This document shows, piece after piece, positions 1-64,000 of a DNA stretch of 64,000 nt. The translations under genes and the position numbers were made by a program. Every line of letters begins with the position of its first letter. Positions within the stretch are counted from its first letter, which is position 1. The stretch is from contig NZ_CP132294.1 of NCBI RefSeq assembly GCF_030734285.1, forward strand, positions 2,976,001 through 3,040,000, given 5' to 3'. Under the pieces are notes generated by a model. That model made no database searches and was not told where the DNA came from. It was given only the letters and a program-made list of their open reading frames with translations. Source of the DNA: Natronococcus sp. AD-5 (GTDB lineage Archaea; Halobacteriota; Halobacteria; Halobacteriales; Natrialbaceae).

Positions 1-119
1 AAGCGAACGCCGTCGGCGGCGAGTTCGTCGACTCGAGGCGTCTCGACGGCCGCGCCGTAACAGCCCAGGTACTTCCCCAGATCGTGGCAGTGGATCAAGA
101 CGATATTCGGAGACCCCAT
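1..119 (-). CDS. Sulfatase-family protein, N-terminal fragment
   Basis: The minus strand opens with ATG at 117-119 and runs off the left edge, giving 39 residues. The start MGSPNIVLIHCHDLGKYLGC and the following TPRVDELAADGVR are typical of the alkaline-phosphatase/sulfatase superfamily: an N-terminal strand, a metal-binding Asp in the HDLG segment, then a TPxxDxLAxxG helix. The catalytic Cys/Ser motif and the rest lie outside the window, so substrate cannot be judged. It is divergent from the sulfatase-like gene at 284, sharing a 164-nt intergenic region. Confidence 0.75.
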   Translation of the reverse strand, partial: MGSPNIVLIHCHDLGKYLGCYGAAVETPRVDELAADGVR

Positions 120-283
120 GATCGCGACCTACGAGAACGGGGGGAGTAAGCGTTAGCCAGGAACCCGCGGAGACGTTCGATACGTAGTGCAGTTTGGCGA
201 TGCCCGACAGTAATAGATCCCGTGAGCACCCTGCATTCTCCGGGCTTGTGACCTTGCCCACGAGAAGCGGAAGTGAGGTAACC

Positions 284-1771
284 ATGGACGAACCCAACGG
301 GAGTGATGATGAGTCACACACCAATGTACGGAACGTCGTCTTTGTCGTCCTCGATACGGCTCGAGCGAACAGCGTTAGTGACGAAACGGCGCCGGCATTG
401 ACGGCGCTCGCGAACGAGGGAACGGTCTTCGAGAACGCGTTCGCGACCGCGCCGTGGACGTTGCCCTCCCACGCGTCGATATTCACCGGCCTGTATCCTT
501 CCGAACACGGCGCCCACGGCGGGCACACCTACCTCGACGAGGAACTCCGAACGCTCCCCGAGGCCTTCGCCGACGCGGGCTACGAGACGATCGGCGTCTC
601 GAACAACACCTGGATCACCGAGGAGTTCGGCTTCGATCGCGGCTTCGACGACCTCCGAAAGGGGTGGCAGTACATCCAGTCCGACGCCGACATGGGCGCG
701 GTCGTCCGGGGCGAGGACCTGAACGAAAAGCTCCAGGCCACCCGCAACCGACTCTTCGACGGCAATCCGATCGTCAACGCCGCAAACATCCTCTACAGCG
801 AGGTGTTCCAGCCGGCCGGCGACGACGGGGCCGACCGCTCGACCAGCTGGATCGGCAACTGGCTCGAGAGCCGGACCGACAACCGTCCGTTCTTCCTGTT
901 CTGTAACTTCATCGAACCCCACGTCGAGTACGATCCGCCGCGAGAGTACGCGGAGCGGTTCCTCCCGGACTGGGCGAGCTACGAGGACGCCACCGCGATC
1001 AGACAGGATCCGCGGGCCTACGACTGCGAGGACTACGACATCACCGAGCGGGAGTTCCGACTCCTCCGCGGCCTCTATCGGGCCGAACTCGCGTACGTCG
1101 ACGACCAGCTCGCGCGGCTCCGGGAGGCGCTCGTGGCGGCCGGCGAGTGGGAGGACACCCTGCTGGTCGTCTGCGGCGATCACGGCGAGAACATCGGCGA
1201 GCACGGCTTTTTCGGCCACCAGTACAACCTCTACGACACGTTGCTCAACGTTCCGCTGGTGCTCCACGGCGGTTCCTTTACCGGCGGCGGGCGACGCCGG
1301 GACCTCGTTCAACTGCTCGACCTCCCCGCGACGCTGCTCGAGACGGTCGGCGTCGACGATCACGACCTGCTCGAGCAGGGCCACAGCCGGTCGTTCCACC
1401 CCGACAGCGCCGTCGGCGGACGTGACGCCGTCTTCGCCGAATACGTCTCGCCGCAGCCCTCGATCGAACGGCTCGAGGCCCGCTTCGGCGAGATTCCGGA
1501 CCGGGTCCGCGCGTTCGATCGTCGCCTCCGGGCCGTCCGCACGACCGAGTACAAGTACGTCCGCGGCGACGACGGGTTCGAGCGACTGCACGACATCGAG
1601 CGCGATCCGGCCGAGCGAAACGACGTTGCGGCCGAGAAACCCGACCGGGTTCGAGCGCTTCGCGGGCAGCTCGAGTCGCAGTTCGAACCGCTCGCGGAGA
1701 GTGACGCGGGCGAGGAGGTCGCCATGCGAGAGGGAACGAAAGAGCGGCTGGCGGACCTCGGCTACCTTTGA
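284..1771 (+). CDS. Sulfatase-like hydrolase with Thr at the nucleophile position
   Basis: 495 residues of the sulfatase/phosphatase superfamily (PF00884). Visible motifs are a first metal-binding Asp in FVVLDTARAN near residue 20, the nucleophile loop WTLPSHASIFTG with Thr59 where formylglycine-forming Cys/Ser normally sits, and a DHGENIGEHG metal motif in the second half. Start: ATG 284 is preceded by GAGGT about 8 nt upstream. An in-frame ATG at 194 would add a poorly conserved 30-residue tail, so 284 is preferred. Without Cys/Ser it cannot make formylglycine. Thr nucleophiles are known in LtaS-type phosphoglycerol transferases and alkaline-phosphatase relatives, so sulfatase activity is doubtful. 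No signal peptide or membrane helix is seen, so it is probably cytoplasmic. Confidence 0.85.
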   Translation: MDEPNGSDDESHTNVRNVVFVVLDTARANSVSDETAPALTALANEGTVFENAFATAPWTLPSHASIFTGLYPSEHGAHGGHTYLDEELRTLPEAFADAGYETIGVSNNTWITEEFGFDRGFDDLRKGWQYIQSDADMGAVVRGEDLNEKLQATRNRLFDGNPIVNAANILYSEVFQPAGDDGADRSTSWIGNWLESRTDNRPFFLFCNFIEPHVEYDPPREYAERFLPDWASYEDATAIRQDPRAYDCEDYDITEREFRLLRGLYRAELAYVDDQLARLREALVAAGEWEDTLLVVCGDHGENIGEHGFFGHQYNLYDTLLNVPLVLHGGSFTGGGRRRDLVQLLDLPATLLETVGVDDHDLLEQGHSRSFHPDSAVGGRDAVFAEYVSPQPSIERLEARFGEIPDRVRAFDRRLRAVRTTEYKYVRGDDGFERLHDIERDPAERNDVAAEKPDRVRALRGQLESQFEPLAESDAGEEVAMREGTKERLADLGYL

Positions 1772-1882
1772 GGGGAGGACGCGGCCGATCGCGAGCGATC
1801 GCCGGAGCGCGGTCGCTTCCGGTTGGACCCGCTCCTCCCGGGACGGAGACCGTTATTGTGCTCGATCGTGTAGACGAGAAAC

Positions 1883-4471
1883 GTGACCGTGTCTCGCACA
1901 GAGGACGACCGGTGTCGGCTCTGCGAGTCGGTCCTCTCCGAGACCGCCGTCGGCGCGTCCGGGGACGCGTTCTGCTCGAGCGGCTGTCGAGACGTGTACG
2001 AGGCGCTCGGAGAACCGGCTGGCGGAGACGGCGCCGACGCCGATCGGGCCGATCGGGCCGGTCGCGACGAGAGCACGGAGACCGGACGACGAGCGGGAGT
2101 CGGTCGGGGTCGCGCGAACGACGAAACCGATCGGGAGCCACCGGCGGACGGAACGGACGCCGAACCCAGCACCGCGTTCTTCCGTATCGACGGGATGCAC
2201 TCCGCGCTGTGTGAGACGTACCTGGAAGCCGTCGCCGGCGCACGCGACGGCGTCGTCGACGTCACGGCGAGTTACGTCACGGAAACCGTCCGGGTCGACT
2301 ACGATCCGGACCGCACCTCGACGGACGAGCTCCGGGATACCCTGAGCAGGGTCGGTTACACCGCGTACTCTCGCGAGGACGCCGGTGGCAGCGAAGAGAC
2401 GGCGGGCGGAACCCGCCGGTCGCGCGAGATGACCGGCCTCCGAAAGCGGCGGACGGACGACGTCCTCGAGGTCCGGTACATCGTCGGCGTCGTCTTCGGC
2501 TCGTTTCTGCTGGTTCCGTACGTCACGATCTTCTACCCGGTCCACCTCTCGTCGTTTCTCGAGTGGGAGTTCTTCCGGCGCTACGGGGAGGTGTTCGCGA
2601 CGTTCGACGGGATGCTGTTCCTGCCGCTGTTTCTCATCCTGACGGGGGCCGTCCTCTACCTGACCGGGATGCCGCTCCTGCGCGGCGCGTACGTCGGTCT
2701 GAAACTGCGCCGAGCGAACGCGCACCTGCTGGCTACCCTCACGATCGTCGGCGCCTACGCCTACGGAACGCTCGCGTTCGTTCTCGGACGAAACGACATC
2801 TACTACGACCTGACGATCGTCGTCGCGGCGACCGTAATGGGCGCGGTCTTCTACGAGGCGACGATCAAGCGACGCGCGCTGGACCGGCTCACCGAACTCA
2901 CGGTGTCGCAGGTCGACGACGCTCGCCGGCTGGACCCGGACGGGACGACGAGCGAAGTGCCGGTCGAGGAACTGACGGCCGGCGATCGCATTGTGGTCCG
3001 AGAGGGCGAACGGATCCCGGTCGACGGCGTGCTGGCGGAGAGCGCGTGCACGGTCGACGAAGCGGTCGTCACCGGGGAGTCGCTTCCAGTCTCGAAGCGA
3101 TCCGGAGACGACGTCGTCGGGGGCTCGGTCGTCGCCGGCGGCGCCGCGATCGTCGAAACGGGCGCGGAGACGAGAAGCAGCATCGAGCGACTCACGGAGA
3201 CCGTCTGGAACGTACAGAGCGCGACGCACGGCGTCCAGCGACGGGCGGACCGGCTCGCCGTGGCGCTCGTGCCGCTCGTCGTCGGCGCCGCCGTCGCCGT
3301 CGGTGCGGTCCGGTTCGCGCTCGGCGGGGACGCGACGAGCACCGCGACGGCCGTCCTCCTGACCGTGATCGTCGCGAGTCCCTGGGCGCTCGCGCTCGCG
3401 GCACCCGTCTCGGTCTCGGCGAACGTTCGGGACGCGATGAGCCGCGGAATCGTCGTCTTCGACGAGACCGTCTTCGAACGGCTTCGCGGCGTCGACGTCG
3501 TCGTCTTCGACAAGACCGGGACGCTGACGACCGGCGAGATGCGCGTTCTCGAGGCCGACGCCCCGTCGGAACTGGTCCGGGCCGCGAGCGCGCTGGAAGA
3601 GCGAGCGTCGCATCCCGCGGCGACGGCGATCGCGAACGCGGTCGATCGCGGGGGCGACGGCCTCGGCCGCTCCCGATCGGACGGCGGCTCCGTCGACGGC
3701 GTCTCCGGCGACCGCGATTCGCCGACGATTCGGGAGTTCCGGAGCCACGCGACCGGCGCGGAAGGCGTCGTCGACGGGCGGCGGGTGCTCGTCGGCCACC
3801 CCGACCTCTTTCGGGAGCAGGGCTGGACGCTCGATCCGTCGCTCGAGTCGCGGATCGCGGAGGCCCGAAATCGCGGCCGGCTCCCCGTCGTCGCGGGGCG
3901 GGACGGGAGCGCCGACGGCGCGATCGTCGTCGGCGACGAGCCGCGGACGGAGTGGGCGACGACGGTGGCGCGACTGCGCGAGGCCGGCATCGACGTCGTC
4001 GTGCTCACCGGCGACCACGCCGCGGCGAGCGAGTTCCTCGAGCGCCACGCCGACGTCGCGCACGTCTTCGCGGACGTCCCGCCCGCGGGGAAGACGGCGG
4101 CGATCCGCCGGCTGGCCGCCGACCGGGAGGTGGCGATGGTCGGCGACGGAACGAACGACGCGCCGGCGCTCGCCGCGGCGGATCTGGGGATCTCGCTCGG
4201 CGGCGGGACCGCGCTGGCCGCCGACGCGGCCGATCTCGCGATCATCGAGGACGACCTCGTCGCCGTCGAGCGCGCGTTCGCGTTGGCCGCCGCCGCCGGC
4301 CGCCGCGTCACGCAGAACCTCGGGCTGGCGCTCGCCTACAACGGCGTGGCGATCCCGGCCGCGCTGCTCGGACTGTTGAATCCGCTGGTCACGATGACCG
4401 GCCTCGCCGTAACCGGACTGCTGATCGTCGCGAACGCCTCGCGGCCGCTGGTCGACGAGGACCGGGAGTGA
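1883..4471 (+). CDS. Heavy-metal P-type ATPase (P1B-like) with TRASH and HMA domains, SPW membrane motif
   Basis: 862 residues. Order: an N-terminal four-Cys TRASH/YHS-like finger (C11, C14, C31, C35), an acidic linker, a degenerate HMA domain (GMHSALC keeps only the second Cys), then about eight membrane helices. Catalytic motifs are intact: TGES near 397, phosphorylated DKTGTLT at D543, SHPAA, and GDGTNDAP near 754. The transmembrane metal site that reads CPC, CPH, SPC or TPC in characterised P1B pumps reads SPW at 499-501. The Ser-Pro-Trp codons were checked in the DNA. The start is GTG 1883. It should export or import a soft metal across the cell membrane, but the lost cysteines make the ion uncertain. 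An MFS transporter follows after 78 nt. Confidence 0.9.
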   Translation: MTVSRTEDDRCRLCESVLSETAVGASGDAFCSSGCRDVYEALGEPAGGDGADADRADRAGRDESTETGRRAGVGRGRANDETDREPPADGTDAEPSTAFFRIDGMHSALCETYLEAVAGARDGVVDVTASYVTETVRVDYDPDRTSTDELRDTLSRVGYTAYSREDAGGSEETAGGTRRSREMTGLRKRRTDDVLEVRYIVGVVFGSFLLVPYVTIFYPVHLSSFLEWEFFRRYGEVFATFDGMLFLPLFLILTGAVLYLTGMPLLRGAYVGLKLRRANAHLLATLTIVGAYAYGTLAFVLGRNDIYYDLTIVVAATVMGAVFYEATIKRRALDRLTELTVSQVDDARRLDPDGTTSEVPVEELTAGDRIVVREGERIPVDGVLAESACTVDEAVVTGESLPVSKRSGDDVVGGSVVAGGAAIVETGAETRSSIERLTETVWNVQSATHGVQRRADRLAVALVPLVVGAAVAVGAVRFALGGDATSTATAVLLTVIVASPWALALAAPVSVSANVRDAMSRGIVVFDETVFERLRGVDVVVFDKTGTLTTGEMRVLEADAPSELVRAASALEERASHPAATAIANAVDRGGDGLGRSRSDGGSVDGVSGDRDSPTIREFRSHATGAEGVVDGRRVLVGHPDLFREQGWTLDPSLESRIAEARNRGRLPVVAGRDGSADGAIVVGDEPRTEWATTVARLREAGIDVVVLTGDHAAASEFLERHADVAHVFADVPPAGKTAAIRRLAADREVAMVGDGTNDAPALAAADLGISLGGGTALAADAADLAIIEDDLVAVERAFALAAAAGRRVTQNLGLALAYNGVAIPAALLGLLNPLVTMTGLAVTGLLIVANASRPLVDEDRE

Positions 4472-4549
4472 GATCGAGGAGGCCCGCGGATCGACGACCG
4501 GACTCGAAACGGTAACCTACTCGGGGGCTCGCAGACATCTCACGGACGA

Positions 4550-5815
4550 ATGCGCGGAGGGGTCGCCGAACGAAGGGGAGCGTACGGGCTGGTCGTCGTC
4601 GCGACGCTCAGCTACACCTGCCTGATGTTCGTCTGGTTCTCGCTGCCGGCGTACCTCTCGACGATCATCGCGGAACTCGACCTCTCGAGCACCGAAGCCG
4701 GCGTCGTCGCGGGAGCGGTGCCCCTGACCTACATTCCGCTCGCGCTGTTCTCGGGGCTCGCGGTGGACCGGATCGGCCCCGGCCGGAGCCTCGCGGTCGG
4801 CGTGGTTTGCTACGGGCTCGCGCAGGTCGGCCGGAGCGTCGCGACCGGATTCCCGTCGCTGCTCGCGTTCACGCTCCTGATCGGCGTCGGCGCGACCGCC
4901 GTCACGTTCGGGCTGCCGAAGCTCGTCTCGGTGCTCTTCCCGGCGGATCGGACCGGACTCCCGTCCTCGATCTACCTCGTCGGCGCGTCGGCGGGAACGG
5001 CGACCGTCTTCGCCGTCGGCAGGCCGACGCTGGGTCCGTGGCTCGGCGGCTGGCGGCCGCTCTTCCTCTGGAGCGGGGTCGTCGCGATCGGCTACGGCCT
5101 GGTCTGGTACCTCGTCGCCCGACGGTTGCGGATAGACGAGCGAACCGCCGAGAACGACGCGGACGAGAGAGGGGGTACGGGCGGGAGAGCGGGCGGTAAC
5201 GGGACCGACTCGGCGCTCGAGTCGATTCGACGCGATCTCCGGCTGATCCTCACCCACCGCGAGCTCCAGCTCCTGGTCGTCGTCGGCACGGTGTACCTGC
5301 TGGCGAGCCACGGGATCCAGGGGTGGCTCCCGACGGTACTCGAGTCGCGAGGGGTGGCGGCCGACCGCGCGGGCCGGACGACGGGCCTGTTCGTCGCCGC
5401 CTACGCGGTCGGGATCTTCGCCGTCCCCGCGTTCGCCGACCGGTACGGGGCGCGACCGACCGCCCTGATGATCTGCGGCGGCGTGTTCTTCGCCGGCGTG
5501 GCGGGGATGATGGTCGCGGGGACGCTCGGGGTCGTGTTGCTCGGCAGCGTCGTCGTCGCCGGCATCGGCGTCGGCGGGCTCTCGCCGCTGATCCGGGCGA
5601 TTCCGCCGGCGCTCGAGGGGATCGGCGCGCGGTTGACCGGAACCGCCGTCGGCTTCATCTTCGCGGTCGGGGAGATCGGCGGCTTCCTCGGCCCGCTCCT
5701 CGTCGGGAGCCTGCACGACGCGACGGGGTCGTACGCTCCGGGATTAGGACTGATCGCGACGGCGGGACTCGTCGTGGTGGTCGTCGGCGGAACGCTGCGT
5801 CGAACGGTTACGTGA
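4550..5815 (+). CDS. MFS transporter (CynX/NimT-like)
   Basis: 421 residues with about twelve hydrophobic segments and an acidic/glycine cytoplasmic loop near 195-222 separating two six-helix halves. The loop after helix 2 (LAVDRIGPGRSLAVG) fits MFS motif A (G-x3-D-x2-G-x2-R). Overall resemblance is to the cyanate/NimT branch of MFS exporters, but the substrate is unknown. It starts 78 nt after the P-type ATPase in the same direction, so the two may be co-transcribed. The start ATG lies directly after an AT-poor spacer. Confidence 0.85.
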   Translation: MRGGVAERRGAYGLVVVATLSYTCLMFVWFSLPAYLSTIIAELDLSSTEAGVVAGAVPLTYIPLALFSGLAVDRIGPGRSLAVGVVCYGLAQVGRSVATGFPSLLAFTLLIGVGATAVTFGLPKLVSVLFPADRTGLPSSIYLVGASAGTATVFAVGRPTLGPWLGGWRPLFLWSGVVAIGYGLVWYLVARRLRIDERTAENDADERGGTGGRAGGNGTDSALESIRRDLRLILTHRELQLLVVVGTVYLLASHGIQGWLPTVLESRGVAADRAGRTTGLFVAAYAVGIFAVPAFADRYGARPTALMICGGVFFAGVAGMMVAGTLGVVLLGSVVVAGIGVGGLSPLIRAIPPALEGIGARLTGTAVGFIFAVGEIGGFLGPLLVGSLHDATGSYAPGLGLIATAGLVVVVVGGTLRRTVT

Positions 5816-5860
5816 CTGCGATGGCGAACGTGACGCGGCGCCACAGTCGCTCGGCCGCGG

Positions 5861-6221
5861 TTACTCGACCTCCAGGTCGGCGTCGCAGGCGGGACAGACG
5901 AGTCCGGATCGCCCGTCGGTCGGGATTCGCATGCTGTCCCGGTCGCACCCCGGACACGAGACGTCCCGTCCGCCGAGCACCGGAATCTGATCGATCCGGA
6001 TGTCTCCGGTGTCGCGGGGTGCGCCGAGCGCCAGGGCGACGAACACCTCCTCCTGATCCGCGTGAGCGTGGACGGAGCCGCTGAAGCGTTCGCCCGGCCC
6101 GAGGGCGTAATACGCGATCGCGAGGTGGTCCGTGTCCAGCGTCCGACAGCACCCGCCGGTCCGATTGATACGCGTCGTCCGCAGGGTTCGGCTCGAGGTC
6201 GTCGATCGATACCCGTTCCAT
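5861..6221 (-). pseudogene. Broken cupin-domain gene (frameshift plus internal deletion)
   Basis: The N-terminal piece from ATG 6221 (MERVSIDDLEPNP) and the C-terminal piece ending at 5861 read in different frames; they join near 6150. The second frame gives TDHLAIAYYALGPGERFSG, the metal-binding SVHAHADQEEVF of a cupin, then jumps straight to ALALGAPRDTGDI and a two-CxxC zinc ribbon (SCPGC, VCPAC). Intact haloarchaeal cupins of this type carry about 35-40 further residues between EEVF and the ALGAP segment, so half the beta-barrel is missing. A frameshift and a deletion together make a functional protein unlikely. It is convergent with the MFS gene. Confidence 0.7.
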
Positions 6222-6284
6222 GCGAACGGCTTCGCGGATTCGGACCAAAAGTCCACCTCCGGGCCGGCAGCGGACCCGCGAAGG

Positions 6285-6290
6285 TTTATC
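6285..6290 (+). promoter_or_regulatory. TATA box for the HpaI-type aldolase gene
   Basis: TTTATC lies 26-31 nt before ATG 6316, the spacing expected for a leaderless haloarchaeal transcript. It supports 6316 as the start over the upstream in-frame ATG at 6220. Confidence 0.6.
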
Positions 6291-6315
6291 CCGCCGCTGC
6301 TGGTGGGCAACGACT

Positions 6316-7107
6316 ATGTCCCCGTCACCGCGAACGAACGCGCTTCGACAGACGCTCGAGAACGACGACGTCGCGCTGGGCGTCCTCGAGAGCACCTACA
6401 GCCCCGCGCTCGTCGAACTCTACGGCGACCTCGGGCTGGACTTCGTCTGGATCGACCTCGAACACGCCGGGCCGAGTCCGTGGAACGGCGACCGGATGGA
6501 GGGCCTCCTCCGCGCGGCTGACGCGACCGACACCGAACTGCTCGTCCGACTGCCGGAGCCCGATCCGGGCATGATCCGGAAGGCGCTCGACGCGGGCGTC
6601 CGGAACCTGTTCGTCTCCCGTATCGAGACCGCCGAGCAGGCTCGGCGGGCGGTCGAGGCGTCCCGGTTCCGGTACGACGGCGCGGCCGGAAAGCGCGGCT
6701 TCGCCAACCCCCGCGCGAGCCGGTGGGGGATGGCGGAGGAGTACGTCGAGACGGAGGACGAGGAGATCGTCGTCGGCGTGACGATCGAGAACGAGACGGC
6801 GATCGAGAACCTCGAGGACATCCTCGCGGTGCCCGAACTGGGATTCGCCTTCGCCGGGCCGCTCGATCTCGCGGTCGCGCTCGGCCATCCCGGCGAGCCG
6901 ACCCACGAAGACGTCCAGGCGGAGATCGAGACGATCCGGGAGGCCGCCCTCGAGGCCGACGTCCCCCTCGGCGGACTGGGGTTCGGAATGGACGACGTCA
7001 ACGAGAAGGCCGACGCGGGGTACCAGATGCTGAATATCGGGAGCACGACCGGCGCGTTACAGAGCGCGGTGGAATCGTGGCTCGGCGACTACGACGGCGA
7101 TCGCTAG
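6316..7107 (+). CDS. HpcH/HpaI aldolase family protein
   Basis: 263 residues of the class II pyruvate-aldolase family (PF03328) acting on 2-keto-3-deoxy sugar acids or 4-hydroxy-2-oxo acids. The N-terminal GVLESTYSPALVELYGDLGLDFVWIDLEH, the arginine LLVRLPEPD, the IETAEQARRAVEASRF helix, the GxRG-like KRGFANPRAS and the acidic GPLDLAVALGHPGEP (metal ligand Asp) are all where the family has them. The length matches the family. The start at 6316 is fixed by a TATA box. Related enzymes usually sit in catabolic clusters, but here the neighbours give no substrate. Confidence 0.9.
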   Translation: MSPSPRTNALRQTLENDDVALGVLESTYSPALVELYGDLGLDFVWIDLEHAGPSPWNGDRMEGLLRAADATDTELLVRLPEPDPGMIRKALDAGVRNLFVSRIETAEQARRAVEASRFRYDGAAGKRGFANPRASRWGMAEEYVETEDEEIVVGVTIENETAIENLEDILAVPELGFAFAGPLDLAVALGHPGEPTHEDVQAEIETIREAALEADVPLGGLGFGMDDVNEKADAGYQMLNIGSTTGALQSAVESWLGDYDGDR

Positions 7108-7536
7108 TCGCCGAACGTCGCGGCGCGCCCGTTCGCGGGGTTGCGGACTCCCTGGCACGCCGCGGTGCTCGACGACGCACCGCGACCGCGTTCTCGGTCG
7201 TGATCTCTGATCTATTTTCCTGTATAAAAGTATCCTGCGTAAGCAATGGGCAGGGTCAACCGTACGAAACGGCTGTCGTATACCGATGGGAGACGGACTC
7301 GAGAACGCCGCCGGCGGAGGTCCCGCCGCAGTCCGCCGTCCGAACGGGGATCGACGGTTGCGTTTGTCAGAGGTAACCGTAAACGGCGGTGAACCGCTCG
7401 ACGCGTCGCTTTCGAGGTTCGTGAGCGATACCTCTCGAGGGGCACGTCAGCAGCCGTTTCGGGACAGCGCAACCGAGACGCGGGTCTCCGGTGGAGCGCC
7501 GGCCGAGCGTCGACGGCGGACGGATCGGCATCCCCG
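7108..7536. other. Gap without a recognised gene
   Basis: 429 nt. It contains a good TATA box (TATAAAA, 7223-7229), far upstream of the response regulator start, so either that gene has a long leader or something was once encoded here. A plus frame from 7239 reads SNGQGQPYETAVVYRWETD, reminiscent of the N-terminus of HalOD1 proteins, but it has no start codon and degenerates. An Arg-rich 84-codon ORF (7286-7540) is not convincing. Confidence 0.4.
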
Positions 7537-7974
7537 ATGACCCCCTCGAGCGAGGTGCTGCTCGTCGAGGACAACCCCGGCGACGTCCGCCTGATTCAGG
7601 AGGCGTTCAGCGAGTCCGAGGGCGATCACGCGCTTCACGTGGCCGCGACCGGTGGCGACGCGCTCGAGTGGCTGAACGAGCGAGCGCGAGATCCGGATCG
7701 ATCCAATCCGGATCTCGTCCTTCTGGATCTGAACCTGCCCGGCACGGACGGCTACGACGTGCTCGAGGCGATCAGGGGCCACTCGAAGCTTCGGCGACTG
7801 CCCGTCGTCGTCCTCACGAGTTCGAACGCCAGCGAGGACGTGGAGAAGTGTTATCGCACGCACGCGAACGCCTATCTGACGAAACCGATCGATACCGGCG
7901 TACTCGTCTCCATGGTGCGCGTGATCGAACGGTTCTGGTTCGAGCACGCGCGCCTTCCGCCGGAGCCGCAGTAG
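7537..7974 (+). CDS. Single-domain response regulator (CheY/Rcp1-like)
   Basis: 145 residues, a stand-alone receiver domain (PF00072). The acidic pocket is LLVEDNPGD near the N-terminus, the phospho-acceptor Asp is in DLVLLDLNLPGTDG, the Thr/Ser switch is in VVVLTSSN, and the conserved Lys is in YLTKPID. There is no output domain, so it acts through protein contacts in a phosphorelay; haloarchaeal genomes have many such regulators next to or away from their kinases. No kinase is seen nearby. It is convergent with the DCC-family gene, and a dispersed repeat lies between the two. Confidence 0.92.
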   Translation: MTPSSEVLLVEDNPGDVRLIQEAFSESEGDHALHVAATGGDALEWLNERARDPDRSNPDLVLLDLNLPGTDGYDVLEAIRGHSKLRRLPVVVLTSSNASEDVEKCYRTHANAYLTKPIDTGVLVSMVRVIERFWFEHARLPPEPQ

Positions 7975-8070
7975 TTCGAGCGGTGCTCGCTCCATAGCCT
8001 CGTCGCACGCAGGCCCGCAGAACGCGGAGGGATACGGGACGGCAGCCGGTGGAATCAACGCGGGCCGATT

Positions 8071-8146
8071 CCCGTCGCGTCCGTTCGCTTCGCTCGTCTC
8101 ACGAGCGCGGCGTAGTTCGCGAACGCGTTGCGTTCGCTCACTCCCG
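8071..8146 (-). repeat. Dispersed repeat, copy A
   Basis: About 75 nt that, read on the minus strand (CGGGAGTGAGCGAACGC... to ...CGACGGG), aligns over its whole length with 15354-15430 on the plus strand. Only scattered substitutions and two 3-4 nt indels separate them. It begins at the stop codon of the DCC-family gene (8138-8140) and is rich in short self-complementary segments such as CGCGTTCGCGAAC. Function unknown; it may be a REP-like element or a 3'-end/terminator unit. Confidence 0.6.
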
Positions 8147-8515
8147 CCGAACCGGCGGCGTCTTCGAGATGAACTGGCCCCAGACGTCGCGGTTGTCCGC
8201 GACCCACCGGTAGCCGTGCTCGCGAAGCCGCTCGTAGTCCTCGAAGTTCCGGAGGAAGTCGATCGCCTCTCGCGTCACGCCGCCGTCGTCGTCGATCCGG
8301 GCGAGACCCTCCTCGAGCGACGCGCCGCAGGAGTACACCGCCTCGTCGGTCACCAGGTGCGAGCACTCCTCGTAGTACTCGGGCAGTCGATCGCGCAGTT
8401 CGGGCGTGAGATCGCTGAACCCGACGATGCGGACGTCCGTCCGTTCGTCGAAGAACTCGGCCCACCACGTACAGAAGCCGCAGTCGTCGTCGAAGACGAG
8501 CGTCGGTTCGGACAT
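8138..8515 (-). CDS. DCC-family thiol-disulfide oxidoreductase-like protein (DUF393)
   Basis: 125 residues of PF04134. The family signature is present as VFDDDCGFCTWWAEFF near residues 8-22, with the two cysteines in a CGFC arrangement. The body then follows the small thioredoxin-like layout with a conserved His-Leu segment (CSHLVTDEAVYSCG) and a C-terminal aromatic cap. Predicted to be a cytoplasmic redox protein of unknown partner. A TATA-like element (GTATAAGTGG on the minus strand, about 8546-8555) lies about 35 nt upstream of the ATG. Confidence 0.85.
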   Translation of the reverse strand: MSEPTLVFDDDCGFCTWWAEFFDERTDVRIVGFSDLTPELRDRLPEYYEECSHLVTDEAVYSCGASLEEGLARIDDDGGVTREAIDFLRNFEDYERLREHGYRWVADNRDVWGQFISKTPPVRRE

Positions 8516-8681
8516 CTCTCGTCAGAGCACGTCGACGCGCGACCACTTATACTGTCGGCCGGAAATCAGCGGGGATTCGGCGGGCAGTATCGACGAACGG
8601 CCACCGAGCGTCTACGGACGGGACGGGAGGACCGATCAGCGTGCCAGAACGTTCTTGGTGCCGACGGCCAACCCCAAACCG

Positions 8682-9926
8682 ATGAGCAGCACTGCCCGGT
8701 CGCTCACCGAACCGCGGGTCCTCGCCCACGCGAAACGGCGGCTCTTTCCGGACGAGGATCTGGGACCCGCCTACGCGGTCGCCGACACGCAGTTCTCGCA
8801 GCAGGAGTGGCTCCCCGGACGCCCCGTCGATCCCGACGTCCGCGAGCGTCTGGCGCCGTTCAACCGCGTCCGGATCGGCGGCGGCTACCCGGACCTCGCG
8901 GGCGTCCGCACGCTCGAGTCGGAGCTGCTGGCCGTCGAGCGCTTCGGCGAGGAGCCGCCGCTGATCGCCGTCGAGGCGAAGGGGTACGCGAGCGGCGGCG
9001 TCGACACGCACCTCGGGATCGTCCAGGCGTACGACCGCCTCCACGAGGCGAACGCGGCCTATCTCGCCGCGCCCGCGGCGGTCGTCTCGGAGACCGACCG
9101 AACGCTCGCGCGGGAGCTGAACGTCGGCGTCCTCGGCGTCGAACCCGACGGCGCGGTGACGGCGCTCGAGGTGCCGCGAGTCGTCGGCAACCGGACGACG
9201 ACCGAGGCGACTGCGCTCCGCTTCCAGGCGAGCGCGCAGGGCGTCGCAGAGAAGTCCTTCAGGCTGAACCACCCGAAGAACTACCTCGGCTATCCGCTGG
9301 CGCACTACGCCGACGGCGACACCGAGACGCTGCTTTCGGAGTACAAGGTCGTCGGCGCGACGACGGAGGCGCGACGCGGCGCCGCGTTCCTCGGACTGAT
9401 CGACGACGGTCCGCGAGGAGCGGAGCTAACGTCGCTCGGAAAGGAGGTAGTGCGGTTCGCGCTGGCTCGCTGCGGTACCGTCGAGGCCGCCCTCGAGGAG
9501 TTCGAGGAGTGGTACCGATCGCGAAAACGGTTCGTCGACCTGGCGCCGGCGTGGGGGCAGCTCGCCCGCCGGGTCGTGTTCGCGTACCCGGCAACGGAGT
9601 TGCTCGTAACCGAACTGCAACGCCTCCACGAGGACGGAAACCGGGAGCCGTCGCTCGCGGAGTTCGTCGCGTACCTCCACGAGCTGCACCCCTCGTTCGC
9701 CGTGGAGCTGTTCGTCCGCGGCGACGAAGCCGTCCGACGGCGCGTCCTGACCGCGGACGGCGAGCTTCGACGGGCGGCGCTCGAGGACGGGGCCGTCTAC
9801 CACGCGCCGACCGTCTTCCAGCTGAAGGCGATGCTGTACCACGCCGGGATCCTCACCGAGCGCGGACGTGAGCCGCATCGACTCGAGCCGACCGCCGACG
9901 TCTGGGCGCTCCGCGAGGCGGTCTGA
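8682..9926 (+). CDS. Probable PD-(D/E)xK-fold protein with C-terminal helical/wHTH-like region
   Basis: 414 residues; I do not recognise a named family. The N-terminal third reads like a restriction-endonuclease-fold core: GGGYPDLAGV (D71), then PLIAVEAKGY (E98-x-K100), then GIVQAYDRLHEANAAYLAAP with a conserved Gln115, followed by a strand ELNVGVLGV. The rest is helical and acidic, with segments resembling winged-helix modules (LTSLGKEVVRFAL; VFQLKAMLYHAGILTE). The start is ATG 8682, chosen because upstream sequence in this frame is Arg-rich and non-haloarchaeal. It stands alone, with no methyltransferase beside it, so a defence or repair role is inference. Confidence 0.7.
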   Translation: MSSTARSLTEPRVLAHAKRRLFPDEDLGPAYAVADTQFSQQEWLPGRPVDPDVRERLAPFNRVRIGGGYPDLAGVRTLESELLAVERFGEEPPLIAVEAKGYASGGVDTHLGIVQAYDRLHEANAAYLAAPAAVVSETDRTLARELNVGVLGVEPDGAVTALEVPRVVGNRTTTEATALRFQASAQGVAEKSFRLNHPKNYLGYPLAHYADGDTETLLSEYKVVGATTEARRGAAFLGLIDDGPRGAELTSLGKEVVRFALARCGTVEAALEEFEEWYRSRKRFVDLAPAWGQLARRVVFAYPATELLVTELQRLHEDGNREPSLAEFVAYLHELHPSFAVELFVRGDEAVRRRVLTADGELRRAALEDGAVYHAPTVFQLKAMLYHAGILTERGREPHRLEPTADVWALREAV

Positions 9927-10223
9927 CGACGACTCCCCGGCGCAGGTGGTGCGGTAATCGTCGGAGAGCGTCGGTAGGCACTCCGTAGCGCTCGTTCGGC
10001 GCGGTTTCGACGCTCGATTGAACCCCGCCGTCGAGTTCCGAATCCCGTCGACTCTCCGTCGGCGTGGCGACCGTCGAGAGCGCGGTAGGCGCCAGTTTCC
10101 AGCGTTTCCGAACGCTACCTCCCGTCTCAACCGGTCGGTAACCGGGACGTTCACTCGGGAAGCAGTACGCTATCGGACGTTTCGCGACGGATACTTATGC
10201 AACCGAGAGTGTCAGCCCGAGGC
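9927..10223. other. Intergenic region with a TATA box
   Basis: No gene recognised. TACTTATG at 10192-10199 is a plausible TATA box. An initiator at the usual distance would fall at about 10222-10226, exactly on the ATG of the small ORF at 10224. Confidence 0.45.
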
Positions 10224-10352
10224 ATGCGATCAGCCAGGCGTAACGGTGGGTGGCACCGGCACAGCGCGCGTTCGATCCAGCCGACGAGAGACGCCGCCGC
10301 GGGTGTCGACGCATCGGATTCGCGAACGAGCTACAGGGGTGAGCGAGCGTGA
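10224..10352 (+). CDS. Possible 42-residue leader ORF overlapping the aminotransferase start
   Basis: ATG 10224 lies 25-32 nt after the TATA-like TACTTATG. The ORF ends with TGA 10350-10352, overlapping the GTG start of the next gene as GTGA, which would allow translational coupling. The peptide is Arg-rich (MRSARRNGGWHRHSARSIQP), unlike the acidic haloarchaeal proteome, so this may be chance. It could be a leader peptide, or simply a 125-nt 5' leader. Confidence 0.3.
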   Translation: MRSARRNGGWHRHSARSIQPTRDAAAGVDASDSRTSYRGERA

Positions 10353-11506
10353 CGGGAGCGTATCCGATCGCGACGGGCGGAACGTTCCCGGACAAAGAGT
10401 GGGTACTTGCCGAAATAGAGGAGATACTCGACGGCGAGGCGCGGTTGACGATGGGCGATCATTGCGCGGCGTTCGAACGCGAGTTCGCCGACTACGTCGG
10501 CCGCGATCACGGAATCGTGACGAACTCGTGTACGTCGGCCCTGGAGACGGTCTTCCGGACGCTCGACGTCAGCGGCGAGGAGGTGATCGTGCCGCCCCAG
10601 ACGTTCGCCGCGAACGCCTCGTCGGTGCTGTCGACGGGCGGGGAGCTTCGGTTCGCGGACATCGAGCCGTCCGATCACAACCTATCGCTCGAGTCGGTCC
10701 GAGAGCGGATCGGCGACGAGACGGCGGCCGTCGTCGTCGTCCACTTCGCCGGCAACGTCTGCGAGCGAACGCCGGAGCTGCGAGCGCTCTGCGAGGAACA
10801 CGACGCCGTCCTGATCGAGGACTGCTCGCACGCCCACGGGGCCGCGCTCGACGGCAGACCGGCCGGAAGCATGGGTCACGTGGCGTGTTTCTCCTTTTAC
10901 GCGACCAAGGTGATGACGACCGGGGAGGGCGGGATGATCCTGACGGACGACGAGGAGTTCGCCAGGGAGGTCGCGGCCGTCCGGAATCGCGGGCTCGATC
11001 CGGCGACCGACGACTCGCGCTTCGAGTTCCTCGGCAGCAACTACCGGCTGTCCGAACTCGCGGCCGTGCTCGGTCGGAGCCAGCTCGAGCACGTCGACGC
11101 CTTCGTCGACCACCGCAACGAGATCGCCCGGGTCTACGACGACGTCTTCTCCGAACTCGCCGACCGGGGCGTCGCCCGGCCCGTCTCGCCGCCGCCGAAC
11201 GTTCGCTCGAGTTACTGGCGCTACCCCGTCGCGCTCGATGACGGCCTCGACCGGACCCGGATTCGGGACCGCCTCCGCGAGGAGGGGATCACCGTCGACT
11301 TCGCGTACGATCCGCCCCTGCACCGCCAGCCGTTCGTGACCGAGCGGTACGACACCGACGGCGTCGCCCCGAACGCGGAGTCGGCGATGAGTCGGCACGT
11401 CTGCCTTCCCATCCATCGGGACCTGACGGTCGAAGACGCGAAATACGTCGGCGAGCGAGCCGCCAGCGCGATCCGAAAAGCGGGGTCGGCGACGGTGGAT
11501 CGATAG
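10349..11506 (+). CDS. DegT/DnrJ/EryC1/StrS-family PLP aminotransferase
   Basis: 385 residues of PF01041, enzymes that transfer an amino group to keto-sugars for nucleotide-sugar or glycan synthesis. Landmarks are the substrate loop GIVTNSCTSALE, the strand EVIVPPQTFAANASS, the PLP-binding Asp in VLIEDCSHAHGA, the Schiff-base Lys in CFSFYATKVMTTGEGGM, and the C-terminal NYRLSELAAVLGRSQLE. The start is GTG 10349. The family often sits in surface-polysaccharide clusters, but no glycosyltransferase is nearby here. Confidence 0.9.
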   Translation: MTGAYPIATGGTFPDKEWVLAEIEEILDGEARLTMGDHCAAFEREFADYVGRDHGIVTNSCTSALETVFRTLDVSGEEVIVPPQTFAANASSVLSTGGELRFADIEPSDHNLSLESVRERIGDETAAVVVVHFAGNVCERTPELRALCEEHDAVLIEDCSHAHGAALDGRPAGSMGHVACFSFYATKVMTTGEGGMILTDDEEFAREVAAVRNRGLDPATDDSRFEFLGSNYRLSELAAVLGRSQLEHVDAFVDHRNEIARVYDDVFSELADRGVARPVSPPPNVRSSYWRYPVALDDGLDRTRIRDRLREEGITVDFAYDPPLHRQPFVTERYDTDGVAPNAESAMSRHVCLPIHRDLTVEDAKYVGERAASAIRKAGSATVDR

Positions 11507-11623
11507 GACGCGACCCGAGACGGTATCAACGACAGCGGATTTCGTCGGGGACTGGTACCGCACGTCGCAGCGAGAATTCCAAACCGGCTCCGGGAAACTA
11601 GATCGGCGGGGTCGTCGATACGT

Positions 11624-11755
11624 CTACTCCGAGGAGCCGTTCTCGTCGTCTTCGTCGTCCGACGGCTCCACGTCGGTTTCGTCCTGTCGTCCCCCCTCTT
11701 CGGGAAGGTTTCCGTCGCTCTCTTCGTCGTCGTTATCGTTACCAGTATCGGCCAT
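11624..11755 (-). CDS. Small highly acidic hypothetical protein (43 aa)
   Basis: ATG at 11753-11755 and TAG at 11624-11626 enclose 43 codons: MADTGNDNDDEESDGNLPEE, then a Gly/Arg/Gln turn and DVEPSDDEDDENGSSE. The strongly acidic composition and haloarchaeal codon choice (GAC, GAG, TCG) fit a real small protein. No domain can be named. It is divergent from the NhaC gene. Confidence 0.5.
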   Translation of the reverse strand: MADTGNDNDDEESDGNLPEEGGRQDETDVEPSDDEDDENGSSE

Positions 11756-11870
11756 GGCAACCGAAACACGCCTTCGAGGGAATTGAAGCTTCGCCCGTCA
11801 CTCGACGACCGCGGGCTCGAGAGGAAAGAACGCCGATGAACATCGTAAATCTCGATGGTTCATGGGAAGT

Positions 11871-11877
11871 TTTAAAA
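11871..11877 (+). promoter_or_regulatory. TATA box for the NhaC-family gene
   Basis: TTTAAAA lies 26-32 nt before ATG 11903, giving a leaderless start there rather than at the in-frame ATG 11882, which would sit only 5 nt from the box. Confidence 0.65.
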
Positions 11878-11902
11878 ACAAATGTTCGAATATGGTGTGA
11901 GT

Positions 11903-13675
11903 ATGTCATACGAATCGCTTCCGATCGGTGCACTGGCGCTAGCACCGCCGCTTCTCGCGATCGTGCTCGCGATGTACACGCGGCAGGTGCTGGTGTCGCT
12001 GTTCGCCGGCATCTGGATCGGCGCGCTGATGGTCGCCGACTGGAACCCCGTCGCGGCGACGGCGCTGTCGATGGATTGGATCGTCGAGGTGGTCCGATCG
12101 CCGTTCAACACCAGATTCCTGCTGTTGATCATGTTCATGGGCGCCGGCGCCGCGTTCATCTACAAATCCGGCGGGATCATCGCGCTGCAGAACTGGATCG
12201 GCCACCGGGTGAACACGGCCCGCGATTCCCACATCCTGACCTGGCTCATCGGCGTGTTCATTTTCTTCGACTCGTACACGAGCACGATCGTCACGGGGAA
12301 CGCCACTCGAGAGCTCTCCGAGGAGAACGATAGCTCGCGCGAGATGCACGCGTACGTACTCGACTCGACGACCTCGCCGGTCACCACCTTCGGGCCGGTC
12401 TCGAACTGGATCGGGTACCAGGTGTCGATGATCATCGTCGGCTTCGAGGCGGCCCGGTTCACCGCCGACGAGGTGGGGATCACCGCGTTCGGACTCTTCC
12501 TCCAGAGCATTCCGTGGAACATCTACTGCTTCATGGCGTTTTTCATGGTCGGGTTCATTTCGATCACCCAGCGGTTCTACGGGCCGATGCTGGACGCCGA
12601 GTGGCGCTCGCGCAAGGAGAAGAAGACCCTTCGCGAGGACGCGACGCCGCTATCCGACATCACGACCGACGTCGGCGAACCGAGCGAAAAGAACCCGACG
12701 CTGTTCAACTTCTTCGTCCCGATCCTGACCTTACTGATCGTGGGACTGGTTTCGATGTGGTGGCTCGGCGGCGGGTACGAACCCGGCGTCGATATCGCGA
12801 CCGCGTTTCAGGAGACCGACGTCGCTCTCGGCCTCCTCTACGGAGCGTTCGCGTTCATGGCCGCGGGAATGATCGGTGCGCTCGGCTTCGGAACGATGGG
12901 TCTCGACGAGGCCGGCGACGTCGTCATCAACGGGTTCAAGACGATGATGATCGCGGCCGCGATCATCGTCCTCGCCTGGGGTATCGGACACGCGGCCGAA
13001 CGGGTCGGAACCGCCGAGTTCATCGTCGACGCGATGGTCGGCAGCGGCATCCCGGGATCGCTCCTCCCGCTCATCATCTTCGCCGCCGCGATGTTTATCG
13101 CGTTCACGACCGGAACGTCCTGGGGGACCATGGCGATCGTGACGCCGCTGGCGATTCCGCTCGGCTACGAACTGGTCGGCCTCTCGGTGCTCCCCGTTCT
13201 CATGGGCGCGCTGTTCGGCGGGGCCATCTGGGGCGACCACGTTTCGCCGATCAGCGATACGACCGTCATGTCCTCGATCTTCTCCGGATCGGACCACATC
13301 GATCACGTGAACACGCAGATCCCGTTCGCGATGACCGCGGCCGGCGTCACCGCTATCGCGTTACTCCTGTACGCCGCCGGCGTCACCTCCGCCGCGGTAC
13401 TGCTTCCGCTGTCGTTCGTCCTGACGGCGACCGCGGTCGTCGTCCTGAACAAACTGGACGCCCGCCGGAAGAACCTTCCCGAGGTCATGCCGACCGCTCG
13501 AGCGATCGACGACGGTGACGTCGACGTCGATGCGATCGAACGAGACGACGTCCGCGCCGAAACGGCGAACGCCGACGGCGCGTACGATCACTTCGAAGTT
13601 ATCCCCGTGACCGCCGTCATCGTCGTTCTCGGCTACCTCACGCTGCTGTTCGGATTCGCCATGCTCGCTACCTGA
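11903..13675 (+). CDS. NhaC-family Na+/H+ antiporter
   Basis: 590 residues with about twelve membrane segments in two related halves (PF03553). Family features include the Asp/Ser-rich re-entrant FDSYTSTIVTGNATRELSE in the first half, FTTGTSWGTMAIVTPLAIPL, and the ion-site segment GAIWGDHVSPISDTTVMSS in the second half. An acidic loop and a soluble acidic stretch near 530-560 precede the last helix. It exchanges Na+ for H+ (or a related organic-acid couple) across the cell membrane, relevant to salt and pH balance. The start is set by the TATA box at 11871. Confidence 0.9.
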   Translation: MSYESLPIGALALAPPLLAIVLAMYTRQVLVSLFAGIWIGALMVADWNPVAATALSMDWIVEVVRSPFNTRFLLLIMFMGAGAAFIYKSGGIIALQNWIGHRVNTARDSHILTWLIGVFIFFDSYTSTIVTGNATRELSEENDSSREMHAYVLDSTTSPVTTFGPVSNWIGYQVSMIIVGFEAARFTADEVGITAFGLFLQSIPWNIYCFMAFFMVGFISITQRFYGPMLDAEWRSRKEKKTLREDATPLSDITTDVGEPSEKNPTLFNFFVPILTLLIVGLVSMWWLGGGYEPGVDIATAFQETDVALGLLYGAFAFMAAGMIGALGFGTMGLDEAGDVVINGFKTMMIAAAIIVLAWGIGHAAERVGTAEFIVDAMVGSGIPGSLLPLIIFAAAMFIAFTTGTSWGTMAIVTPLAIPLGYELVGLSVLPVLMGALFGGAIWGDHVSPISDTTVMSSIFSGSDHIDHVNTQIPFAMTAAGVTAIALLLYAAGVTSAAVLLPLSFVLTATAVVVLNKLDARRKNLPEVMPTARAIDDGDVDVDAIERDDVRAETANADGAYDHFEVIPVTAVIVVLGYLTLLFGFAMLAT

Positions 13676-14156
13676 GCGCGCTCGTGGCGAACGTCTTTTC
13701 GGTTCGATCTTCGCCGAATACATCGAACAAGTGAAATCAGTAACCGAACCTCGATCCACCGGTTAAAACGCGGCGCGCAGAGAACCGGCTACTGCACGGC
13801 GCCAACGAGACGGATACCGTACCAGCCGGCGGCGATTCGCGCAAGGAGCCGCGGCGGCGAGCGTCGGGATGCGCCTCACCGCGGGCGGCCGCGACGCCGA
13901 GGTCACCCTCGCGGTCGACGCCCACTCCAAGCGGATGGGCGCCCATCCGTGGGGCGATACCGACTCGTCCCAGGAGGAGTTTCGTCGAGGCCCGGCCGCG
14001 AGGCGGCGTTCTCCTCGAGTCGGGGTGCATCGACGAGGCTCTCCCTCGAGCGCCCGACGTGCGAGATGGCCACAGTGCGATATCGTACGAGCTATTTTCA
14101 ATTTATGAGAATTCTTCGTTGTATTTATGTAAGTCACCATAGATAAACATTCGCAG
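13676..14156. other. Intergenic region, possible ORF remnant
   Basis: 481 nt. From ATG 13869 about 38 codons read with good haloarchaeal usage (GGRDAEVTLAVDAHSKRMGA), after which the frame turns Arg-rich. A neighbouring frame then reads FVEARPRGGVLLESGCIDEA. This pattern suggests a decayed gene but no family is recognised. The last 60 nt are AT-rich and carry a TATA-like GTATTTAT (14121-14128), 29-36 nt before the carboxypeptidase ATG. Confidence 0.4.
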
Positions 14157-15281
14157 ATGAAAGGAAATCGCTTCAACTCGACCCGACGTACGGTACTCAA
14201 AACCCTCAGTGGAGCGCTCACCGCCGGGGCCGTCAGCGGCGTTGTCTCGGCAGGTCACGATGACGGCCATATCGTCCCGAACGGGCCGTGGCTAACGGGA
14301 GAGCAGGAAACCCGCTACGACGGATTTTACGACTACGAAGAGTTAGTCGAGCGTCTCGAACAGATCGAACGGAGCACGCAGGGGCGCGTCTCGGTCGATA
14401 CGATCGGCCAGTCGAACCACGGGCGGGATATTTTCCGCGCGACGGTCGGCGACGGAGCCGAGGACGTTTTCGTTATCACGCAACAACACGGAAACGAACC
14501 GACCGGAACGGAAGCCGTCCTCACCAACCTCCTGCGTTTACTCGGGAACGACGGAGCGGTTGCGCGAGACATCCTCGATGAACTTACGGTCCACGTGATT
14601 CCCCGCGTGAACGTCGACGGCGCCGAGATCCCGCAGCGCTACAACGTCGATCCGGACGCGCCCGCGCGTGACACCGGCGAGGGGTTCTTCACGGCGGGGT
14701 CCGAGGGCGTCGGATGGGATATCAATCGGTATCACGATCCGGACTGGGAGGAGAGTCGCCTGTATCGGAACCACCCCGACGAGTATCCCGAGAATCCGGT
14801 TCCGGAGGCGGTCGCGGTGCACGAAGCCGTCGAGGCGGTCGACCCGCTCTGGATCGCCGACGTCCACAATCAAGGAACGTACAAAGACGACGACGGCGAC
14901 ATGATCACCAGTTCCATCTACTGGCCGATCAACGAGCGCGTCGAAGAGGGCCCGCGGAACCTCTCGAAGCAGTTGTGCCGCGTGATATACGATCATGTCC
15001 AACCGTTCGGCTACGCCAATATCACCCAATATCCCGGCGGGACGTATCCGGGAATCGCGCGCAACGGGTACGGCCTGCGCGGACTCGGCAGCATCCTGCT
15101 CGAGCACCGGGCCGGCGTCGGCCAGAAATCGCAGGGATACCTCAACCGACTGGCGCTCGAACAACTCGTGAGTATATTCGAGGCGACCGCCGACGGATCC
15201 CTGTACGACGTCGATCCCGCGACCGCCGAGGACATCCCCGAACGCGGGGACTGGCACTACGAGTCGCTTCCGCCGGAATAA
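14157..15281 (+). CDS. Tat-exported M14-family zinc carboxypeptidase
   Basis: 374 residues. The N-terminus STRRTVLKTLSGALTAGAVSG is a twin-arginine signal (RR at 10-11) with hydrophobic core and an A-x-A-like end near VVSAG, so the enzyme is secreted. The peptidase M14 core follows: zinc ligands H and E in QQHGNEPTGTEA, an Arg/Asn region VIPRVNVDGAE, the third zinc ligand His in IADVHNQGTY, and the catalytic Glu in SILLEHRAG. The length is that of a single-domain M14 enzyme without pro-domain. It probably removes C-terminal residues from extracellular peptides. A TATA-like box at 14121-14128 supports the start. Confidence 0.88.
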   Translation: MKGNRFNSTRRTVLKTLSGALTAGAVSGVVSAGHDDGHIVPNGPWLTGEQETRYDGFYDYEELVERLEQIERSTQGRVSVDTIGQSNHGRDIFRATVGDGAEDVFVITQQHGNEPTGTEAVLTNLLRLLGNDGAVARDILDELTVHVIPRVNVDGAEIPQRYNVDPDAPARDTGEGFFTAGSEGVGWDINRYHDPDWEESRLYRNHPDEYPENPVPEAVAVHEAVEAVDPLWIADVHNQGTYKDDDGDMITSSIYWPINERVEEGPRNLSKQLCRVIYDHVQPFGYANITQYPGGTYPGIARNGYGLRGLGSILLEHRAGVGQKSQGYLNRLALEQLVSIFEATADGSLYDVDPATAEDIPERGDWHYESLPPE

Positions 15282-15353
15282 CGCTCGACGAACTACACCG
15301 AGTTCGCTCTATATTTACAGTAGAATCGGCCGAGAAAACCGAACGGGATTCAA

Positions 15354-15430
15354 CGGGAGTGAACGCAGCGCGTTCGCGAGCTACGTCGCGTTCGTGAGAC
15401 GAGCGGAGCGAGTCGAACGGGCGTGACGGG
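15354..15430 (+). repeat. Dispersed repeat, copy B
   Basis: The same element as 8071-8146 in the opposite orientation, from CGGGAGTGAACGC to GCGTGACGGG. The shared core includes CGCGTTCGCGA, CTACG, CGCG and TCGTGAGACGAGCG. It lies about 70 nt past the carboxypeptidase stop. Confidence 0.6.
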
Positions 15431-15444
15431 ATCGTGAACTACGC

Positions 15445-15475
15445 CCGAGAACCTGCGCGAAGCGCAGAACCTCGG
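15445..15475. repeat. Dumbbell-shaped hairpin
   Basis: CCGAG-aac-CTGCGC-gaa-GCGCAG-aac-CTCGG: two perfectly paired stems separated by a symmetric aac/aac internal loop and capped by a gaa triloop. It could be an RNA structure or a protein-binding site. Confidence 0.6.
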
Positions 15476-15538
15476 TCTAATTCAAATCCCGCGCGGTTCG
15501 CTATTCGTGTCCGCCGTCGCTCACACAGATTAACGGGC

Positions 15539-15566
15539 GCCACGGGCTGTGGCGAAAGCCCGTGGC
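15539..15566. repeat. Ten-bp inverted repeat (hairpin)
   Basis: GCCACGGGCT (15539-15548) and AGCCCGTGGC (15557-15566) are perfect reverse complements separated by 8 nt. Subterminal hairpins like this mark ends of IS200/IS605-type elements, but no transposase is present, so a mobile-element remnant is only one option; a terminator is another. Confidence 0.6.
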
Positions 15567-15690
15567 GATTTACCTTGTGCACCGAGATATAGGCCGGTTT
15601 TCAGCGGGTTTCGGACCGGCAGTTTACGGGCTTCTGAGCGTAGTTAGAGGACTGACAAACAGCGTCTGATCAGGGCTTCGAACAGACCTC

Positions 15691-15996
15691 CTATGCGGAT
15701 TGGACTTTGACTTCGCCGTCCCCGCGGACGACGATATCATATCCGGCATACTGGAACTGAACAGTGTCCACAGCGGTATCAGACCGAGACATAAACAGGT
15801 CGTTCAGTGCCTCAGGATTGATCGCCTCATAAAGCGGCGGCAGATCAACAGGGTCGGCACCCACCACATCCGCAACTGCCGAGACAACCCTATAGACAGG
15901 CGTATTTTTAGTACCCTTCTCCCACGCGACATTAGTAGATACAGTCGGTTTAGCTGGAGAGTCGTCTTTGCTGACGTCCATGCTCATCTCTCTCAT
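15691..15996 (-). CDS. HalOD1 output-domain protein
   Basis: 101 residues from ATG 15996. The HalOD1 domain (PF18545) is clear: PVYRVVSAVADVVGADPVDL, then PLYEAINPEALNDLF and a C-terminal beta pair QFQYAGYDIVVRGDGEVKV. These domains are found alone or behind receiver domains in haloarchaea; their biochemical output is not established. Start choice: the minus-strand box CTTTTATC (16021-16028) lies 25-32 nt upstream of 15996, so the longer reading from 16056 is rejected. It sits at the left edge of the AT-rich tract. Confidence 0.85.
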   Translation of the reverse strand: MREMSMDVSKDDSPAKPTVSTNVAWEKGTKNTPVYRVVSAVADVVGADPVDLPPLYEAINPEALNDLFMSRSDTAVDTVQFQYAGYDIVVRGDGEVKVQSA

Positions 15997-16020
15997 GGAT
16001 ATTGATCTCCCAGATTCGAG

Positions 16021-16028
16021 GATAAAAG
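16021..16028 (-). promoter_or_regulatory. TATA box for the HalOD1 gene at 15691
   Basis: CTTTTATC on the minus strand, 25-32 nt from ATG 15996, implying a leaderless transcript. Confidence 0.6.
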
Positions 16029-16120
16029 AGTTTCTACCTTCTGATAAATTAACCACGGTTTTTCATGAGTGATGTGGCTACTCCTGGAGAGTTATGTAGG
16101 TTGTTATCATTAGCCATTCT

Positions 16121-16504
16121 ATGAGCACAGATGGTTCACAGTCAATTGGTCTCCTTGAGCGAGATGTGGAGAATCCGGCTGTTGGAACGTTCCCAACGAC
16201 GGTATCGTCGACCGCGTTCGATGCCGTAACCCGTGGCGATCTCATCTATTGGGGAGAATGGTCAGATCGGGACTCTCTCGTGGTCACGAGGCATCGTTCT
16301 GTCTACGACACCGATTCTCGATTCACGGAGCTAGGACAATCTATGCTCGACAGCGACGGCACTACCACGTTACCGCCACCTGTTGTCGACCGCATCGAAC
16401 AATGGGCGACAGAGAAGATCCATTGTGTCCGAGACGAGTCGATTCCGATGGTTTGCTTGCTTATGGCAGATGGCGTGTTTCAGACGCATAGTAACGGAGA
16501 GTAG
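16121..16504 (+). CDS. Hypothetical protein (127 aa)
   Basis: 127 residues, soluble and mildly acidic, with no recognised motif. It reads as a single alpha/beta domain: a segment rich in beta-type residues (DLIYWGEWSDRDSLVVTRHR), then a helix (VVDRIEQWATEKIHCV) and a final hydrophobic strand (IPMVCLLMADGVFQT). Codon use is less GC-biased than in flanking core genes, matching the AT-rich tract. Convergent with the next small gene. Function unknown. Confidence 0.6.
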   Translation: MSTDGSQSIGLLERDVENPAVGTFPTTVSSTAFDAVTRGDLIYWGEWSDRDSLVVTRHRSVYDTDSRFTELGQSMLDSDGTTTLPPPVVDRIEQWATEKIHCVRDESIPMVCLLMADGVFQTHSNGE

Positions 16505-16513
16505 AGAGGCAAG

Positions 16514-16795
16514 TTATTCTCTCTCCTCAGCAGGAGTAGTCACGCGAAGCTCGGTGTCAACCTTGTAGAGGTACCCTCGTTGGAGCAATCGCTTGATTGC
16601 GTGTTCAGCATCCGCTTGTTCGAGTCCCAGCTCGTCGGATGTGCATAGTACGTCTACTGCTTGTTCTCGGCTGACCGACGAAATCTGGCCTTGGCTGTTA
16701 CTGGTATTTGAATCTGTGATGTAGGCGGAAAGCACGTGGTATGCGTCTGTAATCCACTCGGGAAGCGGGGGACGCGAATCAGTGGCCAGAGACAT
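16514..16795 (-). CDS. Small winged-helix-like hypothetical protein (93 aa)
   Basis: 93 residues. The C-terminal half, EQADAEHAIKRLLQRGYLYKVDTELRVT, has the helix-turn-strand pattern of a winged-helix wing (R-G-Y-L-Y ... L-R-V-T). The N-terminal half is a helix (LPEWITDAYHVLSAYI) plus a Ser/Asn linker. It may be a small DNA-binding protein, but no family is recognised. Convergent with the 127-aa hypothetical protein, 9 nt apart. Confidence 0.6.
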   Translation of the reverse strand: MSLATDSRPPLPEWITDAYHVLSAYITDSNTSNSQGQISSVSREQAVDVLCTSDELGLEQADAEHAIKRLLQRGYLYKVDTELRVTTPAEERE

Positions 16796-17015
16796 CTATC
16801 AATTCACCTGTATAGGTACTTCTCAAGATCCTACCGCTTAATTGTATCCCCTATTGGAAGGTGTTATAGTGGGAGGACACGAAAGCGGTAGTTCAGTGAT
16901 CATATCTGTCGAGACGTAGAACTAAGATTCTCTAGAAAGTCGCTACTGTCGAAGGGGGTAGGATTTCCCCGGCGCGTCACACGCTCCAACACTCCCTTCA
17001 CTTCGGCTGAAGGTG

Positions 17016-17351
17016 TTACGGTAGCGATTTAACCGTGGAACTCACGGATTCAGGTTGCTGAAATTTGTCGAGGAGTCGGTCCGCGATCGGTTGATCTCGT
17101 TTCGGTGTATTCACGACCTCGGCATACTGGCGTAACTCGTCTTGCAGACACTGGCATTCGGACTGAGAGAACTGGTGCGTCCCTGCTTCGAGTTTTTCGA
17201 ACACGCGGTACACGGCGATCGACGGTGGGTCGGTGTCCGCAGGGGATTGTGCTTCCAACTCCATCCGGTCGAGCATTACGTGATGTAACACCCATTGCTC
17301 TTCTCGGGACAGGTTGATACGGCGTTCCTGTCGTCCGCTCGAGGGGATCAT
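17016..17351 (-). CDS. Small haloarchaeal hypothetical protein (111 aa)
   Basis: 111 residues from ATG 17351 (MIPSSGRQERRINLSREEQW). The central part is helical: SREEQWVLHHVMLDRMELEA, IAVYRVFEKLEAG, SQSECQCLQDELRQYAEV. Similar short helical proteins with a SREE-WxxHH start are widespread in haloarchaea without assigned function. An upstream extension to 17423 is hydrophobic and AT-biased and lies across a TATA-like AT-rich stretch (17362-17375), so it is not used. Confidence 0.55.
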   Translation of the reverse strand: MIPSSGRQERRINLSREEQWVLHHVMLDRMELEAQSPADTDPPSIAVYRVFEKLEAGTHQFSQSECQCLQDELRQYAEVVNTPKRDQPIADRLLDKFQQPESVSSTVKSLP

Positions 17352-17548
17352 GGTCAAGGGCGATAAATTATTAATGGTTAAGAATAGACGAAGGGGTGTC
17401 GCCAAACTAATTTGGATCGGCAAGTCTATGCAAGTCTTGAAATTTTATCAGTAGGTTCTGTGGAATTAGTTCAACTTAGTATACGAGGGATGGATCTTCT
17501 AAGAATCAGTATACTCCATTCAAAAATTGAAACTGGACCGCCGCCTTC

Positions 17549-17785
17549 CTACGGGCGTCGTAATTGGACTTCGTCGTCGTAGGTGTCTACGTGCTCGCTC
17601 CGAAGTTCGTTCGACTCGTCATTGTCCCACCCTAACAGATCTTTGACTTTGTCGGTGAGATCTTGATCTGAATCACGATCAACGGTTGCGCGTCCTTCAT
17701 TCACATCGCGTATCGTTCCGATACGGTTGCCCTCGGCAGTGACGACGTCTTTGTCGCGATCATCATCGGTGAAGTCTCGTGCCAT
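17549..17785 (-). CDS. PRC-barrel-like small protein
   Basis: 78 residues. The layout matches small haloarchaeal PRC-barrel-type proteins: MARDFTDDDRDKDVVTAEGN, then RIGTIRDVNEGRATV (the barrel strands), then DLTDKVKDLLGW and a C-terminal LRSEHVDTYDDEVQLRR. Such proteins occur in several copies per genome, including on plasmids; the role is unknown, possibly RNA or membrane-surface binding. GC is lower than in core genes. Confidence 0.75.
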   Translation of the reverse strand: MARDFTDDDRDKDVVTAEGNRIGTIRDVNEGRATVDRDSDQDLTDKVKDLLGWDNDESNELRSEHVDTYDDEVQLRRP

Positions 17786-18245
17786 TGCAATTTTTCTTCA
17801 TTCGTCACAGCGAGATATTCTCCGCCTGTATATGCCAGCGTATCACAAGGCCCTGAATGAATCTGTCTCTCACCGACCCTATTGAAACCCTTTAGCTTTG
17901 ATAGGTTCTGAGTAGCTGGATAGTATCACTCCCAGCCTAAAATAGCACCACTAAATCTATTTCCGATCCACTCTTCATATGGGGTACGTCTGAGCGAGCT
18001 ATCTGTCCTATTTGTAAAAGGGCAATGTTGCAGGTAATTGCTGTTTCTGGATATCCTCATGGCTTCACCTCAAAGGTGTAGGTGTATGTGCTCTGGTCTG
18101 GATCTGGTGGACCATGTTTCTCACAAAGTAGTCGCATACGCTAGAGAGTATCTCAGACGGAAAAAGAATGAGGAGACTTCTGTAGATAATTGGCACCTAT
18201 CAGTTAGATACCTTCATGCAGACTGCGTAGGAATGGGGGTGCTAC
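17786..18245. other. AT-rich gap without a recognised gene
   Basis: 460 nt. A 75-codon plus ORF (18038-18265) overlaps the next start and has neither acidic composition nor a promoter at the right place, so it is not called. Nothing else was recognised. Confidence 0.5.
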
Positions 18246-19287
18246 ATGCCGTTCATCGCTCGTAAGGAGGACCGCACTGTGATCCCGGCCGACGTGGGCG
18301 ATGGCGAGGACGTCTACTGCAAAACGTGTGGTGAGGTGATGCGGGTACGTGGCCCGTTTGACGATGGGCGTGCACGGCACTTCTACCATGTTCGTGATGT
18401 CGGCGACGGATGTGCCACAGCTGCTCGTAGTGCGGAGGCGGGGTCGGCTGAGTCCGAGACGCGCCAACGACTGAAGGCGCTTGCTGTCGCTGGGTTACGT
18501 GACCGGTTTGTCGAGTATGCCCGGTGCGGGCCGAAGATTACGCTTTATGTTGCCGCAACGGAGACTGAGGCGGATCAGCGGCGGGCAGATGCACTGCTGG
18601 AGATCGAGGAGCGGAATCGGTTCTTTGGTGAGGGCCTGATCGTTGAGGTCCAGCATTTGAACGTGGGGAAGGATATCCGGGCGACGACGCACGACTATCT
18701 CGCTGAAGGGTATAGCGTGTACTGGGCGACAGCTGACGATTTCAGTGATGATCGGTTCTTGGTGGAGGAGATGGATGCGGCATTTGATGAGCGGCGGGAT
18801 GCTGCGTTCGCGTCGTATCGGGATGCGCCGCCAGCGTTGGATGCGCCGGATCGGTTGATCTCACCGGAGGCGGATGCGCGGTATACAACGACAGACCTGG
18901 TGCCGGAGTGTGAACACCTTTTTGTGCCGGAGAAAGGGGTGTATGAGGTCTGTGTGCGGTGCGGGGTCGAACTGGTGACCTGTTTCTACGACGAGTCTCG
19001 CGACAAACTGCGGAATACTGATGAGGTGTCTCCGCGTTTCGAAGGGAAGACAGTGGCGGCAGCGGATCGTGCGTCGGTTGAGTATCCAGTCTCGGTTCGG
19101 CCGGTCGAGGAAGAGGGATCGCCGCCTGATCATACGCATAAGTGGGGGGTACGCTACAGACCTGCTTGGCGGTGAGAAGTACCGGTGTATGTTGTGTGAG
19201 AGTACGTTGCTGGTCCCCCCTGATCGTATCCAGCTGTCGCATAACTCGTCTGATTCGTGGCGGCCGGACGAGGCAGCGTGGGAGTAG
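18246..19287 (+). pseudogene. CoiA-like nuclease-domain protein, frameshifted near the C-terminus
   Basis: From ATG 18246 the frame runs 309 codons to 19175. Domain order: a zinc knuckle YCKTCGE (C25, C28) with HFYHV, as in CoiA-like proteins. Next is a PD-(D/E)xK core with D115 in RRADALLEIE and E134-V-Q136 in LIVEVQHLNVGKD. Then comes a C-terminal four-Cys region CEHLF...CVRCGVELVTC. At a six-G run (19144-19149) removal of one G joins HTHKWG to the next frame, which continues YATDLLGGEKYRCMLCES with another CxxC and stops at 19287. The downstream frame clearly belongs to the protein, so the run holds an extra G, real or an assembly error. The 309-residue product keeps the nuclease core and may still be active. 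CoiA-like proteins occur on mobile elements and in competence systems; the substrate here is unknown. Confidence 0.7.
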
Positions 19288-19338
19288 TCTATGCAGAGGG
19301 GGGAAATTGTTTCAAATCTGTATTTCTTATCTGTCACA

Positions 19339-19898
19339 CTATGACTGAGGACGCGGATGGCGGGGAGGACGCGGCGAATCCCAGACTGCGTCACCGATTT
19401 CAGGGTCACTAAAGATATCATCACCATATGTGACCCCATTTGAGGCATTGCCATCGTGGTCGTAGAAGCCACCCATCCAGAAATCTGCTTCATCCCTATA
19501 ATCGCTTGCCAGAGCGTCTAAGTTGAACTGAATGGGTTCGATTAGCGTCTCTACATGACGACCAATCAAATCAAACGCGAATTGATGTTTCGAACTTTCG
19601 ACCATAACGAATTCACCAGGAACAGTCGCAAAGCCAGTCGAGACGGTCTCAACTTCAAGTTGTGGTTCTCCTTCGATTATTCGTCCCTGTTCATCAATAG
19701 AGGGATATCAATCTCAGATTGAATTTGTTCGGCTGCTGTACCCGTAATAATGGGAGTACCACTGATGTTCTCTGTATTTTCATCGATGCTAATCGTTGAA
19801 CGAAGTTGATTTCCCCTTTTATGGCGTACTTGAGGGAATTGCGCGTCATCGATTGCATCAAAGTCGCCACGGACTCGTCCAATAAGACCTGATTTCAT
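19339..19898 (-). pseudogene. Broken gene of unknown function
   Basis: Two minus-strand reading frames join near a GGG run at 19702-19704. The upstream frame, from ATG 19898 (MKSGLIGRVRGDFDAIDDAQ), runs through TGTAAEQIQSEIDIP and then stops at 19677. The other frame opens just there and continues YPSIDEQGRIIEGEPQLEVE, VPGEFVMVESSKHQFAFDLI, ADFWMGGFYDHDGNASNGV to 19339. One missing base accounts for the break. The AATTTAAGT stretch next to the possible GTG 19922 is 26-33 nt before ATG 19898, so that ATG is the likelier original start. No family recognised. Confidence 0.6.
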
Positions 19899-20113
19899 CA
19901 GATACTGGTAACTACCGATCACACTTAAATTTCATGAGTCAAACTAATTCTAAGTGAACTAACTGTTGATTGGATCATACCGTGAATTCCGTTGTTAGCA
20001 CGTCTAAGCTCTATTCGGACACTGTTAGTATAAATGTCCTTGAGTTGCCAAATGAGCTTGAGTACACTGAGAGGTAATTAACCACCCGAAGAACATCATC
20101 CAAGACAAAGAAC

Positions 20114-20320
20114 TTGTTCGTGATTGGTAGTCATCTACGATCATACCTACCAAATATGCTGCGACAAACGGCTTCAGAGGCCTACTGGCGGCTTCACCGT
20201 GTTATCCCACTAGTACCAACTGGAAAGCTTCAGAACGGCCCTGACGTTCCCGAGAACATCATTGTCATCTGTCCGAATTTTGATAGCTATTGGAAGACAG
20301 AGATCCAACTGAAACCCTAA
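20114..20320 (+). pseudogene. HNH-endonuclease-like remnant
   Basis: 68 codons. AYWRLHRVIPLV followed by GPDVPENIIVICPN matches the core of HNH nucleases (HHxIPL ... G-x-D-x-x-x-N-I-V-x-L-C-x-x-C/H). The first His of the HH pair is lost or shifted and the final metal-ligand motif is replaced by FDSYWKTE. The N-terminal zinc cysteines are absent. Best read as a decayed fragment. It lies in the AT-rich tract near the tRNA. Confidence 0.45.
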
Positions 20321-20608
20321 ATCTTGCCTAAAGAGGGTATTAGATACTCGCGCTTTTGGAGCGCTACTATTTCTCGAAAAGTTAGATGGGGTATGACACT
20401 TTAAGCGTAATAAGACGAGGTCCGACAATGTCAACTGGATAGCTGGATATTGGGTAAATTATATGCCTATGGCATTCGACGACTCTAATTGAACGCCTGG
20501 CGGAAGCGACGACCACCACGCGGCGTGTTGGAATCAGTCGGCATCAACCGGCGCTGAAAGCACAAAATCGGCTGCTGTCCGGTCAATCCCCGCCGAGAAG
20601 TCGTTGCA
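20321..20608. other. Region between HNH remnant and tRNA
   Basis: AT-rich up to about 20480, then GC returns. A short minus-strand reading (MPTDSNTPRGGRRFRQAFN, stop at 20485) ends here but has no independent support. No integrase was seen. Confidence 0.4.
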
Positions 20609-20681
20609 CGGGCGCGACGGGATTTGAACCCGCGACATCTTGGTCCGGAACCAAGAACTCTGTCCACTGAGCTACGCGCCC
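20609..20681 (-). tRNA. tRNA-Arg(CCG)
   Basis: On the minus strand a 73-nt cloverleaf folds: acceptor GGGCGCG/CGCGCCC, D-arm with GCTC...GAGT, anticodon stem CTTGG/CCAAG with loop TTCCGGA giving anticodon CCG (decodes CGG), T-arm GCGGG-TTCAAAT-CCCGT, discriminator G. No intron and no encoded CCA. Its 3' end faces the AT-rich tract, the usual polarity for an integration target. Confidence 0.95.
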
Positions 20682-20773
20682 TCGAGACGGAAGCTAATCT
20701 AACCGGCCGTATAACGGTTCCCTTTCATCGCCACATCCCGACCACCGTTCAATATCGCGCGATAATATGCGAG

Positions 20774-21088
20774 TTACAACGACGATTCCGCGCCGGCGGT
20801 ACTTCCGGTTTCGGCTCCCGGATACTCCGCGTCCGCGAGCGAAATCTCGACGCCCTCCTCGAACGCCTCGACGGTGACCGTCCGACCCTCGTAAGCGAAC
20901 GACAGCTGCTGAAAGCCGGAGCGCGGATCGCAGATCGTATCGAGCTTGTCCGGATCGATCGCGTTGTAGAGCGGCTCGAGGGCGATCGGGTCGACGCCGT
21001 CGACGCGAGCGACCAGGTCGATAATCGCCGTACTCGGTCGTCGATCCTCCATCGCAACCACTCTCGTCGTCGCTGTTTTCGAGTTCAC
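20774..21088 (-). CDS. HalOD1 output-domain protein
   Basis: 104 residues with a HalOD1 domain: STAIIDLVARVDGVDPIALE, PLYNAIDPDKLDTI, FAYEGRTVTVEAFEEGVEI. It starts with GTG 21088 (ATG 21052 is an alternative). An AT-rich stretch containing TTATTTTCTTTACTC on the minus strand lies 24-38 nt upstream of the GTG. Same domain and orientation as the gene at 15691 on the other side of the AT-rich tract, but the two differ in sequence. Confidence 0.82.
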   Translation of the reverse strand: MNSKTATTRVVAMEDRRPSTAIIDLVARVDGVDPIALEPLYNAIDPDKLDTICDPRSGFQQLSFAYEGRTVTVEAFEEGVEISLADAEYPGAETGSTAGAESSL

Positions 21089-21272
21089 TATCAGTGGTGT
21101 GCAGGCCAGGAGTAAAGAAAATAACCCAATATTTCGGCCCGAAGCCGATAGAGGAAATGAGTGTTACACTCGATCGGATCGGGCGTGACGCGCGGACTCG
21201 AGCGAAATCAGGGATCTCACACGGTGCAACGCGCGTTGTGATTTCGCTGTACGCAGGCGGCGGCGGCGAGCG

Positions 21273-22175
21273 CTACTCCTCCCGGCGCGGGACCTCGTGA
21301 CGTCCGAAGCCGTACCGGAGACGGTTCGCCAGCCGTCGCGAGAAGCGCCCGTCGTCGGCCCGCGACCCGAAGCGCTCGGCGAGTGCGGTGTAGATCAGCG
21401 GCAACGGAACCTCCTGTTCGAGCCCCTCCTGGACGGTCCAGGTTCCTGTCGAGCCGCCCTCGATACGATCCGCGACGGTTCCGAGGTCCGTCCCTTCCTC
21501 GCGGAACGCCTCCTCGCAGAGTTCGAGCAGCCACGAGCGGATCACCGCGCCGTTGTTCCAGACCGACGCCACGTTTTCGAGGTCGAGATCGTACCGGCCC
21601 TCGTGGAGCAGCTCGAACCCTTCGCCGTAAGTCTGCATGAGCGCGTACTCGACGCCGTTGTGGACCATCTTGACGTAGTGGCCCGAGCCCGCCTCGCCCA
21701 TGCGTTCGTGCCCGTCGGGGCCGGTCGCGACGGCGTCGAAGACGGGCGACAGTTCGTCGTACGCCCACTGCGGGCCGCCGACCATGAGCGAGAAGCCGAA
21801 TTCCGCACCCGCCGGGCCGCCCGAGGTCCCGCAGTCGAGGTACGCCGCGGAGCAGGCCTCCGCCCGACGCACGGAGTCCTCGAAGTAGGAGTTACCGCCG
21901 TCGACGACGACGTCGTCCTCCTCGAGGTGCGAATCGAGATCCTCGAGCGTCGCGTCGACCGCGTCGCCGGCGGGGACCATCAGCCAGATGCGCTTCGCGT
22001 CGCCGAGCCGCTCCGCGAGGTCGGAAACCGATTCGGCGGGTTCGGCGCCCGCGTCGGCGGCGGTCGCGACGGCCGCCGGATCGAGGTCGAAAGCGACGAC
22101 GTCGTGGCCCGCCTCGACGACCCGCTCGACGACGATCTGTCCCATACGTCCGAGTCCGATTACGCCCAGTTGCAT
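21273..22175 (-). CDS. gnd: 6-phosphogluconate dehydrogenase (decarboxylating), short form
   Basis: 300 residues, the length of the short (YqeC/GndA-like) 6PGDH. An N-terminal Rossmann fold with GVIGLGRMGQIV (near 4-15) is followed by VDGGNSYFEDS, the substrate motif CGTSGGPAGAEFG, and HYVKMVHNGVEY with the catalytic Lys-Asn pair. The C-terminal helical part ends with LPLIYTALAERFGSRADDGR. It converts 6-phosphogluconate to ribulose 5-phosphate and CO2 in the oxidative pentose phosphate pathway, which operates in haloarchaea. The start ATG 22175 is the first Met before the Rossmann strand; upstream codons are Arg-rich. Confidence 0.92.
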   Translation of the reverse strand: MQLGVIGLGRMGQIVVERVVEAGHDVVAFDLDPAAVATAADAGAEPAESVSDLAERLGDAKRIWLMVPAGDAVDATLEDLDSHLEEDDVVVDGGNSYFEDSVRRAEACSAAYLDCGTSGGPAGAEFGFSLMVGGPQWAYDELSPVFDAVATGPDGHERMGEAGSGHYVKMVHNGVEYALMQTYGEGFELLHEGRYDLDLENVASVWNNGAVIRSWLLELCEEAFREEGTDLGTVADRIEGGSTGTWTVQEGLEQEVPLPLIYTALAERFGSRADDGRFSRRLANRLRYGFGRHEVPRREE

Positions 22176-22321
22176 GGGCGTGGATGGGCGGGGCTGCGAG
22201 GTAGTGGTTGTGATTCGTCGGCGAGTACCGGCGGTCGTCGCCGAGACGGTGAAAACGGGAGCGAGCCTGTCGACAGCGGTCCGGAGACGCGGTGAGGGCC
22301 GGCGGCGAACACCGCTGGCGA

Positions 22322-22753
22322 CTACTGGATCGGCTCCTCGAGCCGCGCCCAGCCGATCGCATCGAGGACGATGACGCGGTCGTCGTACCGAACGTAGACG
22401 CCGTTGTATTCGCCTCGACCGGCGTCGTAGTACGGCAGCGAGTCGCGGACCGCGTCGACGACCGACCACGCGCCGTCGCGTTCGAGCGTGACGTGCTCCC
22501 ACTCGTCGCGTGCGTTGTTGCGAATCGCACGCTCCAGCGCCGTTCGCGCGCCGGGAATCTCGGCGAGTCGACGCGTCGAGGCGTCGATGGCGGTCGCACC
22601 GTCGGGGACCTCGCCGACGATTCTGGCGCCGAGATTCGCTTTCGAGCGCGCCGTCCCGTTCCGTGAGCGTTCCGACTGCAGCACGTAGCCGGCGGCCGCA
22701 GCCGTTCCTACCGCGAGTAGCGACAGGGCCATTCCCTTGCCCCTGAACATCAT
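22322..22753 (-). CDS. Hypothetical protein with N-terminal membrane/signal segment
   Basis: 143 residues. A hydrophobic helix, GMALSLLAVGTAAAAGYVL, at residues 7-25 is followed by a soluble domain containing ARIVGEVPDGATAID, a helix TALERAIRNNARDEWEHV and a C-terminal beta segment YVRYDDRVIVLDAIGWARL. Probably a membrane-anchored protein with the domain outside. No family recognised. The region upstream (22755-22830) is AT-rich with several TATA-like stretches. Confidence 0.65.
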   Translation of the reverse strand: MMFRGKGMALSLLAVGTAAAAGYVLQSERSRNGTARSKANLGARIVGEVPDGATAIDASTRRLAEIPGARTALERAIRNNARDEWEHVTLERDGAWSVVDAVRDSLPYYDAGRGEYNGVYVRYDDRVIVLDAIGWARLEEPIQ

Positions 22754-22840
22754 GAGAGTACCTTACAGTAACTGAGTAAATATCTTTCGTAACAATATTG
22801 TTTTCTTATATCTTTAGTGATGAATCATAATCGCGGCGAT

Positions 22841-23305
22841 TTAGATGGTTGCGGCGACGTTCGTCGTGACCGCGCCGGCGACGACGAGCAGCAGGACCGC
22901 GACGACCGCTCCGGCCCGGTACAGCGGTAGCGCGTCGGCGGCGGGTTCCCGAAGCTTCTTCCCGTTGAGGCCGGTCTCGAAGCGCTTCGCGCCGACTTCG
23001 ACCAGTCCCGCCAGCGTGAGCCAGAGGGCGACCATCGCCAGGACCAGCTGGCCGTTGATCGTACCGACGAGCCCCTCGGCGGTGTATCGCGTTCCCGCGA
23101 GGTGGCCGCCGGTAAGCAACAGGGCGAGTGCGCTCACGCGCGAAATCGTCGTGAGGCGGCCGGAGATGACCTCGAGCGGTTTCGTCGTGTTGAACGCGCC
23201 GTCCCGGGCGAGCGGCAGGACGACGAACGCGACGTAGAAGACGCTGCCGGCCCAGAGCGCGGCGAAGACGAGATGCGCCGTCCGAGCGAGAAACGTATCA
23301 ACCAT
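22841..23305 (-). CDS. CopD-domain membrane protein
   Basis: 154 residues, four membrane helices (PF05425-like). The first is TAHLVFAALWAGSVFYVAFVVL with the His-x10-Trp spacing typical of CopD proteins. A second pair includes LLLTGGHLAGTRY and LVLAMVALWLTLAGLVEVGAKRF, and the last helix is near the C-terminus. CopD proteins are linked to copper uptake or tolerance. ATG 23305 was chosen because the frame upstream is Arg-rich. It lies 53 nt downstream of the YdjM-like gene in the same direction. The halocyanin-like copper lipoprotein gene at 24049 is close by but divergent. Confidence 0.8.
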   Translation of the reverse strand: MVDTFLARTAHLVFAALWAGSVFYVAFVVLPLARDGAFNTTKPLEVISGRLTTISRVSALALLLTGGHLAGTRYTAEGLVGTINGQLVLAMVALWLTLAGLVEVGAKRFETGLNGKKLREPAADALPLYRAGAVVAVLLLVVAGAVTTNVAATI

Positions 23306-23358
23306 ACCGAAGGGCTTTTCGAGGGGCGGTATCAGCGTTCCGACTTGCCTCGATCCGT

Positions 23359-23913
23359 TCACTCGAGCCAGTCCGGCGTCCACGCGACCAGCCGACGTCG
23401 AAGCAGGACGTAGACGAGCGAGACGACGACGCCCCCGACGACCAGCCCGGCGATCCACCCCTCGAAGAGCAGAAGCGGCGGTACCGCGAGCGCGACCGCG
23501 ACGACGCCATCCTCCGGCGCACCGTCGTAGCGGATCCACCGCCGGGGACGAAGCCACCGGCCGCGAACGTGGTCGTAGACCGCGCGGTCGCCGGGATCGG
23601 TCCAGGGATCCATCTCCGGCCCGTCGCCGAGCGCGTCGCTCGCCGCGTGTAGCCACGCGGCGACGGCGGCGGCAGCGAGCGAGACGGTCACGCTCGAGGG
23701 CGCGAGGGCGGCGAGCGCGACCGCGAGGCCGGCGATCGGACCGCCGACGACCGGAAAGTGGAAGCTCCGTCGGTGCTCGAGGACGAGGTCGAAATCGGGA
23801 GCGATGCCGCCGACGATCGCGCCGACGGCGAGCGGAGCGGCGAGTTCCGGGGCGGCGTACGCGACGGGAGCGACGACTGTGAGGGCCGCGAACGCGTGGG
23901 TCGTCGCCATCAT
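23359..23913 (-). CDS. Membrane-bound metal-dependent hydrolase (YdjM family)
   Basis: 184 residues of PF04307. Signature elements are the N-terminal TTHAFAAL (His5 region), GGIAPDFDLVLEHRRSFHFPV with the Asp/His cluster, and AWLHAASDAL with a conserved His. Four to five hydrophobic helices alternate with these. The family is a membrane-integral putative hydrolase; its natural substrate is unknown. ATG 23913 is adjacent to a second ATG at 23910; either could serve. Confidence 0.82.
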   Translation of the reverse strand: MMATTHAFAALTVVAPVAYAAPELAAPLAVGAIVGGIAPDFDLVLEHRRSFHFPVVGGPIAGLAVALAALAPSSVTVSLAAAAVAAWLHAASDALGDGPEMDPWTDPGDRAVYDHVRGRWLRPRRWIRYDGAPEDGVVAVALAVPPLLLFEGWIAGLVVGGVVVSLVYVLLRRRLVAWTPDWLE

Positions 23914-24048
23914 ACGGTACTGTAGGCGGAGCGACGTGAAAACGGTGGGCGAACCGGCACGACGGACGAGGTGGTCGTGACGCGGTCGGACGAGCGACTG
24001 CGCGAGTGCCGGCTGGCGGCTTACCGGCGTCAATGCGAAACGGTGACC

Positions 24049-24537
24049 ATGAGTCAGGACGACGCTCAACCGCGACGGCGCATCCTCCGGGTCGCGGCCG
24101 TGACGGTAGTGGGGTCGACGGCCGCGGTCGCGGGCTGTACCGATCAAGGGGAGGAACCCGGAGACGAACCGGAGGCCGAGGAAGGAACCGGAAACGGACA
24201 GGAGCGGGAGGGCGAGGACGGGGAAGGCGAGCGGATTCTACTCGAGACCGACGGAGACGTCTGGATCGGACAGGAACCGGCGGAGATCGAGGACGAGGAG
24301 AATCCCACCCTCGAACTCGTCGCCGGGTGGGAGTACGAGATCGGGTGCGTGAACCGCGACGGCGACGACCACAGCCTCGCGCTCTGGGCGGACGGCGAGG
24401 AGCGCGACGCGACGGGCGTCGACGACGAGGAAGGTGAGGAGCAGTGGCTCACCGTCGAAGGGAGCGACGACCTCACGTCGTACCGGTGCGAGGTCCACCC
24501 CGACACGATGGAGGGCGATATCGAGGTCGACGAGTAG
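24049..24537 (+). CDS. Halocyanin-like blue-copper lipoprotein
   Basis: 162 residues. The N-terminus has a Tat-type PRRRILRVAAVTVVG and a lipobox ending VAGC (Cys30), so the protein is exported and lipid-anchored. An acidic Glu/Gly linker precedes a cupredoxin domain whose type-1 copper ligands are visible: His in DGDDHSLALW, then Cys, His and Met in YRCEVHPDTMEG. It is expected to carry electrons at the outer face of the membrane. The start ATG 24049 is six nt after an alternative GTG. Divergent from the YdjM/CopD pair. Confidence 0.85.
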   Translation: MSQDDAQPRRRILRVAAVTVVGSTAAVAGCTDQGEEPGDEPEAEEGTGNGQEREGEDGEGERILLETDGDVWIGQEPAEIEDEENPTLELVAGWEYEIGCVNRDGDDHSLALWADGEERDATGVDDEEGEEQWLTVEGSDDLTSYRCEVHPDTMEGDIEVDE

Positions 24538-24546
24538 CGCGGATCC

Positions 24547-25029
24547 TCAGTCTTCGTCGGCGTCCGGAGCGAGTCCCTTCCCCGCGAGTTCCGCGAGCGC
24601 CTCGTCGGTCTTCTCGAGTCCGTCGAGCCCCATTCCCTCGAGTACGTGGTCGGCTTTCGTGAACTGGATCTTCGAATAGTCGACGAGTTGCACCCGATTC
24701 CCCCAGGGATCGCGAAACTCGAGGCCCGGCGCGTCGAGTCGGTCGACGCCGACCTCGTCCAGTCGCCGTGCGACGGCGTCGGCGTCGTCGACGACGAGCC
24801 CGAAGTGACGCCGCTCGTCGCGGTCGGTACCCGCGCGCTCCGCGAGCGCGATGAACTGATCACCCATATCGACGAAGGCCTTCGACTCCGACCGACTCCG
24901 GAGCTCGAATTCGAACAGTTCGCCGTAGAACTCGAGCGCGTCATCGATATCGCCGACTTCGAGGGCGACGTGGTTGATCCCGACCGGCGTCGCTCGAGTC
25001 GATTCGGCGTCGGCGGTTCTCTCGGACAT
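24547..25029 (-). CDS. VOC (glyoxalase/bleomycin-resistance) family protein
   Basis: 160 residues with two beta-alpha-beta-beta-beta modules: INHVALEVGDIDDALEFYGE in the first, HFGLVVDDADAVARRLDEVG and FRDPWGNRVQLVDYSK in the second. His in NHVAL and in RRHFGL are candidate metal ligands. The family ranges from glyoxalase I to dioxygenases, so the reaction is not assignable. It carries an acidic C-terminal extension. Convergent with the halocyanin-like gene, 9 nt apart. Start ATG 25029. Confidence 0.85.
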   Translation of the reverse strand: MSERTADAESTRATPVGINHVALEVGDIDDALEFYGELFEFELRSRSESKAFVDMGDQFIALAERAGTDRDERRHFGLVVDDADAVARRLDEVGVDRLDAPGLEFRDPWGNRVQLVDYSKIQFTKADHVLEGMGLDGLEKTDEALAELAGKGLAPDADED

Positions 25030-25209
25030 ACGTCGCGGGTCCACGCTGAGAGCCGTGAAAGGCGGGCCTGCGACCGCGTCCGCGTTCGGTAGAGACGTCG
25101 GGTTCTGTTGAGGCCCGCTGTTACCGATCGATAACCCGGACGATCGGTATCAGTTTACTTCAGAACCGACGTTTCGTCTCGTCCGACCGATCGGAGAAAC
25201 GAACCGCCG

Positions 25210-25692
25210 TCACTCGAGGTTCTCGCCCTGGTAACTGCCGTCGTAGACGTCCTCGTGGTCGGCCTCCGCGAACACCAGCTGGGCGATCCGCGCGCCGCGG
25301 GCGATTTCGACGTCGTGGTGGACCTGCAACAGCCCCTCGCCGCGTCCCTCGTAGCCCGCATCCCAGACGGCGGTGTTGAGCATACACGAGTTTCGCATCA
25401 GCGACGAGCGGGGGTAGACGAACCCGACGTGGCCCTCGGGGATCTCGATGCGTTCGCTGTACCGGGCGACGTAGACGCCCTGGGGCAGGTAGTACGTGTC
25501 GGGAGCCTTCTGCTCGAGTTCCTCGAGCGGGCGGGCAACGCGGTCGCCGATCTGCTTGTCGTCCCGACCGATGCGACCCGGCTCCAGCTGTTCGAAGACG
25601 ACGTCGAGGGAGAGGTCGACGCCGTTCGGCTGGATCTGGTCCTCGGTCGTCGGCGAGACGTGGTCGGCGACGAATGCGCCGGATCGGAACAT
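25210..25692 (-). CDS. dut: dUTPase of the archaeal dCTP deaminase/dUTPase family
   Basis: 160 residues. Family motifs appear in order: QIQPNGVDLSLD, HVGFVYPRSSLMRNSCMLNT with the catalytic Ser-Ser loop, AVWDAGYEGRGEGLLQVHHD, ARIAQLVFAEA and the C-terminal GSYQGENLE. It should hydrolyse dUTP to dUMP and PPi (some members also deaminate dCTP), keeping uracil out of DNA. MFRSGAFVADHVS at ATG 25692 matches haloarchaeal relatives, so longer upstream readings are not used. Divergent from aconitase. Confidence 0.85.
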   Translation of the reverse strand: MFRSGAFVADHVSPTTEDQIQPNGVDLSLDVVFEQLEPGRIGRDDKQIGDRVARPLEELEQKAPDTYYLPQGVYVARYSERIEIPEGHVGFVYPRSSLMRNSCMLNTAVWDAGYEGRGEGLLQVHHDVEIARGARIAQLVFAEADHEDVYDGSYQGENLE

Positions 25693-25890
25693 GAACGCGA
25701 TACGTTTCGGCACCGAGAAAAGCGTGTTCGTTCGCATCGGCCGTGACAGGGCGTCTCGGCACACGCCGCCGCGGTAACTCGGCGATCCGATTCGCGAACT
25801 GACGAACGTCCATTTGAACGGCAATACTTACGCGAAACGTCGCCGAGTGTGCGGAAATGACACGGTCGATCCCGACAGAAACACGCTGGA

Positions 25891-25896
25891 TTTATC
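25891..25896 (+). promoter_or_regulatory. TATA box for the aconitase gene
   Basis: TTTATC, 28-33 nt before ATG 25924; fits a leaderless or near-leaderless transcript. Confidence 0.6.
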
Positions 25897-25923
25897 AGGG
25901 CGGAAAGCCGAGATTCGGATGCT

Positions 25924-27891
25924 ATGGGACAGACTCTCACCGAAAAGATTCTCGACGACCACCTCGTCGAGGGCGAACTCGAGACCGGCGAGGAAATCGG
26001 GATCGAGATCGACCAGGTGCTCACCCAGGACACGACCGGAACGATGGTCTGGCTCCAGTTCGAAGCGATGGGGCTGGACGAAGTCCAGACCGAGATCGCC
26101 GCCCAGTACTGTGACCACCAGACGTACCAGTTCGACTTCAAGAACACCGACGATCACCGTTTCCTCCGCTCTGCAGCCGGTAAATATGGCGCTCATTTCT
26201 CTCGCCCCGGCAACGGTATCTGTCACAACGTCCACCGCGAGAACTTCGCCGCGCCCGGCAAGACGCTGCTCGGCTCCGACAGCCACACGCCGACGCCCGG
26301 CGGTCTCGGCGAACTCGCCATCGGCGCCGGCGGCATCGACGTCACCGTCGCGATGGGCGGCGCCCCGTACTACATCGAGATGCCGGAGATCGTCAACGTC
26401 CGTCTCGAGGGCGAGCTCCCCGAGTGGGCCACGGCGAAGGACGTCATCCTCGAGATGCTCCGTCGCCTCTCCGTGAAGGGCGGCGTCGGCAAGATCCTCG
26501 AGTACACCGGCCCCGGCGTCGAGACGCTCACCGCACCCGAGCGCATGACGATCACCAACATGGGGACGGAACTCGGCGCGACCACGTCGATCTTCCCGAC
26601 CGACGAGCAGACCGAGGACTACTTAGAGCGCGTCGGCCGCGCCGAGGAGTACACCGAGCTCCAGCCCGACGACGACGCCGAGTACGACGACGAGATCGTC
26701 GTCGACCTCTCGGACCTCGAGCCGCTGATCGCCCAGCCGTCGATGCCGGACAACGTCGTCCCCGTCCGCGAGGTCGCTGGTCAGGACGTCGACCAGGTCA
26801 TCGTCGGCTCCTGTACGAACGGCGGCTACGAGGACATCCTCCCCGCCGCCAAGATGCTCGAGGATCGCCAGACCTCCCTCGAGACCGAGATGATCGTCGC
26901 ACCCGGCTCCAAGCAGGCCTCCGAGATGCTCGCCCGCGAGGGCTGGGTCGCGGAGATGATGGCCGCCGGCGTCAACTTCTCCGAGGCCACCTGCGGTGCC
27001 TGTATCGGCATCGGCCACGTCCCGTCGTCCGACTCCGTCTCGCTGCGAACCTTCAACCGCAACTTCGAGGGCCGCTCGGGTATCGAAGACGACAACGTCT
27101 ACCTCTGTTCGCCGGAGGTCGCGGCCGCCGCCGCGATCAAGGGCGAAATCGTCGACCCGCGGGACCTCGCCGAGGAAGAGGAGGGCCTCGAGGCCCCCGG
27201 CGTCGAGCTCCCCGACAAGTACGACGGCTCCAAGACGGACCTCATCGCACCCGACGAGGCCGTCGACGACGACCTCATCAAGGGCCCGAACATCGGCGAC
27301 GTCCCGATCCGCGACGAACTCGGCTCCGAGATCGCCGGCGAGGCGCTGCTCAAGATGGAGGACAACATCACGACCGACCACATCATCCCTGCGACGCAGG
27401 ACATCCTGATGTACCGGTCGAACGTCCCCAAACTGAGCGAGTTCACCCTGAGCCGCGTCGACGACACCTTCGCCAAGCGCGCGCTCGAGGCCGACGGCGG
27501 CTTCCTCGTCGCCGGCGAGAACTACGGGCAGGGCTCCTCGCGCGAGCACGCCGCGCTCTGTCCGATGTACCTCGGCATCGAGGGCGTCCTCGCACAGAGC
27601 TTCGCACGGATCCACCGCGCGAACCTCTTCAACTTCGGTATCGTCCCGCTGACGATCGACGAAGACACCTACGAGTCGATCGACCAGGGCGACGAGATCG
27701 AGATCGTCGACGACGTCTACGACGCCGTCACCAGCGGCCAGGAGGAGTTCACCGTCCGCGTCAACGGCGAGGAGTTCACGGCGACGCTCGACGCCTCCGA
27801 GCGCGAGCGCTCGATCCTCGCGGCCGGCGGCAAGCTCTCCTGGACCCGCGACCAGGCCGAGGAGAGCGGCGCCGCGACCGCCGACGACTGA
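25924..27891 (+). CDS. acn: Aconitate hydratase
   Basis: 655 residues, the single-chain archaeal/bacterial mitochondrial-like form. Cluster ligands for [4Fe-4S] are the Cys in IVGSCTNGGYED and the two in ATCGACIGIG. Other active-site segments are LLGSDSHTPTPGG, the swivel domain start at ITTDHIIPA, and GENYGQGSSREHAAL with the catalytic Ser. It interconverts citrate and isocitrate in the TCA cycle. Codon use is strongly GC-ended (GAC, CTC, CTG), typical for a highly expressed haloarchaeal gene. Confidence 0.97.
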   Translation: MGQTLTEKILDDHLVEGELETGEEIGIEIDQVLTQDTTGTMVWLQFEAMGLDEVQTEIAAQYCDHQTYQFDFKNTDDHRFLRSAAGKYGAHFSRPGNGICHNVHRENFAAPGKTLLGSDSHTPTPGGLGELAIGAGGIDVTVAMGGAPYYIEMPEIVNVRLEGELPEWATAKDVILEMLRRLSVKGGVGKILEYTGPGVETLTAPERMTITNMGTELGATTSIFPTDEQTEDYLERVGRAEEYTELQPDDDAEYDDEIVVDLSDLEPLIAQPSMPDNVVPVREVAGQDVDQVIVGSCTNGGYEDILPAAKMLEDRQTSLETEMIVAPGSKQASEMLAREGWVAEMMAAGVNFSEATCGACIGIGHVPSSDSVSLRTFNRNFEGRSGIEDDNVYLCSPEVAAAAAIKGEIVDPRDLAEEEEGLEAPGVELPDKYDGSKTDLIAPDEAVDDDLIKGPNIGDVPIRDELGSEIAGEALLKMEDNITTDHIIPATQDILMYRSNVPKLSEFTLSRVDDTFAKRALEADGGFLVAGENYGQGSSREHAALCPMYLGIEGVLAQSFARIHRANLFNFGIVPLTIDEDTYESIDQGDEIEIVDDVYDAVTSGQEEFTVRVNGEEFTATLDASERERSILAAGGKLSWTRDQAEESGAATADD

Positions 27892-27917
27892 TCGACGAGC
27901 GACGCGTCGAACTTCGA

Positions 27918-27923
27918 TTTTTT
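27918..27923 (+). terminator. T-run terminator after aconitase
   Basis: A TTTTTT run 27 nt past the aconitase stop is a typical archaeal intrinsic termination signal. The exchanger gene on the other strand ends 79 nt further on. Confidence 0.5.
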
Positions 27924-28001
27924 GGCGCTTGCAACCGGTAGTGACCGATGCGTTTGATGCGGTCAGTGATACAACGTCGCGTAGCGTCGCGTATTGTGAG
28001 A

Positions 28002-29042
28002 CTAGGTAGCGGTGATGGACACCAGCCCGAGGATGCCGACACCGTAGAGGAGGAGCACGACGAGCGAGTCGAACCCCATCCGCCAGAGCTGGTATCGCGG
28101 ACGGAAGATAACGCCCGTGACGTACACCGTCGTAAGCAAACCGCCGAGGCCGGCGAGGTAGATGTCTACGCCGGTGAGGGTGGGCAGGACGGCCTGCCCC
28201 GACACGATCGACGCCAACAGGAACAACGCGGGGAGAAACGCGTTTCCACCGAAGATGTCGCTGACCGCGAGCTGATAGTCGCCGAGACGGACCGCCGTCA
28301 GTCCCGTCGAGATCTCGGGTAACGAAGTCACGGCCGCCAGCACCGTCGCGCCGAATACCGCCCCACTCATACCGATACCGTCGGCGAGCATCGAACTGCT
28401 TCGCTCGAGCGCGACGCCGCCGACGAGCGTCACCGCCGCCGCGAGAAGGAAGACGGCTATCGCGTGGCTCGCTGTCACCCCACTTATCCCGGCCGCGTTC
28501 TTCCGCTTCGCACCGCCGTGTGGCTCCGATTGGGCCTCCGGTGGTGATCCCCCCGCGTGCCACGGTAAGTCCGTCCGCGCTTTCGAAACGAGCACCAATC
28601 CAGCGACCCAGAGGAGAACGATCAGTATCTCAGGAGGCGTAACGCGGGCGAATACGATCGTCCCCGGCAGTTGGCTACCCATGATGACGACGATCAGGAC
28701 CGCGATCACGAGGATACCTTCGAGTACGAGCGTGAGCGACGCGGCTCGGTAGGTCAAGTTCTCCGATCTTCCCACGCCCACGGCGTCGAGGTAGACGAGG
28801 ACGAGGGTTTGAATCGCTATGCCACCGAGGATGTTCCCGATGGCGAGCGGGAGATTGTCGCCCAGTGCCGCACTGGTCGTAATGACGAGTTCCGGTAGGT
28901 TCGTGACGATCGCGAGCAGAGCGAGACCGCCGAGTCCCCACCGAACTGCGAGGACGTCGGTGGAGTCGGAGAGGTAGACGCCCGCTACGTACACCGCCGT
29001 ACCGGCGACGGCGAAAACCACGAGCGGGAGGAGCAGGGACAC
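28002..29042 (-). CDS. CaCA-family Na+/Ca2+ exchanger-like protein
   Basis: 346 residues, about ten membrane helices in two halves. Each half has an alpha-repeat: TNLPELVITTSAALGDNLPL-AIGNILGG and TSLPEISTGLTAVRLGDYQL-AVSDIFGGNAF. The Pro-Glu in each repeat corresponds to ion-coordinating residues of the CaCA superfamily (PF01699). A His/Gly/Lys-rich cytoplasmic loop near 160-185 divides them. It should exchange Ca2+ (or another divalent cation) against Na+ or H+. Divergent from the LLM gene. Confidence 0.88.
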   Translation of the reverse strand: MSLLLPLVVFAVAGTAVYVAGVYLSDSTDVLAVRWGLGGLALLAIVTNLPELVITTSAALGDNLPLAIGNILGGIAIQTLVLVYLDAVGVGRSENLTYRAASLTLVLEGILVIAVLIVVIMGSQLPGTIVFARVTPPEILIVLLWVAGLVLVSKARTDLPWHAGGSPPEAQSEPHGGAKRKNAAGISGVTASHAIAVFLLAAAVTLVGGVALERSSSMLADGIGMSGAVFGATVLAAVTSLPEISTGLTAVRLGDYQLAVSDIFGGNAFLPALFLLASIVSGQAVLPTLTGVDIYLAGLGGLLTTVYVTGVIFRPRYQLWRMGFDSLVVLLLYGVGILGLVSITAT

Positions 29043-29395
29043 AGTTTTCCTGATTCTATTCCCCCGGGCATCTACCTTCGGGGTACCCCGTCCCGGAAAT
29101 GCTCGAGCTGACCCGGCGATACCTCCCTACCGTGGCGCTATCGTCGGCATTCACGCGCGCCCGTCGTCTGAGGAATTTCCGAATCGGGAGATGGCAGGCA
29201 CTGATACCGATCATCGCACAGCGGAAACCGTGGCCACGTATCGGTGTTATACACTCGTACTGTACAGGTAGCAACTGCCGGCCGGTGCTTGAGATCTCGA
29301 GGTGTACAGCTACGGGCACCGCTTCTCTTCGGACGACGAGCGCTATCGCTCGCGGACGGACACCGTCTTGTAGGCGGAGCCGATAGCTCGAGCGA
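29043..29395. other. Divergent intergenic region
   Basis: 353 nt between divergent genes. A TATA-like TGTTATACACT occurs near 29245-29255. The minus ORF 29056-29319 lacks haloarchaeal composition and is not called. Confidence 0.45.
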
Positions 29396-30316
29396 ATGCC
29401 CTCCGGACACGAAAACGCGGGCTATCGACGGCTGTTCGACGACGAGGGACTGACCTTCGGGGCCGGTTTCCCGCTGACGGGGACGAACCGCTCCACGCCG
29501 GACCCTGCCGCCGAAATCGAACTCGCGAGACGCGCCGAGTCGGTCGGCTTCGACGGTCTCTGGGCGCGGGACGTCCCGACCTACTGGCCGAAGTTCGGCG
29601 ACGCCGGCCAGACGTTCGACGCCTGGCCGTGGCTCTCGCACGTCGCCGCCCACACCGACGAAATCGCGCTCGGCACCTCGAGCGTCGTCCTCCCGCTTCG
29701 CCACCCGCTGCACGTCGCGAAATCCGCCGCGACCGTCGACCGCCTCTCGGACGGCCGGCTCGTGCTCGGGGTCGCCTCGGGCGACCGCGATCCGGAGTAT
29801 CCGGCTTTCGGCGTCGACCGCGAGCGACGCGGCGAGCGGTTCCGCGAGAGCGTCGACGCGCTCCGGACGGTCTGGCGCGAAGAGTATCCGGAACTCGAGG
29901 GGCGGTGGGGCCGTCTCGAGGGCGACCTCGACGTCGTCCCGAAACCGACCGCCGAGACGATTCCGCTGCTGCCGACCGGCAACTCGCGGCAGTCCGACGG
30001 GTGGATCGCCGAGCACGGCGACGGCTGGCTGTTCTACCACCTGCCGGAGCCGACGCTCGAGTCCTACCTCGAGGAGTGGCGCGAGGCCGCCGGGGAGAAG
30101 CCGTTCGCGATCGCGATCCGCGTCGAACTCGCCGACGATCCGACGGCCGAGCCGGAGCCGCTACACCTGGGCTACCGCGCCGGCGTCGAGTGGTACCGCG
30201 AGTACTTCCGGCGGCTCGAGGGGCACGGCCTCGATCACGCCATCATCGGACTGCGAAACGACGACCGGGAAGCGGCGTTCGAGACGTTCGCCGAGGAGAT
30301 CATCGGGGAGCTGTAA
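29396..30316 (+). CDS. LLM-class flavin/F420-dependent oxidoreductase
   Basis: 306 residues of the bacterial luciferase-like family (PF00296). The TIM-barrel pattern is visible: LTFGAGFPLTG, ELARRAESVGFDGLWARDVP, TDEIALGTSSVVLPLRHPLHVAKSAATVDRLS (split across strand and helix), DGRLVLGVASGDRDPEYPAFG, and IPLLPTGNSRQSDGWIAEHG. It may use FMN or F420; haloarchaea have many F420-dependent members. Substrate unknown. Convergent with the sarcosine-oxidase-like gene, 17 nt apart. Confidence 0.87.
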   Translation: MPSGHENAGYRRLFDDEGLTFGAGFPLTGTNRSTPDPAAEIELARRAESVGFDGLWARDVPTYWPKFGDAGQTFDAWPWLSHVAAHTDEIALGTSSVVLPLRHPLHVAKSAATVDRLSDGRLVLGVASGDRDPEYPAFGVDRERRGERFRESVDALRTVWREEYPELEGRWGRLEGDLDVVPKPTAETIPLLPTGNSRQSDGWIAEHGDGWLFYHLPEPTLESYLEEWREAAGEKPFAIAIRVELADDPTAEPEPLHLGYRAGVEWYREYFRRLEGHGLDHAIIGLRNDDREAAFETFAEEIIGEL

Positions 30317-30333
30317 TCCTCCTCGAGCACCGA

Positions 30334-31464
30334 TCAGAACCGGTCCAGCGAGAACATCCCGATCGGGTGGTCGGTTTCGCCCTTGAGCGCGAGGTCCGCG
30401 AGGATCTCGCCGATCACGCTGGCGAACTTGAAGCCGTGGCCGGAGAAGCCGGCGCCGACCGCGACGTTGGGGTGGTCGGGGAGCGTGTCGAGGACGAAGT
30501 GATCGTCCGGCGTGTTCGTAAACAGGCAGGTCTTCAGGCGCATCGTCGGGCCGGCCCCGTCGGGGAAGTACCGCTCGGCGAACTCCCGGAGGAGACGTTC
30601 GTCCTCCTGGGTCGGCTCGCGCTCGAAGGCGTCCGGGTCGACGGTCTCCTCGCGGTGATGGTAGCGGCCGAGCTTGAACCCCGGGACGCCGTGGACCGGG
30701 AAGCCGTAGAATAGTCCGTCGGACGCCTGCAGAATCCAGACGGGGAACCGATCCGGGGTGAACAGCTCCGGTTCGGCGGGCTGGAGCCAGGCGAGCGCCT
30801 GTCGCTCGGGGACGGCGACCGCCTCGAGCGCGTCGACGAACCGCGCGGCCCACGCGCCCGCCGCGACGACGAGGCGGTCGGCCTCGTACGTGTCGTGGTC
30901 GGTCTCGACGCGGACGCCGCCGTCGGGGGTCGGTCGCCAGTCTACGGCGCGCTCGCGGGCGCGAATCGTCGCGCCGGCGCGGTGGGCCCGGTTCACGTGC
31001 GCGACGATGCACTGCTCGGGGACGAGGTAGCCGCCGTCGGGCTGGTAGATCGCTTCGTAGTCGTCGGGCAACCGGTAGCCGGGGTGGCGGTCCGCGAGTT
31101 CGGCGCTCGAGAGGCGTTCGTACTCGAGGTCGTGCTCCTCGCAGGCGCGTTTCGACCCCTCGACCAGGGAGCTGTCGGCCGGACCGGCGTCGATCGAGCC
31201 CGTCCGGTAGAGCAGTCGCCGGTCGTGGTCGGCCTCGAGCTCCTCCCAGAGATCGTACGCCCGCTGCAAGAGCGGGACGTAGGCGGGGTGCTCGTGGTAG
31301 GCGAGGCGGATGATTCGGGTGATGCCGTGCGAGGAGCCGTAACCGTGCGGAATATCGTAGCGCTCGAGGCCGAGGATGTCGACGCCGCGCTCGGCGAGGT
31401 GGGCGACCGCGGCGCTGCCCATTCCGCCGACGCCGAGAACGATGGCGTCGTGCCGATCACTCAT
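30334..31464 (-). CDS. Sarcosine oxidase / N-methyltryptophan oxidase-like FAD enzyme
   Basis: 376 residues of the DAO family (PF01266). FAD-binding GVGGMGSAAVAHLAERG near 10-26; HGYGSSHGITRIIRLAYHEH matches the covalent-flavin monomeric sarcosine oxidase group; KTCLFTNTPDDHFVLD holds the Cys that bears the flavin in those enzymes; C-terminal GFSGHGFKFASVIGEILADL completes the FAD fold. It likely oxidises a secondary amine (sarcosine or a relative) with O2. The start ATG 31464 is followed by HDAIVLG. Confidence 0.9.
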   Translation of the reverse strand: MSDRHDAIVLGVGGMGSAAVAHLAERGVDILGLERYDIPHGYGSSHGITRIIRLAYHEHPAYVPLLQRAYDLWEELEADHDRRLLYRTGSIDAGPADSSLVEGSKRACEEHDLEYERLSSAELADRHPGYRLPDDYEAIYQPDGGYLVPEQCIVAHVNRAHRAGATIRARERAVDWRPTPDGGVRVETDHDTYEADRLVVAAGAWAARFVDALEAVAVPERQALAWLQPAEPELFTPDRFPVWILQASDGLFYGFPVHGVPGFKLGRYHHREETVDPDAFEREPTQEDERLLREFAERYFPDGAGPTMRLKTCLFTNTPDDHFVLDTLPDHPNVAVGAGFSGHGFKFASVIGEILADLALKGETDHPIGMFSLDRF

Positions 31465-31499
31465 GTCCGGGTGCACGACGACGGTCTCGAAAACGCTTT

Positions 31500-31901
31500 T
31501 CAGTCGTCTCTCTGCGCGCGAACGCGTAGCCGTCGCTTCTGCTGGCGCTCGGTGACGTGATCGAGACCGTCGGCGAGTTCCTCCCTGACCTCGCCTTCGA
31601 AGGCGTCGACGTCCTCGAGGAAGTCCTCGGAGAACTCCTCGACGAGTTCGAACGTCCACCGGTCGCTGATCGCTCCCGCGGGGAGGTGCTCGTCTCGCAG
31701 CTGGTCCGCCCACTCCTCGTGGCCGGCCTCGCGCAGTCGAGCTTCGGCGGTTCCCATTCGGTCCATCGCGTGTCCGAGTTCGTGGTGGAACTGGAGCAGG
31801 GTTCCGTACGCCCGGTGGACGTACTCGATTCCGAGCTGGAGCTCGTGCAGGGCCTCTTCTTCGGCGTCGGTCAGCTCGAGGTCGTCGGGATCGGGAGTCA
31901 T
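31500..31901 (-). CDS. Haloarchaeal hypothetical helical protein (133 aa)
   Basis: 133 residues, predominantly helical and acidic: LTDAEEEALHELQLGIEYVH, LLQFHHELGHAMDRMGTAEA, and FELVEEFSEDFLEDVDAFEG. A basic C-terminal tail RQQKRRLRVRAQ ends it. No domain recognised; paired His residues in HHELGHAMDR recall a metal site but there is no supporting fold evidence. The start ATG 31901 is preferred over 31949 because the extra residues are basic. Confidence 0.65.
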   Translation of the reverse strand: MTPDPDDLELTDAEEEALHELQLGIEYVHRAYGTLLQFHHELGHAMDRMGTAEARLREAGHEEWADQLRDEHLPAGAISDRWTFELVEEFSEDFLEDVDAFEGEVREELADGLDHVTERQQKRRLRVRAQRDD

Positions 31902-32009
31902 CTGTCGTCGCTCGGACGAACGCCTCAAAAGAGGTTTCAGGGCCGGCAACCGGTGCCGGTTCTCGCGCCCGTGACGAAAGACTATCGTCGGTCGAATACG
32001 GAGGAATCC

Positions 32010-32087
32010 GTGAACGCGATGGCGCTACTCGACGAGCTCTCGGGGTACGAGTTCGGGGATCTGATGGAGGCGTCTTCTTCGTCATGA
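32010..32087 (+). pseudogene. N-terminal remnant of a Mrr-like restriction endonuclease
   Basis: GTG 32010 or ATG 32019 opens MALLDELSGYEFGDLMEA before a stop at 32085-32087. The LLDELSGYEFxxLM string is the characteristic opening of haloarchaeal Mrr_cat-type (PF04471) proteins. A neighbouring frame continues GVFFVMSS, consistent with the next VF of the family, and then stops. The catalytic core is gone. The rest of 31902-32248 holds nothing recognisable. Confidence 0.5.
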
Positions 32088-32248
32088 GTTCGGTCGGGAT
32101 CGTTTGACTGCCGCTACGTGTAACCGACGGACCGGTCGGCTCACGCCGGTGAAATCCTCCGTGACGCGGATCGTTTCTTCGCACGCCGAACGCACGCGAG
32201 TGGTATTCCGGTCCGAAGAGATTTTTGCTCGCGGTGCTGATTTTTTCT

Positions 32249-32938
32249 ATGGTCGTTCCGCTCGAAATGGGATGGCGACACCTCCTGTTCGAAAACTGGC
32301 CGGTCGATCCGGACGTGATGGACGCGCACCTTCCCGACACGCTGGAACCCGACGAGCACGACGGCTCGGCGTGGCTCTCCGTCGTTCCGTTCACCAACGT
32401 CGCCGTCCGTCCGAAGGGAGTGCCGGAGCCGTTCGGAATCCGGCTTCCGGAACTCAACGTCAGGACGTACGTCACCTACGACGGCGTCCCCAGCGTCTAC
32501 TTTTTCAGCCTCGACGCGCAAGGCGTCTCGAGCGTTATCGGCGCTCGCCTCTTTCACCACCTTCCCTACTATTACGCGCGGATCGCTCTCGAGTGGGAAG
32601 ACGGGCGGGTGCGGTTCAGCGGCCGTCGCCTCCATCCCGGCGCGCGACCTGCGCGTTACGAGGGAACCTACTGGCCGACCGCCGAACCGTTCTCGGCGCC
32701 CGCCGATCCGTTCGGGGAGTTTCTCGCCGAGCGGTACCGCTTCTGTACCGAAGCGCAGGACGGATCGGTTCGATACACGGACGTCTCTCACGAGCCGTGG
32801 ACCCTGTATCCGGCTGCCGCCGAGATCGAGGCGAACACGCTGCTTTCCGCTCACGGATTCGCAGAGCCGGACGTCGACCCGATCTACTACTACAGTCCGG
32901 GTCTCGACGTGGTTGCCTCACGGAGCAAAAGCGCGTAG
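32249..32938 (+). CDS. DUF2071 / YqjF-family protein
   Basis: 229 residues of PF09844. Typical segments are MGWRHLLFENWPVDPDVMDAHLP, AWLSVVPFTNVAVRP, LNVRTYVTYDGVPSVYFFSLDA and LPYYYARIALEW, with a C-terminal ERYRFCTEAQDGSVRYTDVSHEPW. The family adopts an acetoacetate-decarboxylase-like fold; function is not established. ATG 32249 was chosen over 32225, which would add a short hydrophobic string. A run of T before the ATG and GATTTTTG about 25 nt upstream may be the promoter. Confidence 0.85.
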   Translation: MVVPLEMGWRHLLFENWPVDPDVMDAHLPDTLEPDEHDGSAWLSVVPFTNVAVRPKGVPEPFGIRLPELNVRTYVTYDGVPSVYFFSLDAQGVSSVIGARLFHHLPYYYARIALEWEDGRVRFSGRRLHPGARPARYEGTYWPTAEPFSAPADPFGEFLAERYRFCTEAQDGSVRYTDVSHEPWTLYPAAAEIEANTLLSAHGFAEPDVDPIYYYSPGLDVVASRSKSA

Positions 32939-33017
32939 CGCTATCGAGGACGGTACTTTTCGCGCTGGATCGATCGGCGCGGCGGTTAGCGGATAGGATT
33001 TCGACGGAGCCGAACGC

Positions 33018-33761
33018 TCAATCGATCTCGATTTCGATCGGCGCCGACTCGCTCGACTCCGCCCGGCGCTTGATCTCGCGGAGGGTCTTTCGCTCCATCA
33101 CGAAGTGGGCCGGCTCCCAGAACAGGTACTCGATCGCGGCCCCGAGTCGCGACGACGGCTCCGGCGAGCGCATCCGGGCGACGAGGCGGGTCGCTCCCTC
33201 GTCGGTCTCCCGGCAGACGAACGCCCAGGCCCACGTCGGCTCGTCGACGGACGGCTGGAGTACGAGCGCGCGTTCCTCCTCGAGGTGGACGACTTCCGGC
33301 GCGGAGTCGGGCCTCGAGACGGGGTAGTCCTCGGGTGCCAGCCGGATCACGTCGCCTTCCTCCAGGTTCTGGTACTCCGGGACAATCCGATCGACGGTGT
33401 GGACGCCCGCGCCGACCAGGTTCTCGAGGAAGTCGTAGCTGTAGAACCCGCCGCGGTTCTGCCCGAGTTGGACGAGCCACCGCCAGACCTCGTCGGGGGA
33501 GGCGTCGATCTCGATCGCGTGGGTAACCTGGTCCGCGGGCTCCCGGACGAACTCGTCGCCCGGCAGCGCGCCGACGGCCTCCCGCGGGGTCGTTCCCCAC
33601 CGGCGGTGCCACGGCCGAATCCGGGCGTGGTAGATCGCGGCCAGCGAGAGGGGAACGAGGAACCGGAGCCACCGCCGGCGAGACTTGTCTTCCGACTCGC
33701 CGTCCCCCTCGTCCGTCGATTCCGAGCGCCCCTTCAGGGTGTGTACGAGCGGTCCGAGCAT
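33018..33761 (-). CDS. SRPBCC-family protein with N-terminal membrane segment
   Basis: 247 residues. A hydrophobic stretch WLRFLVPLSLAAIYHAR near 31-47 may anchor it. The SRPBCC/START-like domain follows: THAIEIDASPDEVWRWLVQL, GGFYSYDFLENLVGAGVH, LEEERALVLQPSV, WAFVCRETDEGATRLVARMR. Ligand unknown; relatives bind hydrophobic molecules. The N-terminus is Ser/Asp/Glu-rich. Convergent with DUF2071. Confidence 0.8.
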   Translation of the reverse strand: MLGPLVHTLKGRSESTDEGDGESEDKSRRRWLRFLVPLSLAAIYHARIRPWHRRWGTTPREAVGALPGDEFVREPADQVTHAIEIDASPDEVWRWLVQLGQNRGGFYSYDFLENLVGAGVHTVDRIVPEYQNLEEGDVIRLAPEDYPVSRPDSAPEVVHLEEERALVLQPSVDEPTWAWAFVCRETDEGATRLVARMRSPEPSSRLGAAIEYLFWEPAHFVMERKTLREIKRRAESSESAPIEIEID

Positions 33762-33861
33762 GGCGCACCGGTCTACGAGGGCGAGACGTATAGAGGGACA
33801 GTGGCCTCGAACCCGGGTTCAGCCCGGGTCGATACGCGTGCTCGCACGAACCGTCACCCGC

Positions 33862-34385
33862 TCAGGCGCCGGCGCGAAGCAGCGTGGTGAACTCCCGCGC
33901 GAACGCCTCGACCTCGTCCCGGTCGGCGTGCTCGTAGTCCCGCGAGGTGTCGGTATCCCCGCCCGCCCCGCCGGCGATCCGGCGCATCACGAACCGCTCG
34001 AGCGCGCCCGCGACCGCCAGCGTGCCGTCCGGATCCCACCCCGTCTCGTCGAGGAGCGTCTCGAGCGGGTCCGCCGCCGGCGCTCGAGCCTCGGGCTCGT
34101 CGTGGGCCGCCGCGAGACTGACGGAGAAAAACGCGGACGGGCGTCGATTCAGCGTGGTCCGGTGCTCGCGGACGAACGCGGTGACGTACCGCTGGTGGTT
34201 CCCGCGTGGATCGAGGCGCCGACGACGACGGCGTCGTACTCGCCGGGATCGAGATCGGCGGGCGGATGCTTCAGGTGGACCATCGCCACCTCGTGACCCT
34301 CGGCGTCGATGACGTCGCCCGTGCGTCCGGCGATCGTCGCCGTCTGTCCCTCGCTCGTCCCGTAGCACAGCAGGACCCGCGCCAT
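33862..34385 (-). pseudogene. Flavodoxin-domain protein (HemG-like), frameshifted
   Basis: From ATG 34385 the reading MARVLLCYGTSEGQTATIAG gives the FMN phosphate loop, then YDAVVVGASIHAG. After CCC at 34201-34203 the sequence continues in another frame as NHQRYVTAFVREHRTTLNRR and PSAFFSVSLAAA to 33862. Adding one base to that run restores the expected ASIHxGNHQRYV of HemG-type flavodoxins (about 174 residues). So it is one gene with a one-base deletion, either a young pseudogene or a sequence error. Intact relatives bind FMN and act in redox or menaquinone-linked protoporphyrinogen oxidation. Confidence 0.75.
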
Positions 34386-34477
34386 CAGCGGCCACCTCGA
34401 ACGGGCGGGCTGCGAGCGGCCATACGGAGGGTTCGATGGGCAGACGTATCAAGGGGGTGGCCGCCGACGGGGCGGCC

Positions 34478-35716
34478 TCAGAGCGTCCGCCGATCGCCGA
34501 GCGACGGTGCGACGGCGTCGACCCCCTCCCTCCGGAGTTCGTCGGCGAACGCCTCGCACCGGTCGCCGTGGTTGACGAGAATAGACGCGTCCGCGTAGGA
34601 CTCGAGAAACTCGAGCAGCCCCTCCCGGTCCGCGTGCGCGGAGAAGTCGTACTGTTCGACCTGCGCGCTGACCCGCATCGAGCGCCCGTCGATCACCGCG
34701 CTGCCGGTCTCGTACAGTTCGCGGCCGGGCGTCCCTTCGACCTGGTACCCCGTCATGGCGATCTTGTTCGTCGGGTGAGTGCGGATCGCCGGCACGTAGG
34801 TCATCGCGGGGCCGCCGTGGAGCATCCCGCTGGTCGTGACGATCACCGCGTTCTGCTCGGCGATCCGTTCCCGTTGCCCGTCGCGACCGTCGACGAAGCG
34901 GGCGTTGCCCTTCGCCCGCCGGAGCAGGTTCGGATCGCGCAGGAACTCGCGGTTCTCCTCGCGAAGGAAGAGTTCGGTGACGCGCTTGCCCATCCCGTCG
35001 ACGTAGCACTCGAGGCCGTACTCCTCGCAGATGCCGAGCACCTCCTGGGTGCGGCCGATCGCGAACGCGGGGACGACGACGGTGCCGCCCTCCCAGAGGG
35101 TCGTCTCTACGCTGTCGACGAACGCGCGTTCGATCTCCTCGCGGGGCGGTCGGCTCACGTCGGAGTAGGTGCTCTCGCAGATCACGGCGTCGGCGTCGGG
35201 GCGGGCCGTCGTTCCCGACAGGAGTTGCTGGTCCTCGGTGTGGAAGTCGCCGGTGTAGAGCAGGCGGGTCCGGCCGTCGTCGACCAGGACGTGAGCGCTG
35301 CCGGGGACGTGGCCGGCGTCGAAAAATGTGATCTCGTACCCCGCGGCGCGGAAGGGGTCGCGGTAGCCGTGGGTCTCCGAAACCTGGGCGACGCGAGCGA
35401 GTTCGGCCTCGGTGAACGGACAGTTGTACGTTCCGCCGTGCAGGTCGAGCGTGTCCCGCGCGAGCACCATCGCGAGGTCGTAGGTCGGCGGCGTCCAGTG
35501 GATCGGCGGGCGGGCGTCGCCCGACAGGAGGGCGGGGATCGAACCGACGTGGTCGAGGTGACCGTGGCTGACGACGACGGCCTCGGGGTCGACGTCGTCG
35601 ATCGGAAACGACGGCGGGTTCCCCGAGTCCATCCCGAAATCCAGCAGCAGCGAATCGTCGATCAGCACCGCGCTGCGACCGATCTCGCGCGCCCCGCCCA
35701 GGAACTGAACGTCCAT
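34478..35716 (-). CDS. Beta-CASP metallo-beta-lactamase-fold ribonuclease-like protein
   Basis: 412 residues. The metallo-beta-lactamase core has VVSHGHLDHVGSIPAL (HxHxDH), DAGHVPGSAHV and LYTGDFHTED. The beta-CASP insert runs from about 190 with VVPAFAIGRTQEVLGICEEY and TTSGMLHGGPAMTYV. It ends with FSAHADREGLLEFLESY and ILVNHGDRCEAFADEL, the RNA-specificity region. No KH domain, so it is not the archaeal CPSF ortholog; it resembles RNase J/Int-like archaeal exo- or endonucleases. Probably cytoplasmic RNA processing or decay. Start ATG 35716. Confidence 0.87.
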   Translation of the reverse strand: MDVQFLGGAREIGRSAVLIDDSLLLDFGMDSGNPPSFPIDDVDPEAVVVSHGHLDHVGSIPALLSGDARPPIHWTPPTYDLAMVLARDTLDLHGGTYNCPFTEAELARVAQVSETHGYRDPFRAAGYEITFFDAGHVPGSAHVLVDDGRTRLLYTGDFHTEDQQLLSGTTARPDADAVICESTYSDVSRPPREEIERAFVDSVETTLWEGGTVVVPAFAIGRTQEVLGICEEYGLECYVDGMGKRVTELFLREENREFLRDPNLLRRAKGNARFVDGRDGQRERIAEQNAVIVTTSGMLHGGPAMTYVPAIRTHPTNKIAMTGYQVEGTPGRELYETGSAVIDGRSMRVSAQVEQYDFSAHADREGLLEFLESYADASILVNHGDRCEAFADELRREGVDAVAPSLGDRRTL

Positions 35717-35902
35717 GCCGGACCGTTCTCGCTCGAGCGGTTTGCCTCCGTTGGTTCGTCGGCTCCGCGCCGCTACCGGCCGCACCCGGCTTCCGCGGTC
35801 TCGCGCACCGACCGGCTCGAGCGGTCCCGGGAATCGGCGAGCGGCGGCGGACCGGGAATAGACTGCCGCACGCTTAGGTGGCGCTGGGTCGACGTGACAC
35901 GC

Positions 35903-36841
35903 ATGACGAGCGATCGGGAAGCGACGAGCGACCGCGACGCGGAGTTCGACCACGACGCCGAGACGGCGATCGTCACGGGCGCGACCGGCGGCGTCGGCTC
36001 GTGGGTCGTCGATCGACTCGCCGACCGGGGGGTCGAGGTCGTCGGCATCGACCTCGAGCGACCCGAGGGAACGCGGGCGAACGCGACGTTCCGGGCCGTC
36101 GACCTGCGCGAGCAGGCGCCGACCTGGGAGTCGATCCACGAGATCGATCCGGACGCGATCGTCCACTGTGCCGGTATCGCCGACCCGTTCGAGACCCCGT
36201 CGACGCGGGTCTTCGAGAACAATACGATGAGCGCGTACAACGTGCTCGTCGCCGCCGGACGCGCCGGCGTCGACGTCGTCTGGACCTCCTCGCAGGCGAG
36301 CTACGGCGCCCTGTTCGCCGACGGCGAGCGGGTTCCGGACTTCCTGCCGGTCGACGAGGGTCACGAGCGACGGCCGGCCGACGCCTACGGCCTCTCCAAA
36401 CTCTGCGGCGAGGAGATCGCGAAATCCGTCGCCCGCCGGGACGGCGCGTCGGTGACGACGATTCGACCGGCGACGATCTTCGCGCCGGACTCCCGCCGAA
36501 CCCGGCCGCCCCGGGAGACCGACGACCTCTCGGCCGACGACGTCGGCGGCAACTTCGGTTCGTACGTCGACGTGCGGGACGTGTGCCGGCTGGTCGAGGC
36601 GGCGCTCGCGACCGACGTCGAGGGCCACGAGACCGTCCTCTGCGCCGCCGACGAGAACTACCTCGGCCGGCCGACGGCGGAACTCGTCGGGATCGTCTGC
36701 GGCGAACTTCCCGACGACTGCGATCTCGAGGGCCGGCAGGCCGCGCTCTCGAACGCGAAGGCCGAACGGGTGTTCGACTGGACGCCGGCGTACGAGTGGC
36801 ACGACCTCGAGGAAGAAGCGGCGGGGCCGGACTGGACGTAA
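35903..36841 (+). CDS. NAD-dependent epimerase/dehydratase (extended SDR)
   Basis: 312 residues. NAD-binding TAIVTGATGGVGSWVVDRL near 21-39 has the TGxxGxxG motif of extended SDRs. Further: VGIDLERPEG (acidic end of beta2, favouring NAD), VHCAGIADP, and active-site SSQ...YGLSK (Ser and Y-x3-K). A C-terminal substrate domain includes YVDVRDVCRLVEAAL. It likely acts on a nucleotide-sugar or related alcohol. It begins with an acidic leader of about 20 residues. Start ATG 35903, with an in-frame GTG 9 nt upstream. Confidence 0.88.
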   Translation: MTSDREATSDRDAEFDHDAETAIVTGATGGVGSWVVDRLADRGVEVVGIDLERPEGTRANATFRAVDLREQAPTWESIHEIDPDAIVHCAGIADPFETPSTRVFENNTMSAYNVLVAAGRAGVDVVWTSSQASYGALFADGERVPDFLPVDEGHERRPADAYGLSKLCGEEIAKSVARRDGASVTTIRPATIFAPDSRRTRPPRETDDLSADDVGGNFGSYVDVRDVCRLVEAALATDVEGHETVLCAADENYLGRPTAELVGIVCGELPDDCDLEGRQAALSNAKAERVFDWTPAYEWHDLEEEAAGPDWT

Positions 36842-36847
36842 CCGCGG

Positions 36848-37198
36848 TCAGGACGAGCCGTTCGTGCGGGCCTCGCCCGTCGACGGATCGTCCGAAGACC
36901 CCGCTCGGTGCGTGATCCCGATGAGGTAGACGTCGAGCAGGCAGACGATCAGGACCGCGAGCGGGACGGCGACGTCGGTGTAGCTGACCGCCTCGAACTG
37001 GAGGGCGGTGACGACGAACGGTTGGCCGGGCTCGAGCGCGCCCGACACTGTCCGCGCGCTGAGAAACGCGATGGCGAGGACGTAGAGGGCGAACCAGATC
37101 ACGCCGCGTTTCCACTGACCGAAGTACCAGTGGCCGAGGCCGGCGACGAGAGCGGACAGCGGGTACGCCGGCCAAACCGGCCAGGTTCGGTCGGTCAT
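36848..37198 (-). CDS. Small membrane protein (116 aa)
   Basis: 116 residues with about three to four hydrophobic helices: YPLSALVAGLGHWYFGQW, VIWFALYVLAIAFLSA, DVAVPLAVLIVCLLDVYLIG. The early GLGHWYFGQWKRG loop recalls TM2-type membrane proteins. Ends in a polar acidic tail. Function unknown. Convergent with the epimerase, 6 nt apart. Confidence 0.7.
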   Translation of the reverse strand: MTDRTWPVWPAYPLSALVAGLGHWYFGQWKRGVIWFALYVLAIAFLSARTVSGALEPGQPFVVTALQFEAVSYTDVAVPLAVLIVCLLDVYLIGITHRAGSSDDPSTGEARTNGSS

Positions 37199-37305
37199 GG
37201 CCGTGCGTTCACCGCGGAGGACAATCGGTGTTTCCCTCGCGGAGACCCTCGAATCGGTCCGGCGACGCGCCGGGACCAGAATCGGATGGCCCGCGCTCGG
37301 GGGGT

Positions 37306-38793
37306 TCAGTCGCCCGGCTCCGGCGTCGGCGCGGTCGGCTCGTCGCCCACGACGTTCTCGGTCCAGGTGCCGCGCAGGAACCACGCCGCGGTGACGATCG
37401 CCGAGAGGACGTACGAGATCGCGGTGGCGTACCAGACGCCGACGACGCCCATTTCGAAGGCGACGATGGCGACCGCCGCGATCGGGATGCGGTAGAGCCA
37501 GAGCTCCTGGATCGAGAGCAGCATGGCGGCGCGGGTCGAGCCGCTGCCCCGGAGTCCGCCGAGCAGGATCTGGAAGACCCCGAGGAACAGGTAGGAGGGG
37601 CCGGCGATCGTGATGAAGGAGGCTCCGTAGCCGATCACCCGGGCCGACTCCTCGCCCTCGATGAAGACCGCCGTGATGGGTTCGGCCAGCGGGTAGGCGA
37701 TCGCGACGACGACCGCGAAGATCGAGACGATCATCGCGGCGCTGAGCGTCACCGCCCGCCTGGCCCGGTCGACCTGCTCGGCGCCGAGATTCTGGCCGAC
37801 GACGGTCTCGGTCCCGCGGGCGAGTCCGAGCGCGGGCAGGAACATCAGCGAGGAGAGCCGGTTGACGATCCCGTAGGCCGCGACCGCGTCCGTCCCGGCG
37901 AGCGCGATCAGCGCCGTGAGGACGGTGATCCCGAAGGCCCGAAAGCCCTGTTCGGTCGCGGTCGGTCCGCCGATCTCGAGGATCTTCCGGACGGTCTCGC
38001 TCCGGAGTCGGAGATCCGTCAGCGAGGGCTCGAGGCCGACTCGGCCCGAGAACAGCAGGTAGAGCCCGATCGTGGCCGCGGTCCCGCGGGAGAACACCGT
38101 GGCGACGGCGGCACCCGCGACGCCGTACCCCTCGAAGCCGGTCGCCTCGTAGAGCGTCGTCTCGAATCCCGTCAGCCCGAGCCAGGCGAACAGCGGGTTC
38201 TCGGCGAAGCCGAGGATGAGGATCGGATCGATGACGACGTTGAGCGCGACGCTGACCACCATCAGGTACAGCGGCGTGCGCGTGTCGCCCCAGCCGCGCG
38301 AGACGGCGTCGAAGATGAAGAACCAGAACATGAACGAGACGCCCACGAAGACGATCCGGGTGTAGGTGACCGCGTAGGTGAACGCGTCGCTACCCGGCTC
38401 GGCGCCGATCGTGCGGATCATCCACGGCGAGAGCGCGTAGCCGATGACGGCGAAGGCGAGCGCCACGAGCGTGACGAACGAGAGCGTCTGGCCGGCGACG
38501 TGGGAGGACCGCGCGAAGTTACCCGCGCCCTTGTGCTGGGAGATGAGGACGGTCCCCGCGACGGTCAGCCCGCCGCCCACGCTGACCATCAGGAAGACGA
38601 TCGCCCAGGAGTAAGAGAGCGCGGCGACGGCGTCGCCCCCGAGGCGGCCGACCCAGTACGTGTCCGCGAGGTTGTAGCCGACCTGTAACAGCTGGCTGGC
38701 GACGATCGGCGCCGAAAGAACCAGCAGCGGCTTGAACAGCGCGCCGTCGGTGACGTTGACCGACCGATCGGTTCCGCCGCTCGAGCCGCTCAC
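37306..38793 (-). CDS. MATE-family efflux transporter
   Basis: 495 residues, twelve predicted membrane helices in two MatE repeats (PF01554). Helix 1 region: LFKPLLVLSAPIVASQLLQV; then NLADTYWVGRLGGDAVAALS with the characteristic Asp; the second repeat starts near FRAFGITVLTALIALAGTDA and includes RGTETVVGQNLGAEQ. It should export cationic or aromatic compounds using an ion gradient. Its start overlaps the end of the TetR gene by 4 nt (38790-38793), so the two form one transcription unit controlled by the operator at 39558. Confidence 0.93.
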   Translation of the reverse strand: MSGSSGGTDRSVNVTDGALFKPLLVLSAPIVASQLLQVGYNLADTYWVGRLGGDAVAALSYSWAIVFLMVSVGGGLTVAGTVLISQHKGAGNFARSSHVAGQTLSFVTLVALAFAVIGYALSPWMIRTIGAEPGSDAFTYAVTYTRIVFVGVSFMFWFFIFDAVSRGWGDTRTPLYLMVVSVALNVVIDPILILGFAENPLFAWLGLTGFETTLYEATGFEGYGVAGAAVATVFSRGTAATIGLYLLFSGRVGLEPSLTDLRLRSETVRKILEIGGPTATEQGFRAFGITVLTALIALAGTDAVAAYGIVNRLSSLMFLPALGLARGTETVVGQNLGAEQVDRARRAVTLSAAMIVSIFAVVVAIAYPLAEPITAVFIEGEESARVIGYGASFITIAGPSYLFLGVFQILLGGLRGSGSTRAAMLLSIQELWLYRIPIAAVAIVAFEMGVVGVWYATAISYVLSAIVTAAWFLRGTWTENVVGDEPTAPTPEPGD

Positions 38794-39554
38794 TCCCGAT
38801 CACGCTCGTCCGGGTCGTCCTCGTCCGCGTCGCTCTCGTTCTCGTTACCCTCGTCTGCGTCGTCCTCGCCTGCGTCGCTCCCGTCGTCGGAGCCGAGATC
38901 GGCGGCGAGCCGGTTCTCCTGGTCGTCCGCCGGGAGCGTTCTCGGGTTCCGGTCGGCCGGGAACGACGCGTCCTCGGCGAGCAGGTCGTCGAATATCCAC
39001 GTCGCGGTCGCCGACCGGACCTGCTCTAAGTACTCGTCGCGGCCGATCGTCAGCTGGCGGGTGCGCGCGCCGTCGAAGGCCGCGATCAGCAGCGCCGCCG
39101 TCTCTTCGGGATCGTGTTCCCTGAATTCACCTGACTCGAGGCCCTCCCGGAGGATCTCCTCGAGCGTGTCCCGAAGCTGGTCGTCGCTCTTGCGGAGTTT
39201 CTCGCGGTACTGCTCGTTGTACGGCGACTGCGTGCGAAGTTCGAGCATCGCGGCGTGGAACGACTGGCGGTCGTCCTCGTCGGGGCCGTAGAGGAACCAG
39301 TCGACGAACGTCGCCAACCGTTCGACCGGCGGGAGGTCGCGGGTTTCCGCGACGCGGTCGTCGAACCGCTCGATGAGGAACTCGACGAAGTCGGCGAGCA
39401 GATCCTCCTTGGAGTCGTAGTGGTAGAACAGCAGCGACTTGCTCTTCTCGGTCCTGTCGGCGATATCCTGTGCCGTCAGCTCGGTGTAGCCGTGCTCGCA
39501 GAGGGCCTCGTAGGTTGCGCGCATGATCGACGCGCGAACGTCCGGATCGGTCAC
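38790..39554 (-). CDS. TetR/AcrR-family transcriptional regulator
   Basis: 254 residues. The N-terminal HTH is canonical: IMRATYEALCEHGYTELTAQ, DIADRTEKSKSLLFYHYDSK, EDLLADFVEFLI. A helical ligand domain follows, and a long Asp/Glu-rich C-terminal tail of about 50 residues completes it. The start is GTG 39554, supported by CTTTATC 24-30 nt upstream. As first gene of the pair with the MATE pump, and with a palindrome right at its start, it is most likely an autoregulated repressor released by the pump's substrate. Confidence 0.92.
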   Translation of the reverse strand: MTDPDVRASIMRATYEALCEHGYTELTAQDIADRTEKSKSLLFYHYDSKEDLLADFVEFLIERFDDRVAETRDLPPVERLATFVDWFLYGPDEDDRQSFHAAMLELRTQSPYNEQYREKLRKSDDQLRDTLEEILREGLESGEFREHDPEETAALLIAAFDGARTRQLTIGRDEYLEQVRSATATWIFDDLLAEDASFPADRNPRTLPADDQENRLAADLGSDDGSDAGEDDADEGNENESDADEDDPDERDRE

Positions 39555-39557
39555 TGA

Positions 39558-39573
39558 CTGACTGATTAGTCAG
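39558..39573. promoter_or_regulatory. Probable TetR operator
   Basis: CTGACT-GATT-AGTCAG, a perfect 6-bp-arm palindrome with a 4-nt spacer. A further TGACTGAC overlap lies on one side (39555-39562). It lies between the TATA box and the GTG start, over the expected transcription start. Confidence 0.7.
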
Positions 39574-39577
39574 CGAC

Positions 39578-39584
39578 GATAAAG
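39578..39584 (-). promoter_or_regulatory. TATA box of the TetR-MATE operon
   Basis: CTTTATC on the minus strand, 24-30 nt before GTG 39554; leaderless spacing. Confidence 0.65.
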
Positions 39585-39622
39585 GGTATTTCGGTTCGAA
39601 ATACCGTTCGAGAATAGCACGC

Positions 39623-39901
39623 TCACTCCCGGTGCCGGCGAACGGCGAACTCCTCGTAGCCGCCGAAGGCGAGTTCGAGCGAGCCGATCCACCAGTTCCA
39701 CCGCTCCGGCGGGCCGCCGTCGGGCGCGTCCGCGAGTTCGGTGAGCACGACGTCGACGGTGAGTTCGGCGCCGACGTCCGCCTCGTACCGGCCGGCGTCC
39801 GCGAGGTCGGCGGCCTGGCGGGAGACGACGCGGGCCGCGCCGCTCGAGCCGCCGAACTCCTCGCGCAGGCGACTCTCGAGGCGGTCGCGATCGATGGTCA
39901 C
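39623..39901 (-). CDS. Haloarchaeal hypothetical protein (92 aa)
   Basis: 92 residues. An N-terminal helix [16 protein letters not shown] is followed by a conserved-looking [15 protein letters not shown] and a C-terminal beta part with [20 protein letters not shown]. The aromatic WNWWIG stretch is distinctive, but I know no family name for it. It is divergent from S6e. Confidence 0.65.
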
Positions 39902-40021
39902 GAACGGCGGTACGCGCCGCAGGCGCTAAACGGCGACGACCGGACGCGGGTCGCGCGCTCGCGGCTCGCACTCGGCTTATGTTTCGATGTGTTTTTGAGC
40001 GCCCGCCGTTTTTTGCCGGGC

Positions 40022-40414
40022 ATGGCAAGTTTCACAGTCGTCGTTGGCGACCCGGACTCCGGGTCGACCTACCAGCTCGAAGCGGAGGAACAGGACGCGA
40101 ACCGGTTCATCGGCAAGTCGATCGGCGAGGAGGTCGACGGCGGCGCCGTCGGTCTCGACGGCTACACCCTCGAGATCACCGGCGGCTCCGACGACGCCGG
40201 CCGACCGCTCAACCCCGACGTCGGCGGTCCGAACCTGCAGGAAGTGCTGATGCAGGGACGCCAGGTCGGCTACCGCCCGAGCCGCGACGGCGAGCGACGC
40301 CGGATCACGGTTCGCGGCCGCGAGGTCTCCGACGCCGTCGCGCAGATCAACGCCTCGATCGTCGACCGCGGCAGCGCCGACGTCGACGAACTGCTGGGCG
40401 GCGACGACGAGTAA
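40022..40414 (+). CDS. rps6e: Ribosomal protein S6e
   Basis: 130 residues. Diagnostic segments: [80 protein letters not shown] and a short acidic tail. This is the archaeal core domain without the eukaryotic C-terminal helix. Component of the small ribosomal subunit. It heads a run with two conserved haloarchaeal genes (40439, 40960). Confidence 0.97.
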
Positions 40415-40438
40415 CGACACCCGTTCTCTCTACTCACG

Positions 40439-40876
40439 ATGGCAGACAGAGTCTCGAGCGAGCATCCGTCGGTCCGGACCGTTCGCTCGACGTGTGCCGA
40501 GACCGCCACCGGCGTCCGACTCGAGATCCCGGCGGACGACCGGGACGCGTTCGCCGCCGACGAGGTCGTTCGACTCGTCCTCGACGGCACGGAACGGTTC
40601 GCGCGGGTCGAACGGGCGCTGACGGGCGAGGAGCTGTCGATTCCCGGCGTCTACGAGACGCCTGACCATACCCGGAACCCCGGCGAGGGGCCCGACCTCC
40701 TCCGGGAGTGGATCGACGACCACGACGTCCGCACCGGCGGCTCGGTGCTGATCGACGTCGTCGAGCCCGAGTTCCTCTACGGACTTCGATCCCCGGGCGA
40801 AACGGCCTACTACGACGCTCGCGAGCCCCCGAGCGGCAGCCTGAGCGACATCGCGAAGGATCTCGAGGGACAGTAG
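40439..40876 (+). CDS. Conserved haloarchaeal protein (DUF7112-like)
   Basis: 145 residues, a single acidic alpha/beta protein: SVRTVRSTCAETATGVRLEI, ADEVVRLVLDGTERFARVER, and DVRTGGSVLIDVVEPEFLYG. It lies 24 nt after S6e in the same direction, an arrangement I associate with a haloarchaea-specific family usually labelled DUF7112; that label is from memory. Function unknown, possibly tied to translation by context. Confidence 0.75.
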   Translation: MADRVSSEHPSVRTVRSTCAETATGVRLEIPADDRDAFAADEVVRLVLDGTERFARVERALTGEELSIPGVYETPDHTRNPGEGPDLLREWIDDHDVRTGGSVLIDVVEPEFLYGLRSPGETAYYDAREPPSGSLSDIAKDLEGQ

Positions 40877-40959
40877 CGGCGTTCGCCGACCGTCGATCAC
40901 TCGAGTCTCCGCGCGTCGATGACGCGTCCTTTTTCCCGCTCGAGCGACGACTGCGTCCC

Positions 40960-41394
40960 ATGAGCAACCCACGAGCGGAGTTTCTCGCCGGCGAGCGACC
41001 GGACGACGTCGCGCTGTTTCTGGCCGACTCGTACGTCTCCGACGATCGCTTCGAGAAGTTCGGCGATCCGGTCGAGAACGGTATCGTGATGATCGTCGAC
41101 GGGGAGAGCGGCCGGAACGCGTTCAAAGCGGCGACGGACACCGACGCGATGGGGTTCGCCAAAACCGCGATGCAACAGGAGGGGGTGATCGCGGACGACC
41201 TCACCGACGGTACCTGTCCCGACGCCGACGAGTCAAACGCCGAAGAGCACGACCCGCAGTTCATCTTCGCCTTCGCCGAGGAACGGAACGAGGACGTCGG
41301 CGGCATCTACGCCGAGGGCGCCGTCGTCCACGCCTACGCGCAGTGTACCTGCGGAACGGCCTACTCGGATCGCTGGAACGCGACCGACGCGTAA
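40960..41394 (+). CDS. Conserved haloarchaeal protein (DUF5807-like)
   Basis: 144 residues: MSNPRAEFLAGERPDDVALF, ENGIVMIVDGESGRNAFKAA, GFAKTAMQQEG, and a C-terminal VVHAYAQCTCGTAYSDRWN with two close cysteines (CTC). The MSNPRAxFLAGERPDDVA start is characteristic of DUF5807. Function unknown. It follows the DUF7112-like gene by 83 nt and may share its transcript. Confidence 0.78.
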   Translation: MSNPRAEFLAGERPDDVALFLADSYVSDDRFEKFGDPVENGIVMIVDGESGRNAFKAATDTDAMGFAKTAMQQEGVIADDLTDGTCPDADESNAEEHDPQFIFAFAEERNEDVGGIYAEGAVVHAYAQCTCGTAYSDRWNATDA

Positions 41395-41491
41395 CGCGCT
41401 GATTCGGCCGTAATCGACTGCGACGGACGTGAACGATTGCGAGCATCCGTAAGGGGCAGCCTTTTCCTGTCAGACCGACTAATCATCCGTG

Positions 41492-42190
41492 ATGAGTTCG
41501 TTCGAAACTCCGCACGAGACCGAGCGCGGGTTCGGGCTCTCGGGCCGCGAGGTACGGGTGATCGGCGGCGCGAGCGGTCTGATGGCGATCACCGTCGCCC
41601 TGATGTACGTCTTCGCGATGACGCCGATCGCGGAGATCAACCGGATCGCGTTTTCGGCGCCGATCGTCGGCGTGCTCGTCTACGGTGCGGCGATCACGAT
41701 CGGGGATCTGATCGCCGAACGCGGCGTCGAGAACGGCAACACGGGAACCGCGTTCGTCGGGATGGTGATTCTCCAGTTCGCGTTCGCCGCCTTCGGCGCG
41801 GGCGTGATCTCGATCGCACCGCAGGATCTTCGAGTCACGATCCTCGCCGTGACGGCGATCGTCACCGCGATCGTGATGGCGGTGATCTCGGGGTACGTCT
41901 ACGCGCGATCGACGACGTTCGAGCACTGGGGGAGGTTCTCCACCTACGGGTTCATCGGCGGCATCATCGCGATCGCCATCGGTACGTTCGTCCTGCAGGA
42001 GCTGCTGCTGGCCGGTTTCGTGCTGATCTTCCTCGGGTTCGTCCTCCGCCTCGGCTACGAGATCTGGAAGGTCCGGGACAACCGCAACGCCTCGGTCGGA
42101 CTGCAGACGATCGGCGTCTACGTCGCCGTCGCCGGCGTGTTCGTTCACGTCCTGCAGCTCGTGAGACACTACATCCTGTCACAGCAGTAA
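41492..42190 (+). CDS. Multi-pass membrane protein of unknown function
   Basis: 232 residues with about seven hydrophobic helices, e.g. VIGGASGLMAITVALMYVFA, IAFSAPIVGVLVYGAAITIG, VTAIVTAIVMAVISGYVYA and TYGFIGGIIAIAIGTFVL. The number and spacing of helices recall Bax-inhibitor-type proteins, but the signature residues are not evident. ATG 41492 was chosen over the GTG directly upstream (41489). Substrate or role unknown. Confidence 0.7.
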   Translation: MSSFETPHETERGFGLSGREVRVIGGASGLMAITVALMYVFAMTPIAEINRIAFSAPIVGVLVYGAAITIGDLIAERGVENGNTGTAFVGMVILQFAFAAFGAGVISIAPQDLRVTILAVTAIVTAIVMAVISGYVYARSTTFEHWGRFSTYGFIGGIIAIAIGTFVLQELLLAGFVLIFLGFVLRLGYEIWKVRDNRNASVGLQTIGVYVAVAGVFVHVLQLVRHYILSQQ

Positions 42191-42228
42191 TCGCCGCGGA
42201 CGGCTCGAGACCCCCTCCGAACGCGGCG

Positions 42229-43500
42229 TTACGCCGGCTTCTCGTCCGATTCGTCGGTCGATTCCGACTCCTCGGTCGCTTCTTCGTCCTCCGATTCGGC
42301 GACGCCCCGGAACGCGTCGAGTAACACCTGTTTCGCGACCGCGCCGCGGGAGGTCCAGTGCATCGCGTAGTCGAGCATGTCGTCGTAGATGTCGGGCTTG
42401 CAGCCCGCGGCCTTGGGGTGGCCACCGCCGTTGACCCAGCCCGCGACCTCGTGACAGCGCTGGAACTCGTCCGTTCCCCGGATCGACGCGGAGCCCGCGG
42501 GTTTGACGACGATCGAGGCGTCGGCGCCGCGCTCGCGCATCGCCTCGGCGACTTCGTTCTGCGAACAGCGGCCGTAGGTGATGCCGACCGTGTAGCCGCC
42601 GATCTCGCGGAACTCGGACCGTCCCACGGCCTGTTCGATGAGCGCCTCCTTCTCGACGCGTCGGTCGGTGAGAAAGTCCTGGACCCACTCGGGCAGGTCG
42701 ACGCCGTACTCGCGGACGACCTCGACGTACTCCGCGGGGTCGGTCCAGTAGGCGTAGTCCGCGAGGTCGTCGCTGCGCGGATCCTGGCGCAGCCAGAGGT
42801 CGTGATCCCTGGTCACGGCGGCCAGCTCCTCGTACATCGGAGAGAACTCGTACTCGAGCGAGCGGTAGACGACGTCGGCGCTGCACTCCTCGTCGGAGTC
42901 GCCGACGACGAGGTCGGCCCCCGCCTCGCGGACCGACTCGGCGACGTCGTCGTCCCACTGGTGGTGGTCGTACCACGAGACCCGGTCCGCGGTCTCGAGG
43001 GCCGCCTCGAGTTCGTCCGCGACGTACTCGTACCGGTCCGGACAGAGGTCGCAGACGAAGAGATCGACGCCGTCGTCGCCGTACTCTGCGACCCGCGCCA
43101 GGGCGTCCTCGACGTCGTGGGGGCTCGCGGGCACGAGCGCGACGCCGTGCGGCGTCGGCTCGGGCTCCTCGAGCGGTTCGTCTGCGGCTCCGGCGGCGAG
43201 GACGACGTTCTCCTCGTCGGCGTCGTTCGCCGCGTCGGCGCCCTCGGCCGACTCGGCTTCGTCGTCGGGTTCCGGAACGTTCCGGGCGTCGTCGTACGCC
43301 TCCCGAAGCAGCGCGACGCAGGCCAGTCCGTCCGCGTCCGGGTCGGCGACGACCGCCACCTCGGCGCCCGTGAGAGCGGCTTCGGTCTGTTCGTCCGCCA
43401 AGTCCTCCTCGAGGGCGTCGGGCAGGAAGAAGCCGGTTCCCGGAAGCACCGATTTGCGGGCGATCGGGAGATCGCCGCTGTCGATGAGTTCGTCGTACAT
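42229..43500 (-). CDS. DHH-family phosphoesterase
   Basis: 423 residues. Motif I VVADPDADGLACVALLREA near 50, an acidic insert, motif III DRVSWYDHHQWDDDVAES with the DHH triad, and DHA1-type C-terminal motif WVNGGGHPKAAGCKPDIY. This order matches RecJ/NrnA-like nucleases and oligonucleotide phosphodiesterases. It likely hydrolyses ssDNA, short RNA or a cyclic dinucleotide; which cannot be told. The last 25 residues are an Asp/Glu/Ser tail. Confidence 0.88.
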   Translation of the reverse strand: MYDELIDSGDLPIARKSVLPGTGFFLPDALEEDLADEQTEAALTGAEVAVVADPDADGLACVALLREAYDDARNVPEPDDEAESAEGADAANDADEENVVLAAGAADEPLEEPEPTPHGVALVPASPHDVEDALARVAEYGDDGVDLFVCDLCPDRYEYVADELEAALETADRVSWYDHHQWDDDVAESVREAGADLVVGDSDEECSADVVYRSLEYEFSPMYEELAAVTRDHDLWLRQDPRSDDLADYAYWTDPAEYVEVVREYGVDLPEWVQDFLTDRRVEKEALIEQAVGRSEFREIGGYTVGITYGRCSQNEVAEAMRERGADASIVVKPAGSASIRGTDEFQRCHEVAGWVNGGGHPKAAGCKPDIYDDMLDYAMHWTSRGAVAKQVLLDAFRGVAESEDEEATEESESTDESDEKPA

Positions 43501-43566
43501 ACCACGGAATGCGGGATCCGCGGGGAAGTAACCGCCGGTCTCGCAGCCGAGAACCGAGCGTCGTTC

Positions 43567-44019
43567 TCAGGCGTTCGCGGCCGCGTCGTCGTCCGTCGTC
43601 TCGAGCTGTCTGACCGTCAGGATGGGAACTGGCGAACGGCGGACGACGCGCTCGGCGACGCTGCCCAGCAGCAGGCGATTCTCCCCGTGGCGGCCGCGGG
43701 TGCCGGTCGCGATGACGTCGGCGTCGACCTCGCGCGCGTACTCGCAGATTTCGGCGGTGGGGCGCCCCTCGCGGACGGTGGTCGTCACCTCGGCGCCCGT
43801 CCGGTCCTCGACGGAGGCGAGGGCGGCGTCGGCGGTCGTCTCGAGGGCGGTGCGCAGTTCCTCGCGGAGCTGTTCCGGCGAAGCGTCGACCTCGCTCGCG
43901 TCGATCACCGAGAGGGCGTGGACGTCGGCGTCGAACCGATCCGCGAGATCGAGCGCGACGTCGACGGCGCGGTTCACGCTGTCGGAGCCGTCAGTCGCGA
44001 CGACGACCGTGTCGAACAT
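43567..44019 (-). CDS. Universal stress protein (ATP-binding type)
   Basis: 150 residues of PF00582. Begins MFDTVVVATDGSDSVNRAVD. The nucleotide loop is intact: VIATGTRGRHGENRLLLGSV-AERVV fits G-x2-G-x9-G(S/T). Ends with a polar tail. Divergent from a second USP 188 nt away. Confidence 0.9.
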   Translation of the reverse strand: MFDTVVVATDGSDSVNRAVDVALDLADRFDADVHALSVIDASEVDASPEQLREELRTALETTADAALASVEDRTGAEVTTTVREGRPTAEICEYAREVDADVIATGTRGRHGENRLLLGSVAERVVRRSPVPILTVRQLETTDDDAAANA

Positions 44020-44125
44020 ATCCCAACCTACGAGCGAGGCGGCTTAAACGCTCACCATCGCTACCGGCGAATCCACCTCCTTTCGCTCGCTTCGTTCACT
44101 CCGGTCGGCGGACGCGCCGAACATC

Positions 44126-44145
44126 GCGAACCCTTTCGGGTTCGC
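44126..44145. repeat. Perfect hairpin between divergent USP genes
   Basis: GCGAACCC-TTTC-GGGTTCGC: 8-bp stem and 4-nt loop in the divergent intergenic region. It may be a regulatory site or structured leader. The preceding TTTCGCTCGCTTCGTTCACTCC (44080-44101) resembles part of the dispersed repeat. Confidence 0.5.
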
Positions 44146-44207
44146 TCAATCCCGACTGACGGCGGCGGTGGGGAGTCTTTTTGGCGTCGGACCACACACT
44201 GCCGCGT

Positions 44208-44666
44208 ATGGACGACAGCGAGCCGTTTGCCGTCGACACGGTTCTCGCCCCGGTCGACGGAAGCGAGGAATCCGCCACCGCCGTCGAGTACGCCGTCGCC
44301 GTCGCCGACAGGTACGACGCGTCCCTCCACGCGCTGTTCGTGCTCGGGCGCGGCGTCGTCCGCGGGTTGGACGCCGGTACGGTCGAGGAGGGAGACGTCG
44401 CCGACGGCACGCAAGGATTTCTCGACGACGTCGGCCGCATCGCCGCCGACGCCGGCGTCTCGCTGTCGACGTCGGTCGATCACGGCTTCTCGACGGCGCG
44501 AAAGACGCGCCACCCCGGAAACGTCGTCCTCGACACCGCGGACGCCGTCGACGCCGACTTCATCGTCCTGCCGCGAGAGCCGGTGACCGGGACGTCCGCG
44601 GAGGTCCTCGAGAAGGCGGCCGAGTACGTGCTCTCGTACGCGAGCCAGCCCGTCCTCTCGGTGTAA
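44208..44666 (+). CDS. Universal stress protein-like, ATP loop lost
   Basis: 152 residues. The start VDTVLAPVDGSEESATAVEY and overall alpha/beta layout are USP. The C-terminal nucleotide loop is replaced by FIVLPREPVTGTSAEVLEKA, which lacks the G-x2-G-x9-G(S/T) motif, so it probably does not bind ATP in the standard way. ATG 44208 was chosen over 44181 by family alignment. Convergent with the GNAT gene, 3 nt apart. Confidence 0.85.
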   Translation: MDDSEPFAVDTVLAPVDGSEESATAVEYAVAVADRYDASLHALFVLGRGVVRGLDAGTVEEGDVADGTQGFLDDVGRIAADAGVSLSTSVDHGFSTARKTRHPGNVVLDTADAVDADFIVLPREPVTGTSAEVLEKAAEYVLSYASQPVLSV

Positions 44667-44669
44667 GGG

Positions 44670-45230
44670 CTACCCGAGCCGGATCGCCATCTCCTGCTCG
44701 AAGCTCTCGGTGCCGGTCTGTTCGAAGCCGACGCGCTCGTAGAGCGCGATCGCCGGCGCGTTCCAGCGTTCGACCGTCAGCCACACGTGCTCGATGTCGC
44801 GGTCGCTCGCGTGGCCGAGCAGGTGGTTCAGGAGCATCGTGCCGATGCCCGCGCGCTGGTACGCCTGCAGGACGAAGATCGCGAGCTCCCACTCGATCTC
44901 GTCCCCGTCCTCGACCGCCGACGGGTCGTCGACGTCGGGAACGAGCACCGCGTGACCGACCACGTTCTCGCCGTGGCGGGCGACGACGTTGACGCTGTTC
45001 TCGGAGATCGTCTCGAGCCAGTTGCGGATCCGTCCCTCGCCGGTCGGCGGAATCCCCTGGGCCCGGTCGGTCGGGTCGAACTCCACGTACATCTCGACGG
45101 TGTCCTCGAGGGCCTCCTCGAACCCGTCGACGGCTCGAATCTCGATCGCCCGGCGCTCCTGGTCCTCGGCGGTCGTCGGCGGCGAGGGAAACGGTCCGGA
45201 TCGCTCGTCGGGATACACTCGTCCCGTCAT
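44670..45230 (-). CDS. GNAT-family N-acetyltransferase
   Basis: 186 residues. Acetyl-CoA motif A is ELAIFVLQAYQRAGIGTMLL, followed by HVWLTVERWNAPAIALYERV-GFEQTGT (motif B). An N-terminal Pro/Asp-rich region of about 30 residues precedes the fold. Acceptor unknown. It starts 2 nt after the stop of the USP gene at 45233, so they form an operon with the USP first. Confidence 0.88.
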   Translation of the reverse strand: MTGRVYPDERSGPFPSPPTTAEDQERRAIEIRAVDGFEEALEDTVEMYVEFDPTDRAQGIPPTGEGRIRNWLETISENSVNVVARHGENVVGHAVLVPDVDDPSAVEDGDEIEWELAIFVLQAYQRAGIGTMLLNHLLGHASDRDIEHVWLTVERWNAPAIALYERVGFEQTGTESFEQEMAIRLG

Positions 45231-45232
45231 CG

Positions 45233-45601
45233 TTATCGCACTAGTTTGACCGTCGTCGGCGCGTTCAGCAGGACGAACTCGGTAACCGAGCCGAGCTGGA
45301 TCTTCCCCATCGGGCTCTTGGTGCCGCCGCCGATCACCAGCTGGTCGAACTCGCCCCGTTCGGTGTAGTCGACCAGCGCGCTCCCCGGATCTCCCTCGAG
45401 CCGTTCGATCGGCGCCTCGAGGCCGGCTTCCGCGAGCAGTTTCTCGGCCTGACGGTACATCTCGTCCTGCGTCCGATCCGTTTCGGATTTCTCGACGACC
45501 GCGACCGTGAGGTCGTCGCCGACCTCACCGGTTCGCTCGATCGTCCGCCGCAGCGCCGTGATCGACTCGTCGCTTCCCGCGAGACCCAGCAGCACGTTCA
45601 T
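45233..45601 (-). CDS. Universal stress protein, short form
   Basis: 122 residues. Starts MNVLLGLAGSDESITALRRT, and the nucleotide loop VIGGGTKSPMGKIQLGSVTE keeps the Gly pattern. Shorter than most USPs. First gene of a pair with the acetyltransferase. Divergent from the AAA ATPase gene. Confidence 0.85.
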   Translation of the reverse strand: MNVLLGLAGSDESITALRRTIERTGEVGDDLTVAVVEKSETDRTQDEMYRQAEKLLAEAGLEAPIERLEGDPGSALVDYTERGEFDQLVIGGGTKSPMGKIQLGSVTEFVLLNAPTTVKLVR

Positions 45602-45751
45602 GCGTGCGTATGTGCGCCGATGGACGAAAACCGTTGTGCCGACGCGACCGGCGCCGGACCCGACGGGAACGGGAACAGAACGCTCCCGCCGCCGTCGCAG
45701 ACGACGCGGAGGACGACGACGTTAAGAGTGCGTGGAGAATACGTTGACCGA

Positions 45752-47197
45752 ATGAGTGATGCAGCGCTCGATGTCGTCGAGTTCGTGCTCACGACGAGCG
45801 TGTATTCTGACGACAGGACGCTGGACGAGAACGATCTCCCGCCGTCGTATCGTCAGGTCTTCTGGACCGGCGGGAGCGAAGGCAGCGACGACAGCGACGG
45901 GCGAACGCGCGCCGGAATCAGCCGCCCGCTCTCGGCGACGAACAGCACCGCGCGCGAGGCGACGGGCGTCGACCGCCCCTGGGAGGCCGTCTCGGGACTG
46001 ATGTTCACCGACCGCGACGAGTTCTCGGGGACGATCACGCTCACCCAGGAGGAGATGGCGGAGCAGTGGTTCGTCGATCGAGTCGACGCCGAGCGCCTGC
46101 TCGAGAACCCGACGCTCGCGAAACACTTCGCGGAGCACGAGGAGTACGACGTCGACGTGACCCACGGGGAGGCCCGCGATCGAAACCGCCCGATCCAGGC
46201 GGATCGGGTCTGGATCGACGGCCTGCTCGAGGAGTACTTCGACGACGAGGAAGACGAGGAGATGCTCGATCTCGTCGACGTGCGCGCGCCCGAGGAGGTC
46301 GACGTCACGCTCGACGACCTCGTCCTCACGGAAGACCAGGAGGCCGAGATCGACAAGATCGCGAAGGCGATCGAGCACCGCGACTACCTCGCGGAGATCG
46401 GCCTGCGCGAGATCGGCAAGCTCCTGTTCGTCGGTCCGCCGGGCACCGGGAAGACCTCCACCGCGCAGGCGCTGGCCCAGGACATGGACCTGCCGTTCGT
46501 CGAGGTCAAACTCTCGATGATCACGAGCCAGTACTTGGGCGAGACGGCGAAGAACGTCGACAAGACCTTCGAGGTCGCAAAGCGGCTCTCGCCGTGTATC
46601 CTCTTCATCGACGAGTTCGACTTCGTCGCCAAGACCCGCCGCAGCGACGAGCACGCCGCGCTCAAGCGGGCCGTCAACACCCTGCTGAAGAGCATCGACA
46701 ACATCTCGCTCATCCAGGACGACGTCCTGCTCATCGGCGCGACGAACCACCCCGACCAGCTCGACGCCGCCGCCTGGCGTCGCTTCGACGAGATCGTCAA
46801 CTTCCCCAAGCCCGACTACAACATGCGGGCGGACATCCTCAGGGTGATCACCCGGCAGATGCGGATTGACGAGTTCGATCCCGAACTCATCGCCGAGGCC
46901 ACCGAGGGGCTGACCGGCAGCGACCTCCGGATGGTCCTCCGCGAGGCCGTCCTCGAGGCGCTGACCGAGGACCGGACCATGCTGACGCAGGACGACCTGT
47001 TAAACGCCGTCGAGGAGTTCGAGGAGCGGGACAACCTGAAGAACATGGACATGATCGAGGGCGATCACGACGCGCTCGTCGCGGGCGGCGACGTCGGAAA
47101 GGCGAGCGACGGAAGCGGTCGCTCGCGCGACCACGACCACGATCACGACCACGACCACGACCACGATCACGACCACGACCACGACCACGATCACTGA
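45752..47197 (+). CDS. AAA-family ATPase with C-terminal (Asp-His)11 tail
   Basis: 481 residues. An acidic N-terminal region of about 190 residues precedes one AAA module: Walker A VGPPGTGKTSTAQ near 227-239, Walker B CILFIDEFDF near 282-291, sensor/arginine region GATNHPDQLDAAAWRRFDEI, and the lid TGSDLRMVLREAVLEAL. This is a Cdc48/proteasomal-type single-module ATPase. After NMDMIEGDHDALVAGG the protein ends in eleven Asp-His dipeptides. Start ATG 45752; GTTAAGAGT about 23-31 nt upstream may be the TATA box. The partner is unknown. Confidence 0.88.
   Translation: MSDAALDVVEFVLTTSVYSDDRTLDENDLPPSYRQVFWTGGSEGSDDSDGRTRAGISRPLSATNSTAREATGVDRPWEAVSGLMFTDRDEFSGTITLTQEEMAEQWFVDRVDAERLLENPTLAKHFAEHEEYDVDVTHGEARDRNRPIQADRVWIDGLLEEYFDDEEDEEMLDLVDVRAPEEVDVTLDDLVLTEDQEAEIDKIAKAIEHRDYLAEIGLREIGKLLFVGPPGTGKTSTAQALAQDMDLPFVEVKLSMITSQYLGETAKNVDKTFEVAKRLSPCILFIDEFDFVAKTRRSDEHAALKRAVNTLLKSIDNISLIQDDVLLIGATNHPDQLDAAAWRRFDEIVNFPKPDYNMRADILRVITRQMRIDEFDPELIAEATEGLTGSDLRMVLREAVLEALTEDRTMLTQDDLLNAVEEFEERDNLKNMDMIEGDHDALVAGGDVGKASDGSGRSRDHDHDHDHDHDHDHDHDHDHDH
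47129..47194 (+). repeat. In-frame GAYCAC hexanucleotide tandem repeat
   Basis: Eleven copies of GACCAC/GATCAC. GAT occurs at copies 3, 7 and 11, so there is a 24-nt higher-order period. It encodes the (DH)11 tail and ends directly at the TGA. Confidence 0.95.
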
Positions 47198-47245
47198 GCG
47201 GGCCGCGGGCACAACGACCAACTACCCGGCCGGTGTCGAAGACGT

Positions 47246-48022
47246 ATGTACGATTTCCACGCCCACACGAACTACTCCGACGGGACGTTTCTCCCCGGGA
47301 TGGTTCGGGCCGCCGAGTCGGCCGGCCTCGGGGGGATCGGCTTCGCCGACCACTGCACGGCCAGCGCGCGCGACTCGGCGACCGCCGTTCGCGACCGGTA
47401 CGGGTTCACCCTCGACATCACGTACGGGCGACGGCGGCGAGCCATCGAACGAATTCGCGAGGAGGCGACGATCGAAGTATTCGACGCCGTCGAGATGGAC
47501 TACGACCCGCGGGACGAACCCGAGATCCGGGCGTTTCTCGAGGAAGCCGGATTCGACTACACCATCGGCAGCGTCCACGACGTCGACGACGAGAACGTGC
47601 AGGTGTCGTCGAACTTCCGGGACCTGGGCGAGGCGGACCGCAAGGACGTCGTCGACGGCTACGTCGAGAACCTGGTCGCGCTCGTCGAGTCGGAGCTGTT
47701 CGACGTCGCGGCCCACCTCGATCTCGTCGAACGGACGCCGCCGCTGCGCGGCCTGGCGACGGTGGACCACTACGAGCGGGTCGCGCTGGCGTTCGCCGAC
47801 TCGCGGACGATCCCCGAAATCAACGCCGGGCGGGCGACGACGGACGCCGAGATCGTCCACCCCGACGAGGAGTTCCTCGAGGCGCTGCGCGAGTACGACG
47901 TCCCCGTCACCCTCGGGACGGACTCCCACCGCTCCGACGAGATCGGCGAGCGGGCGACGGTTCTCGAGGAGTTCATCGCGACCCACGATCTCGAGCCGGT
48001 CTCGCCACCGAGCGTCCACTGA
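47246..48022 (+). CDS. PHP-domain phosphoesterase
   Basis: 258 residues. MYDFHAHTNYSDGTFLPGMV carries the HxH metal motif; IGFADHCTAS, DAVEMDYDPRDE, TIGSVHDVDDE, DVAAHLDLVE and TLGTDSHRSDEIG supply the remaining metal ligands. It fits the histidinol-phosphatase/PHP family (PF02811). A phosphomonoesterase; exact substrate uncertain. It starts 48 nt after the AAA gene. Confidence 0.88.
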   Translation: MYDFHAHTNYSDGTFLPGMVRAAESAGLGGIGFADHCTASARDSATAVRDRYGFTLDITYGRRRRAIERIREEATIEVFDAVEMDYDPRDEPEIRAFLEEAGFDYTIGSVHDVDDENVQVSSNFRDLGEADRKDVVDGYVENLVALVESELFDVAAHLDLVERTPPLRGLATVDHYERVALAFADSRTIPEINAGRATTDAEIVHPDEEFLEALREYDVPVTLGTDSHRSDEIGERATVLEEFIATHDLEPVSPPSVH

Positions 48023-48084
48023 TCGCGCGAGTGCGCGGCGGTCGCGACGCCATCCTTTTCCGCGCCCCGTCCGACGGTCCCGGT

Positions 48085-48510
48085 ATGACCGCCGATCGGA
48101 ACGTCTTCGGGGGCGAACTCGAGCCCTGTAGCACCGACCCGACGACCGGCTTCTTGCGGGACGGCTGCTGTCGCCGCGTCGAGTCGGATCGCGGCCGTCA
48201 CGAGCTCTGTGCCGTCGTCACCGAGGGGTTCCTGCAGTTCAGCGCGGCGCAGGGAAACGACCTCACGACGCCTCGACCCGACCTCGAGTTCCCGGGGCTC
48301 GAGCCGGGCGACCGCTGGTGTCTCTGTCTCGCGCGCTGGCTCGAGGCCGTCGAGGCCGACCGCGCGCCGCCGGTGGTGCTCGAAGCGACCCACGAGGCCG
48401 TCCTCCGGGACGTGGACCCGGATCTCCTCCGCGAACACGAGTACGATCGACGGGAGCAGGGCGATCGAATGGGGACGGATTCGGACTCCGTCTCCGACTC
48501 GCCGAAGTGA
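48085..48510 (+). CDS. DUF2237-family protein
   Basis: 141 residues of PF09996: NVFGGELEPCSTDPTTGFLR, DGCCRRVESDRGRHELCAVV, FLQFSAAQGNDLTTPRPDLE, FPGLEPGDRWCLCLARWLEA. Cysteines in EPC, GCC, LCAV and WCLC are characteristic of the family. Function unknown. The last 20 residues are a Ser/Asp tail. Start ATG 48085. Confidence 0.88.
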   Translation: MTADRNVFGGELEPCSTDPTTGFLRDGCCRRVESDRGRHELCAVVTEGFLQFSAAQGNDLTTPRPDLEFPGLEPGDRWCLCLARWLEAVEADRAPPVVLEATHEAVLRDVDPDLLREHEYDRREQGDRMGTDSDSVSDSPK

Positions 48511-48673
48511 TCGTCGTCGCGTCCCGCTGAAATCGAGTTCCCGTCACCGACGTGTAAGAGACGAAAGGCGCGCGTTCGTCAAAGCCATTCGTTCACGAGG
48601 ATTTTCGGTGACTTCGGGGAGTCCGGGAGACCCACCGTACACTCAACGCGGAAGTCCTACCGCTAAAACGACG

Positions 48674-49012
48674 TCAGAGCCACTCGTCGGCCCAGGTTTC
48701 GAGTTCGTTGAACACGGGGCACAACGCTACTCCGCTTTCGGTGAGCGAGTAAAAGGTGGCGATCGGTTTCTCCTCGACGCGGCGGTCCACGAGCCCCGCA
48801 TCTTCGAGGTCGTCCAGCACGCGCGAGAGCGTCCGGGAGCTGGCACCCGTTGACCGCTTGAGTTCGTTGAAGCGCTTCTCCTCTTCGGCGAGATCGTGGA
48901 GGACGATCAGCCGCCACTCGGAGCCGATCTCGCTCACCGCCTCGACGACCGAACACGCGTCCGGATTCTTGTCCTCGTGCGTTTTCTCAGTTCGTGATCC
49001 TGTGGATGACAT
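48674..49012 (-). CDS. HxlR-family winged-helix regulator
   Basis: 112 residues. The N-terminal Cys-containing CSVVEAVSEIGSEWRLIVLH is the HxlR signature, followed by EEEKRFNELKRSTGASSRTL, SRVLDDLEDAGLVDRRV (wing). Such regulators in haloarchaea often sense quinones or oxidants and control a DoxX/dioxygenase pair, which is what lies divergently here. Confidence 0.9.
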   Translation of the reverse strand: MSSTGSRTEKTHEDKNPDACSVVEAVSEIGSEWRLIVLHDLAEEEKRFNELKRSTGASSRTLSRVLDDLEDAGLVDRRVEEKPIATFYSLTESGVALCPVFNELETWADEWL

Positions 49013-49045
49013 CGGTGTTATCTACTTTCCCCTATGTCGCCGAAC

Positions 49046-49074
49046 GTACAAGTAGGTTCTGGTACGAAGTAGGT
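49046..49074. promoter_or_regulatory. Imperfect direct repeat, candidate HxlR operator
   Basis: GTACAAGTAGGT (49046-49057) and GTACGAAGTAGGT (49062-49074) lie between the divergent HxlR and DoxX genes, about 35-60 nt from the HxlR start. Spacing of 16 nt between repeat starts. Confidence 0.45.
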
Positions 49075-49163
49075 AACGTAATGAAACCAAATTTCCAATC
49101 GGAATCGAAGAGGAGAGTTGCCGCCGCTAGCCGAACTGCGTCCGTCCGGGAGGCGAGCGCATA

Positions 49164-49577
49164 ATGGCGGTCACTGGGATCGAGAGCGTCCTCCTCCTGG
49201 TTGCGCGACTCCTCTTCGGCGGAGTGATCGCGTTTATGGGGCTGAACCACTTCCTCCAGTCTGCGGAGATGACCGGTTACGCCCAGTACAAGGGCCTCCC
49301 GACACCGAGACTATCGGTGCTGGCGTCCGGGGTAGTGCTGGTGCTGGGTGGACTCGGAATCGTCGCGGGCGTGTTCCCGCTGATAAGCGCAGTTGTGGTT
49401 GCCGGCTTTATCCTCGTCTCCGCGCTCACGATGCACGACTTCTGGGCCGTTGACGACGACCGACGGCAGGATGAACTCACCCACTTCCTGAAGAACGTCG
49501 TTATGGCGGGCGGCGCCCTCGCAATCGCAGCCCTGGGAGCCCAGAGCTGGGCGATCGGTCTCGGTATCGGCCTCTAA
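49164..49577 (+). CDS. DoxX-family membrane protein
   Basis: 137 residues, four helices (PF07681): LLLVARLLFGGVIAFMGLNH, YKGLPTPRLSVLASGVVLVL, GVFPLISAVVVAGFILVSAL and a final hydrophobic segment. HDFWAVDDDRRQDELTHFLKN is typical of the family. DoxX proteins accompany quinone/oxidative-stress dioxygenases. First gene of a unit with the broken VOC gene 26 nt downstream, opposite the HxlR regulator. Confidence 0.87.
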   Translation: MAVTGIESVLLLVARLLFGGVIAFMGLNHFLQSAEMTGYAQYKGLPTPRLSVLASGVVLVLGGLGIVAGVFPLISAVVVAGFILVSALTMHDFWAVDDDRRQDELTHFLKNVVMAGGALAIAALGAQSWAIGLGIGL

Positions 49578-49602
49578 GCACCACGGCTTACTACCGATCA
49601 AC

Positions 49603-50078
49603 ATGATCAACACAACTGGCTCACATCACGTGACGTCCATCGCGAGCGATCCCCAGTGGAACGTGGACTTCTATACGGAAGTCCTCGGGCTGCGCCTGGT
49701 CAAGCGGACGGTCAACTTCGACGAGACGTCCACGTACCACCTCTACTACGGTGACGAGGTGGGAACCCCGGAACCGTGCCGACGTTCTTTCCGTTCGAGA
49801 ACGGTCGTCCGGGCCGCGTCGGTCGCGGCCAGACGAGTGCGACCGCGTTCGTCGTTCCCGAGGGATCGGTCGAGTACTGGATCGATCCTCTGGAGTCCCA
49901 TGACGTCGAGGTCGATTCACCTCGAGCCAGATTCGACGAGACCGTCGTCCCGTTCCGGGATCGCGACGGCCAGCCGCCGGAACTCGTGACGGGTACAACC
50001 GATATCGAACCGTGGGCAGACGGACCGGTTCCCGCGGAGGACGCGATCCGCGGGTTCCACGGCGCCTGTCGCTGGTAG
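49603..50078 (+). pseudogene. Broken ring-cleavage-type VOC dioxygenase gene (MhqO-like)
   Basis: From ATG 49603 the reading SHHVTSIASDPQWNVDFYTE, LGLRLVKRTVNFDETSTYHL, YYGDEVGTPEP is the first VOC module of a ring-cleaving dioxygenase. At GG 49770-49771 the frame must shift; adding one G gives the expected GTPGTVPTFFPFENG and the second frame continues to RGFHGA near 50070. It then breaks again (LSLVDGATAPATLDRTG in a third frame) and the second VOC domain is absent, because the next gene starts at 50153. The truncation makes it a true pseudogene whatever the status of the first frameshift. Confidence 0.75.
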
Positions 50079-50123
50079 ATGGTGCAACGGCGCCGGCGAC
50101 GCTGGATCGAACGGGGAACACCC

Positions 50124-50129
50124 TTTATA
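50124..50129 (+). promoter_or_regulatory. TATA box for the nucleotidyltransferase-like gene
   Basis: TTTATA, 24-29 nt before ATG 50153; leaderless spacing. Confidence 0.6.
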
Positions 50130-50152
50130 CGACGGCTTCGAATGATCGCCCA

Positions 50153-50476
50153 ATGAGCGATGGATCGAAAGGAACGGACGCCCCGGCGGCGTTCGCCGAG
50201 CGGGCGCAGGCGGAACACGGCGAGTCGATCCGTCACCTCGTCGCGTTCGGCAGCGCCGTTCGCGGCGACGACCGCGGCGTCCACGCCGAGGCGGAGGTCC
50301 TGCTGGTGCTCGAGGAGACCGACCGCGAGCGCGAACTCAAGGCGCTCGCCCGCGAGGTCGGGATCGAGCACGGCGTCGTCTTCTCGGTGCACGTCCTGCC
50401 GGCCGAGCGGTTCGACGCGCGCGAGGAGCACCCGTTCGTCCGGACGGCGTTCGAGGAAGGGCAGGTGTATGTGTAG
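50153..50476 (+). CDS. Nucleotidyltransferase-domain-like protein with altered catalytic acids
   Basis: 107 residues. HLVAFGSAVRGDDRG is the GSxxRG motif of MNT-type nucleotidyltransferases. The following strand, which should carry DxD, reads VHAEAEVLLVLEE, i.e. Glu-Ala-Glu. The C-terminal FSVHVLPAERFDAREEHPFV-RTAFEEG matches the family end. It might be inactive or use Glu for metal binding. No HEPN partner lies beside it, so a toxin-antitoxin role is not supported. It sits over the end of the broken VOC gene. Confidence 0.75.
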   Translation: MSDGSKGTDAPAAFAERAQAEHGESIRHLVAFGSAVRGDDRGVHAEAEVLLVLEETDRERELKALAREVGIEHGVVFSVHVLPAERFDAREEHPFVRTAFEEGQVYV

Positions 50477-50548
50477 CCGCCAGCGGTCCGACGACGTCCT
50501 CGGGCCGACGCGCGAGCGCGACGCGGCGGACGACGGGGGCGAGTGACG

Positions 50549-51379
50549 ATGGCGATGCGCGTCACCCTGCTCGGAACCGGCGACACGACCGGCACGCCGA
50601 CGGTCGGCTGCGACTGCGAGACCTGCCGGCTCGCTCGAGAGCGCGACGTCGAACGCACCCGGTTCTCGGTACACGTCGAAAACGAGCGCACCGGCGCGTC
50701 GCTGCTGATCGACTTCAGCCCGGACTTTCGCTACCAGTTCCTGCGCGACGACGTCCCCCTTCCCGACGCCGGCATCGTCACCCACATCCACTTCGACCAC
50801 CTCGACGGGCTCGGGAACGCCTTCCGCGTGTTCGACTCGCTGGACGTCTACGCGGCCGACGAGACCGATCCCGAGACCGGCAAGAGCGTCGCGGAGACGG
50901 TCGCCGACGACTACCACTACCTCAGCACGATCTCGGTCCGGCCGACGACCCCGCTCGAGACGGTCCGCATCTGTGGCCTCGACGTGACGCTCGTCCCGGT
51001 CGACCACCCGCCGCTCGTCTGTTACGGCGTCGCCCTCAAGGATCCCGAGACGGGCGCGAAGCTGTCGATCACGGGCGATACGAGCTACGCCGTTCCCGGG
51101 CGGTCCCGCGAGGTACTGGCCGATCCCGACCTCCTGCTGGCCGACGCCATCGTCCCGGCGCACCTCTGCTCGTCCCATCCGATCGGCGGCCGACACGAGG
51201 GTCCCGACGGCGTCCCGCGCACGTTCGGAACAAAACACATGACTCGCGAGGGAGCGCTCGCGCTGGCCGAGGAACTGGACGCGAACCGAACGCGGATCGT
51301 CCACGTCGCACACTTCTATCCCGCGGACGAGGCGTTCGAGGAACCGCTGGCGATCGACGGCGAGGAGTACGTCATCTGA
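50549..51379 (+). CDS. MBL-fold hydrolase (PhnP-like)
   Basis: 276 residues. VTLLGTGDTTGTPTVGCDCE carries the Cys cluster near the N-terminus seen in PhnP (GCDCETCR), then DFSPDFRYQFL, VTHIHFDHLDGLGN (HxHxDH), VDHPPLVCYG, and TGDTSYAV. PhnP-type enzymes cleave cyclic phosphodiesters. Start ATG 50549; GTG 50543 and ATG 50555 are in frame and close. It follows the nucleotidyltransferase gene by 72 nt. Confidence 0.85.
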   Translation: MAMRVTLLGTGDTTGTPTVGCDCETCRLARERDVERTRFSVHVENERTGASLLIDFSPDFRYQFLRDDVPLPDAGIVTHIHFDHLDGLGNAFRVFDSLDVYAADETDPETGKSVAETVADDYHYLSTISVRPTTPLETVRICGLDVTLVPVDHPPLVCYGVALKDPETGAKLSITGDTSYAVPGRSREVLADPDLLLADAIVPAHLCSSHPIGGRHEGPDGVPRTFGTKHMTREGALALAEELDANRTRIVHVAHFYPADEAFEEPLAIDGEEYVI

Positions 51380-51403
51380 CGCCGGTCCGTGGCGACGAAT
51401 AGG

Positions 51404-51409
51404 TTTATT
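51404..51409 (+). promoter_or_regulatory. TATA box inside the apparent 5' end of the HTH_10 gene
   Basis: TTTATT lies 28-33 nt before TTG 51437 and downstream of the upstream GTG 51389, arguing for a start at or near 51437. Confidence 0.5.
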
Positions 51410-51436
51410 CCGGTCGCCCCCAAAACCAGGAACATA

Positions 51437-52159
51437 TTGCCGCCACCGGGCCCCACCGAACGATCCGACGTCGGATCGCGACTGCAACTCGACATCTGGC
51501 ACCCCGACTGCTGGACGCTCGAGGTCACGGCGGGGGGCCCCGGCGGGCTGCTCGGCCACGGCGTCCACCGGATCGACGACGCGGCGACCGGCCGGTTCAC
51601 GGCGTACGCCCGGTCGACCGGGGAACTCGAGGAACTCGTCGACGCGATCGACGCGTCGTCGCTGGTCGATTCCGTCTGGACAGTCGAGCAGAACCACGCG
51701 ACGGAGGGGGTGACGACCGGGACAGAGAACGCGACGACCGGCCTCATCGTCCGGTACGATCTCGCCAACAGCATCAACGACGCGCTCGTCTCGCGCGGGT
51801 TCATCCCCGACGAACCCGTCCGCATCACCGGCGGGCGCGAGTACTGGACCGTCGTAACGCACGAAGACCGGACGGCCGTCGCGGAGAAACTGGACGAAGT
51901 CCGCGAGGAGCACTCGGCGAGCGTCGTCGTCGAGTCGATGACGGCGCTTCGGGACGACGTCGCGGACGGGATGTTCCGAACCGACCGGCTCTCGGAGCGC
52001 CAGCGGGAAGTGTTCGAACTCGCGCGGCGCAGACACTACTACCGCTGGCCGCGCGAGGTCTCGGCCGCCGAACTCGCCGCGGAACTCGACATCGCCGAGT
52101 CGACGTTCCTCGAGCACCTCCGGAAAGCGGAGGAGAAACTCCTCGATCGCTCGGAGTAA
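51437..52159 (+). CDS. Bat-like regulator with C-terminal HTH_10 domain
   Basis: 240 residues from TTG 51437. The N-terminal part (DIWHPDCWTLEVTAGGPGGL, RFTAYARSTGELEELVDAID) is a ligand/sensor-like domain. The C-terminus LSERQREVFELARRRHYYRW, PREVSAAELAAELDIAESTF, LEHLRKAEEKLL is the HTH_10 (PF04967) of bacterio-opsin-activator relatives. The GTG at 51389 would precede the TATA box, so it is not favoured. Target genes unknown; the permease-peptidase pair downstream is a possibility. Confidence 0.83.
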   Translation: MPPPGPTERSDVGSRLQLDIWHPDCWTLEVTAGGPGGLLGHGVHRIDDAATGRFTAYARSTGELEELVDAIDASSLVDSVWTVEQNHATEGVTTGTENATTGLIVRYDLANSINDALVSRGFIPDEPVRITGGREYWTVVTHEDRTAVAEKLDEVREEHSASVVVESMTALRDDVADGMFRTDRLSERQREVFELARRRHYYRWPREVSAAELAAELDIAESTFLEHLRKAEEKLLDRSE

Positions 52160-52247
52160 CTAGCCGCGTTCCCGCGGCGGATTCGATTCCTCGAACCCGG
52201 CGTATCTAGGGAGAGGACATAATCCGGCCGTTGCGCTATGTGTTCAC

Positions 52248-53693
52248 ATGACAGTGGACGACTCGAAGACCGGGCGGAGTCTCTCGCGCGACGTCGGTCC
52301 GTTCGCCGCGATCGCGACCGTCGTCGCCGGGACGCTCGGCGCCGGGCTGTTCGTGACGATCGGGACGGCGAGTTCGACTACCGGACCCAGCGTAATCTTC
52401 ATCATCGCCCTCTCGGGACTGATCGCGATGGCAATCGCGATCAACTACAGCTGGCTCGCGACGATCTTCCCCGCGGCGGGGTCGACGTACTCGTACGTCT
52501 CGCGGGCGTTCCGGAACCGTCTCGGCGGGTTCGTCGCGACGTGGTCGCTCTGGCTCGGCTACATGGCCGCCGTCGCCGTGCTGGCCATCGGATTCGGGAG
52601 CTACCTGCAGGTGTTCTATCCCGGCGTCGATCCGCGGTTCGCCGGCGCCGGGCTGATCGCGGTCCTGTTTCTGGTCAACATGCTCGGGATCCGTCGGTAC
52701 GGGGTCTCGCAGAACGTCATCTTCATCCTCCTGCTCGTCTCGATCCTGGTGCTCGTGGTGCCGGGCTCGTTCACCGTCGAGGCCGGGAACTACACGCCGT
52801 TTTTCACGGGCGGATTCGAGGGCGCGCTCGCGGCCGCGGTGCCGCTGTTTTACGCCTACATCGGGATCGCCGTCGCGGGCGAGATCGGCGCGGAGGTGAA
52901 AAACCCCTCCCGCAACCTGCCGCTGGCGATGGTCGGCGGGACGCTGATTCTCGTCGCCCTGTACATGTGGACCGCCGCCGTCATCTACGGCGTCGTCGGC
53001 GACTACGCGGTCCTCGCGAACTCCGAGCGACCGCTGTCGACCGCCGCCGAGACGTTCCTGCCGCTGAACGCGACCGCCGTCGTCGGCTTCGGCGGCCTCC
53101 TGGCGACCGCCTCGAGCGTCCACGCCGTGATGGCCGCGGGTATCAAGCTCCCGTACTGCTGGGGATGGGACGAAGTGTTCCCGGCGCGGTTTTCGGCGGT
53201 CAACGAGCGCTGGCGGACGCCGCACTGGTCGCTGTTCACCCTCTTTCTGGTCTCGACCGGACTCACCTTCTGGACCAGCGGGCTCGATCAGGTGATCGCG
53301 ATCGCGACGTTCAGCTACCTGATCGCCTACGGTGCGACGTCGCTGACCGCGATGTACGTCCACCTCAGAAAACCGACGCTGCGGTCGAAAGCGGCGTTCG
53401 ACCCGGGTAACTGGATCTTCGTCCCGGGCGCGGTCGGACTCGGCGGCTGTCTCGTCTTGCTCTCCCAGGCCTACGAAGGGGCGCTCACGGTCTTCGGACC
53501 GTGGCTCGCCGTCGGCCTCGTCGTCTTCGGCGTCTACTGGTACCTCGGCGAGCGGTCCGGCACCGACGTCGGCTCGATCCTCGATACGCTCCCCGGCGTC
53601 CCCACCGACGAGTACGACCCGAACATCCGCGGCGGTCACGAATCCGCGGACGAGTCGACCATCCCCGACGGCCACGAGCCGGCCGACGATTGA
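52248..53693 (+). CDS. APC-family amino-acid permease
   Basis: 481 residues, about twelve helices. The first helix with the unwound GTLGAGLFVTIGTASSTTGP, then YSWLATIFPAAGSTYSYVSR and FYAYIGIAVAGEIGAEVKNP-SRNLP are hallmarks of the APC superfamily. Acidic His-containing tail. Probably imports an amino acid or amine. The M20 peptidase gene follows by 6 nt, so both belong to one operon. Confidence 0.9.
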   Translation: MTVDDSKTGRSLSRDVGPFAAIATVVAGTLGAGLFVTIGTASSTTGPSVIFIIALSGLIAMAIAINYSWLATIFPAAGSTYSYVSRAFRNRLGGFVATWSLWLGYMAAVAVLAIGFGSYLQVFYPGVDPRFAGAGLIAVLFLVNMLGIRRYGVSQNVIFILLLVSILVLVVPGSFTVEAGNYTPFFTGGFEGALAAAVPLFYAYIGIAVAGEIGAEVKNPSRNLPLAMVGGTLILVALYMWTAAVIYGVVGDYAVLANSERPLSTAAETFLPLNATAVVGFGGLLATASSVHAVMAAGIKLPYCWGWDEVFPARFSAVNERWRTPHWSLFTLFLVSTGLTFWTSGLDQVIAIATFSYLIAYGATSLTAMYVHLRKPTLRSKAAFDPGNWIFVPGAVGLGGCLVLLSQAYEGALTVFGPWLAVGLVVFGVYWYLGERSGTDVGSILDTLPGVPTDEYDPNIRGGHESADESTIPDGHEPADD

Positions 53694-53699
53694 TCATCG

Positions 53700-54902
53700 A
53701 TGACGGCACCACCGGACCTCATCGACCCCGAGGAGACGATCGATCTGCTCCAGGAACTAGTCCGAATCGAGAGCCCCTACTTCGAGGAGGACGAAATCGT
53801 CGCGTTCGTCGCCGAGTGGCTCGCGGACAACGGACTCGAGCCCGAGTTCCACCCGGTGTCGGAACCGGAACTCACCGGCTACGAGGGGTCCAACGTCGTG
53901 GCGCGTCTCGAGGGGTCGGACCCGAATGCGCCGACGCTGCTGTTGAACGCCCACGTCGACACGGTCCGGCTGGTCGACGGCTGGGAGGAGGATCCGCTGT
54001 CGGGACGACTCGACGACGGCAAGTGCTACGGGCAGGGCGCCTGCGACATGAAAGGCGGGCTCGCGGCGGCGATGGTCGCGTTTCGGGCGCTTTCCGACGC
54101 CGACTTACGCGGCGACGCGATCTTCACCGCGGTCGTCGACGAGGAAGGCCCCTACGGGCTCGGAACGAATCAGTTGCTCCGGGACGGAATTACCGACGAG
54201 TGCGACGCCGCGATCGTCACCGAACCCGGCCCCGTCCTCGCCCGGTCCGACCTCGAAAATCCGGCGCTCCTGCTCGGCGCCCGCGGGCGGTTCCTCTACG
54301 ACATCACCGTTCGCGGCCACGCAGCACACGGTTCGCAGCCGCGGAAGGGGACCAACGCGGTCGTCGACGCCGGCAAACTGGCCGCGGCGCTGGCGGAGCT
54401 GGACGTCGGCACCCACCCGAAGCTGGGCGCGGGATCGGTCTGCCCGCTGTCGATCGAGGGCGGGGGCGAGACGCTCTCGGTCCCCGAGGAGTGCCGGCTG
54501 CTCGTCGACAGGCACGTCGTTATCGGCGAAGAACCCGAAGACGTCCTCGAAGACGCCAGGCGGATCGCCGACGGTCTCGACCTCGACTCGGAGGTCGAGA
54601 TCGGATTCCGCGACGCGCCGGCGTCGGACGTCTACTACGGACCGTATCTCACCGACGAGGACCGGCCGCTCGTTCGCTCGCTCGAGAGCGGAACCGAGTC
54701 GGTCACCGGCGCGACCCCCGCGATCGGATACTTCTCGAGCGTCGGGGACTTCAACTACCTCGGTCACCGTGCGGGCCTTCCGACGGTAATCGTCGGCCCG
54801 GACGGGGAGAACATCCACGGGGCCGGGGAGTTCGTCTACACCGACGAGGTCGTCGACGTGGCTCGGATCCTCGTCGCCGCCGCGACGGAATTTCTGGGGT
54901 GA
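53700..54902 (+). CDS. M20-family metallopeptidase/deacylase (ArgE/DapE-like)
   Basis: 400 residues. Metal and catalytic motifs: LLNAHVDTVRLVDGW (H-x-D), GQGACDMKGGLAAAMVAF (bridging Asp), TAVVDEEGPYGLGTN (Glu-Glu), the dimerisation domain with HAAHGSQPRKGTNAVVDAGK, and a C-terminal GPDGENIHGAGEFV with the last His ligand. It hydrolyses an N-acyl or peptide bond of a small substrate. Co-transcribed with the permease, suggesting uptake and then hydrolysis of an amino-acid derivative. Confidence 0.9.
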   Translation: MTAPPDLIDPEETIDLLQELVRIESPYFEEDEIVAFVAEWLADNGLEPEFHPVSEPELTGYEGSNVVARLEGSDPNAPTLLLNAHVDTVRLVDGWEEDPLSGRLDDGKCYGQGACDMKGGLAAAMVAFRALSDADLRGDAIFTAVVDEEGPYGLGTNQLLRDGITDECDAAIVTEPGPVLARSDLENPALLLGARGRFLYDITVRGHAAHGSQPRKGTNAVVDAGKLAAALAELDVGTHPKLGAGSVCPLSIEGGGETLSVPEECRLLVDRHVVIGEEPEDVLEDARRIADGLDLDSEVEIGFRDAPASDVYYGPYLTDEDRPLVRSLESGTESVTGATPAIGYFSSVGDFNYLGHRAGLPTVIVGPDGENIHGAGEFVYTDEVVDVARILVAAATEFLG

Positions 54903-55133
54903 GCCGCGGCGGGCGAACCCCCGCGGTGCTCACGGGGCGGACGCTCGAAGCCGCCGCCGAAGAGCAGGTCGAGGAAGTCCTGCATCGCGAGGCGAGCGTC
55001 CCTCCGAGTCGGTTCGTGATCGTATAAGAGCGGCGGCGTTTTGACTGCACGGGCGACCCCCCGGAGTCGAAATCCGCGCTCGGTCCTCGAGCGCCCACGT
55101 GCACTCAAGGGCATCGCGCTCGACGTTCGACGC

Positions 55134-55589
55134 ATGGAGTGGACCAGACGACGGGCCATCTACGCGACCGCGGCGGCGTGCACCCTCGCGGGCTGTCTCG
55201 GTGACGACGGGGACGACGAATCGGAACTCGAGGAACCCGACACCGATATCGACTCGCTCCGCGAGGAGTACGACGTCGCGGACCGAACCGGCGACGACCC
55301 CGTCGAGATCGCCGTCGATCCCGACGGTGCGAGGTTCGATCCCGACGGCCTCGAGATCGACGCGTCGACGACGCTTCGCTGGGCCTGGGAGGGCTCGAGC
55401 GAAGACCTCTATCCGATCGCCATTCCGGACGAGTGCACGTGGGAGGGGACGGACGGCGAACGGACCGCCGGGGACGAGTACGACCGCGTTTTCTGGGCCG
55501 AAGGCGGGTACGTCTACGGCAGCCGCGACGGGGACGGCGAGGAGTTCACCGGCGCGCTGTTCGTCCACGACGACGGCGAAGACGAGTAG
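55134..55589 (+). CDS. Tat lipoprotein with cupredoxin-like fold lacking copper ligands
   Basis: 151 residues. MEWTRRRAIYATAAACTLAG-C is a Tat signal with lipobox (Cys21). After an acidic linker, VEIAVDPDGARFDPDGLEID and TTLRWAWEGSSEDLYPIAIP follow the halocyanin pattern, but the His, Cys, His and Met positions are occupied by other residues (the late loop is YVYGSRDGDGEEFTGALFV). Probably an exported, lipid-anchored protein that does not bind type-1 copper. Start ATG 55134. Confidence 0.75.
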   Translation: MEWTRRRAIYATAAACTLAGCLGDDGDDESELEEPDTDIDSLREEYDVADRTGDDPVEIAVDPDGARFDPDGLEIDASTTLRWAWEGSSEDLYPIAIPDECTWEGTDGERTAGDEYDRVFWAEGGYVYGSRDGDGEEFTGALFVHDDGEDE

Positions 55590-55595
55590 CGACGC

Positions 55596-56573
55596 TCAGC
55601 CGAACTGATCCAGTCCCGACTGCCGGCGCCGCTTTCCGTCCGGGTCGGCGACCCAGGGCGTCCGGCGGTCGCGCTCGGCGGCGAGGTCGACGTCGGGCGC
55701 GGACGACGTCTCGTACCCCGGGCAAGCGGCGTCGCAGTCGGCGCCGGCGTCGACGACGCGCCCCGCCCACTCGCAGTACGGAAGCGTCGCGCCGCTCGAG
55801 TCGGCGGCCCGACAGGCCGCACAGTCGGGGAACGCGTACGTTCGCCAGCCCTTGCCGTAGGCTCGCTCCGCGATCCGGTGGCGCGCCTGCGCCTTCTCCG
55901 CGGGCGAGACGACGGCGACGTCGGTTCGGCCGGGGTGGGTCTCGAGCGGTTCGATCCCCGGTTCGTCGACCGCCAGCGGCGTCGCCTCCCGAACGACCTC
56001 GATCTCGCGCACCGCGCCGTCGTCGCGGCGGACGCGCCAGATCCCGACCTCGTCGGGAATCCGGTTGCGGTGGGCCCCCGTCACGTAGCTCTCGGTGGCC
56101 AGGACGACCTCGTCGACGAGGCCGAGACTGACGTCCGTCCGTAACTGGGACTCGAGGTCGCCCGGCCGCCCGAGGTCGGGTTTGTTCTCGATCCCGACGA
56201 TGCGGCCGTACCAGTCCGGATAGCGGGCGACCTGCCGGACGTAGTCGCGGCCGTTGCGCCTGTCGCGCTCGAAGAACCCGATCTCGAGGGCGCGTTCGGT
56301 CGCCCGACGCGCTCGCTCCGGGTGACAGTCGAACGCGTCTTTCCAGTACCGCGACCGACCGGTGCCGACCGCGGCGTCGATGGCGGCGTCCGGGATCGAC
56401 TCGGGTGCGATCGCGGTCCGCTCGTCGAACTCGGGCCCGGGCCGGACGCGGACGACGTCGAGGATCCGCCCGCCGGGGTCGGCCACGCTCGCGCCGAGCT
56501 GTCGGGCGACGAGGCCCTCGCGGCGGGATTCGAGGTGGGCACACAGCTCGAGTTCGAACGCGAACTCGCTCAC
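55596..56573 (-). CDS. DUF5787-family protein, probable PD-(D/E)xK nuclease with Cys cluster
   Basis: 325 residues. MSEFAFELELCAHLESRREG is the DUF5787 start. A nuclease-like core can be read: RILDVV (D39), IVGIENKPDLG (E129-x-K131), then LESQLRTDVSLGLVDEVVLA, like the Gln-helix of PD-(D/E)xK enzymes. The C-terminal part has five cysteines in CAACRAADSS, YCEWAG, GADCDAACPG (C251, C254, C267, C280, C284), reminiscent of the Fe-S or zinc cluster in Cas4/AddB-type nucleases. Both readings are mine; the family is annotated as unknown. Convergent with the lipoprotein gene. Confidence 0.8.
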   Translation of the reverse strand: MSEFAFELELCAHLESRREGLVARQLGASVADPGGRILDVVRVRPGPEFDERTAIAPESIPDAAIDAAVGTGRSRYWKDAFDCHPERARRATERALEIGFFERDRRNGRDYVRQVARYPDWYGRIVGIENKPDLGRPGDLESQLRTDVSLGLVDEVVLATESYVTGAHRNRIPDEVGIWRVRRDDGAVREIEVVREATPLAVDEPGIEPLETHPGRTDVAVVSPAEKAQARHRIAERAYGKGWRTYAFPDCAACRAADSSGATLPYCEWAGRVVDAGADCDAACPGYETSSAPDVDLAAERDRRTPWVADPDGKRRRQSGLDQFG

Positions 56574-56613
56574 GGCCGCGAGAAGGGGCGGGAGCGAGAA
56601 AAGGAGTCGGATT

Positions 56614-56934
56614 TCAGCCCTTCGTCGGTCGGGGGTCCGAACGCTTCGCGTCCGCAGTCGTCGGCCGGCGACCGCGCCGCCGGAGGTACTCGAGGAGCCG
56701 GCGGCCGAGTGCGGACGCGGCGATCGGAACGGCGAGCACGGTCGCGAACCCGACGACGAGCGCGACCGAGGCGGCGACCGGCGGGGGACCGCCGACGAGC
56801 GTCGCGGCGGTGGTCGCGGTCACGAACGCGGCGACGAACGCGACGAGCGCGAGCGCGCTCGAGACGAGCATCGAAGCGAGACTGCGGTCGACAGCGATCG
56901 GTTCGGTCGAACGGTATGGATACGGTGGGTACAT
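56614..56934 (-). CDS. Small two-helix membrane protein
   Basis: 106 residues with two long hydrophobic helices, MLVSSALALVAFVAAFVTAT and VAASVALVVGFATVLAVPIA, and a basic tail RRLLEYLRRRGRRP. The Tyr/Pro-rich start (MYPPYPYRS) is notable. Unknown function. It lies upstream of the DUF5787 gene (40 nt) in the same direction and may be co-transcribed. Confidence 0.65.
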   Translation of the reverse strand: MYPPYPYRSTEPIAVDRSLASMLVSSALALVAFVAAFVTATTAATLVGGPPPVAASVALVVGFATVLAVPIAASALGRRLLEYLRRRGRRPTTADAKRSDPRPTKG

Positions 56935-57171
56935 CGGTCTACAAACGAGTAGACGCGCCGGCTCGACGTAAGTATAATCTGAAAAACATTTCTGTAGGAA
57001 CGGCTACTGGAAATTCCTTCAGGAAGCGATCGGACAGAAGCGACCGCCCGCGATCGATCGGGTTGAAGCGAGAATCCGCCACGGCGAGACGTTCGGCGTC
57101 GATCGCGGGGGCAAGCCGGATAGGCGTCAAGAGCAGGATTGATCACGGTCCGTGTACGAGCCGTAGAGAGG

Positions 57172-57315
57172 ATGGGGGTATTCGAATCGCTACGAGAGCG
57201 AGCGCGTAACGGTACCACGCTGTACGAGTGTCGAAACTGCGGCGAGACGCTCGCAGAAGGCGTCGACGAGTGTCCGAGCTGCGGCTCGGAGGAGATCGCG
57301 CACTACGAAATCTGA
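57172..57315 (+). CDS. 47-residue zinc-ribbon protein
   Basis: ATG 57172 to TGA 57313-57315. MGVFESLRERARNGTTLYEC, then CRNC and CPSC: two CxxC knuckles about 15 residues apart with an acidic loop (GETLAEGVDE), ending GSEEIAHYEI. Rubredoxin-like/zinc-ribbon micro-proteins of this size are common in haloarchaea. Function unknown. Confidence 0.75.
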   Translation: MGVFESLRERARNGTTLYECRNCGETLAEGVDECPSCGSEEIAHYEI

Positions 57316-57411
57316 GAGTCCCAACGACGAGGGTCGCAGGCGTTCACCGCGAATCCCTGCGGGCACCGGTCTCGATATCTCGAGCGGACGCTATCGGTAA
57401 CGCGCCTCGTC

Positions 57412-58323
57412 TCAGCGAACCGCCGTCAGGTGCGTCTCGAGCACCGCGAGGTCCTCGTCCATCCGGACGCGAAGTTCGTCGCCGGCCAGCCGCATCCGCA
57501 CCTCGAGTCGGTACGGATCGCGCTCTACGACGCGGGTGTACTCGGGGGAGACGCACCACGGGAGGGTCCAGTAGGGCCGCTCGTCGAGCGAGACCCCGCG
57601 TTCGTCGTGGAAGCGAACGACCGCCGACTGATCGAGCAGTCGGAGTCCGGCGGCCGAGCAGAGGGCGTGGCCGCACTGGGCGCACTCGTGGTCGACGCGC
57701 ACGTCGACGCCGAGACAGCACTCGCCCGTCTCGACGATTTGCGTCTCCACTCGCCCGTTACACTCCGGACAGACGCCGTCGGCCGCCAGGCAGTGGAGGT
57801 GGCGAACGCGCTGGTCGAAGGCGTCGGCGATCTCGTCGTGCGTTCGGTCGTTCAGCCCGCCAGGCGGAAACGCGTACTCGCCGTGGCACTGGCCGCAGTC
57901 GGCGCAGTCGATCGCGAGCCGTTCGTCCTCGTAGCGGGCGTGGAGCGAACCGCCGCAGTCGAAACACTCCCCCTCGACCGGAAACGGTTCGAGGGAGGGG
58001 TGCTGGTTGAACGAGCCGGCGATCACCGACCGGACGACCTTCTCGCCGGCGTGTTTGAACGTGTACCCATCGTCTCGCTGCGTGACGAAATGATCGGTCA
58101 GCTTCTGGAGGTGGTAGTTGAACTGCGCCGAATCGCGCATCCCGACCTCGCGGCGCAGCTCCGAAAACGAGACGGGGCGCTCGTCGGCCGCCCACAGCGC
58201 CTCGAGGATCGCGAGCCGGGTCTCGTTCCCGATCAGCGCGAACGCGTCGGCCGGGTCGAGGCAGTCCGTACACTCGAGGACCGACTCGCGGCCGGCCTCG
58301 CTCGAGGTGGATGATCTGCTCAT
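57412..58323 (-). CDS. Winged-helix regulator with zinc-binding C-terminal domains
   Basis: 303 residues. The wHTH covers DAFALIGNETRLAILEALWA and FSELRREVGMRDSAQFNYHL-QKLTDHF, an ArsR-like fold. Three paired-Cys knuckles follow: ECFDCGG, DCADCGQCHG, VCPECNG, and later ECAQCGHALC. The C-terminal part is a ligand-type domain with RVRMDEDLAVLETHL. A TATA element CTTTAATC at 58346-58353 (minus) is 23-30 nt before ATG 58323, fixing the start over ATG 58338. Haloarchaeal repressor-like protein of unknown target. Confidence 0.85.
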   Translation of the reverse strand: MSRSSTSSEAGRESVLECTDCLDPADAFALIGNETRLAILEALWAADERPVSFSELRREVGMRDSAQFNYHLQKLTDHFVTQRDDGYTFKHAGEKVVRSVIAGSFNQHPSLEPFPVEGECFDCGGSLHARYEDERLAIDCADCGQCHGEYAFPPGGLNDRTHDEIADAFDQRVRHLHCLAADGVCPECNGRVETQIVETGECCLGVDVRVDHECAQCGHALCSAAGLRLLDQSAVVRFHDERGVSLDERPYWTLPWCVSPEYTRVVERDPYRLEVRMRLAGDELRVRMDEDLAVLETHLTAVR

Positions 58324-58345
58324 GCGGGTTAGTACCATCTTCCTC

Positions 58346-58353
58346 GATTAAAG
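58346..58353 (-). promoter_or_regulatory. TATA box of the zinc-finger wHTH gene
   Basis: CTTTAATC on the minus strand, 23-30 nt from ATG 58323. Confidence 0.6.
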
Positions 58354-58379
58354 CGTTCGCTAAACGTCGTTTTTGTAAT

Positions 58380-58925
58380 CTATCTGTCGAACAGCCGTTC
58401 GTTTCGGACGGTTCCGCCGATCACGGGCGCGGCGCCGATGATAACGCGGTTCTTGATGGTGTACTGCCCCTCGACCGTGAGGGCGTACGGGAACGCGACG
58501 TACACGACCCCGGGAGGAGGACGAGCGGCAAGAGCGCGCCCGGAAGCTGGAGAAACAGGAGGAAGACGCCGAGTCGGACGAGCGGCCGTAGAGCAGACAC
58601 AGCCCGATGAGCACCTCCCAGACCCCGAGGGCAGGAACGAACAGCTCCGGGGAACCACGTAGACGGTCGCCGCGACGAGGTCCGCGGCCGGGGAGACGTC
58701 GAAGATCTCGAGCGAGCCGAACCAGACGAACACGACGGCGACCGCGACCCGCAACACCGGCGTCCCCACCGCCCCATCCGCGCCGCGATCGTCGCGTCGA
58801 GCGCGTCGAACTGCCGCCGGTATCTCCGGAGGCGTTCCGATAGAGTCGATCCGCCGATGTCGACGGCCTGCGGGGCGCCAGTCGACGTTTCGTCGAGGAG
58901 CGGGGCGCCGCCCGGAATCGTTGCA
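58380..58925 (-). pseudogene. DoxX/YkgB-like four-helix membrane protein, four frameshifts
   Basis: Pieces of one protein appear in changing frames: [13 protein letters not shown], then [41 protein letters not shown], then PELFVPALGVWEVLIGLCLL, then PLVRLGVFLLFLQLPGALLP-LVLLP, then GVVYVAFPYALTVEGQYTIK-NRVIIGAAPVIGGTVRNE. The junctions are near 58772, 58649, 58587 and 58512. Each is repaired by one extra base in a G/C stretch. The joined product has four hydrophobic helices and looks like a DoxX/YkgB-type membrane protein. No upstream ATG in the first frame, so the start is uncertain. Confidence 0.7.
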
Positions 58926-58971
58926 CCGTCGGGGACCGTTCACTCCGGTGATCCGCCCCGAGAACAGTAGG

Positions 58972-58977
58972 TTTATC
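58972..58977 (+). promoter_or_regulatory. Possible TATA box for the aIF2-gamma operon
   Basis: TTTATC lies 43-48 nt before ATG 59020, leaving a short leader of about 15-20 nt. Confidence 0.5.
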
Positions 58978-59019
58978 AGGCGCACGGCGGAATCTCTACC
59001 TAAGATTACTCATCGTCTT

Positions 59020-60249
59020 ATGGAAGGAAATCGACAACCGGAGGTGAACATCGGACTCGTCGGCCACGTCGACCACGGCAAGACGACGCTGGTGCAGGCG
59101 CTCAGCGGCTCGTGGACGGACCAGCACAGCGAGGAGATGAAGCGCGGTATCTCCATCCGACTGGGCTACGCGGACGCGACGTTCCGCCACTGTCCCGGCG
59201 TGGACGAACCCGAATGTTACACCGTCAAGGAGGAGTGTCCGGACGGCTCGGAGAGCGAGCCGCTGCGGACCGTCTCGTTCGTCGACGCCCCGGGTCACGA
59301 GACCCTGATGGCGACGATGCTCTCGGGCGCCTCGCTGATGGACGGCGCGGTGCTGGTCGTCAGCGCCAACGAGCCCGTCCCCCAGCCCCAGACCGAGGAG
59401 CACCTGATGGCGCTCGACATCATCGGCATCGAGAACATCGTCATCGCCCAGAACAAGATCGACCTCGTCGACTCCGAGACCGCTCGAGACAACTACGAGC
59501 AGATCCAGGAGTTCGTCGAGGGGACGGTCGCCGAAGACGCGCCGGTCGTCCCGATCTCCGCGGGCCAGGAGGTCAACATGGACCTGCTGATCCAGGCGGT
59601 CGAAGAGGAGATCCCGACGCCGGAGCGGGATCCCGACACCGATCCCCGAATGCACGTCGCCCGCAGCTTCGACATCAACAAGCCAGGGACGACCCACGAG
59701 AACCTCACCGGCGGCGTCCTCGGCGGCAGCCTCATCCAGGGCGAACTCGAGGTCGACGACGAGATCGAGATCCGCCCCGGCCGCGAGGTCGAGGAGGGGG
59801 GACAGACCGAGTACGTCCCGATCCGGACGACGATCCGATCGCTCCAGGCCGGCGGCAGTAACATCGAGTCGGTCACTCCGGGCGGGCTGCTCGGCGTCGG
59901 TACGGGCCTCGACCCGTCGCTGACGAAAGGTGACGCGCTCGCCGGCCGAATCGCCGGCCCGCCGGGATCGCTCCCGCCGACGTGGGAGCAGTTCACGATG
60001 GACGTCGATCTGCTCGATCGGGTTGTCGGTACCGACGCGGGCGACGTCGAGGAAATCAGCACCGGCGAACCGCTGATGATGACCGTCGGCACGGCGACGA
60101 CCGTCGGCGCGGTCACGAGCGCGCGCAGCGGCGAGTGCGAGGTTCGGCTCAAGCGCCCCGTCTCGGCCGAGCCGGGCGCGAAGATCGCGATCAACCGCCG
60201 GATCGGCGCCCGCTGGCGACTGATCGGACTGGGAACGCTCCGAGAATAG
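59020..60249 (+). CDS. eif2g: Translation initiation factor aIF2 subunit gamma
   Basis: 409 residues. GTPase motifs [19 protein letters not shown] (G1), [13 protein letters not shown] (G3) and [10 protein letters not shown] (G4) are intact. The zinc-loop region [16 protein letters not shown] carries three Cys. Domains II and III follow with SFDINKPGT and the C-terminal barrel. It binds initiator Met-tRNA as part of the aIF2 trimer. Head of the operon with PIN, Rpo7, Spt4 and dephospho-CoA kinase genes. The start ATG 59020 removes a basic upstream extension. Confidence 0.97.
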
Positions 60250-60262
60250 GACGACAGCGAGC

Positions 60263-60649
60263 ATGAGTACCCGGGTCGCTCTCGATACGAGTGCGTTGAT
60301 GATGCCGGTCGAACTCGACGTTCGGCTGTTCGACGAACTCGACCGGCTGGTCGGCGCCTACGAACCGACGACGCCGCAGCCCGTCATCGAGGAGCTCCGG
60401 CGGCTGTCGGAGAAAGGCGGCACCGAAGGCACGGCGGCGAACGTCGGTCACGACCTGGCGACCGAGCGCTGTCTCGTCGTCGACACGGAGGAATCGTACG
60501 CCGACGACGCGCTGGTCGAACTCGCCCGCGAGGGCGTCGTCGACTACGTCGTCACGAACGATCGCCCGCTGCGCGACCGGGTGCTCGAAACGAGCATACC
60601 GGTAATTGCATTACGCGGGAGAAACAAGTTGGCAATCACTCAACCATAG
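60263..60649 (+). CDS. PIN-domain ribonuclease-like protein
   Basis: 128 residues. RVALDTSALMMPVEL supplies the first Asp, VIEELRRLSEKGG the Glu, YADDALVELA further acids, and YVVTNDRPLRDRVL the TND motif of PIN nucleases. It resembles archaeal Fcf1/Utp24-like PIN proteins linked to rRNA maturation. It lies 13 nt after aIF2-gamma and abuts rpo7 (stop 60649, next ATG 60650), a conserved archaeal gene order. Confidence 0.87.
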   Translation: MSTRVALDTSALMMPVELDVRLFDELDRLVGAYEPTTPQPVIEELRRLSEKGGTEGTAANVGHDLATERCLVVDTEESYADDALVELAREGVVDYVVTNDRPLRDRVLETSIPVIALRGRNKLAITQP

Positions 60650-61219
60650 ATGTACAAACGGGTTAGACTAAAAGATACGGTCGAAGTACCGCCGGAAGCA
60701 CTCGGCGACGTCTCGCCGAGGCTCGTCAAGCAACTGCTGCAGGACAAACTCGAGGGACGCATGGACGAGGAGGTCGGCAGCGTCGTCTCCGTCACCGAGG
60801 TCCACGACATCGGCGAGGGGGCGGTCCTCCCCAACCGTCCGGGCGTCTACTACGAGGCCGAGTTCGACGCCGTCACCTTCGATCCCGAGATGCAGGAGGT
60901 CATCGACGGGACGATCGTCGAGGTCGTCGAGTTCGGCGCCTTCGTCGGAATCGGTCCCGTCGACGGCCTGCTTCACGTCTCCCAGATCAGCGACGAGTAC
61001 CTCGCGTTCGACGGGGAGAACCAGCAGCTCGCGTCGAACGAGTCCAACCGAACGCTCGGCGTCGACGACGCCGTCCGGGCGCGCATCGTCACCAAGAGCA
61101 TCGACGAACGCAACCCGCGCGACTCGAAGATCGGCCTGACCGCCAAGCAGCCGGGGCTCGGCAAGCACGGCTGGCTCGAGGAAGAACACGAGAAGCGCGA
61201 AGCCGCAACGGGTGAATAA
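60650..61219 (+). CDS. rpo7: DNA-directed RNA polymerase subunit Rpo7 (RpoE1, E')
   Basis: 189 residues. N-terminal tip domain MYKRVRLKDTVEVPPEALGD to about 80, then an S1/OB domain with IDGTIVEVVEFGAFVGIGPV-DGLLHVSQISDEY and SKIGLTAKQPGLGKHGWLEE. Forms the stalk with Rpo4. Directly follows the PIN gene with no spacer and precedes spt4 by 2 nt. Confidence 0.96.
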   Translation: MYKRVRLKDTVEVPPEALGDVSPRLVKQLLQDKLEGRMDEEVGSVVSVTEVHDIGEGAVLPNRPGVYYEAEFDAVTFDPEMQEVIDGTIVEVVEFGAFVGIGPVDGLLHVSQISDEYLAFDGENQQLASNESNRTLGVDDAVRARIVTKSIDERNPRDSKIGLTAKQPGLGKHGWLEEEHEKREAATGE

Positions 61220-61221
61220 CC

Positions 61222-61419
61222 ATGGCATCCGATCGCCTCGTCTGTCGCGAGTGCCACCGGGTCAACGACCCCAACGCGGACACCTGCGACTCCTGTAACT
61301 CCTCGTCGCTGACCGAGGACTGGGCCGGCTACGTCGTCATCGCCCACCCCGAGGACAGCGAAATCGCCACGGAGATGCAGGTCACCGAGCCGGGTGCATA
61401 CGCGCTGAAGGTCCGGTAG
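61222..61419 (+). CDS. spt4: Transcription elongation factor Spt4 (RpoE2, E'')
   Basis: 65 residues. Zinc ribbon VCRECHRVN ... CDSCNSSSL (two CxxC) then DWAGYVVIAHPEDSEIATEM. The protein pairs with Spt5 to support elongation. Stop is 2 nt before the next gene. Confidence 0.95.
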   Translation: MASDRLVCRECHRVNDPNADTCDSCNSSSLTEDWAGYVVIAHPEDSEIATEMQVTEPGAYALKVR

Positions 61420-61421
61420 AC

Positions 61422-62006
61422 GTGACTCGCGACGACGCTCGAGACGCCGACAGCGGAGACGAGCAGCTTCTGGTTTTGCCCGACGAGCTCCGTCACGAAC
61501 TCAAGGAGCCGATGGGACTGCTCGAAACCGACGCCGAGCGGTTGCTCGAGGCCGTCGAGGGGCCGCTGATCGCCGTCGGCGACGTCGTCACCTACCACTT
61601 CCTGCAGGCGGGTCGGCTGCCGGACGTCGCGCTCGTCGACGAGCGGACCGAGCGCCAGACCGTCGACGAGGAGATCCGCGAGACCGTCGCGAAGCGGGTC
61701 AACGTCGAAGCGACGAACCCGCCCGCGGAACTCACCGCCGACGTCGTCCGCACGCTCAGGGACGCACTCGAGCGGGACGAGCCGACGACGATCCTGGTTG
61801 ACGGCGAGGAGGATCTCGTCGCGCTCCCGGCGATCGTCGTCGCGCCCGACGGCGCGAGCGTCGTCTACGGCCAGCCCGGCGAGGGGATGGTCCACGTGGT
61901 CGTCGGCGACGAGGTGCGCGCGGAGGTCCGGGCGCTGCTCGAGCGCTTCGAGGGCGATCAGGAGCGGTTCTGGACGCTGCTCGAGGGAGCGAACCGAGAC
62001 GAATAA
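61422..62006 (+). CDS. GTP-dependent dephospho-CoA kinase (DUF359 family)
   Basis: 194 residues of PF04019, shown in Thermococcus to be a GTP-dependent dephospho-CoA kinase, the last CoA step in many archaea. Visible: LPDELRHELKEPMGLL, LIAVGDVVTYHFLQAGRLPD, VALVDERTERQ, ILVDGEEDLVALPAIVVAPD, VVYGQPGEGMVHVVVGDE. The start is GTG 61422, 2 nt after spt4. The last gene in the aIF2-gamma operon. Confidence 0.92.
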   Translation: MTRDDARDADSGDEQLLVLPDELRHELKEPMGLLETDAERLLEAVEGPLIAVGDVVTYHFLQAGRLPDVALVDERTERQTVDEEIRETVAKRVNVEATNPPAELTADVVRTLRDALERDEPTTILVDGEEDLVALPAIVVAPDGASVVYGQPGEGMVHVVVGDEVRAEVRALLERFEGDQERFWTLLEGANRDE

Positions 62007-62151
62007 CGCGCACCGCTGTCCGTTCTTCGAACGCGGTCGAATCGACTCGGAGCAGCTTTTGCGCCGTTATTTCCATTTATACGTCCTGTATCGCCCGTTC
62101 CCATGCTATTTGGCGGCGAGATCATATACTCGCGGGCGCCTACTTATATCA

Positions 62152-62865
62152 ATGGAAGAACAGATTTCTGGATTCAAAGTAGTCGGCGACTGGGGCGAGG
62201 TCGTCGAGCACGGCGAACGCATTACCGAAGCCCTCCGAGAGACCGGTGTACAGAGCGACGCCGAGTACCGCAACCGGTTCGCCGACGCGCTCGACGAGTG
62301 GGACGAATGGCGGCCGAAGGCCCACGAGAGCTTCGAGCGGGACGTCAAGGAGAAGACCGCCGAGCAGGCGAGCGTGGACGAAGGCGGGGGCGAACGGGTC
62401 GGAGCGGAGCCGGACGAGGATCTGCACGTTACTGGCGAGAAGCTCTCGGAGTCGTACACCGCACTCGAGGACCGCGACGTCGAAGAGGCGGTCGAGAACG
62501 GAACGGAGGCCATAGACCACGCGGCTCGAGCGGTCGACTCCGTCAGCCGAAAGGCCGTACGAACCGTCGAGAAGAGCGTCTATCGGCACGTGATGACGCA
62601 GATCGCACCGTGTTACTTCGACAACGAACTCGTCAGCGCGAACGTTCAGCGACCGATCGCCGACGACGGCGACCGGTTCAGTTTCGAGGTGAATATCAAC
62701 GACGATCACCTCAAGGCGGACGTTTCGACCCTCCTCTCCCGATACGAGGACGAGATCGATCGCTGGCACGTCGACACCGAGAAGAATACTGCTCCCGTCG
62801 AAACGATCGAGGGCGTCGAGGTGCCGCCGGAATTCGACGACGAGACGCGCCCGACGAAAACGTGA
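62152..62865 (+). CDS. Conserved haloarchaeal protein (DUF5828-like)
   Basis: 237 residues. MEEQISGFKVVGDWGEVVEH and GERITEALRE match the DUF5828 start (from memory). Long helical middle with VEEAVENGTEAIDHAARAVD-SVSRKAVRTVEKSVY, then YFDNELVSANVQRP and a beta C-terminal domain. Unknown role. CATATACTC about 22-30 nt upstream may be the TATA box. Confidence 0.78.
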   Translation: MEEQISGFKVVGDWGEVVEHGERITEALRETGVQSDAEYRNRFADALDEWDEWRPKAHESFERDVKEKTAEQASVDEGGGERVGAEPDEDLHVTGEKLSESYTALEDRDVEEAVENGTEAIDHAARAVDSVSRKAVRTVEKSVYRHVMTQIAPCYFDNELVSANVQRPIADDGDRFSFEVNINDDHLKADVSTLLSRYEDEIDRWHVDTEKNTAPVETIEGVEVPPEFDDETRPTKT

Positions 62866-62970
62866 ACCGTCGCCGTACCGCCGTCTCCCGGCGAACTGAC
62901 TCGAACTCTCGTCTCGTTTTGCACTCCCGACGAGCGGCGCGTTCCGCTGATCGGCTCCGACGTTCGCAGT

Positions 62971-62977
62971 ATATTTA
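62971..62977 (+). promoter_or_regulatory. TATA box for the geranylgeranyl-reductase-family gene
   Basis: ATATTTA, 25-31 nt before ATG 63002. Confidence 0.65.
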
Positions 62978-63001
62978 CCGACCCGCGAAAACCTGTTCGA
63001 C

Positions 63002-64000
63002 ATGTACGACTTCGTCGTCGTCGGCGTCGGTCCCGCCGGCGCGCGGTTCTCCCGTCGGACCGCCGAGAACGGCTACGACGTGCTCGCACTCGAGCAGGGG
63101 ACGATCGGTACGCCGCTGGCCTGCTCGGGGCACGTGAGTACGGACATCTGGACCGTTACCGGCGACGGCGCCCGCGACGACCTCTTTCAGAACGAGATCT
63201 ACGGCGCGCGATTTCACGTCGGCGGGCCGCGCAGCGACGCCTACCCCTTCTACAAGCGGGAGGTCGCCTCGAACGTTATCGACCGCGTCGGGCTGGACCG
63301 CCACCTCGCCGACCTCGCCCGCGAGGCCGGCGCCGACGTTCGCGAGCGACACACCGTCACCGGCGTCACCGAACGCCGCGACCGAGTCGAAATCGTCGCC
63401 AGCGGTCCGGACGGCCCCGTCACCTACGAGGCGAAGATGGTCGCCGGTTGCGACGGCCCGCGCTCGCGGGTCCGCGACGAACTCGGGTTGCCGGACCCGG
63501 ACGAGTTCCTGCACGGCGTCCTCGCCTTCTCCGAGGAGGAGGATCACCAGAACTTCGTCGACGTCCACCTCACCGCGCCGACGTTCTTCGCGTGGCGTAT
63601 CCCCCGCGGCGACGCCGGCGTCGAGTACGGCCTCGCCGCCCCGCCGGGCGTCGCGGTGAGCAAGCACTTCGAGGAGTTGATCGACGGCTACGAGGTCGAC
63701 GTCTCCCTCCGCTGTTCGGGCGCGATCCCGATCGGACCGGCGGATCGCGTGACGAGCCGTCGCGGCTTCCTCATCGGCGACGCCGCCGCCCAGACCAAGC
63801 CCTTCACCGGCGGCGGCATCCTCTACGGGACGACCAGCGCCGACCACGCCGCGCGGGAGATCGATCCAGACCGACCGACCAGCCTCGCGGCGTACGAACG
63901 GGCCTGGCGCGACGACCTCGAGCGCGAACAGCGACTCGGCCGCTACCTTCGGCGGGCGTACTCCCTCCCCGAACCCGTTCAGCACGCCGGCCTCGGCGCG
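63002..64000 (+). CDS. Geranylgeranyl reductase family protein, C-terminus beyond window
   Basis: Open from ATG 63002 to the window end (333 codons, no stop). FAD-binding FVVVGVGPAGARFSRRTAEN near 4-23; CSGHVSTD with the family's conserved Cys-Ser-Gly; VAGCDGPRSRVRDELGLP; FLIGDAAAQTKPFTGGGILY (second FAD motif). Members saturate isoprenoid chains, in archaea the digeranylgeranylglycerophospholipids of the membrane; others are halogenase-like oxidoreductases. The gene likely ends within about 100-200 nt past the window. Confidence 0.9.
   Translation, partial: MYDFVVVGVGPAGARFSRRTAENGYDVLALEQGTIGTPLACSGHVSTDIWTVTGDGARDDLFQNEIYGARFHVGGPRSDAYPFYKREVASNVIDRVGLDRHLADLAREAGADVRERHTVTGVTERRDRVEIVASGPDGPVTYEAKMVAGCDGPRSRVRDELGLPDPDEFLHGVLAFSEEEDHQNFVDVHLTAPTFFAWRIPRGDAGVEYGLAAPPGVAVSKHFEELIDGYEVDVSLRCSGAIPIGPADRVTSRRGFLIGDAAAQTKPFTGGGILYGTTSADHAAREIDPDRPTSLAAYERAWRDDLEREQRLGRYLRRAYSLPEPVQHAGLGA

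Follow-up and report, generated by a model that had tools for sequence, protein, structure and literature searches.

DUF5787 in haloarchaea: a predicted PD-(D/E)xK nuclease family with a putative PCNA-binding paralogue

According to PMC4929162, the partners of archaeal PCNA beyond a shared core are largely unknown, and Pyrococcus NucS binds the clamp through a C-terminal PIP motif. A study in H. volcanii gives the PIP box as QxxLxxFx, predicts from this motif that PolB1, PolD, RFC-B, Fen1 and RNase H2 are PCNA partners, names NreA and PolY elsewhere, and treats RNase HII as a known PCNA client (PMC7776575). According to PMC2737543, the PIP pocket of H. volcanii PCNA is shallower, and this species has PIP boxes that lack the second aromatic residue.

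Here we analyzed a DUF5787 gene in a window of 64,000 nucleotides (the whole stretch under study) from Natronococcus sp. AD-5. The family has two paralogues, and we propose, with a probability of roughly 0.72, that the paralogue encoded in the window (B) is a haloarchaeal PD-(D/E)xK DNA nuclease recruited by PCNA. This figure combines our estimates for the fold, PCNA binding and catalysis, which are our own and not independent of one another. If the proposal is true, DUF5787-B is a new, near-universal PCNA partner of haloarchaea with a FEN1-type clamp tail, which suggests a DNA maintenance enzyme of salt-loving archaea that has gone unrecognised. Haloarchaea are a genetically tractable group, and the link between PCNA and this putative nuclease is open to direct testing.

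Distribution and paralogues of DUF5787

55596..56573, minus strand: gene for DUF5787 paralogue B (325 aa, start codon GTG), Pfam PF19100 with E 4.1e-103

The original prediction that the open reading frame at 55596-56573 encodes a DUF5787 protein was borne out by the Pfam profile search, in which its 325 codons on the minus strand matched PF19100 over residues 21-288 (345.3 bits against a cut-off of 25); no other Pfam family was found for this protein up to E 10. Searches with the same protein returned no family in NCBIfam or in the anti-phage defence collection PADLOC, and the best E value in PHROGs was 0.25. Viral relatives were not found either: 42 viral stretches fit a pattern, and none of them encodes a relative. 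DUF5787 is already known in Pfam; as far as our searches go, neither the nuclease assignment nor the clamp tail appears in the literature searched, where we found no paper naming DUF5787 or PF19100.

DUF5787 is widespread in the order of the window. Of 392 genomes drawn from the phylum, 80 members of this order contained matches over the cut-off, with two matches in 76 and three in 4; this corresponds to 80 of the 81 same-order genomes among those listed, G134 being the only one without. In a separate draw of 40 genomes from the order, the family was detected in 33, including 25 of the 27 that are at least 90% complete, and the seven genomes devoid of it come from three families (f5, f38 and f41). 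Since FEN1 of f5 and f41 (4 loci) is just 39-41% identical to that of the host genome, these two look like distant branches. For comparison, the same 40 genomes yielded FEN1 in 37, NucS in 22 and Cas4 in 20 (16 over the cut-off). Haloferax volcanii, included as a control, carries DUF5787. One apparent member outside the order, in G227, was rejected: the match (E 2.9e-4) is below the cut-off, covers the cysteine stretch only and sits in a frame that we judge from its sequence to be methionyl-tRNA synthetase-like, so that it looks like a chance match.

The host genome (5.17 Mb, 2 contigs) harbors a second DUF5787 copy at C1:76280-77119. The closest named relative of the window protein that we found, 88% identical, comes from Natronococcus pandeyae, and a plasmid of Natronorubrum bangense, 828 kb in size, carries a copy 31.6% identical to the window protein (NZ_CP031306.1:174529-175389). 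We retained frames with a score of 80 bits or more against either of the two copies in the host genome and removed repeats sharing the same last 200 residues, which left 83 unique sequences of the window type (B) and 58 of the other type (A). In the tree, A and B are fully separated by a long branch with a support of 1.0, and the mean identity is 65% within A and 66% within B vs 34% between them. Judged from these sequences, the duplication is old, because nearly all same-order genomes with matches have two copies and the split between A and B is clean.

Conserved residues, cysteine site and predicted fold

56439..56567, minus strand: residues 3-45, helix 1 and strands 1 and 2 of the predicted core, from the AlphaFold2 model and conservation (E7, C11, E15, R24, Q25, R36, D39)
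56541..56543, minus strand: C11, conserved cysteine in helix 1 (80/83 B, 58/58 A)
56457..56459, minus strand: D39, predicted metal-binding aspartate in strand 37-45 (83/83 B, 58/58 A)
56181..56189, minus strand: E129-N130-K131, (D/E)xK motif, strand 122-130 (83/83 B, 58/58 A)
56145..56147, minus strand: Q143, in the helix following the (D/E)xK strand (83/83 B, 58/58 A)
55722..55823, minus strand: cysteine cluster C251-x15-C267-x12-C280-x3-C284, from conservation and a weak structural match to a presumed Fe-S subunit
56223..56411, minus strand: winged helix-turn-helix inserted between core strands 2 and 3, residues 55-117, from VIA-align and the AlphaFold2 model

Among the positions tabulated, the residues invariant in all 83 B and all 58 A sequences are E3, E7, E15, R24, Q25, R36, D39, R52, Y118, W121, E129, N130, K131, P132, Q143, D147, D154, P173, G177, E236, G242, R244, C251, C267, C284 and R301. 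D39, E129, K131 and the five cysteines lie at the positions given by the original prediction, and the candidate active site, D39, E129-x-K131 and Q143 in the Gln-containing helix, is identical in 141/141 sequences even though A and B have a mean identity of only 34%. Poor conservation of E129, K131 or the cysteines, which would speak against the assignment, was looked for, and E129 and K131 are present in every sequence of either paralogue. The five cysteines proposed for a C-terminal cluster fared less uniformly: C251, C267 and C284 are invariant and C280 is nearly so (82/83 B, 58/58 A), but C254 occurs in only 53/83 B and in 0/58 A, all of which carry F instead, and we rejected it as a member of the site on these counts. 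C11, which had not been part of the earlier proposal, is retained in 80/83 B and 58/58 A.

The C-terminal part modelled alone (residues 186-312; pLDDT 84, pTM 0.57) gave a single match of Z >= 2 against 486 PDB chains, 2y8n_B of a glycyl radical enzyme (Z 2.4 over 40 residues, rmsd 2.9). We take this chain to be the small Fe-S subunit of 4-hydroxyphenylacetate decarboxylase, and the match is a hint, no more, that the DUF5787 cysteines may hold an Fe-S cluster. The best rows of the sequence search against the PDB were CDGSH iron-sulfur proteins without significance (E 0.15-0.72), and the cysteine stretch alone gave no match there. The chances appear about even that the cysteines form a structural zinc site instead, for which the four well-conserved C-terminal cysteines are enough and with which the slightly lower conservation of C11 in B and a spacing unlike that of Cas4 are consistent; the presumed Fe-S subunit being the sole structural match of Z >= 2 counts against zinc, though at Z 2.4 over 40 residues. 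Either metal is compatible with a nuclease recruited by PCNA.

The AlphaFold2 model of the window protein, built with 62 aligned B sequences, has a pLDDT of 90.1 and a pTM of 0.86. Its elements (helix 3-16, strands 21-27 and 37-45, an insert with helix 85-97 and strands 101-106 and 109-114, strand 122-130, helix 140-150 and strand 155-160) follow the order helix-strand-strand-[winged helix]-strand-helix-strand, that is, the alpha-beta-beta-beta-alpha-beta core of the PD-(D/E)xK fold with an insertion. D39 lies in strand 2, E129 and K131 where strand 3 ends, and Q143 in the helix that follows.

Apart from the top VIA-align row, 3dnx (Z 11.2 with 140 aligned residues, but rmsd 6.0), the rows with at least 99 aligned residues include the restriction enzyme PaqCI (Z 9.3 and 8.4), SfsA (7.6), VC1899 (7.6), Card1 (7.2), a CRISPR ancillary nuclease (7.1), AF2093 (6.2) and BamHI (5.6), and NucS-type rows are the P. 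abyssi repair endonuclease 2vld (7.1) and EndoMS 5gke (7.0), where Z 7-9 is near the range described by the tool as common among models that lack a clear match and the absence of a family from the list does not exclude it. We assign these PDB entries to the PD-(D/E)xK fold. The rows limited to model residues 55-119 are winged-helix proteins with Z up to 6.8. Plain Foldseek searches against the PDB and viral models returned nothing at E <= 0.001, which speaks against the assignment, and many of the first PDB rows were winged-helix fragments.

The predicted fold and the invariant residues taken together make it very likely, in our estimate, that DUF5787 adopts a PD-(D/E)xK fold, and the possible nuclease of the original prediction has gained support from both. 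Catalysis is also predicted with high confidence. Many members of the PD-(D/E)xK superfamily have lost catalysis, and the large inserted winged helix would suit a dead fold that binds DNA or serves as a scaffold on PCNA, but all candidate catalytic residues are invariant in the 141 sequences of both paralogues, and such invariance would be unusual for a dead enzyme, which makes this reading improbable.

The C-terminal tail and the gene neighbourhood

55602..55622, minus strand: putative PCNA-interacting (PIP) motif Q318-S-G-L321-D-Q-F324, with Q, L and F/W/Y each in 83/83 B and a disordered C-terminus

The window protein ends in QSGLDQFG, and a typical B sequence ends in R-Q-[STAV]-G-L-[DE]-x-[FWY] plus a few residues. 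Residues 316-325 are disordered in the AlphaFold2 model (pLDDT < 50). We detected the generic PCNA motif Q..[LIM]..[FWY] among the final 16 residues of 83/83 B vs 0/58 A, where the corresponding stretch reads GGPGK...RRRRRRP or similar. When the last 40 residues of each B were shuffled in 500 rounds, the motif appeared in 0.17% on average. A stricter form, which requires D, S, G or N as its fifth residue, matches 78/83 B, the remaining five carrying E. As background, 6345 other frames (150 codons or longer, FEN1 loci excluded) from the fetched loci were scanned; 12 carry the generic motif and two the strict one. One of these two is an RNase HII (Pfam E 1.3e-26); the other, roughly 257 residues long and encoded on contig C2, had itself been fetched by that motif. 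The latter (locus L114, G000:C2:166858, frame 745-1521) has no Pfam match and ends in SQPGLDSF; by its sequence it is possibly a further PCNA-binding protein on a minor replicon.

As a positive control, FEN1 in the host genome ends in QTGLDRWT, and similar ends were found in 30/30 FEN1 loci read. A textbook PIP box has a second aromatic residue, which the B tail lacks, as does haloarchaeal FEN1. On this sequence evidence the B tail very likely binds PCNA. A role in DNA repair, raised as a guess by the original prediction, becomes more likely because the putative PCNA-binding tail resembles that of FEN1 and lies at the extreme C-terminus.

The tail of a genuine nuclease could also be a degron or contact a partner other than PCNA. 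Since W307, P311 and G313 near the motif are 99-100% conserved too, conservation extends beyond the length of a PIP box. We consider this reading unlikely, as the tail is nearly identical to haloarchaeal FEN1 tails (QTGLDRWT vs QSGLDRF), occupies the same extreme C-terminal place and is absent from paralogue A.

The surroundings of B were read in 80 loci, where the neighbour counts are lower bounds since some loci end at contig ends. A block of eIF2 gamma, PIN_9 and RpoE genes is located upstream of B on the opposite strand in 65/80 loci, and a DUF359 gene belongs to the block in 62/80; in the window, the conserved genes for eIF2 gamma, the PIN_9 protein, the RpoE subunit and the DUF359 protein span 58921-62006 on the plus strand, next to B. 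A gene of the metallo-beta-lactamase fold (Lactamase_B_2; 50543-51379, plus strand) lies close downstream of B and convergent with it, an arrangement seen in 64/80 loci. Paralogue A adjoins DUF5797, in convergent orientation, in 17/18 loci, the reference locus counted; in L116 this member of another unknown haloarchaeal family lies at 8927-9427 on the plus strand. Near A we also found a Nudix gene and an S10-like gene (16/18 loci each) and a TFS-like gene (11/18). Repair genes were not seen among the conserved neighbours of A and B that were examined. The surroundings do not form repair operons and are consistent with an old housekeeping gene.

Such neighbours raise the thought of a PD-(D/E)xK protein that acts on RNA, in processing or decay near the transcription and translation machinery, with the tail serving another contact: B stands beside the eIF2 gamma-PIN_9-RpoE-DUF359 block in most loci, and A near Nudix, S10-like and TFS-like genes. 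We give this reading little credence, as the tail motif matches those of FEN1 and RNase HII, each of them a client of the DNA sliding clamp, and the block, being on the opposite strand, does not form one operon with B.

Proposed role and comparison with known nucleases

For a PCNA-recruited DNA nuclease, we infer the metal, the DNA cleavage, the clamp contact and the pathway as follows. D39, E129 and K131 would hold the metal ions with Q143 nearby, and the winged helix inserted in the core may help to grip DNA. C251, C267, C280 and C284, perhaps with C11, would bind an Fe-S cluster or zinc, and this site may lock the C-terminal part onto the nuclease. The flexible tail QSGLDQFG would dock in the PCNA pocket used by FEN1, so that the sliding clamp could deliver B to replicating or repaired DNA, where it would cut. 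B may thus act in replication-coupled repair and compete with FEN1, or hand over to it, at the same PCNA pocket. Paralogue A would be the version without a clamp tether and may be a partner of B.

The original prediction had seen an echo of Cas4 and AddB, which holds for the general fold only. Like the Cas4/AddB/Dna2-type Fe-S nucleases, DUF5787 has a predicted PD-(D/E)xK core, with the nuclease flanked on either side by conserved cysteines; unlike them, it has an inserted winged helix. The cysteine spacing also differs, C-x15-C-x12-C-x3-C in DUF5787 vs C-x2-C-x5-C in haloarchaeal Cas4, and Q143 is followed by the invariant D147 in place of the Tyr of the QxxxY motif of Cas4. In a control alignment of nine haloarchaeal Cas4 frames, those left from 13 loci after filtering for C-terminal cysteines, C181, C184, C190, Q115 and Y119 are invariant. 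Among PD-(D/E)xK families, the hhalign comparison covered NucS and Cas4, and the probability was 0.4% against these 9 Cas4 sequences and 0.5% against 22 haloarchaeal NucS sequences (22 aligned of the 25 frames found). Neither the profile comparison nor the cysteine spacing supports kinship to Cas4 or NucS.

The best structural match, 3dnx, belongs, we presume, to the MmcB-like family, and a viral MmcB-like model also appears among the structural rows, but the rmsd of 6.0 sets the two apart. We know of no cysteine site or PIP tail in MmcB-like proteins.

NucS/EndoMS, an archaeal endonuclease for mismatched or branched DNA, shares the predicted PD-(D/E)xK core of DUF5787, 2vld and 5gke being among the structural matches. 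Unlike NucS/EndoMS, DUF5787 is predicted to have no N-terminal domain before the core, as the core helix begins at residue 3, and to carry the inserted winged helix and the cysteine site. The host genome also has its own NucS, ending in ...LEFVSLEPTGG. The full Q..[LIM]..[FWY] end is present in 1/25 NucS-like frames (L158, GQTLIDEW), and partial forms such as TTLDEF, AKLTDF and AKLSDF in four others. Most of the NucS loci (L136-L161) end right after the nuclease domain without a Pyrococcus-type PCNA motif, and partial forms such as AKLTDF mark a second, divergent NucS-like group. The C-terminal clamp tether thus appears largely missing from haloarchaeal NucS and, as read from sequence, present throughout DUF5787-B. 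Because most haloarchaeal NucS read without a PCNA tail, DUF5787 might have taken over the clamp-bound role that NucS has in other archaea. In the fullest form of this idea, A and B would make up a haloarchaeal replication-coupled, redox-gated Fe-S PD-(D/E)xK nuclease complex, with B as the PCNA tether and A as its partner, which we regard as a speculative and rather doubtful extension.

Haloarchaeal FEN1 differs from DUF5787-B in its catalytic fold, and the C-terminal clamp-binding tail alone is common to both, the PIP motif QTGLDRWT of FEN1 resembling QSGLDRF(G) of B.
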